Below, one piece after another: positions 1-64,000 of a stretch of DNA of 64,000 nt; the first letter of the stretch is position 1; the number at the start of each line of letters is the position of its first letter. Source of the stretch: Thermoplasmatota archaeon (lineage in GTDB: Archaea > Thermoplasmatota > Thermoplasmata > UBA10834); the NCBI GenBank assembly GCA_018818785.1, contig JAHIRF010000004.1:1-64000 (forward strand), given 5' to 3'. A model generated the notes under the pieces. That model did not search any database. It was not told the DNA's origin and was given only the letters and a program-made list of their open reading frames with translations. A program made the position numbers and the translations under genes.

Positions 1-144
1 CAGACAGCCTTCCCAGAAGGGATGGCAGGGGGCTTACGGTTCAGCCCCGGCGCGTTCCAGCATGACGTGGTGATGACCCTCTACGACCCAGAGATGGGCG
101 CACGGTTGGAGCCGAATGGAACGAGTCGATCGGCGGGGCGGTAA
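1..144 (+). CDS. C-terminal fragment of an unidentified protein, cut by the window edge
   Basis: An open frame enters from the left edge in frame 1 and ends at TAA 142-144, giving about 47 residues. G/C-rich third positions match the coding style of neighbouring genes, and the peptide reads like folded protein (it contains RFSPGAFQHDVVMTLYDP) before a short basic tail ending SRSAGR. I do not recognise the family and cannot see the start. It could be a chance open stretch, but codon usage and the following 270-nt intergenic gap favour the end of a real gene. Confidence 0.45.
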   Translation, partial: QTAFPEGMAGGLRFSPGAFQHDVVMTLYDPEMGARLEPNGTSRSAGR

Positions 145-333
145 TGATGACCACCACCCGATAATTGACAGAACCCGGCGATTCTCTCGAAAGACATGGG
201 AAACATCGACAGCCATGGGTTGTCCTAGAGCTGTATTGTTCGCTAATCGTCGTATTGCCACTGTTATGGCCACTGGATCACAGTATGGGCGGCGACAAAT
301 GCCTATCAACACAAAATCTGGGTTGGCGCAAAT

Positions 334-345
334 CATATATTATAG
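334..345 (+). promoter_or_regulatory. Probable TATA box of the CxxC protein gene
   Basis: An A/T-only run centred near 339 stands out in a G/C-rich intergenic region. A start site about 25 nt downstream would give a leader of roughly 50 nt that includes the strong GGAGGT at 404-409. The rest of 145-416 shows nothing further that I can support. Confidence 0.4.
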
Positions 346-416
346 TGGTTAAGGCCATGGTGGTTTCATACCGGGCTGATCACACAGTTCGGGAACATAT
401 AATGGAGGTAGTCCAA

Positions 417-596
417 ATGGACGACAGACCACGCAGACAGAACCGCGGCGGATTCGATTCCCGCCCACGTGAAATGCACAACGTGAAGTGTTCTGACTGT
501 GGTGCCGACACACAGGTCCCCTTTAAGCCGACTGAGGGCCGACCAGTGTACTGCAAGGAATGTTATCAGAAGCACAGACCACCACGCCGATTCTAA
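417..596 (+). CDS. Small zinc-ribbon-like protein with two CxxC knuckles
   Basis: This 59-residue basic protein has an Arg/Asn/Gly-rich N-terminal tail, then one CxxC (CSDC), about 17 residues, and a second CxxC (CKEC), ending in PPRRF. The CxxC-x17-CxxC layout is that of a small uncharacterised family found in archaea and bacteria; the four cysteines should bind one zinc. ATG 417 is chosen because GGAGGT at 404-409 is ideally spaced; the in-frame ATG at 402 overlaps that site. The basic tail suggests nucleic-acid or ribosome binding, which is inference. Confidence 0.75.
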   Translation: MDDRPRRQNRGGFDSRPREMHNVKCSDCGADTQVPFKPTEGRPVYCKECYQKHRPPRRF

Positions 597-649
597 GCCT
601 ATCGACCGGTCTGACTGCTAGATATCAAATCCACAAACCCGATCCTTTT

Positions 650-658
650 CATATATAC
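650..658 (+). promoter_or_regulatory. Probable TATA box of the desulforedoxin gene
   Basis: The motif CATATATAC lies about 100 nt ahead of the GTG start at 758. Initiation near 682 would leave a ~75-nt leader ending in the strong GGAGGTGA at 745-752. Confidence 0.35.
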
Positions 659-757
659 CCCTCATTAGGGCATCTCCGCAAATGATCGACCCTCACGCAG
701 CGGCGAAATGTTTATTCGACCCAGACCGCTTAGGTCTCCTATCTGGAGGTGAGAAAT

Positions 758-877
758 GTGGTGAAGGGAAAACTTGGCAAGACATATCACTGCGGTATCT
801 GTGGTCAGGACGTGAAGGTCACGAAGGAAGGTGTCGGAGTCCTGGTGTGCTGCAACAAGCCTATGAACGAAATGTGA
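758..877 (+). CDS. Desulforedoxin-like rubredoxin-type iron protein (39 aa)
   Basis: The frame GTG 758 to TGA 875-877 encodes 39 residues: a short basic start, then CGICG, about 16 residues, and LVCCNKPM. This is the signature of desulforedoxin and of the N-terminal domain of desulfoferrodoxin: two cysteines of CxxC plus an adjacent CC pair holding one Fe(Cys)4 centre, usually in a homodimer. GGAGGTGA at 745-752 is well placed for GTG 758 or GTG 761. The superoxide-reducing second domain is absent, so this is a stand-alone electron carrier or redox partner. A longer open frame over the same bases lacks the motif and is a shadow. Confidence 0.82.
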   Translation: MVKGKLGKTYHCGICGQDVKVTKEGVGVLVCCNKPMNEM

Positions 878-981
878 GCACTCAATCGTCGTCAGCTACC
901 CTCCATTCGGAATGTAGACCGCTCCCGGTCCATTGAGTGGGGCGGAGCCAGCGTCACCACTTATGATTCTATTAGATTGAG

Positions 982-1078
982 TGGGCCCGATCGGATTTGA
1001 ACCGATGACCAACTGGTCTCTCAGGGAATCTTTATTCCCGTATGAGCCAATCGCTCCGCCGGACTAAGCTACGGGCCC
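982..1078 (-). tRNA. tRNA with CAT anticodon (Met elongator or Ile2) and a 23-nt intron
   Basis: On the minus strand a 7-bp acceptor stem (GGGCCCG with CGGGCCC), D arm, anticodon arm (ATTGG with CCAGT) and T arm (ATCGG with CCGAT) fold cleanly, with discriminator A at 982 and no encoded CCA. The loop is interrupted after position 37 by an intron at 1018-1040. The exon-intron junctions form a canonical bulge-helix-bulge: 3-nt bulges TAC and AGA around the 4-bp helix CTCA/TGAG, with a GGGAAT/ATTCCC inner stem. Splicing leaves loop CTCATAA, anticodon CAT. The GGGCCCG acceptor is reminiscent of archaeal Ile2 tRNAs whose C34 becomes agmatidine. It lacks the GGG/CCC anticodon-stem pairs expected of the initiator. 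Confidence 0.9.
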
Positions 1079-1160
1079 GTATGATTGCTCCTAATCGCCC
1101 GATTACATATTAGGATTTCTGTGCCGTTCGCTTCCTTGACTACGGTCAGGCACTCGAACT

Positions 1161-1718
1161 TCAGTACCTGTAAGTCCTCGTCTTGCCGGTCTCCAATTCT
1201 ACGCCCAGTCCCAGAGAGACCCTGTTGGAGAAGTTGAAGTAGCTCGCAATCAGGTTCGCTCGGAGGATCTCCCGGTCGGTCAGCCCAGCATCCCTTAGGT
1301 CCATTATGTCATCGGCCGTGATGTCTTTCGGGTCAAGAGTAAGCTTCGCGGCATATACCAGGAGTGACTTGTTCCTGGGAGTCTCATGCTTCGAGGCATA
1401 TTCCGCAAGAAGGCTTTTCAGAGCGCCCGGGTCTTCATCTACGCACTCGAGCGCTTCCGAGTGGTGCACGACACCATAGGCGCACTTGTTCGCCGCCGAG
1501 ACCACGACAGCGATCATCTCCCTCTCCTCCCTCGAAAGAGGCCCAGGGCCCATCATCAGTTGCTCGTAAATATCGACTTGATGCGAAAGGACGTCTGGCT
1601 CCATCCCCTCCGCTCTGAATATGTTAGCTAGGTGTCCCCGTTCCTTCACTATTCTCTCATAGACTTCCTTCGTCCTGTCCGTCGCTTCTAGGGGGTCTAT
1701 TGTCTTTATCCAAGCCAT
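1161..1718 (-). CDS. Carboxymuconolactone-decarboxylase/AhpD-like protein
   Basis: This 185-residue, mostly helical protein resembles the peroxidase-related branch of the carboxymuconolactone decarboxylase superfamily. The family signature falls near residues 70-90: LSREEREMIAVVVSA, then NKCAYGVVHH. In AhpD-like members this is CxxC followed by HH. Here the first cysteine and both histidines remain, but the second cysteine is glycine, so a disulfide-based peroxidase cycle is doubtful. It is a single gene between tRNA-CAT and a divergent membrane-protein gene. Substrate is unknown. Confidence 0.78.
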   Translation of the reverse strand: MAWIKTIDPLEATDRTKEVYERIVKERGHLANIFRAEGMEPDVLSHQVDIYEQLMMGPGPLSREEREMIAVVVSAANKCAYGVVHHSEALECVDEDPGALKSLLAEYASKHETPRNKSLLVYAAKLTLDPKDITADDIMDLRDAGLTDREILRANLIASYFNFSNRVSLGLGVELETGKTRTYRY

Positions 1719-1841
1719 ATCAAACCGTCCCCTGTCTTCTAGGGTTCTTCGAATTCAGTGTACTGACGAGGGCTGGTTATAAGCCTTGTCCTCGGCCTCC
1801 TGTGCTGCAGAGATTAATATCCATTCCATCAATACGCGGGT

Positions 1842-2816
1842 GTGTTCAGCGAGAAAGGACGGGCTATCTGGTTCCTCGCACTCTTGTCTCCAATCACCGC
1901 CGAGCTCCTTTCAGGCTCGTCTCCACCCATCGAGTTCTTCCACCCATTCGGGTTCCTGCTCCTCCTCGGTATGTACGGTGCTGGAGTCCTGCTGATCCGT
2001 GAACTCACTGTGATCTGGCGGAAGGGTTGGGCGACCACGATTGTGCTCGGTTTCGCGTATGCCGTGGCCGAGGAAGGTGTCGCGGTCAAGAGCTTCTTCG
2101 ATCCTGGCTGGGCCGATCTGGGTGCGCTGTCTGAGTTTGGACGCTTCGCCGAGGTGAATTGGATATGGGCGACCTGGCTGAGCATCTTCCATTCAATGAT
2201 CAGCATCTGCCTGCCGATATTGATCTTCAACCTCTGGTATCCCCATCTCAGGGAAGAACGGATTCTGGTCCCGAGGCGATTCAAGCTGGTCGGCGCGATA
2301 TTTCTCATGGACCTCGCATTCGCTGCGATCGTGTTCGTGTCGATTCAGGACTACTACCCCCCGCCTCTGCAGTACGTCGCGTCCATTCTCACGACCATCG
2401 TCTTCGTGCTCATCGCTAGAGAGTTGCCAATCGATCTGGTGAGCGCCAGGCACGAGTTGCCGACATGGAGTCCGTGGCGATTCATCGCATTTGGATTCGC
2501 ACTCATACTCCTGGATTTCATCATCGCATCTTCGGCACTGTCCGCTATGTCCGCTCTAGTGACCATCGTGACCCTTTTGATGGTGAACGCGGCCGCTCTG
2601 TTGCTGCTCCAACATAAACTCGGCAGGTGTCAGAACTCATTGCACAAGGCGAACCTCGCGCTCGGGCTCGTCCTATTCTTTATCGTCCTGGCCCCGATCC
2701 ATGAGGTGTCCGATGGGATGATCGGCATGTCTGTTGTTGGTTTATGCTATCTGATGTTCATGATTGTTCTGATCAAGAAGGCGCGGCCCAGGGTAGAAAG
2801 TGTCAACCCTTTCTGA
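1842..2816 (+). CDS. Polytopic membrane protein, possibly CAAX-protease-like
   Basis: This 324-residue protein is strongly hydrophobic with about eight to nine predicted membrane segments. A segment near residues 72-80 reads AYAVAEEGV, an EE pair inside a membrane helix, followed by a later HS pair (LSIFHSMIS). That faintly recalls the EExxxR...H arrangement of CPBP/Abi (CAAX-like) intramembrane proteases but is too incomplete to assign. The start is GTG 1842; an AT-rich box at 1811-1820 sits 26-30 nt upstream, implying an essentially leaderless message. Function not recognised. Confidence 0.6.
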   Translation: MFSEKGRAIWFLALLSPITAELLSGSSPPIEFFHPFGFLLLLGMYGAGVLLIRELTVIWRKGWATTIVLGFAYAVAEEGVAVKSFFDPGWADLGALSEFGRFAEVNWIWATWLSIFHSMISICLPILIFNLWYPHLREERILVPRRFKLVGAIFLMDLAFAAIVFVSIQDYYPPPLQYVASILTTIVFVLIARELPIDLVSARHELPTWSPWRFIAFGFALILLDFIIASSALSAMSALVTIVTLLMVNAAALLLLQHKLGRCQNSLHKANLALGLVLFFIVLAPIHEVSDGMIGMSVVGLCYLMFMIVLIKKARPRVESVNPF

Positions 2817-2835
2817 GAGCTCGATGAGAAACATG

Positions 2836-2911
2836 TGGCGCCGTCGAACGGGTTCGAACCGTTGACCTTCCGCTTAACAGGCGGACGCTCTACCGACTGA
2901 GCTACGACGGC
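2836..2911 (-). tRNA. tRNA-Asn (GTT)
   Basis: On the minus strand GCCGTCG pairs with CGACGGC, followed by discriminator G and an encoded CCA (2836-2838). The anticodon loop is CTGTTAA, giving anticodon GTT for Asn. T arm AACGG/CCGTT and D arm are intact and there is no intron. It ends about 20 nt beyond the stop of the upstream plus-strand membrane-protein gene, on the opposite strand. Confidence 0.95.
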
Positions 2912-3015
2912 ATGCTTGGCTCGCAGGCGCAGTTAACCTGACCAGTTTAATAAGCCTTTTGCCACTGGGGCCATCTCGGACACGTTCAGAACCATTGCGC
3001 GGGAGCCTGGACCGA

Positions 3016-3333
3016 CTATTCGATGGACACTCGCAGCTCATTGACGGTAGAGCTCATCGTCTCCAGGATGTCCTTCAGATGGTCGAGAAAGTCCTGTATC
3101 TTGTCGGTCGTGATCGCCCCGTCCGGCGAAGGTTCGATCAATCCCTCTTGCTCCAGGATCCTGAGAGAATACCTGACCTTGTGCTGTGGATACTCCAGCA
3201 TCTCCGCCAGGCGTATGATGCCTATGGGCTCGTTGTCCATGATCGCCTTGAGCATCGCAACATGCCTCTGGAGTAAATCTATCTCGGCCTCGATCTTGCT
3301 CGTCAGAACAGATTTGCCTGCCTTTCCTTTCAT
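3016..3333 (-). CDS. Winged-helix transcriptional regulator
   Basis: This protein of about 105 residues has an N-terminal coiled helix (near 10-35), a winged helix (IIRLAEMLEYPQHKVRYSLR, then a wing through EPSPDGAITT), and a C-terminal helix suited to dimerisation. ATG 3333 is preferred to TTG 3348 because GAAGGA lies 5-6 nt ahead of it. The gene is divergent from the ABC exporter at 3478, and a perfect palindrome at 3360-3373 lies in the shared spacer, so it plausibly regulates itself and the exporter. That link is inferred from position. Confidence 0.7.
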   Translation of the reverse strand: MKGKAGKSVLTSKIEAEIDLLQRHVAMLKAIMDNEPIGIIRLAEMLEYPQHKVRYSLRILEQEGLIEPSPDGAITTDKIQDFLDHLKDILETMSSTVNELRVSIE

Positions 3334-3359
3334 TTGGATTCCTTCCAACGATAATCAGA

Positions 3360-3373
3360 CACGACTTGTCGTG
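3360..3373. promoter_or_regulatory. Palindromic operator candidate between regulator and ABC exporter
   Basis: CACGAC-TT-GTCGTG is a perfect 6-bp inverted repeat with a 2-nt centre in the 144-nt divergent spacer, 27 nt upstream of the regulator start. Size and symmetry suit a dimeric winged-helix protein. Confidence 0.5.
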
Positions 3374-3445
3374 CTACATGATAACACTTGAGTACCTTAA
3401 AGCGTCTGAAGAAACCACTGAGTTGGTAACGGCGCGACCAAACTT

Positions 3446-3453
3446 GATATAAG
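3446..3453 (+). promoter_or_regulatory. TATA box of the ABC exporter genes
   Basis: GATATAAG is centred 29 nt ahead of ATG 3478, the archaeal spacing that puts initiation at or just before the start codon. No Shine-Dalgarno site precedes the ATG, which supports a leaderless message. Confidence 0.55.
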
Positions 3454-3477
3454 TTCTAATGGATAACTCCGGCCACA

Positions 3478-4209
3478 ATGGCTGTTATAGACGCAAAAGA
3501 CCTGGTGATGGATTTTGGTGGAATGAAAGCCCTCAATCAGGTCTCGCTTACGGTCGAGAGAGGCGACCTCTATGGTTTCTTCGGGCCGAATGGTGCAGGC
3601 AAGACCACATTGATCCGGATACTGACAGGTCAGTTGAAACCCACGTCAGGGACGGTCGACGTGTTGAGGGTGGATGTGATCAAGAACCCTATCAAGGCCA
3701 AAGAACTGGTCGGCATCGTTCCAGAGGTGGAGAGTCCTCCGACCTATTTGACCGCCTATGAGTACCTTTATTTCGTGGGGAAGGTCCGGAAAGTCGACAA
3801 TCTAGAGGATCGTATTGACAAGTGGTTGTCCTTCTTCGATCTGGAGAGTAAGAAGGGGACGATCTGCAAGGATATGTCGAAGGGTATGCGCCAGAAGCTC
3901 ATGCTCGCATCGGCATTCATGCATGAGCCAGAGCTTCTCCTCCTCGATGAACCCTTCATAAACCTCGATCCGATCTATCAGAAGCTGCTCAGGGAACATC
4001 TCGAAGAATATGTGTCGAAGGGGGGGACCGTGTTCCTCTGCTCACACATTCTTGAGATAGCCGAGAGACTGTGCAACAAGCTGGCGATAGTGAATCTCGG
4101 AAGGGTCGTCGTGCAGGGCAGGAAGGACGAACTGGTCAAAGAAGATGACGACCTCGAACGCCTGTTCATGCGTGTGATCGGAGGGGATACTCTACGAAGA
4201 CCCTCCTGA
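3478..4209 (+). CDS. ABC transporter ATP-binding protein (ABC-2 exporter type)
   Basis: This 243-residue nucleotide-binding domain hydrolyses ATP for the membrane partner encoded immediately downstream. Walker A is GPNGAGKTT (near residue 36-44), the signature motif is MSKGMRQK (the usual LSGGQ is degenerate, as in many archaeal ABC-2 ATPases), Walker B is LLLLDEP (near 158), and the switch histidine lies in FLCSHIL. It belongs to the CcmA/NatA-like drug or antibiotic export group. The stop at 4209 is followed after 5 nt by the permease ATG. The divergent winged-helix gene is a likely regulator. Substrate cannot be read from sequence. Confidence 0.92.
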   Translation: MAVIDAKDLVMDFGGMKALNQVSLTVERGDLYGFFGPNGAGKTTLIRILTGQLKPTSGTVDVLRVDVIKNPIKAKELVGIVPEVESPPTYLTAYEYLYFVGKVRKVDNLEDRIDKWLSFFDLESKKGTICKDMSKGMRQKLMLASAFMHEPELLLLDEPFINLDPIYQKLLREHLEEYVSKGGTVFLCSHILEIAERLCNKLAIVNLGRVVVQGRKDELVKEDDDLERLFMRVIGGDTLRRPS

Positions 4210-4214
4210 AACTG

Positions 4215-5660
4215 ATGCTCAAAGAGGAGTTCCGGACACATACATCCTATTCCGGTCAGGACAGGTTCCTCAGCTTCCCCATCTTCGTGTTCTTCCTCGC
4301 ATCGGTGGTCGCGCTCACCCTGGATAGGATGCTCGAGACCGTCTCGTTCAGGCAGATGATCGATCTCGCGCACCTTTCAGCATTCATATATGGTCTCAGC
4401 GTCGGCACATTCGGCATGATGGGGCGGCAGTACCTCGAACGACGTTATGGCCGGAGCAACTACCTGATCGCCATGCCGTTCCTTCTTCCGATCTCCTTCA
4501 AGAAGACCTTCCTAGGAATATACCTCCGCGATGCCATCTTCTACATCGTCCTTCTGCTGATCCCAGCGACGTGCGGCTTGCTCCTGGCGTCACCAGTGAT
4601 GGGATATTCATACGTGAGCATCGGCCTCTTCTTCTCGGCGATCTTGATGACTTTCCTGCTCGGCCTTTCGATGAGTTTTCTGGCGTCCGTAATCTACATC
4701 AGGAACATCAGATGGTTCGCTGCCTTCACCGGCCTGATAGTCTTCCTCTTCTCACTTCACGGGGCCTTCAGGCTGTTGCCTCTTGAGGCGTTGATCCCAT
4801 CTCTGGGCTTCCAAACGTCTGTTCAGCCATTCGGCTCGGAAATCGGCTCGGCTGCGATATTTGCGGCAGCATCCATTCTCGCGACGGTGGTCATGACTGT
4901 GCTATCGTACACCCTGGTCGAGATCAGGATGACCATGTCAACGCAATCATATCCTGAGACTCTGCCCAGGTATCACAATCGAATCCCGTTCTTCAAGGGA
5001 CTTTCTCGTACACTCGCTGCAAAGGAGTTCGTGGACCTCCGCAGGAGCGGGACTCTCGCCAAAATGACATTCTCTTTCATCCTTCCATTGCTCTTCCTCT
5101 CGTTCACGGCCTGGTTCGTGAACTACGGCCTCTCCATTCCCGTTGGATTCAACACTGTGTTCTACGCCGCGATGGTAGGATTCATAGGGGTGCTGATGTA
5201 TAGCTGGCTCAATAACATCGACCTAGCCGAATATTACTCTCTGATCCCCGTGACCGTTCCTCAACTGATCCGCGTGCGGGTCGCAGTCTTCCTCATCCTG
5301 ACCTTGGGAATCTCCGCCGTGTTCGTCGTCGCCATCGCCATATTGAACCATGAGACCAGGTATCTCTGGCTCGCTCTGATAGTCATGTTCGTGACCTCCT
5401 TGTACATGGTGTTGGTCCTGGCATACCTCACAGGACTCAAGACGAACACATTCCTCTTCGACACAAAGATCCTGGCCCGATTCAGCATAATGTCATTCAT
5501 GCCGGACGTGTGCCTTGCCATACTGTCCTTCAGCATCGCCTACGATTGGACGGTGGCCTTGGCGGGCCTTTCCTTGGTGCTCTCCTCGATGTTCATAACT
5601 TCTTTGATCCTCTACAAAGGGATCGAATCGAAATGGTCAGGCACACCTTTCGGTGAATGA
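4215..5660 (+). CDS. ABC-2 type membrane permease
   Basis: This 481-residue protein has about twelve hydrophobic segments in two blocks (near 25-240 and 290-470) separated by a charged stretch around 250-280. It has the size and layout of fused ABC-2 permeases that partner NatA-like ATPases. The ATG starts 5 nt after the ATPase stop, so the two are co-transcribed and probably translationally coupled. No substrate-specific motif is visible. Family assignment rests on hydropathy and context more than on a signature motif. Confidence 0.78.
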   Translation: MLKEEFRTHTSYSGQDRFLSFPIFVFFLASVVALTLDRMLETVSFRQMIDLAHLSAFIYGLSVGTFGMMGRQYLERRYGRSNYLIAMPFLLPISFKKTFLGIYLRDAIFYIVLLLIPATCGLLLASPVMGYSYVSIGLFFSAILMTFLLGLSMSFLASVIYIRNIRWFAAFTGLIVFLFSLHGAFRLLPLEALIPSLGFQTSVQPFGSEIGSAAIFAAASILATVVMTVLSYTLVEIRMTMSTQSYPETLPRYHNRIPFFKGLSRTLAAKEFVDLRRSGTLAKMTFSFILPLLFLSFTAWFVNYGLSIPVGFNTVFYAAMVGFIGVLMYSWLNNIDLAEYYSLIPVTVPQLIRVRVAVFLILTLGISAVFVVAIAILNHETRYLWLALIVMFVTSLYMVLVLAYLTGLKTNTFLFDTKILARFSIMSFMPDVCLAILSFSIAYDWTVALAGLSLVLSSMFITSLILYKGIESKWSGTPFGE

Positions 5661-5713
5661 AGCAAGAGTTATGACCCGCTCATTCGATAACGGTGTCGCA
5701 ACGGGGTACTAGA

Positions 5714-6286
5714 ATGGATAACTGGGGGCTCCTGAGACGGACAATTCATCTGATGATCGGGTTCACACCGTTGTATTATGCCCTACCAGACGAACTGCCC
5801 ATCATAGGAACCGATCATTGGGTAATCCTCTTCATCGGATTGCTTATGGTGGCTGTGATCGAGGGCGTGCGCCTTTCTTTCGGACTGATGTTTCCGGGGC
5901 TGCGTCCATATGAACGCCATCAGGTGGCCTCGTACGTCTGGGCATCCGTGGGAGTACTCGTGGCACTCTGGCTCATGCCATCCGAAGTGGGTACTGTCTG
6001 CATAGTCGGCATGGCGGTCACGGACCCCATCGCAGGCGAGCTCCGGAAGCGTTACAGGGCGCCCATGGCGTCGATACTTCCGCCAATAGCGATCTACGGC
6101 GCGATATGCCTGACGATAATTGTTCAAATGACTTCCTGGACATGGGAGTTGATAATGATCATGTGTGCTGTAGGTTCAGTCTCGGCCATCCTGTCCGAAC
6201 GCTGGAAGACGAAGTACCTCGACGATGATTTCCTCATGATCGTGGTACCTGGTATGCTGATGACCGCGCTCGCACTCACTTTATGA
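5714..6286 (+). CDS. Dolichol/phytol-kinase-like integral membrane protein
   Basis: About 190 residues with six or seven membrane segments. The segment AVTDPIAGELRKRY (near residue 102) resembles the DP...G..RYG signature of the SEC59/dolichol kinase and CDP-alcohol-related polyprenol kinase family, which phosphorylates isoprenoid alcohols with CTP. In archaea such proteins may supply polyprenyl phosphate carriers or recycle geranylgeraniol. ATG 5714 is chosen because GGGGT lies 7 nt ahead; GTG 5693 would add seven residues. It lies 53 nt after the exporter permease. The specific substrate is inference. Confidence 0.6.
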   Translation: MDNWGLLRRTIHLMIGFTPLYYALPDELPIIGTDHWVILFIGLLMVAVIEGVRLSFGLMFPGLRPYERHQVASYVWASVGVLVALWLMPSEVGTVCIVGMAVTDPIAGELRKRYRAPMASILPPIAIYGAICLTIIVQMTSWTWELIMIMCAVGSVSAILSERWKTKYLDDDFLMIVVPGMLMTALALTL

Positions 6287-6322
6287 AGAAAAGAATGCCT
6301 TCGGTGTGTGCGTGTCGCAGGA

Positions 6323-6616
6323 TCAGAGCACTTCTAGTTTCCCGTACTTGCCAGCGCTCACTTGGAGCTTATCCTTGTACGCGGATGCCCAGCCGTTGGT
6401 GATCTTTATCCGGGAGTTGACCTCGACCTTGTCAATGTCATCATTCCAGAGCGTGAGGCTGACCGTGTCGCCGTTCTCGTCCTGGCCGACAGCATCGCAG
6501 ACCTTACCTCCGGTTCCACTCCAGTTCGACTTCCACTCTCTTGGCTCACTCTTTTCGACGACGGTGACTGTCAATTCGTCGACTTTCGCCTTATCTTTGA
6601 GGTCTTTTGCCAACAT
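6323..6616 (-). CDS. RPA-like single-stranded DNA-binding protein (one OB fold)
   Basis: About 97 residues forming one OB fold: VTVVEKSEPREWK, then a strand ending VCDAVGQDENGDTVSLTLWND, and KITNGWASAYKDKLQVSAGKYG near the C-terminus. This is the consensus of short archaeal SSB/RPA-type proteins that coat single-stranded DNA. ATG 6616 is supported by a TATA-like TTTAAGTAT (minus strand, about 6652-6660) 36-44 nt upstream and by weak codon logic in the 29 extra residues that a start at 6703 would add. It is divergent from the HTH gene at 6805. Confidence 0.85.
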   Translation of the reverse strand: MLAKDLKDKAKVDELTVTVVEKSEPREWKSNWSGTGGKVCDAVGQDENGDTVSLTLWNDDIDKVEVNSRIKITNGWASAYKDKLQVSAGKYGKLEVL

Positions 6617-6771
6617 TGAAGCACGCCTCTCATCGATGCGAAGTTGCTCCCCATACTTAAACCTCACTCTGATTCTTGGATGCGGTCGACTTACACTACA
6701 CATCTGTGCCTTGCCGGCGTTTTAGGCATAAGCCAGCATCACCGCGGAACCTACGTTTCGACTCCAATTAG

Positions 6772-6781
6772 CCTTATATTC
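6772..6781 (+). promoter_or_regulatory. TATA box for the HTH gene at 6805
   Basis: CTTATATT is centred about 28 nt before ATG 6805. No Shine-Dalgarno site is present, so a leaderless message is likely. Confidence 0.5.
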
Positions 6782-6804
6782 TTGCACTCAGATAGGGGCC
6801 GTCC

Positions 6805-7302
6805 ATGACTAGGATTAAGGTCATAACCGAACCGGCAGAACTAGTACCGATGTTCCGGGCGGTAGACACAAAAGTGAAGAGGGAGGTCTTAAAACTAGTC
6901 ACCCTCGAATGGCACACTATCCGAGATATAGAGAAGCAGTTCGGTCCTGCAGGAAGAGACGCCCTGCAGTTCTTTGAGAAGATGAAGCTCGTTGAGACAA
7001 GGTGGCAGACTTCAGAGAGCCAACAGCCAGAGAAGGCCTACCATACTTACTATACATCTTTTCACATTAACGCATCCTGGCCAGTGTATGAGATCAGCGA
7101 TGTCTTGGCAGCCGCGGTGATGGAAGAGAAAGAGTTCACTAAGATCGAGAAACAGATCGTCGACCTCGTGGGCGCCCAGGGCAAATTCGCCGGGGACGTG
7201 GCAGAGATCTTAGGCGTGACTTTCACGATGCTGAAGAGCCTAGTGAAACGCAGTACCAAGCTCGACTACCGCGGTCACAGGATTGAGCGCGTGAAAGAAT
7301 GA
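6805..7302 (+). CDS. ArsR-like archaeal transcriptional regulator
   Basis: This 165-residue protein has an N-terminal winged helix (near residues 18-75: DTKVKREVLKLVTLEW, then TIRDIEKQFG and a wing ending KAYHTYYTSF). A second helical domain (100-160) has another HTH-like stretch (GDVAEILGVTFTMLKSLVK). This two-part layout occurs in archaeal ArsR-type predicted regulators. There is no obvious metal-binding cysteine cluster. It is 32 nt upstream of trm56 and may be co-transcribed with it. Target unknown. Confidence 0.72.
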   Translation: MTRIKVITEPAELVPMFRAVDTKVKREVLKLVTLEWHTIRDIEKQFGPAGRDALQFFEKMKLVETRWQTSESQQPEKAYHTYYTSFHINASWPVYEISDVLAAAVMEEKEFTKIEKQIVDLVGAQGKFAGDVAEILGVTFTMLKSLVKRSTKLDYRGHRIERVKE

Positions 7303-7334
7303 TTCCCATTGGCGTATGAGGTTGAGGTGGCAGG

Positions 7335-7877
7335 ATGATTGTCGTCCTGAGGCTAGGCCATCGCCCCGAGCGTGATCAGAGGGTGACTACGCATGTTGCA
7401 CTCACAGCGAGAGCGCTGGGCGCAGACGAGATATGGGTCTCTACCGAAGATCATGATCTTGAGAAGTCAGTGCGCGGTGTCGTGAGCAGATTTGGCGGGG
7501 ATTTCTCTATTAGGACCGGTGTAGATTGGAGAAAGGCGATACGGTCCTGGAAAGGCACCGTCGTTCACCTTACCATGTATGGGGAGCGGCTATCCGATGC
7601 CCTCTCCACGCTCAGGGACCAGGATCTCTTGATCGTGGTGGGGGCGGAGAAGGTCCCTCGAGAGGTCTATGATCTTGCTCACAGGAACATATCGGTGGGC
7701 AGTCAGCCACATTCCGAGATTGCCGCACTCGCAATCCTGCTTGATCGGCATTCCAGTGGCAAAGCCCTTAACGAGGACTTCGGTGGACCGATGAAGATCG
7801 TTCCCAATCCAAGGGGGAAGACTGTAATTGACAGCAGAGAAGAGGTCGAGACCCGTAATCCTTCCAAGCAGGGATGA
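7335..7877 (+). CDS. trm56: tRNA (cytidine(56)-2'-O)-methyltransferase aTrm56
   Basis: This 180-residue SPOUT-class enzyme matches the archaeal aTrm56 family, which uses S-adenosylmethionine to methylate the 2'-OH of C56 in the tRNA T loop. Recognisable segments are VVLRLGHRPERDQRVTTHV at the N-terminus, HLTMYGE in the middle and VVGAEKVP followed by VGSQPHSEIAALAILLDR, the knot-forming AdoMet-binding region (near 105-140). The length is typical. The HD-domain gene begins about 50 nt before this stop, so the two are tightly coupled. Confidence 0.88.
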   Translation: MIVVLRLGHRPERDQRVTTHVALTARALGADEIWVSTEDHDLEKSVRGVVSRFGGDFSIRTGVDWRKAIRSWKGTVVHLTMYGERLSDALSTLRDQDLLIVVGAEKVPREVYDLAHRNISVGSQPHSEIAALAILLDRHSSGKALNEDFGGPMKIVPNPRGKTVIDSREEVETRNPSKQG

Positions 7878-8373
7878 ATGCATCTCCCTCCTTCGAAGTA
7901 ACGGTTGCAGCGAGGATGTGGTAGAGCACTGCATCGCGGTATCTAACCTGGCTGTCAAGATTGCGCGGAGGTGCGATGCCGATGAATGTCTGGTCGAATC
8001 TGGAGGCCTGCTGCATGATATCGGGAGATGCCGCACGCACGCTATCGACCACGGGATCGAGGGTGCGAAGCTCGCTCGAAAGCTCAAGTTGCCCAGTCAG
8101 GTCGTTAAGATAATCGAAAGGCACGTCGGAGCCGGCATCGACAGGGCTGAAGCCCGGCGATTGGAAATGCCTCCGAAGGACTACTCCCCGAAGACTCTCG
8201 AGGAGATGATCGTGGCGCATGCTGACAATCTCATTGATGGGGTGAAGAGAATATCTGTCAAGGAATCGGTGGCTGCGATGGTCCGTAGGAATCTGCATGA
8301 CCAGGCATCTCGCATTCTCGCTCTCCACAGAGAGTTGTCTGAGCGATGTGGCCTCGATGTCGATAGTGTCTGA
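7828..8373 (+). CDS. HD/HDIG-domain metal-dependent phosphohydrolase
   Basis: This 181-residue protein has the HD pattern: H (VEHCIAVSNLA), then GGLLHDIGR (near residue 60), then GAKLAR and a later H with D (IVAHADNLID). These metal ligands mark a phosphohydrolase acting on nucleotides or phosphodiesters. It belongs to a small archaeal HDIG family of unknown substrate. The only in-frame start near the N-terminus is TTG 7828, with GGGGGA about 10 nt upstream, which overlaps the end of trm56. An RNA or nucleotide role is suggested only by that linkage. Confidence 0.8.
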   Translation: MTAEKRSRPVILPSRDECISLLRSNGCSEDVVEHCIAVSNLAVKIARRCDADECLVESGGLLHDIGRCRTHAIDHGIEGAKLARKLKLPSQVVKIIERHVGAGIDRAEARRLEMPPKDYSPKTLEEMIVAHADNLIDGVKRISVKESVAAMVRRNLHDQASRILALHRELSERCGLDVDSV

Positions 8374-8378
8374 TGGAT

Positions 8379-8927
8379 TCACCATCTCTGATAATGGACT
8401 ATCTCCGACAGCTCTTTCCGGTTGACGCTTCCGATGACTCTCTTGGTTACTCTGGCCATGAGGCTGTCCTTCTCCGCTGGATATCCCACAGGCACGAGTG
8501 CCACCACCTTGATGCCATCGGGTATGCCCAGAGCGCTCCTGACTTTGTCTTCCTTGAACGCGCCTACCCAGCATGTACCGAGCCCCTGCTCCAACGCTTC
8601 CAGAACGAAATGCTCTGTCGCAATGGCCACATCCACCAGATAGTACTGCTTCCCCTCGCGTTCCCCGCTCTTTGCCGGGTCGCCGCAGGCTACGAGGAGC
8701 GCGGGGGTGTTCTTGATGGGTGCGGGGACTATGCCAAGGCTTGCGATCTCATCCTTGCCGATCACCAGGACGAACTGCCAACATTGTTTGTTGGCCCACG
8801 ATGGCGCCAGTCTAGCAGCTTCCAGGCATCGTTCCAGTTTGTCTTTCTCTATCGGGGCGCCATCAAAAGTTCTGATGCTCTTACGGGTGGTTATCGCATC
8901 CCAGACCGTCAAGGCTCGTGTATCCAT
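8379..8927 (-). CDS. Nitroreductase-family flavoprotein
   Basis: This 182-residue protein belongs to the FMN-dependent nitroreductase family. The N-terminal TTRKSIRTFDG holds the FMN-phosphate Arg pair, PSWANKQCWQFV (near 42-54) is the second FMN contact, and GLGTCWVGAF (near 113) and VPVGYPAE (near 150) are the conserved C-terminal elements. Such enzymes reduce nitro groups, quinones or flavins using NAD(P)H. The gene is convergent with the HD gene, stops 5 nt apart, and transcribed alone. Physiological substrate unknown. Confidence 0.88.
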   Translation of the reverse strand: MDTRALTVWDAITTRKSIRTFDGAPIEKDKLERCLEAARLAPSWANKQCWQFVLVIGKDEIASLGIVPAPIKNTPALLVACGDPAKSGEREGKQYYLVDVAIATEHFVLEALEQGLGTCWVGAFKEDKVRSALGIPDGIKVVALVPVGYPAEKDSLMARVTKRVIGSVNRKELSEIVHYQRW

Positions 8928-8981
8928 CGTTCAATCATCGCTGTCCGGCATAATCAAAGATGTGCCGTTTGTTTTTCGAAA

Positions 8982-9491
8982 TCAATGCTTGTATCTAGCG
9001 AACTCACCGCGTTTGTGAGCGTCCCTCAGCTTGTGATACTCCTCGGCGTTTCTCTTGGCCGCTTCTTTGAGCGTGGCGTCACCTTCCTTGACTATCTTGG
9101 CGGGGACCCCTACCACTAGACTGCCTGAAGGCACCTTCATGCCGGCCTTGACGAGTGCATTAGCCCCTATTATCGAGCCGCTACCGACCTCAGCACCATC
9201 GAGCACGGATGAATTCATTCCGATGATCACATAATCCCCTATCTTCGCCGCATGTACGATCGCACCATGGCCCATCGAGACATTCTCCCCAATGATGGTC
9301 GGTTTGCCGGGATTGCCATGGATCTGACAATGCTCTTGAACACTCGACCCCTCCCCTATCCTGACCTCAGATAGGTCCGCTCGGATGACTGCGTAGGGCC
9401 AGATGCTGCAACCTCTTTCTATGACGACGTCACCGATTATGACCGATTCCGGCGCGACGTAGCAGGTAGGGTCTACTCGTGGTTCTGACAC
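8982..9491 (-). CDS. Gamma-carbonic-anhydrase-like left-handed beta-helix protein
   Basis: About 169 residues of hexapeptide repeats (IIG, VIIGD, GENVSMG and so on) forming a left-handed beta helix, then a C-terminal helix. The three zinc histidines of the Cam/CamH/YrdA family are all present: one in CQIHG and two in MGHGAIVH. Activity could be carbonic anhydrase, or as in many YrdA-type members, unknown. GTG 9491 is preferred to TTG 9536 because a TATA-like CATTTATCC on the minus strand (about 9514-9523) lies 25-30 nt ahead of it and the shorter form starts where family members do. The longer form cannot be excluded. Confidence 0.8.
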   Translation of the reverse strand: MSEPRVDPTCYVAPESVIIGDVVIERGCSIWPYAVIRADLSEVRIGEGSSVQEHCQIHGNPGKPTIIGENVSMGHGAIVHAAKIGDYVIIGMNSSVLDGAEVGSGSIIGANALVKAGMKVPSGSLVVGVPAKIVKEGDATLKEAAKRNAEEYHKLRDAHKRGEFARYKH

Positions 9492-9540
9492 AGACGAGTT
9501 GAGGGCTCGCAGAGGATAAATGCCTTGCGAAAACAACGAT

Positions 9541-9819
9541 TTACTTGTTGGACTTCTCGGTCTTCTTGGAGCCCCTCTTTAGTGCCACCCTCTTTGGGAA
9601 GTACTTCAGAATGACTATGTCACCGACTGAATTGATCCATCTAAACGGAACATTCACCGATTTGGACCCCTCGACCAACAGCGGGTTAGTGCTGCTAATG
9701 AACAGCCCTTGAACCTTGTTTTCGTCGACCTCAACTACGAGGTTCGAGATGTTCCCTAGATAGATACCCTGATTTGTATAGACCTGCAATCCGATAAGCT
9801 CAGAAGCTTCTGAAAGCAT
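9541..9819 (-). CDS. PRC-barrel domain protein
   Basis: This 92-residue protein is essentially one PRC barrel: LIGLQVYTNQGIYLGNISNL, then a strand pair with VEVDENKVQGLFI, and INSVGDIVILK, ending in a Lys/Ser-rich tail (KKTEKSNK). PRC barrels occur in RimM and in many small archaeal proteins of unknown role, where they act as protein-binding modules. A second, different PRC-barrel gene lies at 22518-22763. It ends 5 nt before the TTG alternative start of the beta-helix gene downstream, so co-transcription is plausible. Confidence 0.82.
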   Translation of the reverse strand: MLSEASELIGLQVYTNQGIYLGNISNLVVEVDENKVQGLFISSTNPLLVEGSKSVNVPFRWINSVGDIVILKYFPKRVALKRGSKKTEKSNK

Positions 9820-10000
9820 CCTGCATCCCTATCGACCGTATCGTGCTATTCCGGTTAAATAGTTTCTCTTGGTCCAGTATTCTCCTCTCAAGACTCCGTC
9901 TTGAGCCGTGAAACACACCATTACGTGGCAATGGTTAAGTACTGATTATGCAATCGCTATTGTAGGAAAAAGGCACAAGCGTGCAATTACGGTGGAATAC

Positions 10001-10414
10001 ATGTCATCAGAACTAGAACAGATACGACTGAAGAAGATACAAGAACTGATCAAGGCGGCCGACTCCACGCAATCTGGAGGAAATGGCTTCCCAAGTGCAC
10101 CGGTCGTGGTTACGGACGAGAATTTCGAAGAGACGATCAAGAAGTATCCGAACGTCGTCGTTGATTGCTGGGCTCCGTGGTGCGGTCCTTGCAGGTCGCT
10201 CTCTCCGACGATCGATGCCATGGCCAAGGACTATACCGGGAAAGTCGTCTTCACGAAGCTGAACACTGATGAGAACATCAATGTGGCGAGCAAGTTCAGG
10301 ATAATGAGCATTCCGACCCTGCTCTATTTCAAGAACGGTTCTTTGGTCGATAAGACCGTTGGCGCTCTCCCAAGACCGATGCTTGAATCACAACTGAAGA
10401 AACACTTGGCGTGA
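10001..10414 (+). CDS. Thioredoxin-family protein
   Basis: This 137-residue protein has an N-terminal helical extension of about 30 residues (SELEQIRLKKIQELIKAAD), then a complete thioredoxin fold with active site WAPWCGPCR (near 57-65) and the cis-proline loop SIPTLLYFKNG. It reduces disulfides in the cytoplasm. The extension is common in archaeal thioredoxins. ATG 10001 follows GGTGGA at 9991-9996; a TATA-like GGTTAAGTAC lies near 9933-9942. A T-rich terminator follows. The gene appears monocistronic. Confidence 0.92.
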   Translation: MSSELEQIRLKKIQELIKAADSTQSGGNGFPSAPVVVTDENFEETIKKYPNVVVDCWAPWCGPCRSLSPTIDAMAKDYTGKVVFTKLNTDENINVASKFRIMSIPTLLYFKNGSLVDKTVGALPRPMLESQLKKHLA

Positions 10415-10450
10415 GACCAAGACAAAACTCAGGATAACCAACTTCCCCCA

Positions 10451-10464
10451 TTCTTTTTTTATTT
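10451..10464 (+). terminator. T-rich terminator after thioredoxin
   Basis: TTCTTTTTTTATTT begins 37 nt after the thioredoxin stop. Runs of T in the non-template strand are the normal archaeal termination signal, and no hairpin is needed. It also separates this gene from the OsmC promoter at 10492. Confidence 0.5.
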
Positions 10465-10491
10465 CCGACAAATAGCTGCAGCTCCGATGGG

Positions 10492-10501
10492 ATATTTTAA
10501 A
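10492..10501 (+). promoter_or_regulatory. TATA box of the OsmC gene
   Basis: ATATTTTAAA lies about 36 nt ahead of ATG 10533, so initiation should leave a leader of roughly ten nucleotides. Confidence 0.5.
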
Positions 10502-10532
10502 TCCAGAATATCCTCTTGTCAATCCGATCAAG

Positions 10533-10946
10533 ATGGATTTCGAGACCATCGTGGAGTTCGCAGGCGATTTTCCGGGGACGATGCGTTGTCAGAATGGCAT
10601 GATCGTCGAGTACTCACCACCCGTGGAACTCAACGGAATGAAAGGTCCCATGACGCCTGAGGATGCGTTCATTGGTGCGGCCAATATGTGTTACCAGATA
10701 GTCTTCAGATCGATTGCAGCAGGTCTGGGACTCAAAGTGCTCAGCTACAAGTGCAGGGCCGTTGGTGATCTGCAAACCGTCGAGGGCTCCAAGAGGTTCG
10801 TCGTGATCACGATGTATCCAGAGATATCATTTGAGCATGGTTCGAACATGGCGAACCTAGAGAAAGCCCTGGAGGCAACCAAGCGGAAATGCCTTGTCAC
10901 CAATTCGATGTCATGTGAAGTGAGAATCGAACACCGTGTGATCTGA
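10533..10946 (+). CDS. OsmC/Ohr-family protein
   Basis: This 137-residue protein has the OsmC fold: an N-terminal beta sheet (EFAGDFPGTMRC), the first redox cysteine in a helix (GAANMCYQIVFRSIA, near residue 54), and the second in KRKCLVTNSM (near 117). Family members reduce organic hydroperoxides using paired cysteines. The spacing fits, though the Arg and Glu that polarise the peroxide are not obvious. The stop is 22 nt before the amidotransferase start, so the two may share a message. Confidence 0.82.
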   Translation: MDFETIVEFAGDFPGTMRCQNGMIVEYSPPVELNGMKGPMTPEDAFIGAANMCYQIVFRSIAAGLGLKVLSYKCRAVGDLQTVEGSKRFVVITMYPEISFEHGSNMANLEKALEATKRKCLVTNSMSCEVRIEHRVI

Positions 10947-10968
10947 GTCATTGAACGAGGTGAATTCA

Positions 10969-11706
10969 ATGTGCAGAATGATTGGTGGTGTGTTCAGAGA
11001 CAAGTTCCCGATCGGGGCCCTGAAGGATCTTCAGCATGTGTCTGAGTTAGGGGAAGTGCCAGATAGAGGAACCGAAGAACTCGGTCATAGGGATGGCTGG
11101 GGGATTGTCACATTCTCATCTGGGTCTTCGAGACTCTTGGGCAAAAGCGAACGGCCTATGCATTTGGACCCATCGTTCGATGCAGCCCTCGAGGACGTTG
11201 CTAAGCTGGAAGGTCCGAACATTCTGATCGCTCATGCTCGTAGAGGTTCCGAAGGCAGTCTGTCATTGGCAAACACGCATCCGTTCATATCTGATGGTAT
11301 CGTCTTCGCCCATAACGGCACCGTCAAGAAATTCCATCCGAACACCTCGAGGAATCCGTTGGGCCAGACGGACAGCGAGCGGGTGTTCATGACTCTCCTC
11401 GACCGCTTGGATGAGAAGAAATCCATGAGGTCCGCCATCGAAACCATGGTGAAGGAGGACGTCAGAGGCCACGAATTCACCGGTCTGATGCTGTTGATAT
11501 CTGATGGTAAGAGGCTATATGGCTATAGGGGGTACTCGCAGGAAAAGGATTCCTGGTACTATACCATGAATGTCTCGAAATGCCCTGATAATGTGATGGT
11601 GTACCAGCAGACGCATATGGGATACGCGGCCCCGATCGACGAGGTCAAGAACGGTGAATTGGTCACGGTGGACCTCGACTTGAATGCTGAGATCATTCAC
11701 CTCTAG
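10969..11706 (+). CDS. Class II (Ntn) glutamine amidotransferase
   Basis: About 245 residues. The protein starts MCRMIGG, so removal of Met exposes Cys2 as the N-terminal nucleophile that releases ammonia from glutamine. Other family elements are HRDGWGI (near 45), HARRGSEGS (Arg that binds the glutamine carboxylate), THPF and FAHNGTV. The fold is GatB/PurF-like, related to YafJ/EgtC. ATG 10969 is fixed by the nucleophile position and by CGAGGTGA at 10957-10964. There is no synthetase domain, so the acceptor is unknown. Its TAG overlaps the stop of the convergent HTH gene. Confidence 0.88.
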   Translation: MCRMIGGVFRDKFPIGALKDLQHVSELGEVPDRGTEELGHRDGWGIVTFSSGSSRLLGKSERPMHLDPSFDAALEDVAKLEGPNILIAHARRGSEGSLSLANTHPFISDGIVFAHNGTVKKFHPNTSRNPLGQTDSERVFMTLLDRLDEKKSMRSAIETMVKEDVRGHEFTGLMLLISDGKRLYGYRGYSQEKDSWYYTMNVSKCPDNVMVYQQTHMGYAAPIDEVKNGELVTVDLDLNAEIIHL

Positions 11707-12224
11707 TTCCTCGACTTCCGCGCAGCCAGTCGAATTGCTTCCGTGACACTGTCTCTGGGCATGATGGTTGCTATCGGGACATCTACGACCTTCTCTATCG
11801 TGTAGCTTACTATGGGCGCACAAACGACGGCTATCGCACCATCTCTCTCCGCCCTTATCGCAGCGACGATCGCATCCTCCACAGTCGATGCTGGATACTC
11901 TCTGACCCTAACACTTCCATTGCCTATCTGCACGGAACGTTCAACGACCTCTTCCAGTACGTGCCTCGCGGCTATGACTGCGATGAATTTCCCCGCCTTT
12001 CTGCCATCTGCTTCTCTGACAGTTGATAATATCCGCCTGAGGACATCCAGGCTCGGTGCACGGTCCTCGTTGACGATCTTGTAGATTGTGCTTGGAGATA
12101 CCCCTGCTCGCCTTGAGAACTCCTGAACTGTCAAGCCGATAACTTCCAGTACCTCGGCCAATTCTTTTCTGAGCGCATCGTCCGACTGCATGGATGCGGA
12201 CAGCAGTCTCCTGTAATTGTCCAT
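11703..12224 (-). CDS. XRE-type HTH transcriptional regulator with C-terminal sensor-like domain
   Basis: About 173 residues. Residues 20-75 form a lambda-repressor-like HTH (LTVQEFSRRAGVSPSTIYKI, then APSLDVLRRI). The C-terminal half (100-173) has alternating strands and helices (VEDAIVAAIRAERDGAIAVV...VVDVPIATIMP), a layout seen in an archaeal predicted-regulator family. ATG 12224 is preferred to TTG 12257 because the TATA-like GTATAAATA on the minus strand (about 12257-12266) would place initiation just upstream of it. A palindrome overlapping that box suggests autoregulation. It is divergent from the ABC importer operon, a probable target. Confidence 0.75.
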   Translation of the reverse strand: MDNYRRLLSASMQSDDALRKELAEVLEVIGLTVQEFSRRAGVSPSTIYKIVNEDRAPSLDVLRRILSTVREADGRKAGKFIAVIAARHVLEEVVERSVQIGNGSVRVREYPASTVEDAIVAAIRAERDGAIAVVCAPIVSYTIEKVVDVPIATIMPRDSVTEAIRLAARKSRN

Positions 12225-12261
12225 GTATTGTCCTAAGTGTAGTAATATCTCGGTCAATATT

Positions 12262-12275
12262 TATACAATTGTATC
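12262..12275. promoter_or_regulatory. Palindrome overlapping the HTH-gene TATA box
   Basis: ATACAATTGTAT (12263-12274) is a perfect 12-bp palindrome within the 118-nt spacer between the HTH gene and the importer. A related GGTACAATGG lies about 10 nt further on. It overlaps the TATA region of the minus-strand gene, where a bound repressor would block TBP. Confidence 0.5.
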
Positions 12276-12342
12276 ATCTATGTGGTACAATGGTGGGAAA
12301 TGATTAATATCTGACCATCAATCTCATCACAGGGACGATACT

Positions 12343-13452
12343 ATGGATAGGAGAGTCATAATCGCCATAACGATCGCAGCGATAGTGGTGATCGGGATAG
12401 TCGGAGCGACCCTGCTCCTCAGCAAGAATGCATCAGGATCGGTCTACTACATCACCCTGGCTCCAAGCAATATGAATGCTGCTTTGGTATCTGGGCAGAT
12501 CGACGCATACATCGCCTGGGAGCCATATGTTTCCGATTCGGTCGTCGGTGGTGCGGGCGAGATACTGCTCCTGTCTGAGGACATGATGCCCAATCATCCT
12601 TGTTGTATCATCGCAGTGTCGAATGATTTCCTTGGATCGACAGATGGCATCGGACTATCCGAGCGTTTCCTGAAAGCCCACATGGACGCGACGGACTGGA
12701 TGGTCGACGCCTTGCAGGATCCTGAGGGCGAGAATTACACTCTGCTCGTCACCCTGGCGATGGATTTCACATTGAGGAGCGAATCGGTCGTCAAAGCTGC
12801 ATTGGATCATATGATCTATGGTTATGCGATGGGGACGACTTTCACATCAGCACTCGAGGAGTTCACTCAGATGTACATAGATACCAACATGACGACTGAT
12901 GCCGCCCTTGAGGAGCAGGGCTACTCTTCCGTGAGCGACTTCGTGAACGAATATGTCGACCAATCATTGCTAGAAGGCGCAGCTGACATCGAACCGAGCT
13001 CAACCATCCTGAATCCCGACTCGCCGATCAGACTCGGATTCCTGAACGGTGATCTGCACCAGCTCGCGCAATTCGTTGCCAAGGATATGCGCATAATGGG
13101 CGACCAGACGATGTTCGAGATGTATGGGGTCAATGTGGTCAATGCGATCGGCGCACCATTTGCCAACGGCGGCGCTGTGATGACTCAGTTCGCAGCCGGC
13201 AACGTGGATATTGGCTACCTCGGCGCTCCACCTGCGTTGCTTCAACACCTGAATGCGGGTGTCGATGTCACGATCATCTCACAGGCGAACAGTGAGGGGA
13301 GCGGGCTAGTGGTCAGAGCGGATTCAGGGATAACAACCGTCGCAGACTTGGTCAACAAGACCGTCGCCACTCCTGGCGAATCTTCAATACAGTTCCTTCT
13401 CCTGAAGATCACTTTGCAGAAGGCGGGCTTGGGTCTTGCGCTCAAGACCTGA
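12343..13452 (+). CDS. ABC substrate-binding protein (nitrate/sulfonate/taurine type) with swapped halves
   Basis: This 369-residue membrane-anchored binding protein has one N-terminal hydrophobic segment (residues 5-27). Residues 34-215 match the C-terminal half of the SsuA/TauA/NMT1-like family (LAPSNMNAALVSGQIDAYIAWEPY, then DMMPNHPCCIIAVSNDF). After a linker, residues 227-366 match the N-terminal half (IRLGFLNGDLHQLAQFVAKD, then GNVDIGYLGAPPALL and VATPGESSIQFLLLK). The normal order is the reverse, so the protein looks circularly permuted about the inter-lobe crossing and stops (KAGLGLALKT) where the other half would begin. All expected parts are present once. The permease and ATPase follow. 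Natural permutation, recombination between tandem copies or misassembly are all possible. Confidence 0.78.
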   Translation: MDRRVIIAITIAAIVVIGIVGATLLLSKNASGSVYYITLAPSNMNAALVSGQIDAYIAWEPYVSDSVVGGAGEILLLSEDMMPNHPCCIIAVSNDFLGSTDGIGLSERFLKAHMDATDWMVDALQDPEGENYTLLVTLAMDFTLRSESVVKAALDHMIYGYAMGTTFTSALEEFTQMYIDTNMTTDAALEEQGYSSVSDFVNEYVDQSLLEGAADIEPSSTILNPDSPIRLGFLNGDLHQLAQFVAKDMRIMGDQTMFEMYGVNVVNAIGAPFANGGAVMTQFAAGNVDIGYLGAPPALLQHLNAGVDVTIISQANSEGSGLVVRADSGITTVADLVNKTVATPGESSIQFLLLKITLQKAGLGLALKT

Positions 13453-13504
13453 TTCCCAAATCTCTATCTCCGTGCACTGCATCACGCTAGAAATGGGGGG
13501 CCAT

Positions 13505-14329
13505 ATGGGGAATATCCTGTCGCAGATGACGAACCTACTCCGCGATAATGGGAGAACGATAGTCCTAGGACTCCTGTCGATCTGCGTATTTATCCTCAGC
13601 TGGCATGCATGCGCTTGGTATCTCGACTATACTGGGTCAGGCTACGCAGAGTACATACCCTATCCATCGGTTGTCGGCGAAGCGTTCATCGATTCCTTCG
13701 TGACTAAGGATTCATCGACCCAACTATACATGCACGACCACATCATTTCGAGTCTTAAGCGCATCGTCCTTGGATTCGGGCTCGCCCTGGTGATTGCTCT
13801 TCCCGCAGGTTTGCTGATGGGGGCGATGAAGGGTGCTGAAGCCATCGGCAAGCCGATAGTGGAGATGTTCAGACCCATTCCTCCGCTCGCCTGGATTCCA
13901 CTGTTCATCCTCGTATTCGGCATAATATGGGGGCCGATTTGGATCGTCTTCCTGGGCATATTCTTCCCGATACTACTCAACGTCGTGTTCGGTGTGAAGA
14001 GCGTCGATACAGTGCTCATCGATGCTGCGAAGACGCTCGGTGCTGGAAGGATAGACATATTCTCCAAGGTCATCCTTCCATTCGCATTGCCCTATCTCAT
14101 GACGGGTATCAAGGTCGGTTTGGGCATCGGATGGATGTGCATCGTGGCCGCTGAAATGCTGGGCGCCGTTGGCGGAGGCGTAGGCTATTACATCTATGCG
14201 TCATCAAACGCTAACAACTACGAATACATGTATGCGGGAATGGTGGTCATCGGCATACTCGGTGTTCTGACGACTGGCATCGCTGGACAACTCGAAAGGA
14301 GGGTTTACAGATGGATGGGCATGAAGTGA
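13505..14329 (+). CDS. ABC transporter permease (SsuC/TauC-like)
   Basis: About 274 residues with six membrane segments. The cytoplasmic EAA loop, which docks on the ATPase, reads DAAKTLGAGRIDIFSKVILP (near 178-197). The RPIPPLAWIPLFIL segment is typical of the nitrate/sulfonate/taurine permease family. ATG 13505 has GGGGGG just upstream; ATG 13493 is an alternative. The end overlaps the ATPase gene by 19 nt, showing a tight operon with the preceding binding protein. Substrate is not determined. Confidence 0.88.
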   Translation: MGNILSQMTNLLRDNGRTIVLGLLSICVFILSWHACAWYLDYTGSGYAEYIPYPSVVGEAFIDSFVTKDSSTQLYMHDHIISSLKRIVLGFGLALVIALPAGLLMGAMKGAEAIGKPIVEMFRPIPPLAWIPLFILVFGIIWGPIWIVFLGIFFPILLNVVFGVKSVDTVLIDAAKTLGAGRIDIFSKVILPFALPYLMTGIKVGLGIGWMCIVAAEMLGAVGGGVGYYIYASSNANNYEYMYAGMVVIGILGVLTTGIAGQLERRVYRWMGMK

Positions 14330-15105
14330 ATATCTCGCTGAAGGACCTCTCCAAGGAATTCTCAAAGGACAAGAATCGAGTCGTCGCGGTCTCCAACTTC
14401 AACCTCGAAGTGGATGAAGGCGAGTTCGTATGCCTGCTCGGACCATCGGGTTGTGGAAAGACTACCGTCCTCAGGATTGTGGCGGGCCTCGAGTCAAAGA
14501 CTTCCGGAAATGTGCGGATAAACAACAAGGAAGTCAAGAACGCCGGGCCAGATCGCGGCATGGTGTTCCAGGAATTCGCTCTGTTTCCATGGAGGAGCGC
14601 CAGGAAGAACATCGAGTTCGGACTGGAAGTGAAGGGCGTTCCGGAAGAGAAGAGGAAGGAGATATCCACGCGTCTTCTGGACCTCGTAGGTCTCAATGGC
14701 TTCGAGGACGCTCACCCCAAACAGTTATCCGGTGGCATGAAACAACGTGTGGCGATAGCCCGCGCACTGGCTAACGATCCCGATGTGCTTCTGATGGACG
14801 AACCATTTGGGTCGCTCGACGCCCAAACCAGGAACCTGATGCAAAAGGAACTGCTCAGGATATGGCTCGCCGAAAAGAAGACAGTGCTATTCGTGACCCA
14901 CTCTGTTGATGAAGCGGTTTACCTGGCCGACAAGATCGTGGTCATGACTGCAAGGCCTGGGACCGTGAAGAAGATCATCCCGATAACCATCCCTCGTCCG
15001 AGGGACCGCACTGATTCCAAATTCATCGAGATACGGGGTCACGTCCTTACCGAACTCGAAACTGAATTCGAAAAGGCCAGGATGAAAGAGTTATCTCCTG
15101 AATGA
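14311..15105 (+). CDS. ABC transporter ATP-binding protein (SsuB/TauB-like)
   Basis: This 264-residue ATPase energises import with the preceding permease. Walker A is GPSGCGKTT (near 44-52), the Q loop lies in MVFQEFALFPW, the signature is LSGGMKQR (near 139), Walker B is VLLMDEPFGSLD (near 159) and the switch His is in FVTHSVDEA. All catalytic elements are intact. The start ATG 14311 lies inside the permease 3' end, preceded by GGAGGG. It is the last gene of the importer operon. Confidence 0.93.
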   Translation: MDGHEVNISLKDLSKEFSKDKNRVVAVSNFNLEVDEGEFVCLLGPSGCGKTTVLRIVAGLESKTSGNVRINNKEVKNAGPDRGMVFQEFALFPWRSARKNIEFGLEVKGVPEEKRKEISTRLLDLVGLNGFEDAHPKQLSGGMKQRVAIARALANDPDVLLMDEPFGSLDAQTRNLMQKELLRIWLAEKKTVLFVTHSVDEAVYLADKIVVMTARPGTVKKIIPITIPRPRDRTDSKFIEIRGHVLTELETEFEKARMKELSPE

Positions 15106-15230
15106 TTCCTGTTTCATGGCGCCCACGTTCCGTTATTTCATCGTGGATTGGACGAATGATGATCTGAAGAACCAATGTCATCCTGCCCATTGGCACCCAT
15201 CTCCTCCGATACCCGTTCAACGGTATAGCA

Positions 15231-15252
15231 CATGGATTAAGTATTATCCATG
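15231..15252. promoter_or_regulatory. Inverted repeat flanking the TATA box of the small-regulator operon
   Basis: CATGGAT (15231-15237) and ATCCATG (15246-15252) form a perfect 7-bp inverted repeat with an 8-nt spacer, TAAGTATT, that is itself the likely TATA element, about 25 nt ahead of ATG 15267. Binding there would directly block TBP. The HTH protein encoded just downstream is the obvious candidate ligand. Confidence 0.55.
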
Positions 15253-15266
15253 CGATTCATACTGAC

Positions 15267-15746
15267 ATGAGCTTCGAGCTAAATGTCGTCAGCAACACTC
15301 CCCTGACCCCGCTGAGTGACATTGACGAGGTCGCCATTCTATTCCTGAACCAGATCGGATACTTTCCGAAGGGCTACGACCCTAAGACAGATGTCACGGA
15401 CATCCGAGACAGTGTCCCATATCGCCTGGTCGTGGAGTATTTCCTCGGTCGTATGGACAAGGCATGGGTCGTCGAGGATCTGGCGGTCGCATTGGAGACG
15501 ACCAAGGCGACGGTGTATCGCCATATAAACAAGCTGAAAGGATTCGATCTACTCGAGGAGATCAATGTCGACCAGCCAGATGGGTCTAAGAAGAAGGGCT
15601 ACCGTATGAGGTATGGCAACTTGAGCAAGGCTTGGAATTTCACAGAAGCCCATGTCCAAGTCGCCATGGAGAACTATCGCAAGACGATAGATCATCTACA
15701 GGAGCTCCAGATCAAGAAGGGTGACAAGCATGGCAAAAAAAGATGA
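15267..15746 (+). CDS. HTH transcriptional regulator, first gene of the Elp3 operon
   Basis: This 159-residue protein has an HTH near residues 68-95 (WVVEDLAVALETTKATVYRHINKL), a wing (EINVDQPDGSKKKGYRMRYG), and a C-terminal helix (residues 115-150) likely for dimerisation. It has no recognised ligand domain. It is probably leaderless, and a perfect inverted repeat surrounds its TATA box, so autorepression is likely. It overlaps the next gene by 17 nt. Confidence 0.7.
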   Translation: MSFELNVVSNTPLTPLSDIDEVAILFLNQIGYFPKGYDPKTDVTDIRDSVPYRLVVEYFLGRMDKAWVVEDLAVALETTKATVYRHINKLKGFDLLEEINVDQPDGSKKKGYRMRYGNLSKAWNFTEAHVQVAMENYRKTIDHLQELQIKKGDKHGKKR

Positions 15747-16017
15747 AGCGATCGTGTTGACTCCGGGATCATTGTACAGAATAAAGAGCCTCGAATCAAG
15801 GGAGAAGCCATTGGAGACCACCGGCGTGTTCAAGGGATACGCCGCCCTCGCGCATGACACTGCTTTGGTCATGGAGGTAGAGAAGATCTCTGGCGAGAGC
15901 AAGGAGAAGTTCATGAGGCTGATCCCATCGCACATGGTCATTTCCATAGATGTCCTGAAAGCCGAGAAGGAAGAAGAAGTCAAAGATAAGGACAGCAACG
16001 CGGTCTACTTCGGGTGA
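15730..16017 (+). CDS. Conserved-looking small protein, possibly Sm-like beta fold
   Basis: This 95-residue protein has a strand-rich core: GSLYRIKSLESREKPLETTG, then VFKGYAALAHDTALVMEV, and LIPSHMVISIDVLKAE, followed by an acidic lysine-rich tail. Strand order and the internal GxFxGY pattern loosely resemble an Sm/LSm barrel, but the family is not recognised with certainty. ATG 15730 is preferred over GTG 15721 because GAAGGGTG lies just upstream. It overlaps both neighbours, so it is translated as part of the operon leading to elp3. Confidence 0.6.
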   Translation: MAKKDEAIVLTPGSLYRIKSLESREKPLETTGVFKGYAALAHDTALVMEVEKISGESKEKFMRLIPSHMVISIDVLKAEKEEEVKDKDSNAVYFG

Positions 16018-16313
16018 CTCTGAAGTTCATGATAGTCAAATTGAACCAGTTCGAGACCAAGATTGTTAAGATCCTTCAGGATTGGTATCCTATCACTGTA
16101 GAGGAGATGCGGGACGAGCTCCGAATGCGCCCGGACACGCTGGACCGCAATCTCAAATCACTGGTTCTCAAAGGCGTCATATCACTGGATCATCTTCCTG
16201 ATAAGACGTACATCAGGCTTCTGATGTCGGATGTGCATATAGCTCCCAAGGGCAAGAGGCCCAAGACCGGAGACGACCCTTCCGACATCCATGAGGATAT
16301 GATGTTCCTTTGA
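16014..16313 (+). CDS. Small winged-helix protein
   Basis: This 99-residue protein has an HTH: KIVKILQDWYPITVEEMRDE, then DTLDRNLKSLVLKGVI and a short wing (LDHLPDKTYIRLL), with a polar acidic tail. GTG 16014 overlaps the previous stop (GTGA), typical of translational coupling. An in-frame ATG at 16029 would shorten it by five residues. It may act with the HTH protein at 15267, but there is no direct evidence of target or ligand. Confidence 0.6.
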   Translation: MTLKFMIVKLNQFETKIVKILQDWYPITVEEMRDELRMRPDTLDRNLKSLVLKGVISLDHLPDKTYIRLLMSDVHIAPKGKRPKTGDDPSDIHEDMMFL

Positions 16314-16359
16314 TGGGGACTCTGCCCATCATCCGATAAATAGATATGATGACTCCGTT

Positions 16360-17931
16360 GTGAAGATTGACGTGGACTATTACGAGGATTTCATAGAGGC
16401 GATAATCTCAGGAGCGGTCAGCGACCGCAAAGGCATAATGAAGCTGAAGACTGAGCTCTGCAAGCTTCATGGCCTCTCAAGGGTCCCTACCAATCACGAG
16501 ATTCTGGAACATGTTCCGGATGAACTAAGGGGCATGGCGGAGCCGCTTCTCAAGAACAAACCCGTCAGAACCCTCAGCGGCGTCGCCCCAGTTGCGGTAA
16601 TGACCAGTCCCTTCGACTGTCCGCACGGGCGATGTTCCTACTGTCCCGGCGGAGTCTCCAATAACAGCCCTCAATCCTACACTGGCAGGGAGCCCGCTGC
16701 ACTCAGGGCAACGATGAACGAATTCGATCCTTTCAGGCAGACTGAGGCCAGGTTGAAGCAGTTCAAGGCGATAGGCCACCATACCGACAAGGTCGATCTC
16801 ATAATCATGGGTGGCACCTTCACATCCCGACCACCTGAGTATCAGGAATGGTTCGTCAAACGGTGCTTCGATGCCATGAACGGTTGCGATTCCGATGATA
16901 TCATGGCATCCCATGAGTTGAACGAGACCGCCGAATCTAGATGTGTCGGTCTCACCGTTGAGACCCGGCCGGATTGGTTCAACAAGGAACAGTTGAGCCG
17001 GTCCATGCACTTCGGTGCAACCAAGGTCGAATTCGGCGTTCAGATCCTCGATGATGATGTGTTGACCGGGGTCAAGAGAGGCCACGGCGTTCGCGAGGTC
17101 GTCGATGCCACGGAAAGGGCGAGGAACGCAGGTCTCAAGATATGCTATCACATGATGCCTGGCCTTCCTGGAAGCACCTTCGAGAAGGACCTCGAATCAT
17201 TCAAGCGTTTGTTCAAAGACGATAGGTTCAGACCGGATATGCTGAAGATCTACCCGACTCTGGTCGTCAAAGGGACAGACCTGTATGAGCTCTGGACTGC
17301 GGGTGGATATTCGCCGTTTTCGGTAGAGGATGGTACAAGGATGCTATCCGAAGTGAAGAAGCAGATCCCTCCATGGGTGAGGATCCTGAGGATTCAACGA
17401 GACATACCCGTCCAGCTGATAGAGGCCGGGATAAGGAAGAGCCATCTCAGAGAACTCGTTCACGAGAGACTCGCCTCGGAAGATTCGCGGTGTCGTTGTA
17501 TCAGATGTCGAGAGATAGGCCACGTCAACATGCGAGGGAAGGGGAAGGCTACCACCGACGACACTCCAGAACTCAGAATGATCGAATATTCCGCGTCGCG
17601 AGGCAAGGAGCTCTTCATATCATATGAGCTGCCATCCATGGATGCTCTGATCGGCTATGCCCGGCTGAGATTTCCATCCGACGGATCTGGTAATCATGCC
17701 CTCGTTAGAGAACTCCATGTCTATGGCCAGATGGTGCCCATCGGTATGGGGTCGGGAGGTCAATGGCAGCACAGAGGGTTGGGCGAGAGCCTTCTTCGAG
17801 AATGTGAGATGATCGCATCTGGAAGCGGGTATGACGAGCTGTTTGTAACGAGCGGAGTCGGTGCCAGAGGATATTACAGAGGGCTCGGATACGATCGAAA
17901 AGGGCATTATATGTCTAAGCCATTGTGCTGA
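16360..17931 (+). CDS. elp3: Archaeal Elp3, tRNA U34 carboxymethyl-modifying enzyme
   Basis: This 523-residue radical-SAM/acetyltransferase fusion modifies wobble uridine 34 of tRNA, using acetyl-CoA and S-adenosylmethionine to make cm5U-type bases. The [4Fe-4S] motif is CPHGRCSYC (near residues 88-96), with GGTFTSRP and ETRPDW further on. A Cys-rich element RCRCIRCRE lies near 379, and the C-terminal GNAT domain (430-523) has GSGGQWQHRGLGESLL as its acetyl-CoA loop. The length matches archaeal Elp3, which works without other Elongator subunits. The GTG start 16360 follows a TATA-like GATAAATAG at 16335-16343, so elp3 has its own likely leaderless promoter. Confidence 0.95.
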   Translation: MKIDVDYYEDFIEAIISGAVSDRKGIMKLKTELCKLHGLSRVPTNHEILEHVPDELRGMAEPLLKNKPVRTLSGVAPVAVMTSPFDCPHGRCSYCPGGVSNNSPQSYTGREPAALRATMNEFDPFRQTEARLKQFKAIGHHTDKVDLIIMGGTFTSRPPEYQEWFVKRCFDAMNGCDSDDIMASHELNETAESRCVGLTVETRPDWFNKEQLSRSMHFGATKVEFGVQILDDDVLTGVKRGHGVREVVDATERARNAGLKICYHMMPGLPGSTFEKDLESFKRLFKDDRFRPDMLKIYPTLVVKGTDLYELWTAGGYSPFSVEDGTRMLSEVKKQIPPWVRILRIQRDIPVQLIEAGIRKSHLRELVHERLASEDSRCRCIRCREIGHVNMRGKGKATTDDTPELRMIEYSASRGKELFISYELPSMDALIGYARLRFPSDGSGNHALVRELHVYGQMVPIGMGSGGQWQHRGLGESLLRECEMIASGSGYDELFVTSGVGARGYYRGLGYDRKGHYMSKPLC

Positions 17932-17999
17932 ATGCAGATGAATACGAGAACGTTATGATTATATCACCGGACCCGTATCGCATAACGAGGAGGTAATGC

Positions 18000-19874
18000 G
18001 TGGCTTGTCTCAGATGTGGTTGCATGTTCGAGGAGGGGCCGCTCCTCTGTGATGCATGCGCCGACGCATCTTTCGAAGACCCTCGGTTCTTTCTGAACCC
18101 ATCATTAATTGGCCGGAGCGTTTTTCAGAGGATGCGCTCGGAAGGGTCTGCCACAATGCTTCTCGGCCCCACTTCTTGTTCAGACACGATGTGTATCCCG
18201 TCAGTCGATTTGCAGAAGATGGTTTCGGAGACAGGTGTCGACGGCATGACTCCGGAGGAGCTCAAAGGGTTCTACGAACAATGCAACACGATACTGGCAC
18301 ATCTAGGCGTTCCTCTCAAATTCGACCTGCCTTTCATATTGATCACTGAGGATGCTGCGCAGACCATAACCACCATAATAAGGAAAGTGGAGCAGGCGGA
18401 GCAACACTATCCCAACGAGGGCATGAGTGACTTGTACTTGCGAATGGGTCTCGTCTACTGGTACGCTTTTCATGGGATATTGATGAGGACGGCGTCCAAA
18501 GATTGGACCAATGCGAAGAAGAAGCTGCTCCGGTCGAGAGCGAGGGATTACATGGCCCGGGTCACCCAGACCGACGACCTCAGCTCAATAGCGACCTACA
18601 ACATGGGTATGCTGGCGGTCGATGCTGGGGACTGGGCAGACGCTGAGATGCATCTCTCAAACGCCCTCAAGCATTTCCCCAACGATAGGAAGATCATCGA
18701 ATCCCTGGCCAAGTCTCAACTCGAACTAGGGAACCCGATGGATGCCATGGCACGGATAGACGATGCTTTGGCTCTGGAGGAGACTCAGAGGCTATGGGTC
18801 CTTAAAGGCCGGGTCCTTAAGGACCTGAACAAGCCCCAGGAGGCGCTCGATTGCTTCAGCAGATCGCTTTCTCTGGACTCAAGATTCATCGAAGCTTACG
18901 ATCACATCATCGTCGTTCTGCACGAGTTGGGCAGGACCGAGGACGCTTCAGTGGCCGAGCGTCAGAGAGCCATGGCGAGGACGCCGGACCTGGACCAGAA
19001 AGTGACGGATCTGATCAGCGAATTGAAGAAGGCATCTGCCGAGACAACGGTGGGCGCGCCTCCGAGACATTTCATACACATCGCAGAGGAACCCAAAGTG
19101 GAGGTCCAAGTCGAATCCTATCCTGCCGAGCTTGCCCGGGAAGCGCTCAGATCGGGGAACTACGATTCCGCGATACAGATGGCCGAGCACATCCTTCGGG
19201 AGGAGCCCGGTTCTGTGGATGCACAATTGACACTGATCGAATCTCTTGTGAAGACAAATGATCTGGCCCGAGCAGACCATGTCGCGCACACCTTCTACGA
19301 GAACAACAGAAGCGACCCTCGTTCCTGGTATTGGCGGGGCGTATTGGCTGAGAATGAGGGTAAATGGGGAGCTTCTGTTCAGTACTTCAGCAAGGCTGTA
19401 TCACTCGATCCGAAGCAAATCGACGCATGGGTGTTGATGGGTGACGCGCTGCTCAAGAACTGCAAGGTCAGCGGTGCCGACGAGAGCTACTCCAGGGCGC
19501 TGCAGATCAATGGCAACTATCCCCGAGCCTGGCTCGGAAAGGCCAAGGCGATGCGCGAGCTGGGCCGTTGGGGGGCCGCGATCCAATGCCTGGATAAGTA
19601 TAACATGCTGGAGCCGCGCGATAAGGATTCATGGCTGTTGAAAGCAGACATCCTGTTCGAGAAGGAAAAGCATCGCAGGGCGGTGGAGGCATACGACAGG
19701 TTCCTGGAACTTGACCAAGACGATTCCCACGCTCTCGGCAGAAAGGGGATTGCATTGAACGCCATCGGTATGCAGGACGAGGCACGCAAGTGTCTCGAGG
19801 AGGCCGTGAGGCTGGATTCGACTAACAGGGAAGCTGCGAAATGGCTGAAAACCCTGGGCGGAGGGGATGAGTGA
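18000..19874 (+). CDS. Large TPR protein with N-terminal zinc finger
   Basis: This 624-residue protein starts with CLRCGCMFEEGPLLCDAC, a four-cysteine zinc-ribbon-like finger (residues 3-20). A long helical region follows, then roughly ten tetratricopeptide repeats in two blocks (near 190-320 and 380-620; for example PQEALDCFSRSLSLDSRFIE). TPRs form superhelical scaffolds for protein partners. No enzymatic motif is visible. GTG 18000 follows GAGGAGGT at 17988-17995. The stop overlaps the next gene's ATG (TGATG), so both TPR proteins are made together and probably act together. Confidence 0.82.
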   Translation: MACLRCGCMFEEGPLLCDACADASFEDPRFFLNPSLIGRSVFQRMRSEGSATMLLGPTSCSDTMCIPSVDLQKMVSETGVDGMTPEELKGFYEQCNTILAHLGVPLKFDLPFILITEDAAQTITTIIRKVEQAEQHYPNEGMSDLYLRMGLVYWYAFHGILMRTASKDWTNAKKKLLRSRARDYMARVTQTDDLSSIATYNMGMLAVDAGDWADAEMHLSNALKHFPNDRKIIESLAKSQLELGNPMDAMARIDDALALEETQRLWVLKGRVLKDLNKPQEALDCFSRSLSLDSRFIEAYDHIIVVLHELGRTEDASVAERQRAMARTPDLDQKVTDLISELKKASAETTVGAPPRHFIHIAEEPKVEVQVESYPAELAREALRSGNYDSAIQMAEHILREEPGSVDAQLTLIESLVKTNDLARADHVAHTFYENNRSDPRSWYWRGVLAENEGKWGASVQYFSKAVSLDPKQIDAWVLMGDALLKNCKVSGADESYSRALQINGNYPRAWLGKAKAMRELGRWGAAIQCLDKYNMLEPRDKDSWLLKADILFEKEKHRRAVEAYDRFLELDQDDSHALGRKGIALNAIGMQDEARKCLEEAVRLDSTNREAAKWLKTLGGGDE

Positions 19875-22456
19875 TGGTCGAATTAGATAAGATCCTTGAC
19901 GAGCGCTCAGATGACCGGATCATCGGCGCGGTCCTCAACCTCCCTGACCAGGAGTTCAGCAACTTGGTGGAGAAGGTACTTGGATATCTGGAGCTGAAGA
20001 TGTCCCGGAGTCGACTCAGGGAGACTTTCGTGATCGCGGATTGCATCCACCGATCCGACGACGCCAGATATGCTATCCTGTTCTCAAGGCGGGAGCAGCC
20101 GTTGGGAAGAGGCGATGTCGAGAGTCTGATCTCGTACATGGAGAAGACCGGGGCGTCATCCGCCCTAGTGTTTACAACTGCTTCCATTCTTGACGAGGCT
20201 GTCGAGCTCATGTGTGAGCATTCAATCGGCTTCGCGGACGGAAAGAAACTCATTGCCATCCTCCGCAGATTCGACCTGGACAAGGAGGTCCTACGGATCA
20301 CGTCCATGATACCCGAAGTGGTCGTGGCCGAACACCCAGCTATCTCCGGAGAAAGGCTCGAGGATGCGATGAAGGCGGGATACGATGCCCTTGCGAGCAA
20401 GGATTTCATGCGCGCTCTTGAGGCGTTCGATCTCGCCATATTGGTCGATGAGAACTACGACGTGCCCTGGCGACTCAAGGGAGTGGCCCTGGATGAGATG
20501 GGATACCACGAGCAGGCGCTCGAGTGTTATAAGCACGCTCTCGAACTCCTGCCAGAGAGCGATGATACATGGTTCGCTCTCGGCAACTGTTTCTTCGCAC
20601 TTTCCAGATACACCGAGGAGATAATGTGCTATGACAAGGCCCTCTTCTACAACCCTATGATGCAGAAGGCCTTGATCAACAAGGGGTCCACCCTGCACAG
20701 ACTAGGACGATACCAGGAGGCACTGCTCACATACGACAAGGTGCTCAAGATCAACTATCGCCTGGAGAAGGTCCATAACAATAAGGGGGCCACTCTTCAC
20801 GCGCTCAACAGGCAGATGGAAGCTCTGGAATCTTACGATCGTGCGATAGAGCTCAAGCATGATTATGTCGAGGCATGGATGAACAAAGGCAACCTGCTGT
20901 ACATGATAGGACGATACGAGGAAGCCCTCGAATCATTCACCCAAGTCACGAGATTCCGGCCGGAGTACCCCAAGGGCTGGTATCTCCGAGGGATGGTCTC
21001 CAAGAAGCTCGGCAAGGTCACACAGGCCAACTCTGTATTCGAGCAGGCCCTTCAGCTCGATCCGGACTATGTCGATGCAAGGAAGGCCCTCGGGGAAGTG
21101 AAACAGATGATCACTGAGCAGTTCGTCGAAGTGCCCAGGATCGCTGAAGACATCTTCTTGACTGCTCCAGATGCCCCTGCCAAGGCCGAACCCGAGACAC
21201 CCACACCGGTCATGGCCGAGGACGTGGTCGTTCGTGTCCAGGAACCCACGGTCGAACAGCTTGCGGACGAGCTCTACGGCGACCGTGCCCAGCTCCTCCT
21301 GCTTCTTGGCAGGCATGATGAAGCGTTCGAATTCCTGGGCAAGTCCCTAAGGTTGGAGGGCGAGGACCCGAGCCTGCTCACCGCCGCTGGGAACGTCCTC
21401 TTCCGACAGGGAAAGATCGAGGCGGCGATAAGATCATACGAACACGCCTTATCGATCGACGGGTCACATGTCCCTGCCTTGATGAATCTGCACAATGCGC
21501 TGATGGAGATGGGCGAATGGGAGAAGGCCCACGGACTCGGTGAGGCGCTTCGGGACTCTTCCGCGGGATGGCAGGGCCACGCATTGGCGGCCATCGAAGC
21601 CCGTCACAGGGGCGACTCTGCAGGAGCGACAGAGGAAATCGATGATGCCCTTGCCACTGAGAACCTCGCGATGCTGCTCAACTATCGCGGCCTGACCAAA
21701 CTAGAATGTGATGATCTGGACGGCGCTGCCGAAGCGTTCGAGCGTGCCGTCGCGTTGCCTTTGGATAGGTCGGAGGCGTGCAACAACCTGGGAGTCGTCA
21801 TATTGAAGAAGGGCGAATTCGAGAAGGCGAGTCTAGAGGTTGACCGGGCCATAAGGCACAGGAAGAACGATCCGGCTGCTTGGAACAACAGGGGTTGCAT
21901 ACTCTACAAGAGGGACAGGATGAGGGAGGCGATCGCATGCTTCGACGAATCATTGCTCATAGCCCCTTCTACTGTCGCGATGACGAACAAAGGGTTCGTG
22001 CAGTTGACATTGGACATGCTTCCGGAGGCCCTCAGCTCGTTCGAGCAATCGATCAGACTGGCCGAGACTCCTGAAGGATACAATAACAAAGGTATCGTGC
22101 TCATGCGCATGTCCAAGATGGACGACGCCCGGGTCTCCCTGAAGGACGCGTTGAGGTTGGCTCCAAAGTTCGGAGACGCATCCTCGAACCTCAAGAGAGC
22201 TGAGTCGGCACCACCTGGGCTGGGCAACACACCAACCGCGACCGAGGATCCAATCAGATCTCCGCGGCTGGAAGTCGTCGGAGGTAACGATGCATCTTCT
22301 CTGGACATGGATGAGCTGACACCGAAGAACCTCCGAAAGAAGCGCAAAGCCGAATTGGAGGCCATATGCGACGCGTTCGGGGTAAGCGCCAGAGGGACCA
22401 AGTCCGAACTGGTATCGCGTATCCTGCGCTCGAAGAGGCAGGCTCCGAAGAAGTGA
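19874..22456 (+). CDS. Mrr-like nuclease-fold, TPR and SAP domain fusion protein
   Basis: This 860-residue protein has three parts. Residues about 10-140 resemble an Mrr-type restriction-endonuclease fold (FVIADCIHRSDDARYAILFS, then SALVFTTASILDEAVELM and FADGKKLIAIL). The usual E/QxK catalytic pair is not evident (FSRRE instead), so this domain may bind rather than cut DNA. Residues 160-420 and 470-780 hold about fifteen TPRs. The C-terminus (near 815-855: LTPKNLRKKRKAELEAICDA, then TKSELVSRILR) is a SAP DNA-binding motif. DNA-binding ends on a protein-binding scaffold suggest a chromatin or repair platform, which is inference. Confidence 0.78.
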   Translation: MVELDKILDERSDDRIIGAVLNLPDQEFSNLVEKVLGYLELKMSRSRLRETFVIADCIHRSDDARYAILFSRREQPLGRGDVESLISYMEKTGASSALVFTTASILDEAVELMCEHSIGFADGKKLIAILRRFDLDKEVLRITSMIPEVVVAEHPAISGERLEDAMKAGYDALASKDFMRALEAFDLAILVDENYDVPWRLKGVALDEMGYHEQALECYKHALELLPESDDTWFALGNCFFALSRYTEEIMCYDKALFYNPMMQKALINKGSTLHRLGRYQEALLTYDKVLKINYRLEKVHNNKGATLHALNRQMEALESYDRAIELKHDYVEAWMNKGNLLYMIGRYEEALESFTQVTRFRPEYPKGWYLRGMVSKKLGKVTQANSVFEQALQLDPDYVDARKALGEVKQMITEQFVEVPRIAEDIFLTAPDAPAKAEPETPTPVMAEDVVVRVQEPTVEQLADELYGDRAQLLLLLGRHDEAFEFLGKSLRLEGEDPSLLTAAGNVLFRQGKIEAAIRSYEHALSIDGSHVPALMNLHNALMEMGEWEKAHGLGEALRDSSAGWQGHALAAIEARHRGDSAGATEEIDDALATENLAMLLNYRGLTKLECDDLDGAAEAFERAVALPLDRSEACNNLGVVILKKGEFEKASLEVDRAIRHRKNDPAAWNNRGCILYKRDRMREAIACFDESLLIAPSTVAMTNKGFVQLTLDMLPEALSSFEQSIRLAETPEGYNNKGIVLMRMSKMDDARVSLKDALRLAPKFGDASSNLKRAESAPPGLGNTPTATEDPIRSPRLEVVGGNDASSLDMDELTPKNLRKKRKAELEAICDAFGVSARGTKSELVSRILRSKRQAPKK

Positions 22457-22517
22457 CTTCAGCGCCTCCGCTGAACCTTCAAGATCCTCTCAGCCGACTC
22501 CACCGATCAGAAATCGC

Positions 22518-22763
22518 TCACGCGATGTTCATCACGACGACATCGCGGACAGCTTTCATCTCGCTGAACGGAAGCACGAGTCTTCCCTGGGCATCGGTCT
22601 TGAACAATCTCGGTTCGATCTCCTCAGCAGGGATCACGAGAACATTCTGAAGCTCACCAGTCTTCGTGTCTATCATAAAGTTCTCAATCATGCCGAGTAT
22701 CTGGCCGTCGTTTGTCATTACCGTTTTGCCCTTAAGCTCGGTTATGAATTTGCGCATCTGCAT
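22518..22763 (-). CDS. PRC-barrel domain protein downstream of cdc48
   Basis: This 81-residue single PRC barrel reads KFITELKGKTVMTNDGQILG, then MIDTKTGELQNVLV, FKTDAQGRLVLPFSEMKAV and RDVVVMNI. It is of the type widespread in archaea, where a PRC-barrel protein may contact other complexes such as Cdv or ribosome factors. It begins 12 nt after the cdc48 stop on the same strand, so it is in that operon. ATG 22763 or ATG 22757 could start it. It is more typical of the family than the PRC protein at 9541. Confidence 0.85.
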   Translation of the reverse strand: MQMRKFITELKGKTVMTNDGQILGMIENFMIDTKTGELQNVLVIPAEEIEPRLFKTDAQGRLVLPFSEMKAVRDVVVMNIA

Positions 22764-22774
22764 CCCATCTCCGA

Positions 22775-24997
22775 CTATCTGTAGTAGCCAAGCCCATTAT
22801 CATCTTTGCGCTTCTTAGAGATTGCGGTCTTCATTTCCTGGACCTGCGACTCATAGAACTTGACCGTCTCTGGGCTGGTCGACGCCCTAACCCTGCTCAA
22901 CGCCTTCTCGAAGTGTTCGAAGCGGACTTTGTCCGCTTTCTTGTTATCCCGGAGCGCAATGAGTGCCGCTTCCCTGCAGAGGTTCTCGATGTCCGCGCCT
23001 ACGAAACCTTCCAAACGCTTCGCGAGCGGGGCCAGGTCGACGCCCTCGAGAGGCATCTTCTTCGTATGGACATCGAGGATCTTTCTCCGAGCCTTTTCAT
23101 CCGGTATCGGGATCAGGAGCAGTTTGTCGAACCTGCCCGGCCTCAGGAGCGCGGGGTCAATCATGTCCGGTCGGTTTGTCGCTCCCACGACGAAGACGTT
23201 CTCCATATCTTCCAGCCCGTCCATGGATGTGAGCAGTTGGTTCACGATTCTCTCAGTGGCTCCCGAATCATTATGGCTTCCTCTCCTCGGAGCGATCGCA
23301 TCGATCTCGTCGAAGAAGATGATGCTCGGCGAGACCTGCTTCGCCTTCTTGAATATCATCCTCACGGCCTTTTCGCTCTCACCGACCCATTTGGACATGA
23401 CTTCTGGGCCTTTTATGGATATGAAATTCGTGTTAGACATGTTCGCAATCGCACGTGCGATCAGAGTCTTTCCGGTCCCCGGAGCACCGAACAGCAGCAC
23501 CCCTTTCGGCGGTCTGATGCCCAGTCTCTTGAATGACTCAGGATCTTCGATGGGCAGCTCTATGGCCTCGTGCAGCTCCTTCTTCACATTATCAAGTCCC
23601 CCGACATCCTCCCAAGTGACGTTCGGTACCTCGATCAACACTTCGCGCATGGCACTGGGCTCGATGTCGCGTTTGGCATCCGCGAAATCCTGCCCCGTTA
23701 CCTTCATCTTCTCTAGTATTTCTGCGGGAATAGGCTTTCCCAGATCGATATCGGGAAGGTATCTCCGCAGAGATCGCATGGCAGCTTCGCGAGCAAGTGC
23801 GGCCAAGTCTGCGCCTGCAAATCCATGGGTCATCTCTCCGATGTGATCCAGATTGACAGTCTCATCGATTGGCATTCCTCTTGTATGGATCTGCATTATC
23901 TCCTGACGTCCAGCGGTTGAAGGTACCCCGATCTCGATCTCTCTGTCGAACCTCCCTGGCCTTCTCAGGGCAGGGTCGATAGCTTCCTCCCTGTTTGTCG
24001 CCGCGATAACTATGACATTGCCCCTGCTCGTGAGCCCATCCATCAAGGTGAGGAGCTGAGCGACGACTCTCCTCTCGACCTCTCCTTGGACCTCGTCCCT
24101 CCTAGGGGCGATCGAATCCAGCTCGTCGATGAAGATCACGGATGGGGCGTTCTTCTCCGCCTCAGCGAATATCTCTCTGAGTTTCTCTTCGCTCTGGCCA
24201 TAGAATTTGGACATTATCTCCGGCCCCTGTATCGAGAAGAAATTGGCCCCCGCCTCATTCGCCACGGCTCTTGCGATCAATGTCTTGCCCGTGCCTGGCG
24301 GTCCATAGAGAAGCACTCCTTTCGGAGGGTCGATGCCCAGCCTCGTGAATATCTCTGGGTGTTTCAGCGGGAGCTCGATCATCTCCCGGATCCTCTCCAA
24401 TTCCCCTTCCAACCCTCCTATGTCCTCATAGGTGACAGAGGGGCGGGCAAGGTCGGTGATCTCTATCGGCTCGGTTTTCACAGACAGTTCCGTCTGCTCG
24501 GTCACTTGGACTATCCCATTGGGTGCCGTAGATGCGACCATGAACGGGAGAAACCCCCCCATCAGAGCGATGTTGGGAATGATGATCTCATCACCCTTGA
24601 TCACGGCCCGATTGAGCAGCCCCTTCTTGAACAATCCCTCGACACCTTGACCGAATCTGACGCGCTTTCCGTGAGGTATCTTGGGAGCGACCACTATCTT
24701 CTGGGCCGGCTGAGCATCGGCTTTCTGCACAACGACGTTCTCGCCTATTGATACCGCAGCGTTCCCTCGTATCATGCCATCGATTCTGATGATCCCTTTG
24801 CCCTCGTCCTCATGAGCCGCTCTGAACACCTTCGCCGCCGTCCTCTTCTTGCCGACGATCTCGATGATTTCACCAACATCAACTGAGAGATCCTTCCTTG
24901 TCGAGGTGTCTATTCGAGCTCTTCCGAGGCCCACTTCGGATTGGTGATGCGCTCTCGCGACCCGAAGGGTGATCCCATCCGCTTGCTTCTTCACCAT
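22775..24997 (-). CDS. cdc48: Cdc48/VCP-like AAA+ ATPase
   Basis: This 740-residue unfoldase is expected to form a hexamer that extracts and unfolds proteins, probably feeding the archaeal proteasome. It has an N-domain (1-190, double-psi barrel plus second subdomain), then D1 with Walker A GPPGTGKT (near 224) and Walker [18 protein letters not shown]2 has Walker A GAPGTGKT, Ala in place of the usual Pro, and Walker [16 protein letters not shown]. Arg fingers lie in [10 protein letters not shown] and [10 protein letters not shown]. Both sites look active. The length equals canonical archaeal Cdc48. It is divergent from the por genes and co-transcribed with the PRC-barrel gene. Confidence 0.97.
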
Positions 24998-25185
24998 CTA
25001 CCGGCAAATCCCTTCCTAGCTCAAAAAAGGTTTGGCTCCGAGCGACTTAATGCGTTTTCGCCGGCGCGCCTCTCGATAAACTCGATTTTCGACGTTTGAA
25101 CGATGGCATTCTCTGACATCTGTGCTTTGCTCATGAACCAGCGTTTATGGGCGCTTTTCAGAGCCATTAGGTGTTGCTCAGAAAG

Positions 25186-25195
25186 CCTTAAAATA
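25186..25195 (+). promoter_or_regulatory. TATA box of the por operon
   Basis: CCTTAAAATA lies 35-44 nt ahead of ATG 25230, implying a short leader of about 15 nt. It is the only strong AT box facing the plus strand in the cdc48-por spacer. Confidence 0.5.
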
Positions 25196-25229
25196 GGTCC
25201 AATCATTCAAACAGGTGCGAGGCTCAAGG

Positions 25230-26114
25230 ATGTACGAGGTACGATTCCATGGCCGTGGTGGCCAGGGCGCTGTCATGGCTGCGCAAGCACTCGCGAGCGC
25301 CGCTCACCAGGAAAGCGGATATGCAACTGCATTCCCATTTTTCGGAGCTGAAAGAAGGGGTGCCCCGGTGCTCGCGTTTACGAGAATTGATAAGACCCGG
25401 ATTTACAGGAAGACACAGGTTCAAGAACCCGACTTCGTCGTCGTTCTCGACGAATCATTGATCGACTCGGTCAACGTGGTCGAAGGCCTGAAAGCGGGTG
25501 GCATCGTGATAGTGAACACTGCCAGGATGCCTGAAGAGGTCGATGTGGGTATCGATGTCAAGATGGCCACTATCGATGCCACGTCTGTCGCGTTGGAAGT
25601 ATTGAAACAGCCCGCGACGAACTCATCGATCCTGGGTGCTTTGTCGAAAGCGACAGGCCTTGTCTCGATCAAATCCATCGAGAAGGGGATCATGCAGGTG
25701 TTCGGTGACAGGCTCGGCCCGAAAATCGGTGAGAAGAACGCTAAGGCTGCCAGGGTCGCCTATGAGCGCACCATCGTGGGCGAATCGCACGGTCACAGGC
25801 CTCTGACTGCCGCTAAGAAGTGGCTCCCCGATGTCAATGAACTGCCACTGGGCGCCGCTGGCATCTTGAAGAAGACTGAAGCGGGCATGGTAGGTCCAGG
25901 TTCGTTCACAGAGAACAAAACTGGTAGCTGGAAGGTTTTCAGGCCAGAGTATGATATCGAAAAGTGCACCATGTGCAACTTCTGCTGGTTCTACTGCCCC
26001 GAGGGATGCATATACAGAAAGGGCGAGAAGATGGAATTTGACATGGATTACTGCAAGGGCTGCGGGATATGCGCCAACGAGTGCCCCGTTGAAGCCATAA
26101 AGATGGTGAGGTGA
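25230..26114 (+). CDS. 2-oxoacid (pyruvate):ferredoxin oxidoreductase, fused gamma-delta subunit
   Basis: About 294 residues. Residues 1-180 are the gamma domain (VRFHGRGGQGAVMAAQALAS, then FPFFGAERRGAPVLAF), which takes part in CoA binding. Residues 230-294 are a delta-type ferredoxin with two [4Fe-4S] motifs, CTMCNFCWFYCPEGC and CKGCGICANECPVEA, that pass electrons to ferredoxin. Fusion of PorG and PorD into one chain is known in several archaea. ATG 25230 is the family start; GTG 25215 would add five residues. It is the first of a three-gene operon, 6 nt before porA. Confidence 0.92.
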   Translation: MYEVRFHGRGGQGAVMAAQALASAAHQESGYATAFPFFGAERRGAPVLAFTRIDKTRIYRKTQVQEPDFVVVLDESLIDSVNVVEGLKAGGIVIVNTARMPEEVDVGIDVKMATIDATSVALEVLKQPATNSSILGALSKATGLVSIKSIEKGIMQVFGDRLGPKIGEKNAKAARVAYERTIVGESHGHRPLTAAKKWLPDVNELPLGAAGILKKTEAGMVGPGSFTENKTGSWKVFRPEYDIEKCTMCNFCWFYCPEGCIYRKGEKMEFDMDYCKGCGICANECPVEAIKMVR

Positions 26115-26120
26115 AGGAGC

Positions 26121-27299
26121 ATGGTTCACAAGATTGTCACGGGTAACTATGCAGCCGCGTACGGTGCTATGAGGAGCAGAGTCAGAACGGTGGCCGCATA
26201 TCCGATCACTCCTCAGACGTTCATAGTCGAGCACTTGTCCGAGTTCATCAACAACGGTGAGTTGGACTCAGAATACATCGAAGTGGAGAGCGAACACTCG
26301 GCCATGAGTGCATGCGTCTCTGCGAGCGCGACCGGCGTTCGCACATTCACTGCGACTTCTTCCCAAGGGTTGGCGTTGATGCACGAGATTCTGCCCATCG
26401 CGAGCGGGCTGAGATTGCCTATCGTGATGTCAGTCGTCAACCGTGCGATCGCTGCCCCGATTAACATATGGGTGGAGCACAACGATATCATGCCCGAGCG
26501 GGATTCCGGCTGGCTGCAGGTCTTCTGCGACCACAATCAGGAAGTCCAGGACATGATCCTGCAAGCATTCAGAATTGCCGAGGACAAGCGCGTCGCGCTA
26601 CCGGTGGCTGTCTGTCTGGACGCGTTCATCCTATCGCATACGGTAGAGCCAGTCGATCTGATGTGTCAGGAGGATGCCGATAGGTTCCTCCCGAAATACA
26701 GTCCGCCAAGCCCGATACTCGATCCCAACGATCCGACGGCCGTCGGTGTATTCGTTCCACCGGAATACATGATGGAGTGCCGGTGGCAGATGGACAATGC
26801 GATGCGCCAGGCACCAAAGGTGATCGAGGAGGTCAACAAGGCGTTCGCCAAGGAGTTCGGCAGGGATTACGGCGGGATGATTGATCCGTACATGTGTGAT
26901 GATGCCGACGTGGTTCTGATCACTCTGGGCACTGTTGGGTCCACGACTCACGAGGTCGTGGATATTATGCGCGCAGAGGGCAAGAAAGTGGGCATGGTCA
27001 AGCTCAGGTTCTGGAGGCCATACCCTACGGCACAGTTGCGAAAGATCGCGGAGAAGGTGAAAGCCGTCGGAGTCTTCGACCGTGCGATTTCATACGGAGT
27101 CGCTGGACCATCATTCATAGAGTTCAGAAACGCCACATATGGTCTCGATGTGCCAACGATGAACGTCATCGGTGGTCTCGGTGGCAACGATGTGTCTCTG
27201 GCCGATATCCGTTCGATATTCGATAAACTGCTGGAGATCGCAAAGACCGGAGTGGTCAAGAAGGAGATCGTCTGGCTCAACACAAGGGGGGTGGAGTGA
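26121..27299 (+). CDS. porA: Pyruvate:ferredoxin oxidoreductase alpha subunit
   Basis: This 392-residue alpha subunit combines with beta to bind the substrate and thiamine diphosphate. It has VAAYPITPQT (near 26-35), EVESEHSAMSACVSASATGV and ATSSQGLALMHE, the conserved pyrimidine-domain elements. The APINIWVEHNDIMPERDSGW stretch is typical of the pyruvate-type branch rather than 2-oxoglutarate or indolepyruvate forms. The product is acetyl-CoA, CO2 and reduced ferredoxin. The stop overlaps the porB ATG. Confidence 0.92.
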   Translation: MVHKIVTGNYAAAYGAMRSRVRTVAAYPITPQTFIVEHLSEFINNGELDSEYIEVESEHSAMSACVSASATGVRTFTATSSQGLALMHEILPIASGLRLPIVMSVVNRAIAAPINIWVEHNDIMPERDSGWLQVFCDHNQEVQDMILQAFRIAEDKRVALPVAVCLDAFILSHTVEPVDLMCQEDADRFLPKYSPPSPILDPNDPTAVGVFVPPEYMMECRWQMDNAMRQAPKVIEEVNKAFAKEFGRDYGGMIDPYMCDDADVVLITLGTVGSTTHEVVDIMRAEGKKVGMVKLRFWRPYPTAQLRKIAEKVKAVGVFDRAISYGVAGPSFIEFRNATYGLDVPTMNVIGGLGGNDVSLADIRSIFDKLLEIAKTGVVKKEIVWLNTRGVE

Positions 27300-28189
27300 T
27301 GAAACTCAAGGAACTTCCAGATGAAGAACTGTTCACTCGGGGACACACCGCATGCGCTGGTTGCGGAGGCGCAGTGGCCGTCAGGAACCTGATGAAGATA
27401 CTCGGGAAGAACACCGTTGTCGTCAACCCCGCATGTTGCCTGCTCATTTTCGGAGCGACATACCCTAACATCGCCTGGAAGGTCCCGTTCCACCATGTCG
27501 CATTCGAGAACACAGCGGCATGCGCGACAGGTATAAAGCGCGCCCTGAAAGCGCGTGGGATGGATGACACCCTCGTGATGGGTATCGCCGGTGACGGCGG
27601 AACTGCGGATATCGGGATGCAGGCGTTGTCAGGTGCTGCCGAGAGGAACGAGGACATACTCTATGTGATGTACGATAACGAAGCGTACATGAACACTGGT
27701 ATCCAGAGGTCAAGCTCGACTCCTTTTGGTGCTTGGACGACGACGACGCCGGTCGGGTCTGTCAAGTCTGGGAAGGAGAATTTCAAGAAGGACATGCCGC
27801 AGATAATGATGGCACACAATGTGCCATATGTCGCGACCGCGTCCATAGGTCATATCCAGGACTTCATCAACAAGTTCGAGAAGGCCAAGAAGATCAAGGG
27901 ATTCAGATACATCCAGATCTTTACCCCGTGTCCAACCGGATGGAGGCACGACACGGCAAAGACGATCGAGATGTGCAAGCTCGCGGTCGATACTGGCATG
28001 TGGACGCTCTACGAGTCGGAGAACGGCAAGGTCACCATAAACCGTAAGCCGAAGATGACTCCGGTGACCGAATACCTGAAGCCACAGGGAAGGTTCAGAC
28101 ACCTGACCGAGGACGACATCAAGAAGATTCAGGATTGGGTCAATAAGAAATGGGCGGCTGACGAGAAGTACGCCCAGTGCAAACAGTGA
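27299..28189 (+). CDS. porB: Pyruvate:ferredoxin oxidoreductase beta subunit
   Basis: This 296-residue subunit binds thiamine diphosphate. It has the motif GDGGTADIGMQAL, 20-odd residues, then YDNEAYMNTG (near 97-135), and cysteines for a [4Fe-4S] cluster in HTACAGCGG near the N-terminus, with further cysteines at NPACCL and FTPCP. ATG 27299 overlaps the porA stop (TGATG). Its reduced ferredoxin could feed the Hdr/Mvh module at the right of the window. A T-rich tract near 28233-28255 may terminate the operon. Confidence 0.93.
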   Translation: MKLKELPDEELFTRGHTACAGCGGAVAVRNLMKILGKNTVVVNPACCLLIFGATYPNIAWKVPFHHVAFENTAACATGIKRALKARGMDDTLVMGIAGDGGTADIGMQALSGAAERNEDILYVMYDNEAYMNTGIQRSSSTPFGAWTTTTPVGSVKSGKENFKKDMPQIMMAHNVPYVATASIGHIQDFINKFEKAKKIKGFRYIQIFTPCPTGWRHDTAKTIEMCKLAVDTGMWTLYESENGKVTINRKPKMTPVTEYLKPQGRFRHLTEDDIKKIQDWVNKKWAADEKYAQCKQ

Positions 28190-28280
28190 GGATTTCGAGC
28201 ACCCTCACTATCCCTTCGTTTTCCTCATCAAAACCATTTGCGTTTCGTTTTTCCCGCCTCTGATCGGGCAGGGTGATTCT

Positions 28281-29123
28281 TCAAAGACGCTTGCACATCT
28301 CGGTCTGTTTCAGGGTCACATGGAAATCGAACTTGTCCAGCAATCGTTGCACTGGCAGCTCGTCATTGACGTTGTATAGGCCGGTCGTGAACACTCCCAT
28401 CTCGAAGAGCCTGTTCAGGGCGAACTTCATGAGCGCGGTCCCTATTCCTTGACCGCGTTTTTCCGGGACGACACCGAGGTATGGAATGAATCCGCTGTTC
28501 TCGACTCTTCGGACAATGACGAATCCGCCCTTGACCCTGTAGCATTCGGAATTTCTGGCAGTCATCATGAGGCCGTGGATTTTTCTCCTCTGCCAGCAAC
28601 TATTCTCATATGATCTGTCATGGAGGTCCATGAGGTCCTGAAGCGTTGCCTTCTCGGGCGCTATCCCGAAACCCGAGGACTGCTGGGGTTTGCCATCGGC
28701 GCATAGATAGACATTGCTCTGATGGTATCCCATCGACCTGTAGAGCTCCTCTGCCTTCTCATTTCCCTGGATCACTTCCAGGCTGATCTCCTTGGCTCCC
28801 CTCATACGGGAGAATTCCTCAGCTGCGAGCATCAGTTTCCGACCGAGACCCCTGCGTCTGAATTCTGGGACAACCCCAACTCCACCGACCCATGCTTCCT
28901 CTCCGTCGATCACCGGGTTGACATATCCTATTATGCTGCCCTTGTCGACGGCAACCAATACATTCGCAGAGTCTCCTCCGACGGACCTGATGAAGTCCAT
29001 CCAGAACTCCCTGCTCGACTTCATGGGGACGATGTAGTCCGCGAATATCTCGTTCTGCGCGTCGATTAGTTCGTCCAGCTCTGTTCTGTCCATGTGTCTA
29101 ATCAATGTACCCTGCAAAGCCAT
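28281..29123 (-). CDS. Tandem GNAT N-acetyltransferase
   Basis: About 280 residues with two GNAT domains. The first (near 1-145) has VVPEFRRRGLGRKLMLAAEE as its acetyl-CoA pyrophosphate loop. The second (150-280) has VVPEKRGQGIGTALMKFAL. Both loops are intact, so both halves may bind acetyl-CoA. The acceptor is unknown. The first in-frame ATG after the lysS stop is 29123; GTG 29132 would nearly touch lysS. It is downstream of lysS on the same strand and likely co-transcribed. A fused pair may have arisen by duplication. Confidence 0.85.
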   Translation of the reverse strand: MALQGTLIRHMDRTELDELIDAQNEIFADYIVPMKSSREFWMDFIRSVGGDSANVLVAVDKGSIIGYVNPVIDGEEAWVGGVGVVPEFRRRGLGRKLMLAAEEFSRMRGAKEISLEVIQGNEKAEELYRSMGYHQSNVYLCADGKPQQSSGFGIAPEKATLQDLMDLHDRSYENSCWQRRKIHGLMMTARNSECYRVKGGFVIVRRVENSGFIPYLGVVPEKRGQGIGTALMKFALNRLFEMGVFTTGLYNVNDELPVQRLLDKFDFHVTLKQTEMCKRL

Positions 29124-29134
29124 TCGTGTCACTT

Positions 29135-30619
29135 CTACATGGTCTCTGGTTTCATGTGCGGGAACAGTATGACTTCCTTTATCGAGGGGGCATTCGTCAA
29201 TATCATTGCGAGTCGATCGACGCCTATGCCGAGCCCTCCTGTCGGCGGGAGACCGTATTCTAGCGCCCGAATGTAATCTGAGTCGATCGGATGTGCCTCC
29301 TCGTCCCCTTCCTTACGACGCCTGTCCTGTTCCCTGAATCTCTGTTCCTGTTCCTCTGGATCGTTGAGTTCTGAGAATGCGTTGGCGAATTCCCATCCAT
29401 TTATGAAGAGTTCGAACCTCTCGACGAGGTCAGGGTTCCCGCGCTTCCGCTTTGCCAACGGGGATACTTCCACAGGATGGTCTATCACGAATGTCGGATT
29501 CATCAGGTGTGGCTGTGCCTTCTGGTCGAATATTTCGGCGACGATCTTGCCCATATCCTGACAGTCAGCTATGTCCCTCACGCCGATCTTCATAGCGGCA
29601 TCTCGAGCCTCTTCGACCGATCCGAACGATGATATGTCGACTCCAGTGTGCTCCTTGACTGCGTCGTGCATCGTTATCCGGAGCCAAGGTTTCGAGAAAT
29701 CCAGCACTTTATCTCCGTATGGAATCTTGTCTGTTCCCGTTATATGCATCGCAGTGTCGCAGATGAGTGATTCTGTCAGGTCCATTATATCCTCATAGTC
29801 TGCATATGCCTGATAGAGCTCAATCGACGTGTATTCCGGATAATGCTGCGCATCTATGTCCTCGTTCCTGAAATTCTTGCCAATCTCATAGACCTTCTCC
29901 AGGTTGCCGACTATGCATCTCTTGTGATAGAGCTCAGGGGCTATCCTGAGGTATAGATCCATGTCTAGGTAGTTGTGGTGTGTCACGAAAGGCTTCGCCA
30001 GAGCGCCTCCGTAAAGTGGTTGAAGTATCGGCGTCTCGATTTCCAGGAAGTCTCTCTTGTTCAACCACTCCCTAAAGTAGGCGATCATCTTGCTCCTGTT
30101 TATGAATCTCTTTCTGACATCATCGTTGATTGCGAGGTCGAGGTATCTCTGTCTGTACCTTGTCTGCACATCCTGCAGCCCGTGAAATTTCTCTGGGAAC
30201 GGTATTAGCGCTTTCGATAGGACTTCTAGGGTGCTGACCGCGATGGTCACCTCACCCATCTTGGTCCTGAAGACCTTACCTTTTACTCCGATTATGTCGC
30301 CGCGATCTAGAGACGTGAAAATGTCCCAGGCATCTTGGCCAATGTCGTTCAGTTTGAAATAGAGCTGTATCTTGCCCTCTCTGTCCACGAGATCAGCAAA
30401 GCCCGCCTTTCCATGGACACGGACAGCCATGGCTCTACCTGCAGCCGATATCTCCACGGAGCTTTTCTCCGCGCCAATATCCCCAAACTCCAGCTTCACA
30501 CCCTCGCTGTCATGGGTGCGAATGAACCTGTACTTCTGGTACGGGTCAAGCCCCTTACTCTTCAGGACTTCGAGCTTGCTCCTCATCTGAGCCCTCAAAT
30601 CGCTCTCCTGTTCCGCCAT
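29135..30619 (-). CDS. lysS: Lysyl-tRNA synthetase, class II
   Basis: This 494-residue enzyme charges tRNA-Lys. It has an N-terminal OB anticodon-binding domain (about 55-145), then the class II catalytic core. Motif 2 is FRNEDIDAQHYPEYTSIEL (near 250-268) and motif 3 is GLGIGVDRLAMIL (near 470). Many euryarchaea use the unrelated class I enzyme (LysK), so the class II form is a useful lineage marker. I saw no lysK in this window. A TATA-like CTTTTAAGT lies near 30665 on the minus strand. Confidence 0.95.
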   Translation of the reverse strand: MAEQESDLRAQMRSKLEVLKSKGLDPYQKYRFIRTHDSEGVKLEFGDIGAEKSSVEISAAGRAMAVRVHGKAGFADLVDREGKIQLYFKLNDIGQDAWDIFTSLDRGDIIGVKGKVFRTKMGEVTIAVSTLEVLSKALIPFPEKFHGLQDVQTRYRQRYLDLAINDDVRKRFINRSKMIAYFREWLNKRDFLEIETPILQPLYGGALAKPFVTHHNYLDMDLYLRIAPELYHKRCIVGNLEKVYEIGKNFRNEDIDAQHYPEYTSIELYQAYADYEDIMDLTESLICDTAMHITGTDKIPYGDKVLDFSKPWLRITMHDAVKEHTGVDISSFGSVEEARDAAMKIGVRDIADCQDMGKIVAEIFDQKAQPHLMNPTFVIDHPVEVSPLAKRKRGNPDLVERFELFINGWEFANAFSELNDPEEQEQRFREQDRRRKEGDEEAHPIDSDYIRALEYGLPPTGGLGIGVDRLAMILTNAPSIKEVILFPHMKPETM

Positions 30620-30771
30620 CAGGCATCCCTCTCCAAGGGTGCGTTCTCATAGCCGAAGGTCGTACTTAAAAGTAAGCGACCCCCAGTCAGGGTCATTCTC
30701 CCGCTCTCGTTCCCACTCGCTCTCATGCAATTCACCTCGGTCGGAGCCCGCAATAAGGAAAGCGAGCTCCG

Positions 30772-31134
30772 CTACTGCTTCTTGTCTTTTTCCGCCTCTG
30801 CGATTGCCACCAGAAGCTCCTCTATCCTGAATGGTTTGAGAAGGAATCCTTTGGCTCCTGCAGCGAGAGCTTCCTTCTCTATATGAAGGTCCGCGCTCCC
30901 GAAGAATATTGTCGCGCGGGGGTCCATCTTGAGGATCTCCTGCGTCGCACTGACCCCATCCTTTATGGGCATCCTCTGGTCCATGATTATGACCACAGGT
31001 TTCTCCGCCATCTCCTTGTATTTCCTGACGGCCTCCTCGCCGTCCGAAGCGACGGCGACGACGGAATGCCCGTTCGCTTCAAGGATGTCTCGGTACAGGT
31101 CGACTATGAACTTCTCATCATCGACGAGGAACAC
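30772..31134 (-). CDS. Single-domain response regulator receiver
   Basis: This 120-residue CheY-like receiver has the acidic pair in LVDDEKF, the phospho-acceptor Asp in IIMDQRMP (near residue 52), Thr/Ser replaced by FFGSAD, and Lys in LLKPFRIEE (near 104). No output domain is present, so it probably acts by protein contact or phosphate relay. The start is uncertain; GTG 31134 gives MFLVDDE and GGAGGT lies about 17 nt upstream. The kinase partner is unknown; the only kinase in the window, at 47108, carries its own receiver. Confidence 0.85.
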   Translation of the reverse strand: MFLVDDEKFIVDLYRDILEANGHSVVAVASDGEEAVRKYKEMAEKPVVIIMDQRMPIKDGVSATQEILKMDPRATIFFGSADLHIEKEALAAGAKGFLLKPFRIEELLVAIAEAEKDKKQ

Positions 31135-31303
31135 TGTAACTATATTACAACCTCCGACTCCGTGGCATCAATCGCACTCCGAGATGCGCACTTGCCCTAT
31201 CATCAGGTCCGAAGAGTATCAAGCCAGATGGGGCTGTGTCAATTATCTTGCACGTTATATAATGCTTTTCGTTACGGCGAGAACCCACGAAAGTCATCCG
31301 AAT

Positions 31304-31319
31304 GGCATCATTCGATGCC
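31304..31319. promoter_or_regulatory. Palindrome upstream of the Sec61-beta TATA box
   Basis: GGCATC-ATTC-GATGCC is a perfect 6-bp inverted repeat with a 4-nt spacer, ending 8 nt before the TATA box at 31328-31336. It could be a regulator or activator site for secG or for the divergent receiver gene. The protein is unknown. Confidence 0.4.
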
Positions 31320-31327
31320 GGTAAACC

Positions 31328-31336
31328 CTTATATAG
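31328..31336 (+). promoter_or_regulatory. TATA box of the Sec61-beta gene
   Basis: TTATATAG lies 31-39 nt ahead of ATG 31367, a good archaeal promoter position giving a leader under 10 nt. Confidence 0.5.
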
Positions 31337-31366
31337 TGAACCTTTCAATAGGTCCTGACGAGACCT

Positions 31367-31534
31367 ATGGCAAAGAACAAGAAAGGCGAGGGGTTTCACT
31401 CCGCGGCCGGTCTGATCAGATATTTCGATTCCGAGGATGACAAGGCGCTCAAGGTACATCCTTGGCTTGTAGTGGCCCTCTGCATAGCTGCGTCCGCCAT
31501 AGTCCTGGTGTTCGGGGCGCTATATCCGACATGA
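31367..31534 (+). CDS. secG: Preprotein translocase Sec61-beta (SecG)
   Basis: This 55-residue protein has the classic archaeal Sec61-beta layout: a basic, Gly/Ser-containing cytosolic start (MAKNKKGEGFHSAAGLIRYF), an acidic-basic linker (DSEDDKALKVHP), and one C-terminal membrane helix (WLVVALCIAASAIVLVFGAL). It is a peripheral partner of SecYE in the protein-conducting channel. The start is ATG 31367 with a TATA box in good position. It is below the usual length cut-off and easily missed. Confidence 0.88.
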   Translation: MAKNKKGEGFHSAAGLIRYFDSEDDKALKVHPWLVVALCIAASAIVLVFGALYPT

Positions 31535-31849
31535 TTTTCTGTGTTGAACGAGAATACTCTCCATGTTGAGGGGACACGACGCCAGACCAATGAACCAGTT
31601 ACATTCTCTATGTACATTCATGTGCAGCCAGAGTCTCATTCTCGACGGAACACATAAATATCGTTGCAGTCTTCGAGAATCTGCTCGAGGCGAAAGGACA
31701 TGGCCACATCAAGAGTCGTGTATGGTAGTCTTCACGCGTGATGACACACGCCCCAGCCAGAACTCAAGACATGGTTTTTACATGAATATATGGCCTAGCT
31801 TGAGCTTTCCTTCCGATCGACGAAATAATGGACCCGAGGTGGATTTGGC
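31535..31849 (+). promoter_or_regulatory. 315-nt spacer and promoter region of the his operon
   Basis: I find no credible gene here. Two AT boxes face hisG: CATAAATATC near 31652-31661 (about 165-nt leader) and GAATATATGG near 31781-31792 (leader near 35 nt). GAGGTGGA at 31835-31842 is the hisG Shine-Dalgarno site. No run of His codons or attenuator-like peptide is apparent, so leader-peptide control is not supported. Confidence 0.4.
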
Positions 31850-32716
31850 ATGAGTGCACTCAGGATCGCCCTCCCGAACAAGGGAAGATTGAACGGCAGC
31901 GCAGTCAGATTGATGAACAGGATCGGTTTCTCGGTCCCGGACTCGAGCAGCAGGACACTGCTAGCCGAATTTAGCAAGGGTAGGTATCAGGTTCTGATGG
32001 CACGAGCATTGGATATTCCCGAATTCGTCGAGATGGGAGCTGCCGACCTTGGTATCACCGGCCTCGATATCCTTCTTGAGACGAAGAGGGGTGTGGAGCG
32101 GGTGATGGACCTCGACTTCGGGAGATGCCGATTGGTCGTCGCGGTTCCTGACGAATCATCTATTCAGAACGTGTCCGATGTCAAGGATGGAGCCACCGTG
32201 GCAACATCCTTCCCAAACCTGACAAAGGAATTCTTCCAGGGCCTCGGGAAGAAGGTCGAGACCGCTGAGGTCTCGGGGGCAACGGAAGTCGCGCCCAGGA
32301 TAGGCCTGGCGGAGATAATAACGGATCTGACAGAGACCGGGTCGACCTTGAAGTTGAATCACCTGAAGGAGATAGGCGTCGTATTGGAGTCGGTCGCAGT
32401 CCTCATAGCGAACCCGAAAGCCATCGAGGAGAAGAAGATCAGGATGGACGAGATCACAAGCGCTATGGCGAGTGTCATGAACGCTTCGAGGAAGCGCTAC
32501 CTGATGGCCAATGTCCCAAAGGACAAGCTGACCAGCCTCGACACACTTCTGCCAGGTGTCTCCGGACCGACGGTCATGAACATCATAGGTCGGGATGACG
32601 TCGTGGCGATACACGCGGTTGCGAACGAGGATGAGGTCAACGGAGTCATCGCGATGCTGAAGGGCATCGGAGCGACAGGTATCCTAGTGATGCCGATAGA
32701 CAGGATGGTACTGTGA
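31850..32716 (+). CDS. hisG: ATP phosphoribosyltransferase, long form
   Basis: This 288-residue enzyme catalyses the first step of histidine synthesis, ATP plus PRPP to phosphoribosyl-ATP. It has RIALPNKGRLNG at the N-terminus, the PRPP-binding segment SGATEVAPRIGLAEIITDLTE, and a C-terminal ACT-like regulatory domain (near 215-288), so it is the long HisG that needs no HisZ partner and is feedback-inhibited by histidine. ATG 31850 follows GAGGTGGA. It heads a nine-gene operon; the next gene starts 1 nt after its stop. Confidence 0.93.
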   Translation: MSALRIALPNKGRLNGSAVRLMNRIGFSVPDSSSRTLLAEFSKGRYQVLMARALDIPEFVEMGAADLGITGLDILLETKRGVERVMDLDFGRCRLVVAVPDESSIQNVSDVKDGATVATSFPNLTKEFFQGLGKKVETAEVSGATEVAPRIGLAEIITDLTETGSTLKLNHLKEIGVVLESVAVLIANPKAIEEKKIRMDEITSAMASVMNASRKRYLMANVPKDKLTSLDTLLPGVSGPTVMNIIGRDDVVAIHAVANEDEVNGVIAMLKGIGATGILVMPIDRMVL

Positions 32717-32717
32717 T

Positions 32718-34001
32718 ATGCTGAAATACACATTGTCCCGGATGACCTCCAAGGAGTTGCGATCGGTCTTTGAGAGAGAGGATGTGGACCTGACATCCGC
32801 CCTTTCATCCGCGATGGATATAATTGACCAAGTTCGTGCGAATGGAGACGAGGCGCTTTTGAGGTTCTCAGGACAATTCGAGGGGTTTCGAGGCGATGCG
32901 ATGCGGATCCCTGAATCCGAGTTGGTCTCAGCTCAGAGGAGACTTCCCAAACTCCTTCTTCAGGCTATTAAGAGGTCGAAGGCTAGGATCGAGAAGTTCC
33001 ATTCCAAACAGACAATCCGGCCGTTCGAATACGAGGATGATTGCGGCATCATTGGGCAGCGTGTGGTCCCCCTCGAGCGGGTCGGCGTCTATGTTCCAGG
33101 CGGAACCGCAAGCTACGCCTCTTCCATGCTGATGGCGTGTATCCCTGCAAAGATCTCCGGTGTCAAGGAGATAGCAGTGTGTACTCCCGGTAGAAGCGGG
33201 AAGGTGGCCGATCCGATCCTTGCAGCTGCGGGAATATGCGGTATAAACGAAGTGTATTCCGTCGGTGGAGCACAAGCGGTGGCCGCTATGGCCTACGGCA
33301 CTGAGACGATACGACGGGTGCAGAAGATCGTTGGACCTGGCGGCGCATTTGTCACAGCGGCGAAGTTGCTCGTGAGAAATGATTGCGAGATTGATTTCCT
33401 TGCCGGGCCCTCTGAGGTGCTGCTGATCGTAGACGATCATGCCGACCCAAGATTCATCGCAATGGAGATGCTGGCACAGCTCGAGCACGACCCTCTAGCT
33501 AGGGCAGTGCTGGTGACCGACTCGAAAAAGATGATCGAGTCATCGTCGAGGATCCTTGGCGACCTGATATCGAACGCTGCTCGGAAAGAGATCGTGGATC
33601 AGTCATCGTCGTGTGGAGCCATCTTCATCAAGGTCAAGAATGTGAATTCCGCGGTTGAATTCTCCAACAGTTACGCTCCCGAACACTTGGTGATAGATGT
33701 CCGGAGTCCAAAGAAGGTTCTGAAATCCATATACAACGCAGGATCGGTATTCCTGGGCCCTTATTCATCGGTCGCATTCGGTGATTACTGCACAGGGACG
33801 AATCACATATTGCCAACGAAAGGAGTCGCGGCGATGAAGTCCTCCTTATCGACCTATGATTTCGTCAAGATAGTCCCGTACCAGATGTTGACACGGAAGG
33901 GCGCGTCCAAGCTATCTGAGACGGTTCGACTGATGGCGCTATCCGAGGGACTGCCCGCACATGCCGATGCGGCGTGCGCGCGTGCGGGGAAGGTGAGGTG
34001 A
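32718..34001 (+). CDS. hisD: Histidinol dehydrogenase
   Basis: This 427-residue zinc enzyme performs the last two oxidations, histidinol to histidinaldehyde to histidine, with two NAD. Signature elements are VYVPGGTASYASSMLM (near 115), DFLAGPSEVLLI, EMLAQLEHDP and YCTGTNHILPT with the zinc and base histidines. The length is normal. The stop overlaps the hisC start (TGATG). No change of note. Confidence 0.94.
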   Translation: MLKYTLSRMTSKELRSVFEREDVDLTSALSSAMDIIDQVRANGDEALLRFSGQFEGFRGDAMRIPESELVSAQRRLPKLLLQAIKRSKARIEKFHSKQTIRPFEYEDDCGIIGQRVVPLERVGVYVPGGTASYASSMLMACIPAKISGVKEIAVCTPGRSGKVADPILAAAGICGINEVYSVGGAQAVAAMAYGTETIRRVQKIVGPGGAFVTAAKLLVRNDCEIDFLAGPSEVLLIVDDHADPRFIAMEMLAQLEHDPLARAVLVTDSKKMIESSSRILGDLISNAARKEIVDQSSSCGAIFIKVKNVNSAVEFSNSYAPEHLVIDVRSPKKVLKSIYNAGSVFLGPYSSVAFGDYCTGTNHILPTKGVAAMKSSLSTYDFVKIVPYQMLTRKGASKLSETVRLMALSEGLPAHADAACARAGKVR

Positions 34002-35065
34002 TGACATCGATCGGAGAACTCAGACGGAGGACCCTGGAGACACTCTCCAGGCCGTCCTATTCGATTGCTAAGAAGGACATGGTCCTTCTGAACGACAATG
34101 CCAACCTGTTTGGCGTGAATCCCGCCGTGATGGAGGTGGCAGAAGAATTCGACTTTTCAAGGCTATGGGCATACCCCAGCGAGAACTCGGATGCCCTTCG
34201 GGATCGTATCGCATCCGAATACGGTCTATCTCCTAATGAAGTGATAGTCGGTAACGGGTCCGATGAATTGTTGGATATCGTATCAAAGACCTTCATCAAC
34301 CCTGGGGACAGGTTCTGCTCGCCATCGCCGACCTTCGGGATGTACAGGTTCTATGCACGAGTCAATCTTGCTACAATATGCGAGGTGCCCCTCCGACCTG
34401 ATTTTTCAATGGACGTTGACCGGATTCTCGCTCAGAATGCGAAACTGACAGCGATATGCCAGCCGAACAATCCCACTGCAAACCTCTTCGAAATGGATGC
34501 CATCAGGAAGATATTGGCCGAATCCGAGGGCGTGGTCATGGTGGACGAGGCGTATAGCGATTTCAGCGGGACCAGCATGGTCGAAGATATCATGATGAGT
34601 CCATCAGCGCTCGACATCCGCACATTCTCGAAGGCATATGGTCTGGCCGGGTTGAGGGCGGGTTTCGCGCTCGCGCGGGAGGAGACGATCAACGAGTTGA
34701 GACGGGTTCGGACACCGTTCGGCCTCAATTCATTCACCGAGGCTGTCGCCATCAAGGCCATAGACAATTGTGGTTGGGTGAGATCGATGGCCGAGGAGAT
34801 GAAGTCTCAGAGGGCTTACCTTGACGGTAAGCTCAGAGCGATGGGTTTCGAGACATACCCTTCCGTATGCAATTTCGTCATAGCAAAATGCCCGGTCGAG
34901 GTCACCCCTTTGGTCTCGGCCCTAGGGGATCTAGGGATAGCGATCAGGGACTGCAGTTCGTTCCCGATGATGAAGGATCACATCAGGGTGACCGTAGGGC
35001 CCAGGGCTCTCTTGGATCGATTCCTTGAAGCGCTCGATCAACTGGTTACGGTGAGGATCGAATGA
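34001..35065 (+). CDS. hisC: Histidinol-phosphate aminotransferase
   Basis: This 354-residue PLP enzyme transfers an amino group from glutamate to imidazole acetol phosphate. It has the fold-type I pattern QPNNPTANLF, VVMVDEAYSDFSG with the pyridine Asp, and RTFSKAYGLAGLRAGFALA with the Schiff-base lysine (near residue 213). ATG 34001 is the first start after the hisD stop; an in-frame ATG at 33974 would overlap hisD by 28 nt. It overlaps hisH by 4 nt. Confidence 0.93.
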   Translation: MTSIGELRRRTLETLSRPSYSIAKKDMVLLNDNANLFGVNPAVMEVAEEFDFSRLWAYPSENSDALRDRIASEYGLSPNEVIVGNGSDELLDIVSKTFINPGDRFCSPSPTFGMYRFYARVNLATICEVPLRPDFSMDVDRILAQNAKLTAICQPNNPTANLFEMDAIRKILAESEGVVMVDEAYSDFSGTSMVEDIMMSPSALDIRTFSKAYGLAGLRAGFALAREETINELRRVRTPFGLNSFTEAVAIKAIDNCGWVRSMAEEMKSQRAYLDGKLRAMGFETYPSVCNFVIAKCPVEVTPLVSALGDLGIAIRDCSSFPMMKDHIRVTVGPRALLDRFLEALDQLVTVRIE

Positions 35066-35661
35066 GAGTCAGCATAGTGGATTATGGTGTAGGCAACCTT
35101 CACAGCATCTCCAAAGGGCTGGAGAGAGCAGGTGCGAGAGTAGAGGTTATCCGTGATTTCTCCAAGCTTCCAGAGGCGGAGTGCATAGTGTTCCCGGGAG
35201 TTGGCGCGTTCGGCGCCGCAATGGAGCAACTCCGTCCGGTCAGTGACGAGGTGAGAGGCGCCATATTATCTGGAACCCCTGCGCTGGGTGTGTGTCTGGG
35301 TATGCAGATTCTGTTCGATAGGAGCGATGAGTCTGCTGGCTCCGGTCTCTCCATCCTACGAGGCGACGTTCGGAGGCTGAAGGGCGATAGAATACCGCAC
35401 ATGGGCTGGAACGATGTCCAGCACTCCGACGACCCTCTCTTCGATGGCGTTCCTCAGGGAAGTAAATTTTATTATGCGAACTCCTTTGTCTGCCATCCCA
35501 TGGGGAAAATCGGAATATCAGAGACGCACTACGGTGAGACGTTCGTATCCGCGGTCAGGAATGGGCCACTGTGCGGGGTGCAGTTCCACCCTGAGAAGAG
35601 CGGATCGATAGGCCTGAAATTGCTTTCGAATTTCGTCAGGATTGCGGAGGAATCAGCATGA
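35062..35661 (+). CDS. hisH: Imidazole glycerol phosphate synthase, glutaminase subunit
   Basis: This 199-residue class I amidotransferase supplies ammonia to HisF. The nucleophile lies in GVCLGMQILFD (Cys near 79), and the catalytic His-Glu pair is in QFHPEKSG (near 178-185). The N-terminal YGVGNLHSI forms part of the HisF contact. It overlaps hisC and hisA by 4 nt each. HisH and HisF are separate genes here with hisA and hisB between them. Confidence 0.94.
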   Translation: MRVSIVDYGVGNLHSISKGLERAGARVEVIRDFSKLPEAECIVFPGVGAFGAAMEQLRPVSDEVRGAILSGTPALGVCLGMQILFDRSDESAGSGLSILRGDVRRLKGDRIPHMGWNDVQHSDDPLFDGVPQGSKFYYANSFVCHPMGKIGISETHYGETFVSAVRNGPLCGVQFHPEKSGSIGLKLLSNFVRIAEESA

Positions 35662-36368
35662 TCATAGTGCCTGCGGTCGACATCAAGGGTGGCAAATGCG
35701 TGCAACTGGTGGGTGGAAAGCCAGGTACGGAGAGAGTGAGCATAGAAGACGTCGTCGGCGTCGCGAGGAAGTGGCAAGAGCAGGGAGCCGAGATGCTCCA
35801 TGTCATCGACCTGGACTCCGCACTCGGAACAGGCAACAATGAGAGCCTGATCGAGACGATAGTCGCGGATCTAGCCATCCCTGTCCAAGTCGGTGGAGGC
35901 ATAAGGACTGATGAAAAGGTGTATCGGCTATTCGAAATCGGGTGCGAGCGCGTGATCATCGGAACAAGAGCTGTCGAAGACCGACAGTTCGTGGAACGCC
36001 TAGCGAGCAAATATACCGACGGAATCGTGGTGGCTCTGGACTCTTCCTCAAAGGAGATCCTTATCAGAGGTTGGCAGGAGGGTTCAGGAAAGGTCATGCG
36101 CGATGTTGCGAAGGACCTCGAGGATCTACCATTCTGGGGATTCCTCTATACCAACGTGGATGTCGAGGGGAAGCTCCAGGGCATAGATCCGCTCCCGATC
36201 AAGAGTCTGATAGAGGCTACGAAGAAGCATGTCATCGTATCGGGGGGTATAACGACCAGAAGCGATCTGGATACCCTCAGGAACATGGGTGTCGATTCCG
36301 TGGTCCTGGGTATGTCTATATACACTGGCACGATCGATTTCAAGAAAGTCGTGAGGGAGTTCAGGTGA
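35658..36368 (+). CDS. hisA: ProFAR isomerase
   Basis: This 236-residue TIM barrel opens the ribose ring of ProFAR to PRFAR. It has VPAVDIKGGKCVQL with the general-base Asp, MLHVIDLDSALG, QVGGGIRT in the first phosphate site and VSGGITTRSDLD in the second. The half-barrel repeat is clear. It overlaps hisH and hisB by 4 nt each. Confidence 0.93.
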   Translation: MIIVPAVDIKGGKCVQLVGGKPGTERVSIEDVVGVARKWQEQGAEMLHVIDLDSALGTGNNESLIETIVADLAIPVQVGGGIRTDEKVYRLFEIGCERVIIGTRAVEDRQFVERLASKYTDGIVVALDSSSKEILIRGWQEGSGKVMRDVAKDLEDLPFWGFLYTNVDVEGKLQGIDPLPIKSLIEATKKHVIVSGGITTRSDLDTLRNMGVDSVVLGMSIYTGTIDFKKVVREFR

Positions 36369-36928
36369 AGACGGAGGAAACGCAGAGGACTGCTGAGATG
36401 TCCCGAAAGACCAGGGAGACAACAATCCTCGTGAAGCTCAGCATAGATGGTTCGGGGGAGTGTAAGTGCATCATTCCAGACGAATTCCTGCGGCACATGG
36501 TGGAGACCTTGACCAAGTATTCCGGGGTCGACATGGACATGACCGCTGAGGGCGATATGGAGCACCACCTCGTGGAGGATGTGGCAATCACCCTTGGAAA
36601 AGCATATAGGAAGGCCATTGGCGAAGGTGCGGTGAAGCGCATAGCCAGCTCGACGGTTCCCATGGATGAGGCGCTGGTTCAAGTCTCGGTCGATCTGATC
36701 GACAGGCCATATGTGCACTTGGAAATGCCCGATATCATGTACGAACACTTCATTCGCTCTTTCGCGATGGAACTAAGGGCGACGATCCACTCTGTCGTCA
36801 TCAGGGGGAAGGACGAGCATCACATAATCGAGGCGACATTCAAGGCGTTGGGGATTGCGCTGAGGACAGCGATGACCCCAGCATCTTCAGCTCTGTCAAC
36901 CAAGTCCTCCGTCGTTTGGGGGGAATGA
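36365..36928 (+). CDS. hisB: Imidazoleglycerol-phosphate dehydratase
   Basis: This 187-residue manganese enzyme dehydrates imidazole glycerol phosphate. It has one of the paired metal motifs as EHHLVEDVAITLGKA (near 65), and a second as DEHHIIEATFKALG (near 148), the two half-repeats of HisB. GTG 36365 is chosen because the family start RTAEMSRKTRET lies upstream of the first ATG (36398). It overlaps the hisA stop as GTGA. It is monofunctional, with no phosphatase domain. Confidence 0.92.
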   Translation: MKTEETQRTAEMSRKTRETTILVKLSIDGSGECKCIIPDEFLRHMVETLTKYSGVDMDMTAEGDMEHHLVEDVAITLGKAYRKAIGEGAVKRIASSTVPMDEALVQVSVDLIDRPYVHLEMPDIMYEHFIRSFAMELRATIHSVVIRGKDEHHIIEATFKALGIALRTAMTPASSALSTKSSVVWGE

Positions 36929-36937
36929 ACCACGACA

Positions 36938-37696
36938 TTGACCAAGAGGATAATCCCCTGTCTGGATGTCCGAAACGGATATGTTGTCAAAGGTGTCTGT
37001 TTCAAGAACCTCAAGGAGGTCGGCGACCCTCCCACACTCGCAGTCGAATATCAACTCCAGGGAGCCGATGAGATCGTGTTCCTAGATGTCAACGCCTCGG
37101 TATCCGGGACGAAGACACTCCATGATGCAGTGAGGAAGACTGCGGAGCAGCTGTTCGTCCCTCTGACCGTTGGAGGTGGGATACGGTCGTTCAGCGATGT
37201 CAGGAAGACTCTTGAAGTAGGCGCTGACAAGACATCAATCAACTCTGCGGCGGTCATCGATCCTACGCTGATCAACAAATGCGCCAAGTCTTTTGGAAGC
37301 CAATGCATCGTACTGGCATTGGATGCCAAGAGGGTGGACGACTCTTGGGAGGTCTACACGCATTCGGGGACGAACGCCACCGGCCTTGACGCCATAGCGT
37401 GGGCGAAGGAGGCTTGCGAGCGCGGTGCCGGCGAGATTTTGCTGACGAGCATGGATGCGGACGGCACAAAGAAAGGTTACGATATCGAACTCACCCGAGC
37501 AGTTGTGAGGGCGGTCAATGTGCCCGTCATCGCATCCGGTGGTTGTGGCACGATCGAACACGTTGTCGAAGTACTGACCTCCGGAGAGGCAGATGCGGCC
37601 CTGGCAGCTTCCATATTCCACTTTGGTCAACACACTGTCGCGGAGGTAAAACACGCCTTGGAGTCGGAAGGCGTGCCAGTGAGGTGGGGCTCTTGA
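36938..37696 (+). CDS. hisF: Imidazole glycerol phosphate synthase, cyclase subunit
   Basis: This 252-residue TIM barrel combines PRFAR with ammonia delivered by HisH. It has [16 protein letters not shown] at the start with catalytic Asp11, [28 protein letters not shown] with catalytic Asp130, and IASGGCGT. The start is TTG 36938, 9 nt after the hisB stop, with GGGGG as Shine-Dalgarno site. It overlaps hisIE by 4 nt. Confidence 0.94.
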
Positions 37697-38277
37697 GCGA
37701 GGATAAGAATGGAGAACTGATTCCGGTCGTTGTCCAGGATATACGCAATAACAATGTCCTGATGTTGGCATACATGAACGACGAGGCGATGGAGCTCACT
37801 CGAAAGACTGGATTCATGCATTATTGGAGCAGATCCAGAAACGCGATCTGGAAGAAGGGAGAGACCTCCGGCAACGTCCAGAAAGTAATCGAACTGCTGA
37901 TGGATTGCGACAACGACGCCATGCTGGCCCGGGTGGAGCAGACGGGAGTCGCATGCCATACTGGGACATATTCCTGCTTCTGCAAGGAACCGTTGCCGCA
38001 GAACGATATCTTCTCCCAACTCTGGCAGGTGTTCGAGGAGCGAAAGACGACCGGCTGTGAGTCATCATACACATGCAAGTTGCTTAAGAACAGGAATCTA
38101 CTGCTGAAGAAGATCGGCGAGGAGAGTTCAGAGGTCATCATCGCAGCCAAGGACAAGCAGAAAGGAGAAGTCGTATACGAGGCCGCTGATCTCATCTATC
38201 ATCTGATGGTTCTACTCTATGACGAAGGTATCACTCTGGACGATATCAAGAAGGAACTCGGGGAGAGGAGAAAATGA
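37693..38277 (+). CDS. hisI: Fused phosphoribosyl-AMP cyclohydrolase and phosphoribosyl-ATP pyrophosphatase (HisIE)
   Basis: This 194-residue bifunctional protein does steps 2 and 3 of the pathway. Residues 1-100 are HisI, with [20 protein letters not shown] and the zinc/magnesium set [11 protein letters not shown] and HTG. Residues 105-194 are HisE, with [15 protein letters not shown] and [13 protein letters not shown]. The TTG start at 37693 overlaps the hisF stop (TTGA) and follows GAGGTGGGG. I-E fusion is common in bacteria and present in some archaea. Confidence 0.92.
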
Positions 38278-38945
38278 ATAGTGGGAAACGCTGTGATTTT
38301 CACACGCACACGATGTTGAGCGACGGCGAACTCCTTCCTATGGAGTTGATACGCCGGGCCGCGGCAGCGGAACACAGGGCCATCGCATTGACCGATCATG
38401 CATCCTTCTCAAACATCGAGAGCACAATCGAGAGCGTTACAAAGGATTGCGAGAAGGCCGATGCCTGGGGCATCCAAGCTATACCTGGTGTCGAACTCAC
38501 GCATGTGCCTGTCAGGTACCTCGATGATGCTATAAGTCGTTCGCGCAAAGCAGGCGCGGAGATCATCGTCGTTCACGGGGAGACGCCCGTCGAGCCAGTG
38601 GAACCGGGGACGAACCATGTGGCCGCACTCAACCCCGAGGTGGACATACTCGCCCATCCTGGAATGATCTCGCTAGACGATATAGAGCTGGCCGCCAAGA
38701 ACGGAATATTCGTAGAAGTGACATGCAGGCGGGGGCACTCTCTCACCAATGGTCATGTGGTCGCTTTGGCGAGAACGGCCAAAGCCAAGCTCTTGGTCAA
38801 TACCGATACCCACTCTCCAAGCGATCTCAGCTCGATGGAATTCGCCATGAAGGTTGCGCTCGGGGCAGGATTGGGGCCAGATGAGGCGACCCGCGCCCTC
38901 GTCACCAACCCTGAAGATTTGCTGCGAAAGCTGGGTCGGCTTTGA
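38274..38945 (+). CDS. PHP-family phosphatase, probable histidinol-phosphatase
   Basis: This 223-residue PHP domain protein has the first metal motif [11 protein letters not shown] (near residues 8-18), then ALTDHA, GVELTH (near 72), VVHGE, ILAHPG and NTDTHSP (near 180), the full set of trinuclear metal ligands. As last gene of the his operon, overlapping hisIE by 4 nt, it is the best candidate for the missing step, histidinol phosphate to histidinol. Related PHP proteins in Thermoplasmata-like genomes are annotated only generally, so the substrate is inference from position. Confidence 0.82.
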
Positions 38946-38990
38946 CCGCTGCCCGAATCGTATTAACTTGAGCGGTCGTTCTTAATAAAA

Positions 38991-39001
38991 CCCATATAGA
39001 C
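38991..39001 (+). promoter_or_regulatory. TATA box of nikR
   Basis: CCATATAGAC is centred about 33 nt ahead of ATG 39029. A further AT box (TTAATAAAA, 38982-38990) sits next to it. Confidence 0.45.
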
Positions 39002-39028
39002 AGTCGTCGCTCCCGTGTCGGTAATCGA

Positions 39029-39424
39029 ATGACAATAATCAGCATGTCTGTGGATGATGGCCTCATCGAGAGATTCGACCAGATATCTGGAGTCAAAGGG
39101 TTCAGGTCACGTTCGGACGCCATGCGAGAGGCGATGCGCTCGTTCGTGGATGAAGCTGAGTGGGACAATCAAACGGGGGAGAACCAGATAGTCATTACCC
39201 TCGTCTATGACGAGATGGGTCCGAGGGGTGAGCTATCAGTACTTCAGCATAGGTTCGAAGAGATACAGATGATGCTTCACTTGCATCTCGAGAAGGGCCA
39301 ATGCATGGAGGTCTTCATAGCTCGCGGACAGAATGCGGCCCTGAGAGAGATCCTTCGTAGGATTCGCAGCATCAAAGGTGTCAGATCGATACGGTTCATC
39401 TCGACATCGAGTGGGACCAAGTGA
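39029..39424 (+). CDS. nikR: NikR-like nickel-responsive ribbon-helix-helix regulator
   Basis: This 131-residue protein has an N-terminal ribbon-helix-helix (ISMSVDDGLIERFDQI, then FRSRSDAMREAMRSFV) that contacts DNA as a dimer, and a C-terminal ACT-like domain. The four nickel ligands of E. coli NikR are matched: H in LQHRF, the HxH in MLHLHLEKG, and C in GQCMEVF. It should repress nickel uptake genes when Ni is ample. A nickel enzyme, the [NiFe] hydrogenase, is encoded from 54 kb on. No nickel transporter lies in the window. Confidence 0.92.
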   Translation: MTIISMSVDDGLIERFDQISGVKGFRSRSDAMREAMRSFVDEAEWDNQTGENQIVITLVYDEMGPRGELSVLQHRFEEIQMMLHLHLEKGQCMEVFIARGQNAALREILRRIRSIKGVRSIRFISTSSGTK

Positions 39425-39504
39425 TGCCACCGGTCTCATTAACGAACCCAGCTCACGCTAGCGCTACGCAACATGTCTGTCTGGCATATCAACGCGATAT
39501 TGCC

Positions 39505-40710
39505 TTAGGCGGCCACCCAGCCACAGGTCATCTCGTTGTACAGGATGAGGAAATCTCCCCAACCACTGTCCTGTGCGAACGCGAGCGTACTGTAGAGTTC
39601 GTATTGAGTTCTCCATGCATCATTGTGTGAACCCCACCAAACGGATATCCCGCCTGCCGCTGCAGACCGGTCTGGATTGTAGACATCTATGACCGCGAGC
39701 TCCATCGCGTCCACCATCGTTTGCACGGCAACCATCATGGTGGCATCTGCAGATAGTACGGGATCCGCCATTAGGTGTCTTCCGAGGTCAATCAGATCGA
39801 CCTGATAATGCGATCCACACGATACATAGTAACTGTCTCTGACAGCGGCTCTGTAATTGCTCGCATAATCCGGCAATCCTTCGGTCATAGCGTCGGTCCA
39901 TGCGGACATCGCGATGATTGATTTTGATACGACCTTCAAGTCCACGATGCCGAGTGTGCAGTACCATGCCCAGCTGATCGGCTCATATGATTCTCTCCAG
40001 CCTGCCAACATATCCGTTGCCACCTGCTGCGGCGTCCTGATGGGATCCAAAGCGACCGGTGTGAACATCAGATCATATGGAAAACCATCTCCAGCGACCA
40101 GGTCCTCCGATGCGACCAAGAGTTCCACGAGACCAGTCCTCGCAGCCTGATATGCCAGCTCCATGCTGGAGCAAGCACAGGCGTCGAAGGCAAGGATGTC
40201 GATATATACACCCGCTCCAACGATTGCATCCTCCATCTCTTCAAGGGATATCTTGTCACCGCCAGATGTCTGATCAGTGCAGAACCCTTTCCATGCGCTA
40301 CCATGATCCCATGGTATCACCACAAGGTGGTCGGATTGATAGTGTTCATTTACCTCGGATAGGAACCAGCCAAAGGTTTCACCGTCACCGAAATTCATCT
40401 CTGGGTAGGTTTCGACCACTTTCCACGAATTGCCCGATATCTCTATCCTCTCGGTCCCTTCGGTGCTCAATCTGTCGACCATCGCGACTATCCTCAGCCC
40501 ATCGCTCGCTGGAATTTGGAGCAGATACTCGAGGCTGGGGCTGTCCCAATACATCTCGAGGTTGTTATCCGCATCGACGTAAATCGCAAGGGTCCATGTC
40601 CCTTCAGACAATACTGGTTTTTCCTGCTGTTTCGCGACTGTGATTCCAGGGACCATCAGGGTGCCTGCAAGCACAATGCTAATCAGAATACTGAAGCTGC
40701 GCATTCTCAT
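39505..40710 (-). CDS. Exported clostripain-like cysteine peptidase (C11), copy 1
   Basis: This 401-residue protein has a signal peptide (RSFSILISIVLAGTLMVPGI, cleaved near AKQ) and a C11/clostripain catalytic core. The catalytic His lies in IPWDHGSAWKG (near 135) and Cys in ILAFDACACSSMEL (near 176), the caspase-like His-Cys dyad of this Arg-type peptidase family. It is expected outside the cell or on its surface, cutting proteins. GGGGGAAGAG precedes ATG 40710. It is downstream of, and about 35-40 per cent similar by eye to, copy 2; the two look like an old tandem duplication. Confidence 0.85.
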   Translation of the reverse strand: MRMRSFSILISIVLAGTLMVPGITVAKQQEKPVLSEGTWTLAIYVDADNNLEMYWDSPSLEYLLQIPASDGLRIVAMVDRLSTEGTERIEISGNSWKVVETYPEMNFGDGETFGWFLSEVNEHYQSDHLVVIPWDHGSAWKGFCTDQTSGGDKISLEEMEDAIVGAGVYIDILAFDACACSSMELAYQAARTGLVELLVASEDLVAGDGFPYDLMFTPVALDPIRTPQQVATDMLAGWRESYEPISWAWYCTLGIVDLKVVSKSIIAMSAWTDAMTEGLPDYASNYRAAVRDSYYVSCGSHYQVDLIDLGRHLMADPVLSADATMMVAVQTMVDAMELAVIDVYNPDRSAAAGGISVWWGSHNDAWRTQYELYSTLAFAQDSGWGDFLILYNEMTCGWVAA

Positions 40711-40862
40711 CTCTTCCCCCCTATTGAAGCCTCTGAATCCCCCAATCAGGCTTCAGCCAGGAATGTGGGTGGCAGTACAAAATAGCTTCTCAGAATATGG
40801 CTCAAATCTTTTTTGACTGGGTAGATGAGTGATTGCGCTGTCTTGAGTAGAAAAGATGAAAT

Positions 40863-40878
40863 GGGGGATTGATCCCCC
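40863..40878 (-). terminator. Hairpin terminator after clostripain copy 2
   Basis: GGGGGAT-TG-ATCCCCC is a perfect 7-bp inverted repeat 20 nt after the stop of the minus-strand gene. On that strand it is followed by an AT-rich tract with TTTT. This is consistent with transcript termination between the two peptidase genes, or with an mRNA 3' stabiliser. Confidence 0.45.
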
Positions 40879-40898
40879 GGTTTGTTTCCGCTCGCCGA

Positions 40899-42062
40899 TC
40901 AGGCGTTGTAACTGGACAGGAACGCCCACCAGCCCATGTCGATTGCATACGCGACGTCTGTGTACGCAGTCGAATACATGGTCCAATCGCTTCTCACACC
41001 CCACCAGAGCGTCAGACCTCTGGAATCCTCCGCCCCCTGTCCGCTCTGGACATCCAGAACCGCACTGTCTATCAGAGCGACCACATTTGCCGAAGCGGTC
41101 TTCAGGGCGGCATCCTTGATGCCGGAATCGGCTATCAGGGTCTCTGCAAGGTCTGCAAGATCGACATGGTATAATGTCGCCCATGCGACGTATGAGTCCC
41201 TCACATCGTTCTTGTAGTTCTTCTTGTAGAGTGCGAGGTCCTGGTGCATAAGGCTCGACCATGTCTGTAGCGTCGCGGCTCCTGCACCGATCGTCGCCAC
41301 ATCTATCGCAGCGAGATTCACTGTCGTTGCCCAACTGAGTGGATCATAATACGCTGCCCATCCTTCGACCATGTCCACTGCGACTTGTTGCGGCGTCCTC
41401 GATTCATCCAACGCGAGCGGCGTCAGCATGAGATCGTACGGGAATCCGTTCATCGGAATCGTCTCCTCAGACCCGACGAGTATTCCGACCAGGCCGGTCA
41501 ACGATGCCTGATAGACCACCTCCACGCTCGCCATGTTGCAGCAATCGAACGCGAGGATGTCTATGTAGACGCCAGCGTTCTCTATGGCTGCCTGCATCTC
41601 GGGCATGGTTATCCTATCGACGGACGTCTGGTCGTTGCTGAAGTACCTCCATGCGTATCCATGATCCCAAGCGTTGACGGCGAGTTTATCAGAGGGATAC
41701 ATCGTGTTGACATCTGATATGAACCAGGAAAATGTCGCTCCGTCCCCATAGTTCATCTCCGGATATGTCGCAACGACATTCCATGTTCCTCCCGAGATCT
41801 CTATGACTTCTGTGCCTACTGTGCTCATCCTGTCCATGTATGCCACGATCTTGACATTCGGATTCGCGGGGATGTTCAACAGCGCGGGCAGGCTGTAATC
41901 TTCCCAGTATCTCTCAAGATCGTTGTCCCCGTTCACGAAAAGGGCATATGTCCAAGATGCCGTCTCCCCTCCTCGAACCTGCTTGGCCAGGATGATTCCT
42001 GGCGCGAGCATAATGGCCGCGAGGAAGACTGCGGTGGCTAGTCTGATATTCCTCCTGTTCAA
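40899..42062 (-). CDS. Exported clostripain-like cysteine peptidase (C11), copy 2
   Basis: About 387 residues with a signal peptide (residues 1-25, IRLATAVFLAAIMLAPGIIL then AKQ). The catalytic His is in NAWDHGYAWRY and Cys in ILAFDCCNMASVEV, equivalent to copy 1. TTG 42062 is preferred over TTG 42089 because GAGGGGG lies 8 nt ahead and the shorter form starts directly with a signal peptide. It is divergent from the exported M28 peptidase at 42332, with a 269-nt shared promoter region containing AT boxes facing both ways. Confidence 0.84.
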   Translation of the reverse strand: MNRRNIRLATAVFLAAIMLAPGIILAKQVRGGETASWTYALFVNGDNDLERYWEDYSLPALLNIPANPNVKIVAYMDRMSTVGTEVIEISGGTWNVVATYPEMNYGDGATFSWFISDVNTMYPSDKLAVNAWDHGYAWRYFSNDQTSVDRITMPEMQAAIENAGVYIDILAFDCCNMASVEVVYQASLTGLVGILVGSEETIPMNGFPYDLMLTPLALDESRTPQQVAVDMVEGWAAYYDPLSWATTVNLAAIDVATIGAGAATLQTWSSLMHQDLALYKKNYKNDVRDSYVAWATLYHVDLADLAETLIADSGIKDAALKTASANVVALIDSAVLDVQSGQGAEDSRGLTLWWGVRSDWTMYSTAYTDVAYAIDMGWWAFLSSYNA

Positions 42063-42331
42063 GATTTGTTCCCCCTCGTGAGAACTCAATCTCCCAATTG
42101 CATAACCGAGTCCCCACCGGTCAGGTGTATGACTTCATGCTTATTAAAATGCTATTTCGCCAACCTTATCTGGTTATATATTGCCTTTTCGCATCAAAAA
42201 TGTACATTGGTTGCTAAAATCAATATTTCATGCTTTGATTCATGATTGTTCCAGAATGGATTTTTAATCAACAGTGCTATACGGATGAGATTCCGCCGCT
42301 GTATGCAGGGGGAGTTTGGGGGGATAATCAG

Positions 42332-44491
42332 GTGGAGAGCAGATTCAGCAGAGTGCTTGTATCGACATTCTTCGCGCTGGTCTTGGCGTTGCCGATGTCT
42401 ACGATGGCATCAGACCCGAAGCAGGTCGATTGGAATACAGATGTCGTTGCGAACCTCGATATGGAGTATGCACAGGAAATAATCGAGAAAGTATGTGCCA
42501 TGGGCGACAGCCCGCTCGGTTTCAGAGGTGCAGGCGGACCTGCGGATTTAGAGGTGGCCGAATACGTGGCGAAGGAAATGCGCAAGATCGGTCTCTCAGA
42601 CATCGCGAAGGAAGAGGTACCGTTGGACTCGTGGCAATTCCGATCAGCGTATCTGGAAGTTCCAGGACTCGGCGAACTGACCGCCGCTTCGTTTGGAGGA
42701 TTCCCTGGAACTGACGACCAGAGCACCGACAAAATCCATGAATCCATAACCTCTGAGATCGTCTGGATCGGGAACGGATACGATAGTGATTACTTCGACA
42801 AAGACGTCGAGGGCAAACTCGTCCTCGTCAACTGGATCGGATATGACTTCTGGGTGGATTCGATCGCGTATGCTGCATGGGAGCACGGCGCTGCAGGAAT
42901 AGTCGTGACCACGATAGATTGCAATGTCGGTCAGAACGAATTGGCTCTCTCTTGTCACGATGGCTTGTATGTACCTGGATGGCCTCCACTGATATCGATC
43001 GCCAAGGAACATGCGACCGTCATCGTGGAGCGCCTGGAATCGGGTGAGAGTATCACCGTGACGATGTACAGTGACATCGTCAAGATCCCGATGGAGATGG
43101 GTGGCTACGGTTACAACGTGGTGGGTTTCCTCCCCGGCAAGAACTATGACCAGCCAGATGATGAGTATGTCATCTTCGGCCCCCACCATGATGCGTGGTT
43201 CCAGGGCGCCATGGACGATACCTCCGGCATTGCCGCGATGCTCGTGATTGCGAAAGCCATGGCCGATGTTTTGAAGCACAGCCAAGTCGAGCTCGAGAGG
43301 ACGATCATATTCACATCTCATACTGCGGAGGAATATGGCATAGACGACACCTATTTCGACTGGTGCTGGGGGGCGTATTATCAGATAAATGTCGAACATC
43401 CCGAGTGGATTGGAAAGAGCGTTGCGTATCTGTGCATGGAACTGATGGGTATGGCCGGTGAGCCGGTCTATATCAACTGCGTCCCAGAGGTCTACAGCTT
43501 CGTCAAGCAGGTTCTTGCGGCCAACCAAGAGAATCTTCCATATGGCGCATCCGCAGTGAACAACGCTCATACATGGGCGGACCATTGGACATTCTCGGCT
43601 GCCGGAGTCCCGGGAATCGAGTTCGAGACCACATCCGAGGATTGGGAGACATACTATTACCACACCCAGCATGATGCGCCGGACATCATCGATTATGGGT
43701 ACCTTCAGCAGCTGTTTGCGGTGATATCCGATATGACGGTGAGGTTGGCCTCGTACGAGATCATACCCTACAACTTCAACACGCTCGCGACGGACCTGAA
43801 CAGCCACATATTGGGCGAGAATCTATGGGGCGTATCGGCTCTGGATGAGATATACGACTATTACGAAATGAGCACTGCGAACAGGGACAGACTGGTGACC
43901 GAGGCTGCAAGATTCGCTGGCAACGTCGAGCTCTTGAAGGGGGACTTATCCGCAGCGGATTCGTCAAAGGCTTCCTACATCAACAAGGAGTTGATGTCGA
44001 TCACGGGAACGCTGGATAGAAACCTTATCGCGATCGGTGTGTGGGAGCAGGATTGGTACCCTTACCAGCAGCCTATCAACGATGTCTACCATCTATGGTG
44101 GGGCCTTCAGAAGCTCTGGGCGTGTTCCGATGGCGAGAGTGATATGGGGCTGGGGACGCTCAATTGGGTAGGGATGACATGGTACTACGACTACATGTCC
44201 TATGGAAACTACCTCGACCAAAGGGACAGGCTCACTGGTGACAGGGTCGCATCGTGGGGTCTTCAGACGCATCTTCAGCTCGCTGTGGATATCTGGTGGG
44301 AATACGATGCTCTGAAGCAGGTCAAACAAGACCAGACCGTCACGCTGGCCGATGTCTCGTGGGTGATCGATTCATTGGCTGAGAAGTTGGGGACGATCTC
44401 GCTGGTGCAACTCGAGAACTCCTTCGAGTTGATGTGGACCGCCTTGGATGACGCCAACGGTCAGATCGAAGACCTGATCGAGACCCTCTGA
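42332..44491 (+). CDS. Exported M28 zinc aminopeptidase with PA domain
   Basis: About 719 residues. It has a signal peptide (RVLVSTFFALVLALPMSTMA), a protease-associated insert (near 100-240: DVEGKLVLVNW, then AAGIVVTTID), and an M28 core with zinc ligands in FGPHHDAWFQGAMDDTSG (His and Asp), SHTAEEYG (catalytic Glu with Glu ligand), and HTQHDAPD (His). A helical C-terminal domain (about 510-719) recalls the dimerisation domain of transferrin-receptor/PSMA-type peptidases. GTG 42332 follows GGGGGGAT and starts at the signal peptide. It likely trims peptides released by the neighbouring clostripains. Confidence 0.85.
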   Translation: MESRFSRVLVSTFFALVLALPMSTMASDPKQVDWNTDVVANLDMEYAQEIIEKVCAMGDSPLGFRGAGGPADLEVAEYVAKEMRKIGLSDIAKEEVPLDSWQFRSAYLEVPGLGELTAASFGGFPGTDDQSTDKIHESITSEIVWIGNGYDSDYFDKDVEGKLVLVNWIGYDFWVDSIAYAAWEHGAAGIVVTTIDCNVGQNELALSCHDGLYVPGWPPLISIAKEHATVIVERLESGESITVTMYSDIVKIPMEMGGYGYNVVGFLPGKNYDQPDDEYVIFGPHHDAWFQGAMDDTSGIAAMLVIAKAMADVLKHSQVELERTIIFTSHTAEEYGIDDTYFDWCWGAYYQINVEHPEWIGKSVAYLCMELMGMAGEPVYINCVPEVYSFVKQVLAANQENLPYGASAVNNAHTWADHWTFSAAGVPGIEFETTSEDWETYYYHTQHDAPDIIDYGYLQQLFAVISDMTVRLASYEIIPYNFNTLATDLNSHILGENLWGVSALDEIYDYYEMSTANRDRLVTEAARFAGNVELLKGDLSAADSSKASYINKELMSITGTLDRNLIAIGVWEQDWYPYQQPINDVYHLWWGLQKLWACSDGESDMGLGTLNWVGMTWYYDYMSYGNYLDQRDRLTGDRVASWGLQTHLQLAVDIWWEYDALKQVKQDQTVTLADVSWVIDSLAEKLGTISLVQLENSFELMWTALDDANGQIEDLIETL

Positions 44492-44637
44492 GTTTTCAGG
44501 AAAAACATCAAACCTTTTCCATTTCCTTTTCATCATCTGATCAATCATGCCGGTTCTTCATGGGAACATCCTCCCCCCGGACGCATCTTCGTGCCGGCGA
44601 AGATTCTTCTATGATTCATACTCGAAAGAACGAAAAA

Positions 44638-44740
44638 TGGTGCTCCCGCCGGGATTTGAACCCGGGTATCGAGCTATCGCCGGCCATCCTTGCGGATGAC
44701 CACGAGAGGCTCGAATGATTGGCCACTACACTACAGGAGC
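44638..44740 (-). tRNA. tRNA-Glu (CTC) with a 27-nt intron
   Basis: On the minus strand GCTCCTG pairs with CGGGAGC, then discriminator A and encoded CCA (44638-44640). The anticodon stem is CGAGC/GCTCG. After position 37 an intron occupies 44676-44702, with an 8-bp inner stem (GGTCATCC/GGATGGCC) and GCAA loop. The bulge-helix-bulge has 3-nt bulges CGT and ATA around a 4-bp helix with one T-C mismatch. Splicing gives loop CTCTCGA, anticodon CTC. The promoter box is near 44775 (TTTATGTAAG on the minus strand). Confidence 0.9.
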
Positions 44741-45013
44741 TCAGTAGGTCCAAGCAAACCTAAAGTCTTACATAAACGTTTGGGACCCTCTATTCAGGCC
44801 TTCAAAACTCGCTGGCTAGCAAGATTCCATCGTCTGTCCTCACACCCCCCTTCACCATCTGTTTGTTTATCGAATCCTATCGATAGTATGAGTGCGAAGA
44901 ATGCATCATGCTCGAAATTCCCCAATGCAGGAATTCGCAGGCTGGATAGATTGGAGTCAGAGGCGGCCATTCCGAAGCGTCACATCCGATGCATATAGGA
45001 CGGTAGCGCTAAG

Positions 45014-45829
45014 TCAGAGGTCCTCATCGCCCTCTCGCCAGTCTAGGCCAGGAGTCCTAATGCCCACCTTCACAACGGGCGGCAACTTCCGTTTGTGGGA
45101 TGAGAGCCTGATCGTCCTTTCTATGCGGAGCACCTCTTTCACAGTGGTCTCGGCGTTCTCGGCTATAGTCTTATCACTCTGCCCCAATTCGATTCCGTGG
45201 AGTATCGAGTCGAGCCGTTCATAGGTAATCCCCATCTCTTTCTCATCTGTTTGTCCTTTCCATAGACCCGCGGAGGGCGCCTTCTTTCTGATCCCTTCTG
45301 GCACGCCCAGTTTCTCAGCGAGTTGACGTACCTCGGTCTTGTACAGATCTCCGATGGGTTCGAGGTCCGCACCACCGTCCCCGAACTTGGTGAAGTATCC
45401 GACAAGGAGCTCGCTCTTGTTGCTGGTTCCTAGGACCAGCCTTGATTCTGCTCCTGCATAATGGTAAAGGATGGTCATCCTGCACCTCGCCTTGACATTG
45501 GCGAGGGCCTTCTTATCTGCCTTCTCTAGCACAGATGCGTATTCATCGACGATCTTCGTGATATCGATGGTCCTGTGCTTCACACCCTCTGCTTTGCACA
45601 GATCCTCGGCATCTCTGACATCGTCCTTGGGGGAATCACGCTCCGGCATCAGAATCCCAAGAACCTTCTCTTTTCCAACCGCTCTCACGGCGAGTTTGAG
45701 AACGACTGCTGAATCAATGCCTCCACTGACTCCTACTGCGAAGCCTTTAGCTCCTATCTTCCTTAGCTTTTCTGCCAGGAACCGTTCGATGATCCTTTCA
45801 GTTCCTTCCTTGAGCTGTGGGGTCTTCAT
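45014..45829 (-). CDS. nadE: NAD+ synthetase
   Basis: This 271-residue enzyme amidates deamido-NAD with ATP. It has the PP-loop GVSGGIDSAVVLKL (near 33-46), the GTSNKSELLVGYFTKFGDGG stretch (near 145) and EPIGDLYKTEVR. It is the short, ammonia-dependent form with no fused glutaminase. A TATA-like GGCTATATCC (minus strand, near 45853) lies 24 nt before ATG 45829, so the message is leaderless. It is divergent from a nitrilase-type gene that could feed it ammonia. Confidence 0.94.
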   Translation of the reverse strand: MKTPQLKEGTERIIERFLAEKLRKIGAKGFAVGVSGGIDSAVVLKLAVRAVGKEKVLGILMPERDSPKDDVRDAEDLCKAEGVKHRTIDITKIVDEYASVLEKADKKALANVKARCRMTILYHYAGAESRLVLGTSNKSELLVGYFTKFGDGGADLEPIGDLYKTEVRQLAEKLGVPEGIRKKAPSAGLWKGQTDEKEMGITYERLDSILHGIELGQSDKTIAENAETTVKEVLRIERTIRLSSHKRKLPPVVKVGIRTPGLDWREGDEDL

Positions 45830-45929
45830 CACCGCTCTGATGGCATGGTTCGGATATAGCCGTTATGGTTCGGAAATGACGATTGTCAGCCGTAAAATCT
45901 AATCTATGGGTATCCCGATGCCGAATAGT

Positions 45930-46760
45930 ATGACTCGCACAACCGTGACTCTCGCTCAGATCACATGCCAACTGCACGACAAATCGGCGAATCTCAAGCG
46001 TATGAGCTCCTTCGTTCGTAAGACGAAGGGGCGAGTCGTCATATTTCCTGAGACTTCTCTGACTGGCTATCTTCCGAGGGACGATCTCTTCAAGCAAGCA
46101 GAGCCAATGGACGGTCCCAGCATAAGAGCGATGGCTTCTCTCGCAAAGGAAACTAAGAAAGATATCGTCTTTGGAGCACCCATAAGGGACGAGCGAATAC
46201 ATGGTTTGATTTACAACTCAAGCATCCTCGCGACTGGCCATGGCAAGCTGTTCAGATATGACAAGATGTACCTCCCGACATTCGGGCCATTCGAGGAACG
46301 AGTATTCTTCACTCCTGGCAATGACGCGGTCGTAGCACAGGGCATGCACGCAAGAATCGGTCTGATGGTATGCTATGACATGTTTTTCCCAGAACTCGCC
46401 AAGCTCGAATCGCTCATGGGCGCCCAGCTGCTCATAAACATATCCGCCGCCCCGACGACCTCTAGGCCGAGTTTCGAGAAGGTCATGCCCGCTCGAGCTG
46501 CTGAGAATAGCGTATTTCTGGCCTATACGAACCTTGTTGGGGTACACGGTTCCCTAGTGTTCGGAGGCGGAAGCGTACTTTACGGTCCTCGGGGAGACGA
46601 GATCATCAGGGCCAAGGAACTCGAGGAGGATATCGTCACGCATGAGATTGATTTCGAGGATCTGGATGCTGCTCGCAGATTCAGGCCGCTTCTCAGAGAC
46701 AGTCGGCCGGAGCTATTCGATCGAATTGGGGCGATACTCCGGGGAAACACGAAGAAATGA
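45930..46760 (+). CDS. Nitrilase-superfamily carbon-nitrogen hydrolase
   Basis: This protein of about 276 residues has the full catalytic set Glu-Lys-Cys: FPETSLTG (near 40), RYDKMYLP (near 110) and MVCYDMFFPE (near 146). The sequence resembles the glutaminase domain fused to NadE in bacteria and eukaryotes, and this gene is divergent from a short NadE, so it may be the detached ammonia source. ATG 45930 is preferred because a TATA-like GTAAAATC at 45893-45900 sits 30 nt ahead; ATG 45906 is possible. Other amides remain possible substrates. Confidence 0.82.
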   Translation: MTRTTVTLAQITCQLHDKSANLKRMSSFVRKTKGRVVIFPETSLTGYLPRDDLFKQAEPMDGPSIRAMASLAKETKKDIVFGAPIRDERIHGLIYNSSILATGHGKLFRYDKMYLPTFGPFEERVFFTPGNDAVVAQGMHARIGLMVCYDMFFPELAKLESLMGAQLLINISAAPTTSRPSFEKVMPARAAENSVFLAYTNLVGVHGSLVFGGGSVLYGPRGDEIIRAKELEEDIVTHEIDFEDLDAARRFRPLLRDSRPELFDRIGAILRGNTKK

Positions 46761-46825
46761 ATGGGGCTCTTATCCGTCGAATGTGCGTCGGCCCTTAATG
46801 GCTGCACCCGTTGATTGCGCATATT

Positions 46826-46835
46826 CTTAAATATG
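46826..46835 (+). promoter_or_regulatory. TATA box of tRNA-Ser
   Basis: TCTTAAATAT lies 24-33 nt before the mature tRNA 5' end at 46859, the standard archaeal tRNA promoter position. Confidence 0.5.
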
Positions 46836-46858
46836 GCCACCTTTTTGGTGGTTAGAAA

Positions 46859-46964
46859 GCTGAGGTGGCCCAGCCCGGTAAGGCGCGAGTCTGGAAACTC
46901 CGCTATAAGCGGCCGGTTAGCTCGTGGCGTTCGCGCCTCGGGAGTTCAAATCTCCCCCTCAGCG
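46859..46964 (+). tRNA. tRNA-Ser (GGA) with a 22-nt intron
   Basis: GCTGAGG pairs with CCTCAGC and the discriminator is G. The variable arm is long (GGCG-TTCG-CGCC), the Ser/Leu class. The anticodon stem is CGAGT/GCTCG and the spliced loop CTGGAAA, anticodon GGA. The intron is 46897-46918. Its junctions form a bulge-helix-bulge, with bulges AAA and TTA around the 4-bp helix CTGG/CCGG and a CCGCT/AGCGG inner stem. No CCA is encoded. Confidence 0.92.
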
Positions 46965-47107
46965 CTCATATTCCTTTTGTCGTCCTATTCATCTTCTGGT
47001 ATCATTGAATCCGCAAGATTTGCAGAATGGCAGAAAATAAATATGCTCATGGACCATAGGTGAGTTCGCGATTGTCAAGCAATCTCGAGGTGGGTGGTAC
47101 CTTGCAG

Positions 47108-50100
47108 ATGAAGATTCTACTCGTCGATGACGACCCAGCTTATCTTGAAGTCTTGAAGTTCTTCCTTGAGCGAGATGGAGTCTTCGTTGCGGATGTGGCG
47201 ACTTCTGCGAGGAAAGCTCTTGATATCCTTGCGAAGAGCAGAGAGCACGAAGCAGTCGTATCCGATTTCATGATGCCTGATATCGATGGCCTCGAGTTTC
47301 TCAAGATACTCCGGGCGCAGGGGATCATGATCCCTTTCATCATGTTGACTGGCCGTGGCAGGGAAGATGTCGCTATCCATGCATTGAACAGCGGAGCGGA
47401 TTTTTACATTGCTAAGGGTGGCGACCCAAAGACACAATATCCCGAGCTATCGAATATGCTGACCAAGAGCATCAAACAGAAGCGTTCCGAGCGCGAAGTA
47501 TCTGAGAGCGAGAGATTCCTGTCGAGCATATTCGACAGCATTCAGGATGGAATAAGCGTGCTCGATGCCAACTACAACATCATTCGGGTGAATAGGGCCA
47601 TGGAACGATGGTACCCTCACTCTCTGCCTTTGGCTGGCAAGAAGTGTTACGAGGCATACCACGGACGATCTATCCCCTGTGAAATTTGCCCAGTCCATCA
47701 TACGCTGATTCATGGAGTCGCCCACAGGGAAGTTGTGCCAAAGACAGACAAATCCGGGGCAACTGTTGGGTGGTTCGAACTCTACAGTTTCCCCATGAGC
47801 AATTGGGAGACGGGCGAGGTTGAACGAATTGTCGAATATGTGCGGGACATCAGCGATAGCGAGCGCGCTCGCGTAGCATTACTTGAAATCGAAGAGAGAT
47901 ACCGTCAGTTGGTCGAACTCGCGAATATCGGCATCATGATGGTAGATGGAAGCGGCGAGATTACCTTCGCGAACCCGCGAATCGCCCACATGTTAGGTCG
48001 TCCAGGGGAGAAGCTCGATGGACTGTCGTTGTACTCCTTCCTGGATTCACCCTGGTCAGAAATGGTCCGTGCCAGTCTTCAAAGACACCGGTCTTCCGGA
48101 GAGCAGCAGGAATCCGAGTTCCTGAGATCAGATGGATCACGCCTGCAGGTTCTGTTGGGCGCATCCTCGATCTTTGATTCCGGGGGCAAGTATCTCGGTG
48201 CATTGATTGTCGCATCCGAGCTGACGGAAACCAAGAAGATGATGGAATCGCTCTTGAGATCCGAGAGTAAGTTTTCCACCATGTTCCGTGCGAGCCCTTA
48301 CATGATGCTGATCTGTCGTCAGAGTGACAAGCACGTGGTCGAGGTCAATGAGAGATATTTGAATGCAACTGGCTATGCGAGGAGCGATTTGCTCGGTCGA
48401 ACACTCTCAGAGGTCGGCGCATTCGAGAATGATTTTTGCCATAGGGCCGAAGAGATATTGTCCTCAACAGGATCTGCAGTCGATCTTGAGGTCAAATTCA
48501 AGACGAAATCCGGCGAGATGAGGTTGGCACGGATGTTGATCGAACCTATTGAACTCGCCGGGGAGAAGTGTATAATGATTGCTGGCCTGGATATAACCGA
48601 CGAGGCTTCCGACCCAATCGAGTTGAGACGTGAACGCGACATCCTCCGAAGTGTCCTGGAGTCCTCTACAGATTGTATTGTGATAGCGAATATGGAGGGC
48701 CTCATCCTCAATGTGAATCCTGCGGTCATGAAGCTATTTTCTTACAAATCCAGGGACGAAGTCATCGGTAAGAACGCTTTTGCACTTCTCGGGGGAGACG
48801 ATCGTGATAACGCCTTCGCGATCGCTAGGCAAATCCGGGAACATGGCGAGATCAGCGAGATACCATTCAAGCTCCAGACTCCAGGTGGTGGAATACTCGA
48901 GGGCGAATTATCAGCACGCCTCGTCAAGGACCCGCTCGGCAATCCTGTCTACTTTATCGGCATCCTTCGGGATATGACTGAGCGGATATTGTATGAGAAG
49001 GCGCTTAAGAGGGCGTTGGCGGAGAGACGCGAATTGGAGGCCATTATTAACAAGAGTCCTGCCGTCGTCTTCCTCTGGCGGAACTCCGGCGGATGGCCGG
49101 TGGAATTCGTCTCAGAGAACGTCCATCAATTCGGCTACACCTCTTCAGAGCTCATGAAAGGTGAGGTGCCTTTTGCGGATATGGTTCATCCTGATGATAT
49201 CCAGAGGATCGCATCGGAAGTGAGAGAATATATCTCAGAGGACGTAGACTACTTCGCTCAGCTCTACCGGATCGTGTCTCCACTGGGCGACGTCTTTTGG
49301 GTCGATGATAGAACGCTAATCAGAAGAGACAACTCCGGAGCCGTAACCCATCTTCAAGGAATTGTAGTGGATGTATCCGATAGGAAGAGAATCGAGGACT
49401 TGCTGGCATTGACGGAAGCTAGATTCAAGACATTCATGGACAATTCTCCAGCTGTTGCGTTCATGAAGGACACACTTGGGAAATACCTCTATGTCAATAA
49501 GGCAATGGAGAACACAGTCGGGGCCAGAGGTTCAGAACTGGTCGGAAGGACCGACGCAGAATTGTATTCCGAAGAAACCGCCAAAATGCTAAGAGAAATC
49601 GATGAAAGGGTTCTGGGTACGATGGAGACTCAGGAGAACATAGAGATCATCCCCGGAGCGGATGGTCCCCATGAATGGCTCGCATACAAGTTTCCGATAC
49701 CTGACCCATCTGGCGATGGCTTCGTGATCGGAGGAGTGCGTTTAGATATCTCAGAGCTCAGACGTTATCAGCAGGCTATCGAACAGGCGAACACGAAGTT
49801 GAGCCTGCTGAGCAGCATTACTCGCCACGATATAATGAATCAGCTCTCGATAGTCCTCGGTTGGTCTGACATGCTTCTGGGATCCCCCAACGATAAAAAT
49901 CTGATCAAGCATCTGGAATCAATCAACAAAGCTGCTCATCTGATTAGACACCAGCTCGAATTCACAGCAGACTATCAAGAAGTGGGTGTGAAGGCTCCAA
50001 TGTGGGTGAATGCAAATGATTCCATTGAGGATGGCATCTCAGGATTGGAGATGCAGGGTGTAGAGATAGAGGTAGAATTGAAGGATGTTTCATTATATGT

Positions 50101-50437
50101 GGATCAGATGGTCGAGAAGGTGTTTCACAACCTTGTCGAGAACTCACTCCGTCATGGCGAGAGGGTGACGAAGATAAGAATTCATCAGAGGGAGACGGAC
50201 GATGGGTTGGTCATAACCTATGATGATAATGGAATCGGGATATCTGGTGTCGACAAAGAGAGATTGTTCCAGCGCGGTTTCGGAAAACATACCGGACTCG
50301 GTCTTTACATGGCTCGCGAGATCCTTAGCATCACTGGAATCAAGATAAATGAGACTGGAAAGCACGGCGAGGGTGCGAGATTCGAGATACACGTGCCAAA
50401 GGGTGCATATAGGTTAGAGCCCAGTGAGGTTCATTGA
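47108..50437 (+). CDS. Soluble hybrid histidine kinase: receiver, six PAS domains, kinase core
   Basis: About 1,109 residues with no membrane segment. Residues 1-120 are a receiver (ILLVDDDPAYLE, phospho-Asp in VVSDFMMPD). Six PAS domains follow (near 130-250, 260-380, 385-505, 510-625, 640-765 and 775-890). The kinase core has the H-box SITRHDIMNQLSIVLGW (near 904), and an ATPase domain with N-box HNLVENSLRHG, DDNGIGI and GLGLYMARE. An N-terminal receiver ahead of PAS sensors is common in methanogen-like and Thermoplasmata kinases. No cognate output gene is adjacent. ATG 47108 fits the receiver start; TTG 47102 is possible. Confidence 0.92.
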   Translation: MKILLVDDDPAYLEVLKFFLERDGVFVADVATSARKALDILAKSREHEAVVSDFMMPDIDGLEFLKILRAQGIMIPFIMLTGRGREDVAIHALNSGADFYIAKGGDPKTQYPELSNMLTKSIKQKRSEREVSESERFLSSIFDSIQDGISVLDANYNIIRVNRAMERWYPHSLPLAGKKCYEAYHGRSIPCEICPVHHTLIHGVAHREVVPKTDKSGATVGWFELYSFPMSNWETGEVERIVEYVRDISDSERARVALLEIEERYRQLVELANIGIMMVDGSGEITFANPRIAHMLGRPGEKLDGLSLYSFLDSPWSEMVRASLQRHRSSGEQQESEFLRSDGSRLQVLLGASSIFDSGGKYLGALIVASELTETKKMMESLLRSESKFSTMFRASPYMMLICRQSDKHVVEVNERYLNATGYARSDLLGRTLSEVGAFENDFCHRAEEILSSTGSAVDLEVKFKTKSGEMRLARMLIEPIELAGEKCIMIAGLDITDEASDPIELRRERDILRSVLESSTDCIVIANMEGLILNVNPAVMKLFSYKSRDEVIGKNAFALLGGDDRDNAFAIARQIREHGEISEIPFKLQTPGGGILEGELSARLVKDPLGNPVYFIGILRDMTERILYEKALKRALAERRELEAIINKSPAVVFLWRNSGGWPVEFVSENVHQFGYTSSELMKGEVPFADMVHPDDIQRIASEVREYISEDVDYFAQLYRIVSPLGDVFWVDDRTLIRRDNSGAVTHLQGIVVDVSDRKRIEDLLALTEARFKTFMDNSPAVAFMKDTLGKYLYVNKAMENTVGARGSELVGRTDAELYSEETAKMLREIDERVLGTMETQENIEIIPGADGPHEWLAYKFPIPDPSGDGFVIGGVRLDISELRRYQQAIEQANTKLSLLSSITRHDIMNQLSIVLGWSDMLLGSPNDKNLIKHLESINKAAHLIRHQLEFTADYQEVGVKAPMWVNANDSIEDGISGLEMQGVEIEVELKDVSLYVDQMVEKVFHNLVENSLRHGERVTKIRIHQRETDDGLVITYDDNGIGISGVDKERLFQRGFGKHTGLGLYMAREILSITGIKINETGKHGEGARFEIHVPKGAYRLEPSEVH

Positions 50438-50489
50438 TGCCATGTGAAGCAGCACACCCGTTGGCGCATCATGCAGAGTGTAGATAACC

Positions 50490-51161
50490 GTGAACGATGA
50501 TGGACAGAATGGCGGAGTGAAGACACTCCTGGAGAATTCACGGCGGATCATTGAAGCCGAGATTTCTTGGATATCGTGTCTGCTCTTGTTCTTTGCGACC
50601 GTCTATTCCGTAGTAAGACTGGATCTCCTCTGGGCAGCATTCGGGATATTCGCTCTTTCATTGTACGTACTCCCGATAATCATGACGAGGGATCCTTTCA
50701 GGGCAGTCCCGTGGGAGATGACCCTGCTTCTATCCATACCGATGCTGTTGCACATATCCGAGGGTTCAGAGATCTTCAGCGAAAACATCGCATGGTGGGA
50801 TGATATGACCTCACTCGCCATGGCGTTCTCGCTCTCCACGTTAGGCTTCCTGTTGACAATAGAATTGGAGATGTTCACCGAGGTCAGGATGAACAGACCA
50901 TTATCGATATTTTTCGTCTTCATGTTCACCTTAGCCATATCTGGCTTCTGGCATCTGGGGGAATTCATCGGTGATTCGTTGTTCGGGACAGACAACCTGA
51001 CCACCAATGATGCTGTCATGGACGGACTGCTCTGGACGATGATCGGCGGTGTTCTGATGGGTATTGTCTATGGCGCTTACACGAAAACGATGTCAAAGGA
51101 GAGGCGCCAAGCTCTTGGCATGATCCATCTGTGGGAGGTGAGGCTCTGGAGGAAAGATTGA
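50490..51161 (+). CDS. Four- to six-helix membrane protein, DUF2238-like copy 1
   Basis: This 223-residue protein has about six membrane segments. The pattern WWDDMTSLAMAFSLSTLGF, then FWHLGEFIGD and NDAVMDGLLWTMIGG, parallels the next gene and the YjdF/DUF2238 membrane family, but several conserved polar residues are changed (H to D, E retained). It is of unknown function. GTG 50490 is the start used; GTG 50517 is an alternative. It overlaps the next gene by 4 nt. Confidence 0.65.
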   Translation: MNDDGQNGGVKTLLENSRRIIEAEISWISCLLLFFATVYSVVRLDLLWAAFGIFALSLYVLPIIMTRDPFRAVPWEMTLLLSIPMLLHISEGSEIFSENIAWWDDMTSLAMAFSLSTLGFLLTIELEMFTEVRMNRPLSIFFVFMFTLAISGFWHLGEFIGDSLFGTDNLTTNDAVMDGLLWTMIGGVLMGIVYGAYTKTMSKERRQALGMIHLWEVRLWRKD

Positions 51162-51790
51162 AATTCTTATCCAGAATCATGCAGGCGGGCATGGTTGCCA
51201 TTGCCTTGGTAGGTATTATAACTGCCAACTATACCTGGGTTCCTGCGGCGCTCATCTCCCTCGCGATCAGCACAATCCCCGCAATCCTGCGGAAGGATTT
51301 GCGGCTAGTCTTACCATTAGAGCTGAACTTCTGGATAGTGATAGCTCTATTCCTGCACGTTGCCGGAGGATTCTCAGGCTTCTATGATTCCGTTCCTGGT
51401 TGGGATCACCTGACTCATGCCATGTCCTCTTCCCTGATAGCTGCGTTGGCCTTCGTGGTTGTCGTCGCGCTGGATAAATACAGTGATCGCATCTTCTTGC
51501 CCAGGCCATTCCTAGCCATATTCATCTCGATGTTCACCATGGCAATCGGCGTCGTGTGGGAACTCATGGAATATGCAAATGATAAGCTGTCGGGGAGCCA
51601 CCTCCAATACTCACTTTCGGATACTATGATGGATTTGTTTTTCGATGCCTTGGCAGGGCTGATAGTCGCAATCGTCGGTGCATATTACCTGACATATACG
51701 AATAAAGAGCATTTTATCGATGCCATGCAGATCGACCAGGCCAAGGAGAAGATGGACCAGATCCTAGATAGTGTGCGCCAGAGAAAATGA
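51158..51790 (+). CDS. Membrane protein, DUF2238-like copy 2
   Basis: About 210 residues with six hydrophobic segments. It has the fuller family pattern GWDHLTHAMSSSLIAAL (near 85-101), VWELMEYANDKLSG and LSDTMMDLFFDALAGL. The His, Glu and Asp residues within membranes suggest metal or proton binding. Start TTG 51158 overlaps the copy 1 stop (TTGA) and has GGAGG 6 nt ahead; GTG 51131 lacks a ribosome site. Its 3' end overlaps the convergent mobA by 27 nt. Function unknown. Confidence 0.68.
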   Translation: MKFLSRIMQAGMVAIALVGIITANYTWVPAALISLAISTIPAILRKDLRLVLPLELNFWIVIALFLHVAGGFSGFYDSVPGWDHLTHAMSSSLIAALAFVVVVALDKYSDRIFLPRPFLAIFISMFTMAIGVVWELMEYANDKLSGSHLQYSLSDTMMDLFFDALAGLIVAIVGAYYLTYTNKEHFIDAMQIDQAKEKMDQILDSVRQRK

Positions 51791-52408
51791 CGACTTTTCG
51801 AGAGCGCTCTCTGCTAATATCATCTCCGCCTTCCGAAAATCATCTGGAGAGTTGAGATTCCAGAAGCTGGACAATTCGGGGTCGACCTCGCGAATGCGTT
51901 TCTCCTGAACGAATCTTAGGTCCATCGATTGGAACATCTCTGATACTCGGAATCCTCCTCTTTCGACGACCTTCGTGCATGCTCTCTCGACGGCGTTCCT
52001 GTTGAAGATCGCATGGAGCGGTTCAGGGAAACCCCTAATGATGGGAACCGCGCCCTCTGTGTCCTCGGATTCTTCGAGGAGGAGTTTGTATATCTCGGCG
52101 CGCACGAAAGGCGTGTCACAAGGACAGACTGCCACAAGATCGCTGTTAGATGAAGACACTGCCGCTCTGATTCCTTCTAGCGGACCAAGATCGTCTTTCG
52201 AATCCTCTGTTATGCGCGCTTTTCCAGCGAAAATAGGTTCGTAATCGCACTTTCTGCCCACACCGACTGAGACAACCATCTCATCCACGATTCCGGACAT
52301 TTCTTCCAGGACATGGAGTGCCATGGGCTTCTGTCCGAGCTTGAGGAGTCCCTTGTCTCTGCCCATCCTCGTGCTGTGACCCCCAGTGAGAAGTATCCCT
52401 GTCAGCAT
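51764..52408 (-). CDS. mobA: Molybdenum cofactor guanylyltransferase-like nucleotidyltransferase
   Basis: This 214-residue protein has the MobA fold: GILLTGGHSTRMGRDKGLLKLG at the N-terminus (the GGxSxRMGxDK loop binding GTP), then EDSKDDLGPLEGIRAA and AVCPCDTPFV with the metal Asp, and FPEPLHAIF. It attaches GMP to molybdopterin to make the guanine dinucleotide cofactor of Mo/W enzymes. No Mo enzyme is seen in the window. It is divergent from hypE. Confidence 0.88.
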   Translation of the reverse strand: MLTGILLTGGHSTRMGRDKGLLKLGQKPMALHVLEEMSGIVDEMVVSVGVGRKCDYEPIFAGKARITEDSKDDLGPLEGIRAAVSSSNSDLVAVCPCDTPFVRAEIYKLLLEESEDTEGAVPIIRGFPEPLHAIFNRNAVERACTKVVERGGFRVSEMFQSMDLRFVQEKRIREVDPELSSFWNLNSPDDFRKAEMILAESALEKSSFSLAHTI

Positions 52409-52524
52409 TCTAACACCTGAACCAGTACGCTTGTTATCAATCTATTCCTGCAATGGTGTCTATGCCAGTATGCCGAAAGCATTATTACCGGGATGACTCT
52501 TCGAACAATCATTGTGAGTATTGT

Positions 52525-53571
52525 ATGGTCAAGATCACGATGGCACATGGAGCCGGAGGGGAGCGGATGCAGGAATTCATCCGCAAATTCGTCATTGAGG
52601 AATTGGACCACGACTTCGGCGAGATACCTCTATCCGCGTTGGATGACGCGGCCATAGTGGACGGGATTGCATTCACGACGGACTCCTATACGGTCAAACC
52701 ACTCTTCTTTCCAGGGGGAGATATCGGTGTTCTCTCCGTTGCAGGCACCGTGAATGATATCTGTGTCATGGGCGCAAAGCCACTTGCCCTTTCATGCGCC
52801 ATGATTATCGAGGAGGGTTTCTCTGAGGAGGACCTTCAGAGGATCGTCAAGAGTATCAGCCTGACAGCGAAATCGGCAGATGTCAGGATTGTCACGGGTG
52901 ATACGAAAGTGGTCGAGAATGGCGCAGCCGATGGATTATTCATCAACACCAGCGGCATCGGGAGGCGGTCCGACCATCTCGATCATAATATCCAGATGGT
53001 GCGTCGATCCAGGGAGTTCAAACCTAATTGGCCGAACGATTCATCGGTGGGCCCCGGAGATACGATCATCGCGTCCGGATCAATCGGAAACCATGGGATC
53101 GCGCTGCTTTCGTTCAGGGAAGGATACGGTTTCGATACGGTCGTACACAGCGACGCCAAACCTCTGAATTCTCTGATCGAAGATGCGCTCAAGATCGGTG
53201 GCATCACCGCAATGAAGGACCCCACAAGAGGTGGAGTGGCGAACCTTCTTAACGAGTGGGCCGAGAAATCTCATGTGGGTATCAAGATCTCCGAGGAGGC
53301 CCTCCCCATAGATGACGAGGTCTTGACGGCATGCGAGATGCTTGGTATCGATCCCCTTGAGATAGGGAACGAAGGCAAGGTCTTGATGGCGGTCGTGCCA
53401 TCCATGGCTGACGAGGTCCTCTCCACCATACGCTCCAGACCCGAGGGAAGGAACGCCGCCATAATCGGTGAGGTGTCAAAAGAGTTCTCGGGCGTCATGA
53501 TGGAGACGCACACGGGTGGCAAACGGGTCGTAGAACCCCCCGTTGGCGACCCTGTCCCTAGGATATGCTGA
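52525..53571 (+). CDS. hypE: Hydrogenase maturation protein HypE
   Basis: About 348 residues. HypE dehydrates a carbamoylated C-terminal cysteine to thiocyanate, the source of the cyanide ligands at the NiFe site. It has MAHGAGGERM at the start, LDDAAIVDG, the ATP-binding GVLSVAGTVNDICVMGAKPL and MKDPTRGGVANLLNE, and the required C-terminal PRIC. ATG 52525 starts at the family beginning; a TATA-like GCATTATTACC lies near 52479-52489. It is convergent with the hydrogenase protease gene, 4 nt apart. Other hyp genes are not in the window. Confidence 0.94.
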   Translation: MVKITMAHGAGGERMQEFIRKFVIEELDHDFGEIPLSALDDAAIVDGIAFTTDSYTVKPLFFPGGDIGVLSVAGTVNDICVMGAKPLALSCAMIIEEGFSEEDLQRIVKSISLTAKSADVRIVTGDTKVVENGAADGLFINTSGIGRRSDHLDHNIQMVRRSREFKPNWPNDSSVGPGDTIIASGSIGNHGIALLSFREGYGFDTVVHSDAKPLNSLIEDALKIGGITAMKDPTRGGVANLLNEWAEKSHVGIKISEEALPIDDEVLTACEMLGIDPLEIGNEGKVLMAVVPSMADEVLSTIRSRPEGRNAAIIGEVSKEFSGVMMETHTGGKRVVEPPVGDPVPRIC

Positions 53572-53575
53572 TTGG

Positions 53576-54076
53576 TCACGCACGCGTCGGTTCGTTCGCG
53601 ACTCTCAACACGAACTCGATTATCTTGGGCAAGGATCTGGAGATCGTGGCAGTGAGTTCTTCGCTCACGTTCACCAGGTCCTCCGCTTCGATGGCGATGA
53701 ACACGACCTCCTTCGGCATCCTCTCAGGCACTATCTTCCTTCCGAGCGCGAACGCCGTTGCGACGTTTATCCCGTGCGGGGAGGATCCGTGCACCGTCTC
53801 CTCAAAATCCTCTTCTCGGAGTGCATAGACGTCACCAGGATTGCCGCGTTCGGTCTTGATCGCGTCCACAACTATCACCTTCCGATAGTCCAGGATCGCG
53901 TCGAGGAGTTCCAGCCCGCTTGCCGGGAGTTCGTCCACGTCTATCGAAGGAATGGACATCTCCCTGATCTTCCTGGTGACATGTATGCCCACGCCGTCAT
54001 CTGATACTATCAGGTTGCCAAGACCTATGATCAAGGTCCTCCTTCCCTTTGCCACAGTTTCCGTCATATTCATCAT
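53576..54076 (-). CDS. Hydrogenase maturation endopeptidase
   Basis: This 166-residue HycI/HyaD-like protease trims the C-terminus of the hydrogenase large subunit after nickel insertion. It has IIGLGNLIVSDDGVGIHV (Glu/Asp nickel sensor region near 16-33), DELPASGLELLDAI, VVDAI and a His in SSPHGINVATAF. It follows mvhA on the same strand after 58 nt, so it probably belongs to the same operon and acts on MvhA, whose tail after DPCNSCGTH would be removed. Confidence 0.9.
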   Translation of the reverse strand: MMNMTETVAKGRRTLIIGLGNLIVSDDGVGIHVTRKIREMSIPSIDVDELPASGLELLDAILDYRKVIVVDAIKTERGNPGDVYALREEDFEETVHGSSPHGINVATAFALGRKIVPERMPKEVVFIAIEAEDLVNVSEELTATISRSLPKIIEFVLRVANEPTRA

Positions 54077-54134
54077 GCCAAATCAGATTCTCAATGAAAA
54101 ACAGGGATTCGGAGGGTCTCCCCTCCAGAGTTTC

Positions 54135-55649
54135 TCAGAAGTTGCTCAGCGTCTTGACGATGGAACCGTCCTTTCTGTGCACATTCACTTCGAGCGCAGG
54201 GCCGCCGTTCAGAGCATGTGTCCCGCACGAGTTGCAGGGGTCATAGCATCTGAAGGCCATTTCGACCTTGTTCAGCAGACCTGGCGAGACCTCGCCGTTC
54301 TTTATCAGGGCCTTGGCCGCCTGCTTCACGCTCGTGTTGATCGCAGCGTAGTTGTTGGTCGTCGCGACTATCATGTTGATCTTAGTGCAGATCCCGTCCT
54401 TGTCCGAGGCGTAGTGGTGTATGAGCGTGCCTCTCGGTGCCTCGCAGATACCGACACCCTCCGTCGGCGGGTTGAACGCTCCTCTGATATCGTCGCTTGT
54501 GATGCTCTTGTCATTCGCGAGTTCGAGCATCCTTTCTCCAGCGTACTGCAGCTCGATCACCCTTGCCCAGTGGAACGCGAGTGTGTGATGTACCGGGCCT
54601 TTGACCCCGAGGTCCTTCATGGTCTTCGCGAGCACTTCGTACTCGGCCTGGGCCAGAGGTGTGGTGTATCCTTCGCACACGTTTATCCTGCCCAGAGGAC
54701 CGACACGGTAGATGCCGCTCGATGGACCGACCTCGAAGCCCTTCCATCCGACGCTCTTCAGGTAGGGCATCTTCATGTAGGTCCATGGTTCGACATGCTC
54801 TGCGATTATGTCCAGGTACTCGCTGGGCTTGAACTTGACGACCTGCTTGCCGGTCTGGTCGACTACGCGGATGTCACCATCGTAGAAGTTGCTCTTGTTG
54901 TTCTTATCGACCATACCCATATAGTAGGTCTCGAGGTAGTATGCGTCCTGGTTCAGGATGAGGCCGAGGTAGTCCTTGTTGGCGAGCACGACATCGTGAA
55001 ACAGCTTGACCGTGAACTTGCCGAACTCGACACACGACTTCGCCATCTCCACCATCTGCAGGCGCTCCTCCTCACTGATTTGCTTGGAGACCCCGCCGGG
55101 GAGGCCGAACACCGGGTGCGTCGCCCTTCCGCCGATTATCTCCTGGACCTTCTGACCGTAAGACCTGTGCTTTATCACTTCGGCACCGATCGGGACGCCT
55201 ACCGCGTCCACTACCCCCAGCACGTTCCTCTTGCTGGCCGGGGCCGATGGTCCAAGGACGAAGTCCGGGGCCGCGAGGGCGTAGAAGTGCGCTATGTGGC
55301 TGTGGGTGTACTGTCCCATGTAGAACAGTTCCCTGAGCTTCTTGGCGGTCTCGGTCGGCTCGGCGTTGAACACCGCGTCCAAAGCCTTAGTCGATGCTAT
55401 GTGGTGCGCAGCTGGACAGACACCGCAGAGCCTGTTCGTCAGCACGGGCAGCTCCTGCACATGCCGGCCGATGCAGAACCTCTCGAACCCTCTGAGTTCC
55501 GGGACCTGGAGGTATGCGTTCGCGACGTTCCCGGCATCGTCCAGGAATATCTCGATCTTGCCATGCCCCTCCAGTCTCGTGATAGGGTCTATCGTGATCT
55601 TCTTCTCCTTCGTCTTCACCGTTGCATCGTTGATGATAGGTCCTGTCAT
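54135..55649 (-). CDS. mvhA: F420-non-reducing [NiFe] hydrogenase large subunit MvhA
   Basis: About 504 residues. The two pairs of nickel-binding cysteines are RLCGVCPAAHH (near 72) and DPCNSCGTH near the C-terminus. A 26-residue tail follows the His and is the expected target of the maturation protease. IDPITRLEGHGKIEIF at the start is typical of group 3 hydrogenases. It oxidises or makes H2 in the cytoplasm and passes electrons via MvhG and MvhD to HdrA. ATG 55649 follows GGGGTGA; GTG 55658 overlaps mvhG. Confidence 0.95.
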   Translation of the reverse strand: MTGPIINDATVKTKEKKITIDPITRLEGHGKIEIFLDDAGNVANAYLQVPELRGFERFCIGRHVQELPVLTNRLCGVCPAAHHIASTKALDAVFNAEPTETAKKLRELFYMGQYTHSHIAHFYALAAPDFVLGPSAPASKRNVLGVVDAVGVPIGAEVIKHRSYGQKVQEIIGGRATHPVFGLPGGVSKQISEEERLQMVEMAKSCVEFGKFTVKLFHDVVLANKDYLGLILNQDAYYLETYYMGMVDKNNKSNFYDGDIRVVDQTGKQVVKFKPSEYLDIIAEHVEPWTYMKMPYLKSVGWKGFEVGPSSGIYRVGPLGRINVCEGYTTPLAQAEYEVLAKTMKDLGVKGPVHHTLAFHWARVIELQYAGERMLELANDKSITSDDIRGAFNPPTEGVGICEAPRGTLIHHYASDKDGICTKINMIVATTNNYAAINTSVKQAAKALIKNGEVSPGLLNKVEMAFRCYDPCNSCGTHALNGGPALEVNVHRKDGSIVKTLSNF

Positions 55650-55654
55650 TGCAA

Positions 55655-56668
55655 TCACCCCTTCTTGTTGCGCTCTTTGACAATCCTTCTAAGCGGGGAC
55701 TTCGGCAGCGTGAACGCGTAGAACGTGCCGAGCGGGTCCTTGACCTGCATCATCATTTCCATTATCTGCTCCTCACTTAAGGTTGACTCCGAATCTGTGA
55801 TGTTCAGGAGCGAGGACACGGCACTCAACATGCTCGCGCCCTGGTCGATGACCGCCTTGGTCGGGCCCATGCATCCCCTGCAGGGCATGTTCGCGTTGGG
55901 GCACATCGCGCCGCAACCGGCCCTGGTAGCCGGTCCTATGCAGATTATGCCTTGGTCAAGCAGGCACTTCTTGGGGTCTGGCTTGATCTCGTAGGCCTGA
56001 TAGATCTTGTCTATCCTCCTGTTCTTCTCGACCCTCTCCTTCTTACACTCGTCACACAGAGTCTTGTCACTGGCGATCACAGTGCCCTTCGGGGGCAACG
56101 GCGCGCCCTTCGTCACATGCTGGACGACGGCGTCGACTGCCAATGCGATCAGGTTGACCGTCGGTGGGCAGCCGGGCATGAAGTAGTCGACGTCTATCAC
56201 TTCGTCGAGCGTCTTCACATCGTTGTAGAACTTCGGCAGCTCCAGCTCACCTTCGGGGACCTTGGTTATCTCCTGTGGGTAGACCCCTTTGGGGTTGTCC
56301 GTGGACTGCGTCTTCTTGTAGACGGTATCGAAGACCTCTTCCCTGTTGGTCACATTGCCCAGGCCAGGCGTCCCGCCGAAGCAGGCGCAGGATCCGAAGC
56401 TTATCATTATCACCGATTTCGCCCTGAGCAGCTTGGCCACATGCTCGTTCTCGGAGTTCCTTATGGCCCCGTTGTAGAACGATACCGTGATAGACTTGTC
56501 AGGCATCTTCTCTATATCTTCCAGCTTGCCATCGAACCCGATGGGCCAGAACACGACCTCGGCTATCGCATGTATGTCCAGTATCTTCGCATCTATGTCC
56601 AGGAGTGCTACGTCACATCCGCCGCAGCCTGCTCCCCAGTACTGCGCGATCTTGATCTTCTCAGCCAT
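55655..56668 (-). CDS. mvhG: F420-non-reducing hydrogenase small subunit MvhG
   Basis: This 337-residue subunit carries three iron-sulfur clusters linking the NiFe site to MvhD. The proximal motif is WGAGCGGCDVAL (near 11-22) with SFGSCACFGG and MPGCPPT. Medial and distal clusters use DECKKE, GIICIGPATRAGCGAMCPN and MPCRGCMGPT (near 240-285). The length is longer than the shortest MvhG forms, with a C-terminal helical extension. It begins 1 nt after the wHTH-protein stop and is followed directly by mvhA. Confidence 0.95.
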   Translation of the reverse strand: MAEKIKIAQYWGAGCGGCDVALLDIDAKILDIHAIAEVVFWPIGFDGKLEDIEKMPDKSITVSFYNGAIRNSENEHVAKLLRAKSVIMISFGSCACFGGTPGLGNVTNREEVFDTVYKKTQSTDNPKGVYPQEITKVPEGELELPKFYNDVKTLDEVIDVDYFMPGCPPTVNLIALAVDAVVQHVTKGAPLPPKGTVIASDKTLCDECKKERVEKNRRIDKIYQAYEIKPDPKKCLLDQGIICIGPATRAGCGAMCPNANMPCRGCMGPTKAVIDQGASMLSAVSSLLNITDSESTLSEEQIMEMMMQVKDPLGTFYAFTLPKSPLRRIVKERNKKG

Positions 56669-56669
56669 T

Positions 56670-57059
56670 TCAGCTCACCTCTCCTATGTCCGATTGCTTA
56701 CCGGGAACTGCCGAGTACTGAGGCGCCTGCCCTTTCATGCCGGTCTGTTCGACCAGCCTCCACTTCTTCAGGGCGATTATGTGCCTGACGATCTCCGGCT
56801 TCGCGATGCCCGTGAAGTCGTGCAGTTCGTGCACGGTCCTGGGCCCCTTCTCCATCTGCGTCAGGAGCAGGTTCCTCTCCAGCTCCACCGCCGCAGCCTT
56901 CTGCACGATGAAGCTGTATCTCGCGTCCGTGATCTTCTCGTCGAACACATTTCCTACCGTCGTGAGCTGCCCCTTCTTCCCGAGGAGCCATCTTATGCGT
57001 TCGCCCTCGACGGTCCTTCTAGCCGCCTCGATCCTGGCTTTTCTCCCAGTCATCGTCAT
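56670..57059 (-). CDS. Stand-alone winged-helix protein of the hydrogenase operon
   Basis: This 129-residue protein has a basic N-terminal helix, a linker (TTVGNVFDEKITDARYS), and a winged helix (PRTVHELHDFTGIAKPEIVR, then HIIALKKWRLVEQTG and a wing GQAPQYSAV). It is clearly homologous to residues 150-277 of the MvhD fusion at 60543: GNVFDEK versus GNVYDNK, and KPEIVRHIIALKK versus TDKVLRHIVLLRQ. It overlaps mvhD by 4 nt and abuts mvhG. It could be a DNA-binding redox sensor or a structural subunit. I do not recognise a named family. Confidence 0.75.
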   Translation of the reverse strand: MTMTGRKARIEAARRTVEGERIRWLLGKKGQLTTVGNVFDEKITDARYSFIVQKAAAVELERNLLLTQMEKGPRTVHELHDFTGIAKPEIVRHIIALKKWRLVEQTGMKGQAPQYSAVPGKQSDIGEVS

Positions 57060-57511
57060 TCACCACCTCTGATCGGAGATGGTCCAAGCTCGTTTATCGT
57101 GTTCGTGAACTCGGTCATGGTCTTCTGGAACTTCTCGCCCTCACCAGCCGAGATCCATTCCAGCTGTAGTCTGTCCGTGTCATAACCGAACTGCTGTATG
57201 AGCATCTTCAGCAAGGCTATCCTCCTGCGGGTCCTGTAGTTTCCACCTATGTAGTGGCAGTCCGCCGGGTGGCAGCCCGCGACCAGGATGCCGTCCGCGC
57301 CCCTCTCGAACGCCCTGAGGACGAACTCGGGGTCGACCCTGGCGGAACACATGACCCTGATCACCCTGAAATGGGGTGGCATCTGGAGCCTGCTGACCCC
57401 TGCCAGGTCCGCTCCTGCGTACGAGCACCAGTTGCAGCAGAACACTATTATCTTCGGCTCGAATCCGTGGTCCGCACCAGCCTTCTGGTGGTTGTGAGCA
57501 TCTGAACTCAT
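57056..57511 (-). CDS. mvhD: MvhD, hydrogenase iron-sulfur subunit (stand-alone)
   Basis: This 151-residue protein carries the [2Fe-2S] centre that joins MvhAG to HdrA. The conserved cysteines are in FCCNWCSYAGAD (near 25-36), VMCSARV (near 54) and VAGCHPADCHY (near 78-88). The N-terminal tail is His-containing (DAHNHQKAGADHG). It overlaps hdrA upstream (ATGA) and the wHTH gene downstream (ATGA), so all are translationally coupled. It is the counterpart of residues 1-150 of the fusion at 60543. Confidence 0.95.
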   Translation of the reverse strand: MSSDAHNHQKAGADHGFEPKIIVFCCNWCSYAGADLAGVSRLQMPPHFRVIRVMCSARVDPEFVLRAFERGADGILVAGCHPADCHYIGGNYRTRRRIALLKMLIQQFGYDTDRLQLEWISAGEGEKFQKTMTEFTNTINELGPSPIRGGE

Positions 57512-60500
57512 TGCTTCACCTCCTGCTTCTTCGGTTCCTCAAGCGCAGCATCGATCATAGCGAGGATCTGCTCGTCTCTGAAACCCTTCTGGGTGAGTGC
57601 GCCCGCGGGACATGCTCCCACACAGGCGCCGCAGCCCTTGCACAGACCGACATTGACATCGACGATCTTCTTGTCCTTGATGTCCTTGTTATCGATGATC
57701 TCGAGCGCCTTGTACTCGCATGTGGGCACGCATATGCCGCAACCGTCGCAATATTGCTCGTCGACGCTCGCGACTATCCCCTCGGCCTCCAGCGTGGTCT
57801 TGGATAGGATCGTCATGGCCCTGGCGACTGCGCCAAGTGCTTGGGCGATGCTCTCATCCACGAACTTCGGCGAATGAGCTATACCGGCGAGATAGACACC
57901 TTCGGTGGCGAAGTCGATCGGCCTCAGCTTCATGTGCGCTTCCAGGAAGAAACCTTCCTTGGTCAGCGGGACCTTCAACATGGGCGCGAGTTCCTCGGAG
58001 CCTTCCTCTGGCCTGGTCCCGGATGCGAGGACAAGGCAGTCCGGCCTCAGAACGACCTCCTTGCCGGTGTCCTCGTCTATCAACCTCACTTCGATCTTGC
58101 CGCCCTTGTCCTCCACGACGGGCTTCTTCTCATCGTCGAACCGTATGAAGGTCACGCCCTTCTGCGCGGCCTCCTTGTAGTACTTCTCTCTGAAGCCATA
58201 GGTTCTGATGTCCCTGTAGAGCACATACACCTTCGCGTTCGGGTCCTTGTCCTTGATCTTATTGGCCGCGGTCATCGTGCCCGTGCAACAGACGCGGGAA
58301 CAGTTCGGGAACTTGTCTTCCCTGGACCCGACGCACTGTATGAACACATATGAATCGCCCTTGACCTCTCCCTTCTTCATCTTGCCCTTGAACTCGAGGA
58401 GCGTCATCACGTTGGCGTTCTTGCCATACAGGTACTCTCCCTCGGGCTTGTACTCCCGTCCGCCGACGGCGACCACGACGACTCCATGCTCCATCTCGGA
58501 GCCGTCCGTGAGCTGCGTCTTGAAGTTGCCGACATATCCGTCGATGGTCTTTACGGTCGTTCCAAGGTGTAGCGTGATGTTCTTGTTCGCCCTGATCTCC
58601 TGATCGACCTTCTTGAGGTACTCGTCAGGGTCGTCCCCGGACGGGAGATAATGAAGCTTCCTCAGGTTTCCTCCGAGTTCCTTCTCCCTCTCCACCAGGT
58701 GCACCTTGATGCCCTGCTTGGCGAGTTCTAGAGCGGATACCATGCCGCTCACCCCACCACCTATGACGAGAGCGTCCTGGTTCACGTCGATCATGAGGTT
58801 CTCGAGCGGTTCCAGCAACCTCGACTTCGCAAGAGCCATCCGCACAAGGGCCTTGGCCTTCTTCGTGGCGGCCTTAGGCTCGTGCATGTGTATCCAAGAG
58901 CACTGGTCCCTGATGTTCGCCATCTCGAAAAGGTACGCGTTGAGGCCGGCCTCCCTGATGGTGTTCTGGAACAGTGGTTCATGCGTCCTCGGCGTGCAGC
59001 TCGCGACGACCACTCTGTTCAGGTCGTGCTCCTTGACCTTCTCCTTGATCTTCTCCTGAGCATCGGCGGAACACGTGTACAAGTTCTGTTCGGCGTACAC
59101 CACGTTGGGCAGGGTCTTCGCGTATTCCATGACCTCTGGCACATTGACGACTCCGCCGATGTTGATGCCACAGTGGCAGATGAACACACCTACCCTGGGC
59201 TCCTTGCCGGCCACATCGATCTCCTTCGGGTACACTTTCTTGGTGACCAAGGTGTTCCTCGAGGTCGTTATCTCTGTGCCCGCCTTGGCCGCGGCACCGC
59301 TCGCCTCGGCCACGGTCATCGGGATATCCTTCGGTGACGAGAACGCGCCGCTGACGAATATGCCTGGTCTGGATGTCTCGACAGGTGAGAACGCGCCTGT
59401 CTGGCAGAACCCGTCGTCGTTCAGCCTGAACTTCATGACACGGCTCAGATTCTCCGCGTCCGCAGGCGGTGTCAGACCGACAGCCAGCACGACCAGGCCG
59501 AACTCCTCTTCCTTCGGTTCGCCGTTCTCGACGTATTTGATCATCATATTCTTCGTCTTCGGGTTCTCGACGACCGCCGCTGCCCTGGATCGGACGAATC
59601 TTATGCCGTGTTCGTTCTTGGCGCGGTTGTAGTACTCATCGAACTCCTTTCCGAAGGCCCTCATGTCCATGAAGAATATCGAGGGCTTGATGTTCCCTCC
59701 GTGTTCCTTGGCTATGATCGCCTCCTTGATCGAGTACATGCAACATACGCTGGAGCAGTACTCGTTCCCGCAGTGCTCGTCCCTGGAGCCGACGCACTGT
59801 ATGAACGCGATCTTCTCGGGTATGTCACCGTCCGATGGTCTGAGCACGGTCCCGAAGTACGGGCCGGTCGCGCTCAGCATCCTCTCGAACTCTATGCTCG
59901 TGACGACGTTCGGGTAGACGCCGTAACCATACTCTGGTTTCAGGCGCGCGTTGAACTCGTCGAAGCCAGGCGATACGATGATCGATCCGACCTTGATCTC
60001 GAGGACCTTCTCCTTCTGATCGTAATCGACCGCCTTGGCCTTGCACTCCTCTGCGCAGATCCCGCAACCTATGCACTTCTCGGGGTCTATCGAGTAGATC
60101 AGAGGCACGGCCTGTGGGTATGCGACATAGATCGCCTTCCTGATCTTCGTTCCCTCGTTGTACTCGTCCACGGCCTCGATCGGACACTTCTGGGCGCAAC
60201 TTCCGCAGCCAGTACACTTCGTAGGATCGACCCTGAAAGCCCTCTGCCTCACCGTGACGGTGAAGTTGCCCGCCTGGCCATCCACGATGGCGATGTCCGC
60301 GTTCGTGATCAACTGTATGTTGTGGTGCCTGCCCGCGGCGACCAGCTTGGGCGCCATTATACACATGGCGCAATCGTTCGTCGGGAAGGTCTTATCGAGC
60401 TGGGCCATGGTGCCGCCTATGCTCGCATTCTTCTCAACCAGATATACCTTGTATCCGGAATCGGCAAGGTCCAATGCGGACTGGAGACCTGATATGCCTC

Positions 60501-60543
60501 CTCCTACAACCATGACCGCGCCGACTTTGTCAGTAGTAGCCAT
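57508..60543 (-). CDS. hdrA: HdrA with two fused flavin modules (module B)
   Basis: About 1,011 residues. Part 1 (1-430) is a HdrA flavin domain: VGGGISGLQSALDLADSG, NDCAMCIMAPK, then two inserted ferredoxin motifs CTGCGSCAQKCP and CIGCGICAEECK, and FIQCVGSRDEHCGNEYCSSV. It lacks the N-terminal CHCG domain. Part 2 (about 440-1011) has VGVFICHCGINIGG and ASCTPRTHEP, a second FAD site VIGGGVSGMVSALELAKQG, and two C-terminal ferredoxins (CDGCGICVPTCE, CKGCGACVGACP). Canonical HdrA has one flavin domain. The pairing resembles QmoA plus QmoB in one chain. It probably takes electrons from MvhD; bifurcation is inference. Confidence 0.92.
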   Translation of the reverse strand: MATTDKVGAVMVVGGGISGLQSALDLADSGYKVYLVEKNASIGGTMAQLDKTFPTNDCAMCIMAPKLVAAGRHHNIQLITNADIAIVDGQAGNFTVTVRQRAFRVDPTKCTGCGSCAQKCPIEAVDEYNEGTKIRKAIYVAYPQAVPLIYSIDPEKCIGCGICAEECKAKAVDYDQKEKVLEIKVGSIIVSPGFDEFNARLKPEYGYGVYPNVVTSIEFERMLSATGPYFGTVLRPSDGDIPEKIAFIQCVGSRDEHCGNEYCSSVCCMYSIKEAIIAKEHGGNIKPSIFFMDMRAFGKEFDEYYNRAKNEHGIRFVRSRAAAVVENPKTKNMMIKYVENGEPKEEEFGLVVLAVGLTPPADAENLSRVMKFRLNDDGFCQTGAFSPVETSRPGIFVSGAFSSPKDIPMTVAEASGAAAKAGTEITTSRNTLVTKKVYPKEIDVAGKEPRVGVFICHCGINIGGVVNVPEVMEYAKTLPNVVYAEQNLYTCSADAQEKIKEKVKEHDLNRVVVASCTPRTHEPLFQNTIREAGLNAYLFEMANIRDQCSWIHMHEPKAATKKAKALVRMALAKSRLLEPLENLMIDVNQDALVIGGGVSGMVSALELAKQGIKVHLVEREKELGGNLRKLHYLPSGDDPDEYLKKVDQEIRANKNITLHLGTTVKTIDGYVGNFKTQLTDGSEMEHGVVVVAVGGREYKPEGEYLYGKNANVMTLLEFKGKMKKGEVKGDSYVFIQCVGSREDKFPNCSRVCCTGTMTAANKIKDKDPNAKVYVLYRDIRTYGFREKYYKEAAQKGVTFIRFDDEKKPVVEDKGGKIEVRLIDEDTGKEVVLRPDCLVLASGTRPEEGSEELAPMLKVPLTKEGFFLEAHMKLRPIDFATEGVYLAGIAHSPKFVDESIAQALGAVARAMTILSKTTLEAEGIVASVDEQYCDGCGICVPTCEYKALEIIDNKDIKDKKIVDVNVGLCKGCGACVGACPAGALTQKGFRDEQILAMIDAALEEPKKQEVKQ

Positions 60544-61376
60544 CACTGCTCACCTCCGATCTCTATGGTCTTGTATGTGGGGGTGAATCCCTCCGGGTGT
60601 TCCATGGCGATCAGACTGTTCTGCCTGAGCAGGACTATGTGTCTGAGCACCTTGTCCGTAGGGACCTCCATTATCTCCCCGAGCTCCTTAACGGACCTCG
60701 CTTTGGTCCTGGACAGCTCGAGTATGAGGCTCCTCTCGAACTCATCTGAGGTGGCCTCTGTGATTATCTTCTCAATCTCTTCCGGGTCCAGCTTGTTGTC
60801 GTAGACATTGCCCTTGCCGACAAGGTTCAGCTCCTTGCCCACAAGCGCCTTCAATCTGAATGTCTCGGACGCCATGTCCGCGGCCGCGACCCTTGACATC
60901 AACCGTTCATCCTTCTTGACCTTGTTCGGTCCCAAGGCCTTCACGGTCTCCGTGAACTCCGTCACGACCTTCGAGAACTTCTCTCCTTCTGATGCGGACA
61001 CCCATTCGAGCCTGAGTCTCTCGGGCGCTATGCCACTCTCTTTGAGCAGCTTCTTCATGAGGTTCACGCGCTTCTCCGTGTAGTAGTTCCCGCTGATGTA
61101 GTGGCAGTCTCCTATGTGGCAGCCGCCGAGCAGGATGCCATCGGCGCCAGCCTTGAAGATGTCCAACACCAGGTGCGGACTGATCCTCGTAGAGCACATC
61201 ACCCTGACCGGGCGTATGTTGGTCGGGTACTGGTACCTGCTCACTCCACACAGGTCCGCTCCCGCATACGAGCACCAGTTGCATAGGAATCCGATGATCT
61301 TCGGCTCCCATTCACCCTCGTGCTTCTTCTCATGTGCATGTGTTTGGTGATGGGCGGTGTGATGCTTTTCAGTCAT
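60543..61376 (-). CDS. mvhD: MvhD fused to a winged-helix domain (module A)
   Basis: About 277 residues. Residues 1-150 are MvhD, with LCNWCSYAGAD, VMCSTRI and LGGCHIGDCHY cysteines intact after a His-rich tail (HHTAHHQTHAHEKKH). Residues 150-277 hold a helical linker (LMSRVAAADMASETFRLKAL), GNVYDNKLDPEEI and a winged helix (ARSVKELGEIMEVPTDKVLR, then a wing TPTYKTIEI). The same two parts are separate genes in module B (57056 and 56670). Fusion shows the wHTH protein belongs with MvhD. The stop overlaps the downstream hdrA ATG (TGATG). Confidence 0.93.
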   Translation of the reverse strand: MTEKHHTAHHQTHAHEKKHEGEWEPKIIGFLCNWCSYAGADLCGVSRYQYPTNIRPVRVMCSTRISPHLVLDIFKAGADGILLGGCHIGDCHYISGNYYTEKRVNLMKKLLKESGIAPERLRLEWVSASEGEKFSKVVTEFTETVKALGPNKVKKDERLMSRVAAADMASETFRLKALVGKELNLVGKGNVYDNKLDPEEIEKIITEATSDEFERSLILELSRTKARSVKELGEIMEVPTDKVLRHIVLLRQNSLIAMEHPEGFTPTYKTIEIGGEQ

Positions 61377-61379
61377 CTC

Positions 61380-63260
61380 TCACACCTCCTCATCGAGAGC
61401 AGCCCTCGCTTCCGCGAGCAGCTGAGCGTCAGTGTAATTCGTCATCGTTATCGCACCCTCCGGGCAGGTGGCACCGCATGCACCGCAACCCTTGCACGCT
61501 GCGGCTATGGCCTCGACCAGGCCCTTGTCGTTCTTTCTCAACGCGCCGTACGGGCAGACGGCGATACAAGTACCACAGCCAGTGCACTTGGTCTCGTCCA
61601 CGACTGATGTCAGCGCCTCAGCCTGCACATACCCTTTCGCCATCGGTATTGCTGCCCTGGATGCCGCCGCGGCACCCTGTATGGCGCACTCTGAGATGTC
61701 CGCCGGGCCCTTGCAGGTCCCGCAGACATAAATGCCATCGGTCGCGAAGTCCACCGGTCTGAGCTTGACATGCGCTTCCAGGAAGAACCCTTCCTGACCC
61801 AGCGGGACCTTGAGCAGTTTCGACAGGTCTCCTGCATCAGGCTGAGCGACCAACGGGGTCGACAATATGACCATGTCGACCGGCATGGTCCTCTCGAGCT
61901 TGAGCGTCTCATGGAAGTAGGTCACCTTCAACTGGTTGTCCTCCATGAACACCTTGGGGAGGTTCTCGGTCGTGTATCTCACGAACTTGACCCTCTTCTC
62001 CCTCGCCTTGTTGTAGTTGAGCTCATGCTCAACTCCGTATGCCATGACATCCCTGTTGAACACGGTGACCTCGATCTTCTCGGACGGACCTAGCTTCACC
62101 TCTTCGGCATCGCTCTCGCCCTCGGTTCCCCGGCCGCGTCTCCTGCGCCTACGCTCGAGGATCTCGTCCGTCGCCTTCTTCTCGACCGGGATCTTGTCGA
62201 CCACGGTGCCCTGCTTCTCGGCCAGTCCTAGCATGTTCTCGTAGTTGTCGACGATATTGATCGCGTTCTTGATCGCCACATTGCAGCAGATCCTGGAGCA
62301 GTAGCTGAGCTTCTGTCCCCTTGACCCGGCGCACTGCACGAACGCGACGCTCTTCAGCTTCGGGAGGGTCTTCTTCTTGCACAGTATCTCGAACTCTGTC
62401 AGGGTGACCACGTTCGGGAACTGGTTGTAGCCGTACAACCCCTCGGGGACGTACTCGAGCGCGCCCGTCGCCACTATGATCGTACCGACCTTGATCTTCT
62501 TGTCCTCGGCTCCCTTGTGGCCTATCGCGACCTCGTAGTTCCCTATGAATCCCTCGACGCTCTTCAGCATCGAGTTGGTGTATACTGTTATGTTCTTGTG
62601 TTCGTTGACCTTCTTGATCAATGGGACGATCGTCTCCTCGGCTCCCTTGTCCGTGACATAAAGGTTGTTCAGGAGCTTGACGAACCCTCCGAGTTCGCCG
62701 TCCCTCTCGACGAGGTGCACGGGGAATCCCATGTCCGCCATGGACAGGGCAGCGGACATCCCGCTGACTCCGCCACCAACGACCAGGGCGGTCGACTCCA
62801 CATCGACCCTGACCTCTTCCTGGGGCACGAGCAACCTGGCCCGGGAAACGCCCATCCGTATGAGGTCCTTGGCCTTGACCGTCGCCTTGTCCTTCTCCTT
62901 CATGTGGACCCAGGAGCAGTGTTCACGTATGTTCACGAATGTAAACAGGTACTTGTTCAATCCAGCGGACTCGCAGGTCGCCTGGAACAGCGGCGCGTGC
63001 GTCCTCGGAGTGCAGCTCGCGACGATGACCCTGTTCAGGTTGTGCTTCCTGATGGCCTCCCTTATGCTGCTGAGGCCGTCCTCGGCACAGGTGTACAGGT
63101 TGTCATTTGCATAGACCACGTCGGGCAAGGTCTTCGCGTACTCCGCGACGGTCGGAACATCGACGAACCCGCCTATGTTCGAACCGCAGTGGCAGACGAA
63201 CACGCCTATCCTCGGCTTATCACTCTGGATCGCTTCCTTGTTCTCGGCCATCTGAATCAT
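61380..63260 (-). CDS. hdrA: HdrA, CHCG/flavin/ferredoxin half with a charged insert (module A)
   Basis: This 626-residue protein equals part 2 of the fused HdrA: VGVFVCHCGSNIGG (near 18), SCTPRTHAPLFQ, VVGGGVSGMSAALSMADMG for FAD, FVQCAGSRGQKLSYCSRICC, and two C-terminal ferredoxins CTGCGTCIAVCP and CKGCGACGATCP. A segment near residues 355-410 is inserted relative to the paralogue; it has ERRRRRRGRG followed by acidic residues. It lacks inserted ferredoxins in the flavin domain. ATG 63260 overlaps the upstream stop (ATGA); ATG 63251 is an alternative. Confidence 0.93.
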   Translation of the reverse strand: MIQMAENKEAIQSDKPRIGVFVCHCGSNIGGFVDVPTVAEYAKTLPDVVYANDNLYTCAEDGLSSIREAIRKHNLNRVIVASCTPRTHAPLFQATCESAGLNKYLFTFVNIREHCSWVHMKEKDKATVKAKDLIRMGVSRARLLVPQEEVRVDVESTALVVGGGVSGMSAALSMADMGFPVHLVERDGELGGFVKLLNNLYVTDKGAEETIVPLIKKVNEHKNITVYTNSMLKSVEGFIGNYEVAIGHKGAEDKKIKVGTIIVATGALEYVPEGLYGYNQFPNVVTLTEFEILCKKKTLPKLKSVAFVQCAGSRGQKLSYCSRICCNVAIKNAINIVDNYENMLGLAEKQGTVVDKIPVEKKATDEILERRRRRRGRGTEGESDAEEVKLGPSEKIEVTVFNRDVMAYGVEHELNYNKAREKRVKFVRYTTENLPKVFMEDNQLKVTYFHETLKLERTMPVDMVILSTPLVAQPDAGDLSKLLKVPLGQEGFFLEAHVKLRPVDFATDGIYVCGTCKGPADISECAIQGAAAASRAAIPMAKGYVQAEALTSVVDETKCTGCGTCIAVCPYGALRKNDKGLVEAIAAACKGCGACGATCPEGAITMTNYTDAQLLAEARAALDEEV

Positions 63261-64000
63261 CCCCCTCCTGCCTGCACGAGCGCTTCGATCGCCTTCGCCG
63301 CTGCGCTCGAGCCCTGAGCGACCGACTCGGGTATGTCCGCCGGGCCGGCGCAGTATCCTGCCAGGTATATCCCTGAGACCACGGTTCTGCCGGGTCCGAG
63401 GATCCTGTCAGAGGATTCCAGGAACCCGAACTCGTCCTGCTTCAGGCCAAGTACCTTGGCGAGCTCGGCGGTCTCCTTCTTCGGCACGAGGGTGGTCGCG
63501 AGGACGACTAGGTCGAACTCCTCGGACTGCTGTCTCCCACCGACATCGTACACCACCAATGGGTTATGGGTGTCAGGGTTCTCCTGGACCGTGGCGTCGG
63601 AGTTGATGTATCTGACGCTGTAGTCCCTCTTCGCCCGCTCGACGTATTCGTAGAATCCCTTCGAGCAGGCCCTCATATCCTTGTAGAATATCGTGGATTC
63701 GATATCGTCATAATGCTCCTTGGCGAGCATGGCCTCCTTGGTGGAGTGCATGCAACACACGGAACAGCAGTAGGGATGCCCTACCTGCGGGTTGCGTGAG
63801 CCGACGCACTGTATGAATCCGATCTTCTTCGGCCTCTCCCCGTCAGACCGCCTCTGTATATGTCCATGTGTCGGGCCGGCCGCGTTGATCATCCTCTCAT
63901 ATTCCATCGCGGTGAACACGTTGGGGTATCGGCCGTACCCGTACTCTGAGGACGGCGTCGGGTCCCAGACATCGAAACCGGTCGCGACTATTATCGAACC
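63257..64000 (-). CDS. HdrA/QmoA-like flavin half, 5' end beyond the window (module A)
   Basis: At least 247 residues, open through the right edge. It corresponds to the C-terminal half of part 1 of the fused HdrA: GSIIVATGFD, EYGYGRYPNVFT, FIQCVGSRNPQVGHPYCCSV, FYKDMRACSKGFYEYV, and a C-terminal GYCAGPADIPESVAQGSSAA. It stops (AGGG) exactly where the fused protein runs on into its CHCG half. The stop overlaps the next gene. The FAD motif and inserted ferredoxins, if any, lie outside the window. Confidence 0.9.
   Translation of the reverse strand, partial: GSIIVATGFDVWDPTPSSEYGYGRYPNVFTAMEYERMINAAGPTHGHIQRRSDGERPKKIGFIQCVGSRNPQVGHPYCCSVCCMHSTKEAMLAKEHYDDIESTIFYKDMRACSKGFYEYVERAKRDYSVRYINSDATVQENPDTHNPLVVYDVGGRQQSEEFDLVVLATTLVPKKETAELAKVLGLKQDEFGFLESSDRILGPGRTVVSGIYLAGYCAGPADIPESVAQGSSAAAKAIEALVQAGGG

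Follow-up and report, generated by a model that had tools for sequence, protein, structure and literature searches.

Natural Circular Permutation of a Predicted ABC Importer Binding Protein, Probably Repeated in Place within an Archaeal Operon Family

Introduction

Most of the natural circular permutations known in proteins go back to one ancient event each. Their natural occurrence is well established, and two models, duplication and fission/fusion, describe how they arise (PMC3320104). DNA methyltransferases represent the classic family, in which several natural circular permutations occur together with duplicated intermediates (PMC3320104). Among ABC transporters, TpMglB-2 from Treponema pallidum is a natural circularly permuted glucose-binding protein, designated 'Type Ic', that keeps the two-lobe fold (PMC4990184). 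It was the only natural permuted ABC binding protein retrieved by a search of the literature accessible without subscription.

This work analyzes a window of 64,000 nucleotides from a Thermoplasmatota archaeon (contig JAHIRF010000004.1), which encodes a protein predicted from its context and homology to be the binding protein of an ABC importer. Like TpMglB-2, it represents a natural permutation of a tethered ABC binding protein. However, TpMglB-2 has a type I fold, belongs to a sugar family unrelated in sequence, and displays one permuted order, whereas four cut sites and doubled forms occur here. All sequence matches of the window protein are type II NitT/TauT proteins, which sets it apart from the type I (cluster B) sugar fold and from 'Type Ic' proteins. 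DNA methyltransferases offer a parallel, in that a single superfamily contains one fold in several cyclic orders, along with duplicated intermediates; in contrast, the protein here is a different one, and its orders differ within one archaeal operon family, down to a pair that is 73% identical.

In sequence, the closest described systems are the SsuA/TauA/NrtA-type proteins (NitT/TauT; TIGR01728, PF13379/PF09084), which share all segments and the operon partners with the window gene, although the chain order of the latter is cyclically shifted. The window protein belongs to Pfam NMT1_2 (PF13379; 77.3 bits against a gathering threshold of 24.7). It falls below the cut-off of NCBIfam SsuA_fam (TIGR01728; 163.5 bits) both in its natural order (117.6 bits) and when rotated (128.8 bits), whereas canonical relatives reach or approach this value (L129, 202.5 bits; L119, 181 bits). 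The nearest named model for the adjacent ATPase is SaoA of SaoX/SaoP/SaoA (NF040735, NF040733, and NF040729), the transporter of the Sec-assisted organometallic (SAO) system (PMC13188914), whose models also rank near the top for the binding protein and the permease. Nevertheless, all three importer proteins score below the curated cut-offs (300, 295, and 360, respectively), with 56.4 bits in natural order and 66.4 bits rotated for SaoX and 288.2 bits for SaoA, and the order of the binding protein is permuted. A type II permutation with four cut sites, doubled forms, and canonical orthologs in the same operon family appears to be undescribed in the accessible literature.

Chain Order of the Window Protein

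The gene encodes a hydrophobic N-terminal helix followed by the canonical C-half (VYYITLAPSNMNAALVSGQIDAYIAWEP ... HPCC), a short linker, and the N-half (IRLGFLNGDLHQLAQ ... IGYLGAPPALL ... TPGESSIQFLLLKITLQKAGLG), after which the stop codon is found. Four segment HMMs (1, 2, 3a, and 3b), numbered by canonical order, were used to delimit these parts. The features of the gene and its operon neighbors are the following:

12343-13452, plus strand: binding-protein open reading frame, ATG start, 369 amino acids
12343-12426, plus strand: N-terminal membrane anchor, residues 1-28 (AlphaFold2 helix 3-26; low confidence just after)
12439-12564, plus strand: segment 3a, residues 33-74, opening the canonical C-half and part of lobe 2, VYYITLAPSNMNAALVSGQIDAYIAWEP (segment HMM, 80 bits)
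12568-13008, plus strand: segment 3b, residues 76-222 (HMM match 77-222), remainder of the canonical C-half (segment HMM, 213 bits; conservation)
12595-12606, plus strand: invariant H-P-C-C within segment 3b, residues 85-88 (conservation)
12985-13023, plus strand: linker between the ancestral C- and N-termini, approximately residues 215-227 (circular-scan optimum; unstructured 214-228 in the model)
13012-13266, plus strand: segment 1, residues 224-308, opening the canonical N-half (lobe 1) and containing the invariant D237 and H239 (segment HMM, 129 bits; conservation)
13267-13440, plus strand: segment 2, residues 309-366, continuation of the canonical N-half and here the end of the protein (segment HMM, 95 bits)
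13505-14329, plus strand: ABC permease (BPD_transp_1; PF00528, E 1.9e-21), frame open from 13436, likely start ATG 13505
14311-15105, plus strand: ABC transporter ATPase (nearest named model SaoA, 288.2 bits, cut-off 360)
11703-12257, minus strand: divergent HTH (XRE-type) regulator (PF01381)

Public profiles match the protein in reversed order of their halves. Residues 33-121 correspond to positions 153-239 of Pfam NMT1_2 and residues 259-363 to positions 17-117 of Pfam NMT1; likewise, residues 38-120 match positions 135-218 of SaoX and residues 256-364 match positions 21-128 of SsuA_fam. At the DNA level, SaoX positions 133-218 precede positions 3-109. The segment HMMs give the order 3a (33-74), 3b (77-222), 1 (224-307), and 2 (309-365), each matching once.

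A circular scan was then run against an HMM of 333 profile positions built from the 23 canonical-order relatives only. The natural chain reached a best single-domain score of 161 bits (profile 34-165), and rotation to a start at residues 215-227 raised it to 296 bits over profile positions 34-330, so that the scan optimum coincides with the predicted linker. NMT1_2 matched the rotated copy in one stretch (24-231 to 23-239; 89.5 bits) and the natural chain in two (77.3 bits). All family segments are therefore present once and in one frame, in cyclic rather than linear order, as expected of a natural circular permutation.

A first-pass annotation of this DNA had proposed that an ABC substrate-binding protein is apparently circularly permuted, with both halves intact once and in frame, behind a membrane anchor and ahead of permease and ATPase genes. 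Profile order, segment HMMs, and the circular scan bear out the permutation, which affects a single, complete binding protein with two lobes; the single match of each segment HMM agrees with the second point, and the helix at residues 3-26 and the two downstream frames are as described. The halves are swapped as it stated, at somewhat different boundaries: residues 33-222 and 224-366 instead of 34-215 and 227-366.

Conservation of the Permuted Order

The order of the window protein, 3a-3b-1-2 (type A), was found in 71 full-length sampled loci, the window gene included, which come from Thermoplasmata, Halobacteriota, and Methanofastidiosia. Within the taxonomic family and order of the window's own genome, all sampled loci share it except G020, and it is also present in many other Thermoplasmata. 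Single-contig genomes (G005 and G007) carry it, as do large single contigs in Halobacteriota. Permuted gene pairs are under purifying selection (pN/pS 0.09-0.39), so a pseudogene reading was rejected; the chain order is conserved by descent and the gene is under selection.

These data bear on the concern that the locus is misassembled, or that two normal binding-protein genes in tandem were collapsed into one. A good many genomes come from fragmented metagenome assemblies, and one relative (L114) does carry tandem binding-protein genes. Against this, identical in-frame junctions recur in dozens of independent genomes from several phyla, single-contig ones included, the sequence is conserved with pN/pS far below 1, and a genome search found only one such binding protein in the window's genome. 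Recurrence and selection refute misassembly for type A, to which we assign practically no probability at this locus, and what lies here is a single gene that does not stem from a misassembled tandem repeat; type D, described below, is seen in one genome. In L114, a normal-order NMT1-like gene (2540-3418) lies directly upstream of a permuted one (3480-4529) in the same operon. Two type A genes, L048:2587-3682 and L015:833-1993 (both minus strand), contain one late frameshift each, attributable to sequencing error or recent decay.

Diversity of Chain Orders and Operon Context

The first-pass annotation had suggested a search for homologs with the same swapped order. This order proved common among relatives, and the search went beyond it, as the normal order, further cut sites, and fused doubles were also recovered. 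The canonical order 1-2-3a-3b was represented in the rotated set by 23 loci, from Thermoplasmata (L045, L046, L047, and L054), Halobacteriota (L119 and L121-L128), and Desulfobacterota (L129-L138). Among 247 sampled Desulfobacterota genomes no permuted members were seen, and the relatives listed there are canonical. Type B (2-3a-3b-1) occurs in 27 loci of a Thermoplasmata family designated f6, and type C (3b-1-2-3a) in seven loci of the same family, with segment 3a at the extreme C-terminus (15-36 bits with the f6 model). Type D, cut within segment 2, was found in one Halobacteriota locus, L120. One genus (g64) mixes orders, with two canonical genomes (G155 and G276) and one of type A (G369).

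Furthermore, three f6 genomes encode doubles, in which two complete type B units lie head to tail in one frame of 752-757 residues behind one membrane anchor:

L039:2659-4932, double-unit frame of type B units
L040:2668-4941, double-unit frame of type B units
L041:2971-5229, minus strand, double-unit frame of type B units

A B-B double holds every cyclic order as a sub-stretch. It is the intermediate that permutation by duplication predicts, and the presence of B, doubles, and C within f6 fits a path B to B-B to C. The family also includes a 903-residue type A protein (L042:1507-4218, minus strand, contig C31 of G300), in which the HPCC motif is lost (GYPSEVI) and the C-terminal part shows apparent fibronectin-III-like repeats followed by a membrane helix. 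Judging from these features, it is perhaps a surface protein derived from an importer subunit.

Permease and ATPase genes lie directly downstream in 52/71 type A, 12/27 type B, 6/7 type C, 3/3 double, and 16/23 canonical loci, counts that are affected by contigs ending early. A divergent HTH regulator is present upstream of 27 type A and 5 canonical loci. The window's regulator (11703-12257, minus strand) has a conserved C-terminal region and is divergent from the operon in many archaea; it is a candidate dedicated regulator of the importer operon. Thioredoxin, OsmC-like, and amidotransferase-like genes occupy positions 9908-11706 of the window, upstream of the operon, and thioredoxin- and OsmC-like homologs are also found near the canonical-order locus L054. 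Apart from the regulator, permease, and ATPase, operon neighbors differ from one lineage to another (L10e, fumarase, asparaginase, cytochrome c3, and EF-G) and gave no clue to the substrate.

Ligand Site, Fold, and Anchor Position

After rotation, 135 sequences of all orders align over 322 columns with no leftover or missing segments. The putative pocket residues H85, C87, H239, G276, G294, P297, G319, and S320 are invariant in 135/135 sequences, in every order, and W59, D237, and Q350 are nearly so. The distances calculated for each half separately show a correlation of 0.90, a value reached by 0/999 permutations, which indicates that the halves have a common history.

The invariant H-x-C-C and D-x-H, together with the SaoA-like ATPase, led us to consider a link to the SAO system; with all curated cut-offs missed, the link is retained only as a lead. 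Similarly, the location of both motifs near the putative cleft is at best a lead toward a thiophilic or metal-containing ligand.

Structure prediction, a further check suggested at first pass, confidently modeled the natural window chain as a single protein (AlphaFold2 mean pLDDT 94.7, pTM 0.88), with an unstructured stretch at 214-228 between a helix (208-213) and a strand (229-232). A natural type B chain gave pLDDT 92.3 and pTM 0.86. Of 330 positions aligned after rotation, 91.5% agree in secondary structure between the A and B models, and none shows a helix/strand conflict; agreement is nearly equal unrotated (89.8%), and since both types share most of their order, this comparison is a weak test. 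In a structure search, the type B model matched solved SsuA, NrtA, and 3un6 over the shared part. Foldseek, which aligns in sequence order, returned weak whole-chain matches for the type A model (TM to query ≤0.38), dominated by glutamate receptors at an rmsd of about 28-33 Å; being order-constrained and weak, they were dropped as evidence of kinship. Given the confident single-fold model and a secondary-structure order that matches, the permuted protein probably shares its fold with canonical members.

The point at which the anchor enters the protein differs from the initial proposal, which placed it at a hinge crossing. The window protein is cut between family positions ~128 and ~133, which we take to be part of the lobe 2-forming stretch in SsuA-type proteins. 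Given this cut and SsuA-type topology as known for the family, the anchor would enter within lobe 2. The cuts of types C and D lie closer to hinge crossings than that of type A. A hydrophobic N-terminal anchor or signal is kept in 71/71 type A, 27/27 type B, and 7/7 type C proteins and in 3/3 doubles.

Origin of the Permutations

The chain order has changed repeatedly in this family. Mapping the order label onto the tree of rotated binding proteins requires at least 10 changes, and the independent permease and ATPase tree requires 9, although both counts may be inflated by whole-operon transfer. Monophyly was rejected by AU tests for the canonical members (p 1e-5) and for type A (p 3e-51), so a single origin is ruled out for both orders. 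In Thermoplasmata, the canonical forms that branch within type A may be survivors or reversals.

The youngest event is recorded by type D L120 and canonical L123, which are 73% identical and differ by blocks of 605 and 278 bp swapped in place, while flanks, signal peptide, and permease remain collinear, with a DNA identity of about 71-78%. Inside L120, the linker reads SGTPKVKD, which is similar to TGTPGVKD, the native linker at the N-terminus of L123. In-frame duplication followed by trimming, with the doubles as its intermediate, is the likely route to this swap. On such a route, the mature coding region would first be duplicated in tandem and in frame, as in the double-unit genes of relatives, and then trimmed at a new point, leaving the signal or anchor and the downstream genes untouched. 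A short linker would then connect the ancestral ends, and new ends would be opened inside lobe 2; with the N-terminal membrane helix kept or regained, the protein would be tethered via lobe 2. It should still close on its ligand in the manner of a Venus flytrap and hand the ligand over to the permease and ATPase of the neighboring genes. For the window gene itself this route is likely by analogy, since the known doubles are B-B and not canonical doubles leading to A.

Two other routes are less supported than duplication and trimming. Excision of the mature coding region as a circle, reinserted opened elsewhere without a duplicated intermediate, would account for the exact block swap and collinear flanks of L120 and L123, and remnants of deleted copies beside L120 were looked for and not found. 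However, no mechanism is evident for such short circles, the doubles of related genomes offer a simpler intermediate, and the likeness of the linkers is predicted by either route and does not discriminate between them; we regard this direct exchange as rather improbable. Slightly less probable still is fission and fusion, by which two formerly separate polypeptides, or halves of two distinct binding proteins, would have been joined in reversed order. It is an accepted route for permutations in general (PMC3320104), but here the halves share one history, full doubles exist, and permuted and canonical forms occupy the same operon. Moreover, intact half-length genes were not found, the split gene of L048 being one frameshift within a type A gene.

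A separate question is whether the permutations are functionally neutral drift or adaptations of the tether point. The same pocket residues in all orders and the coexistence of permuted and canonical forms in genus g64 speak for drift, whereas repeated cuts at a small number of loops and the long persistence of the orders suggest favored entry points; we consider the chances evenly balanced.

Conclusions

We hold with high confidence that the window gene encodes a permuted, presumably working binding protein of a NitT/TauT-like importer, from a family repeatedly re-permuted in place, probably by duplication and trimming. With less assurance, we favor a broader reading in which one orthologous archaeal importer operon is a permutation hot spot, its binding protein reopened in no fewer than four ways, with some nine or more in-place switches by duplication and trimming that left the ligand site unchanged and moved the tether from lobe to lobe. 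For annotators, the finding explains why profile searches break such proteins into two hits, with scores under the cut-offs. These natural proteins are also ready-made permuted binding-protein scaffolds, of a kind that biosensor engineers construct by hand. Related genomes, often in the same operon, hold this protein in canonical form, permuted at four cut sites, and duplicated, and one pair is still 73% identical; the long-standing question of the origin and functional weight of permutations is now directly testable with natural orthologs.
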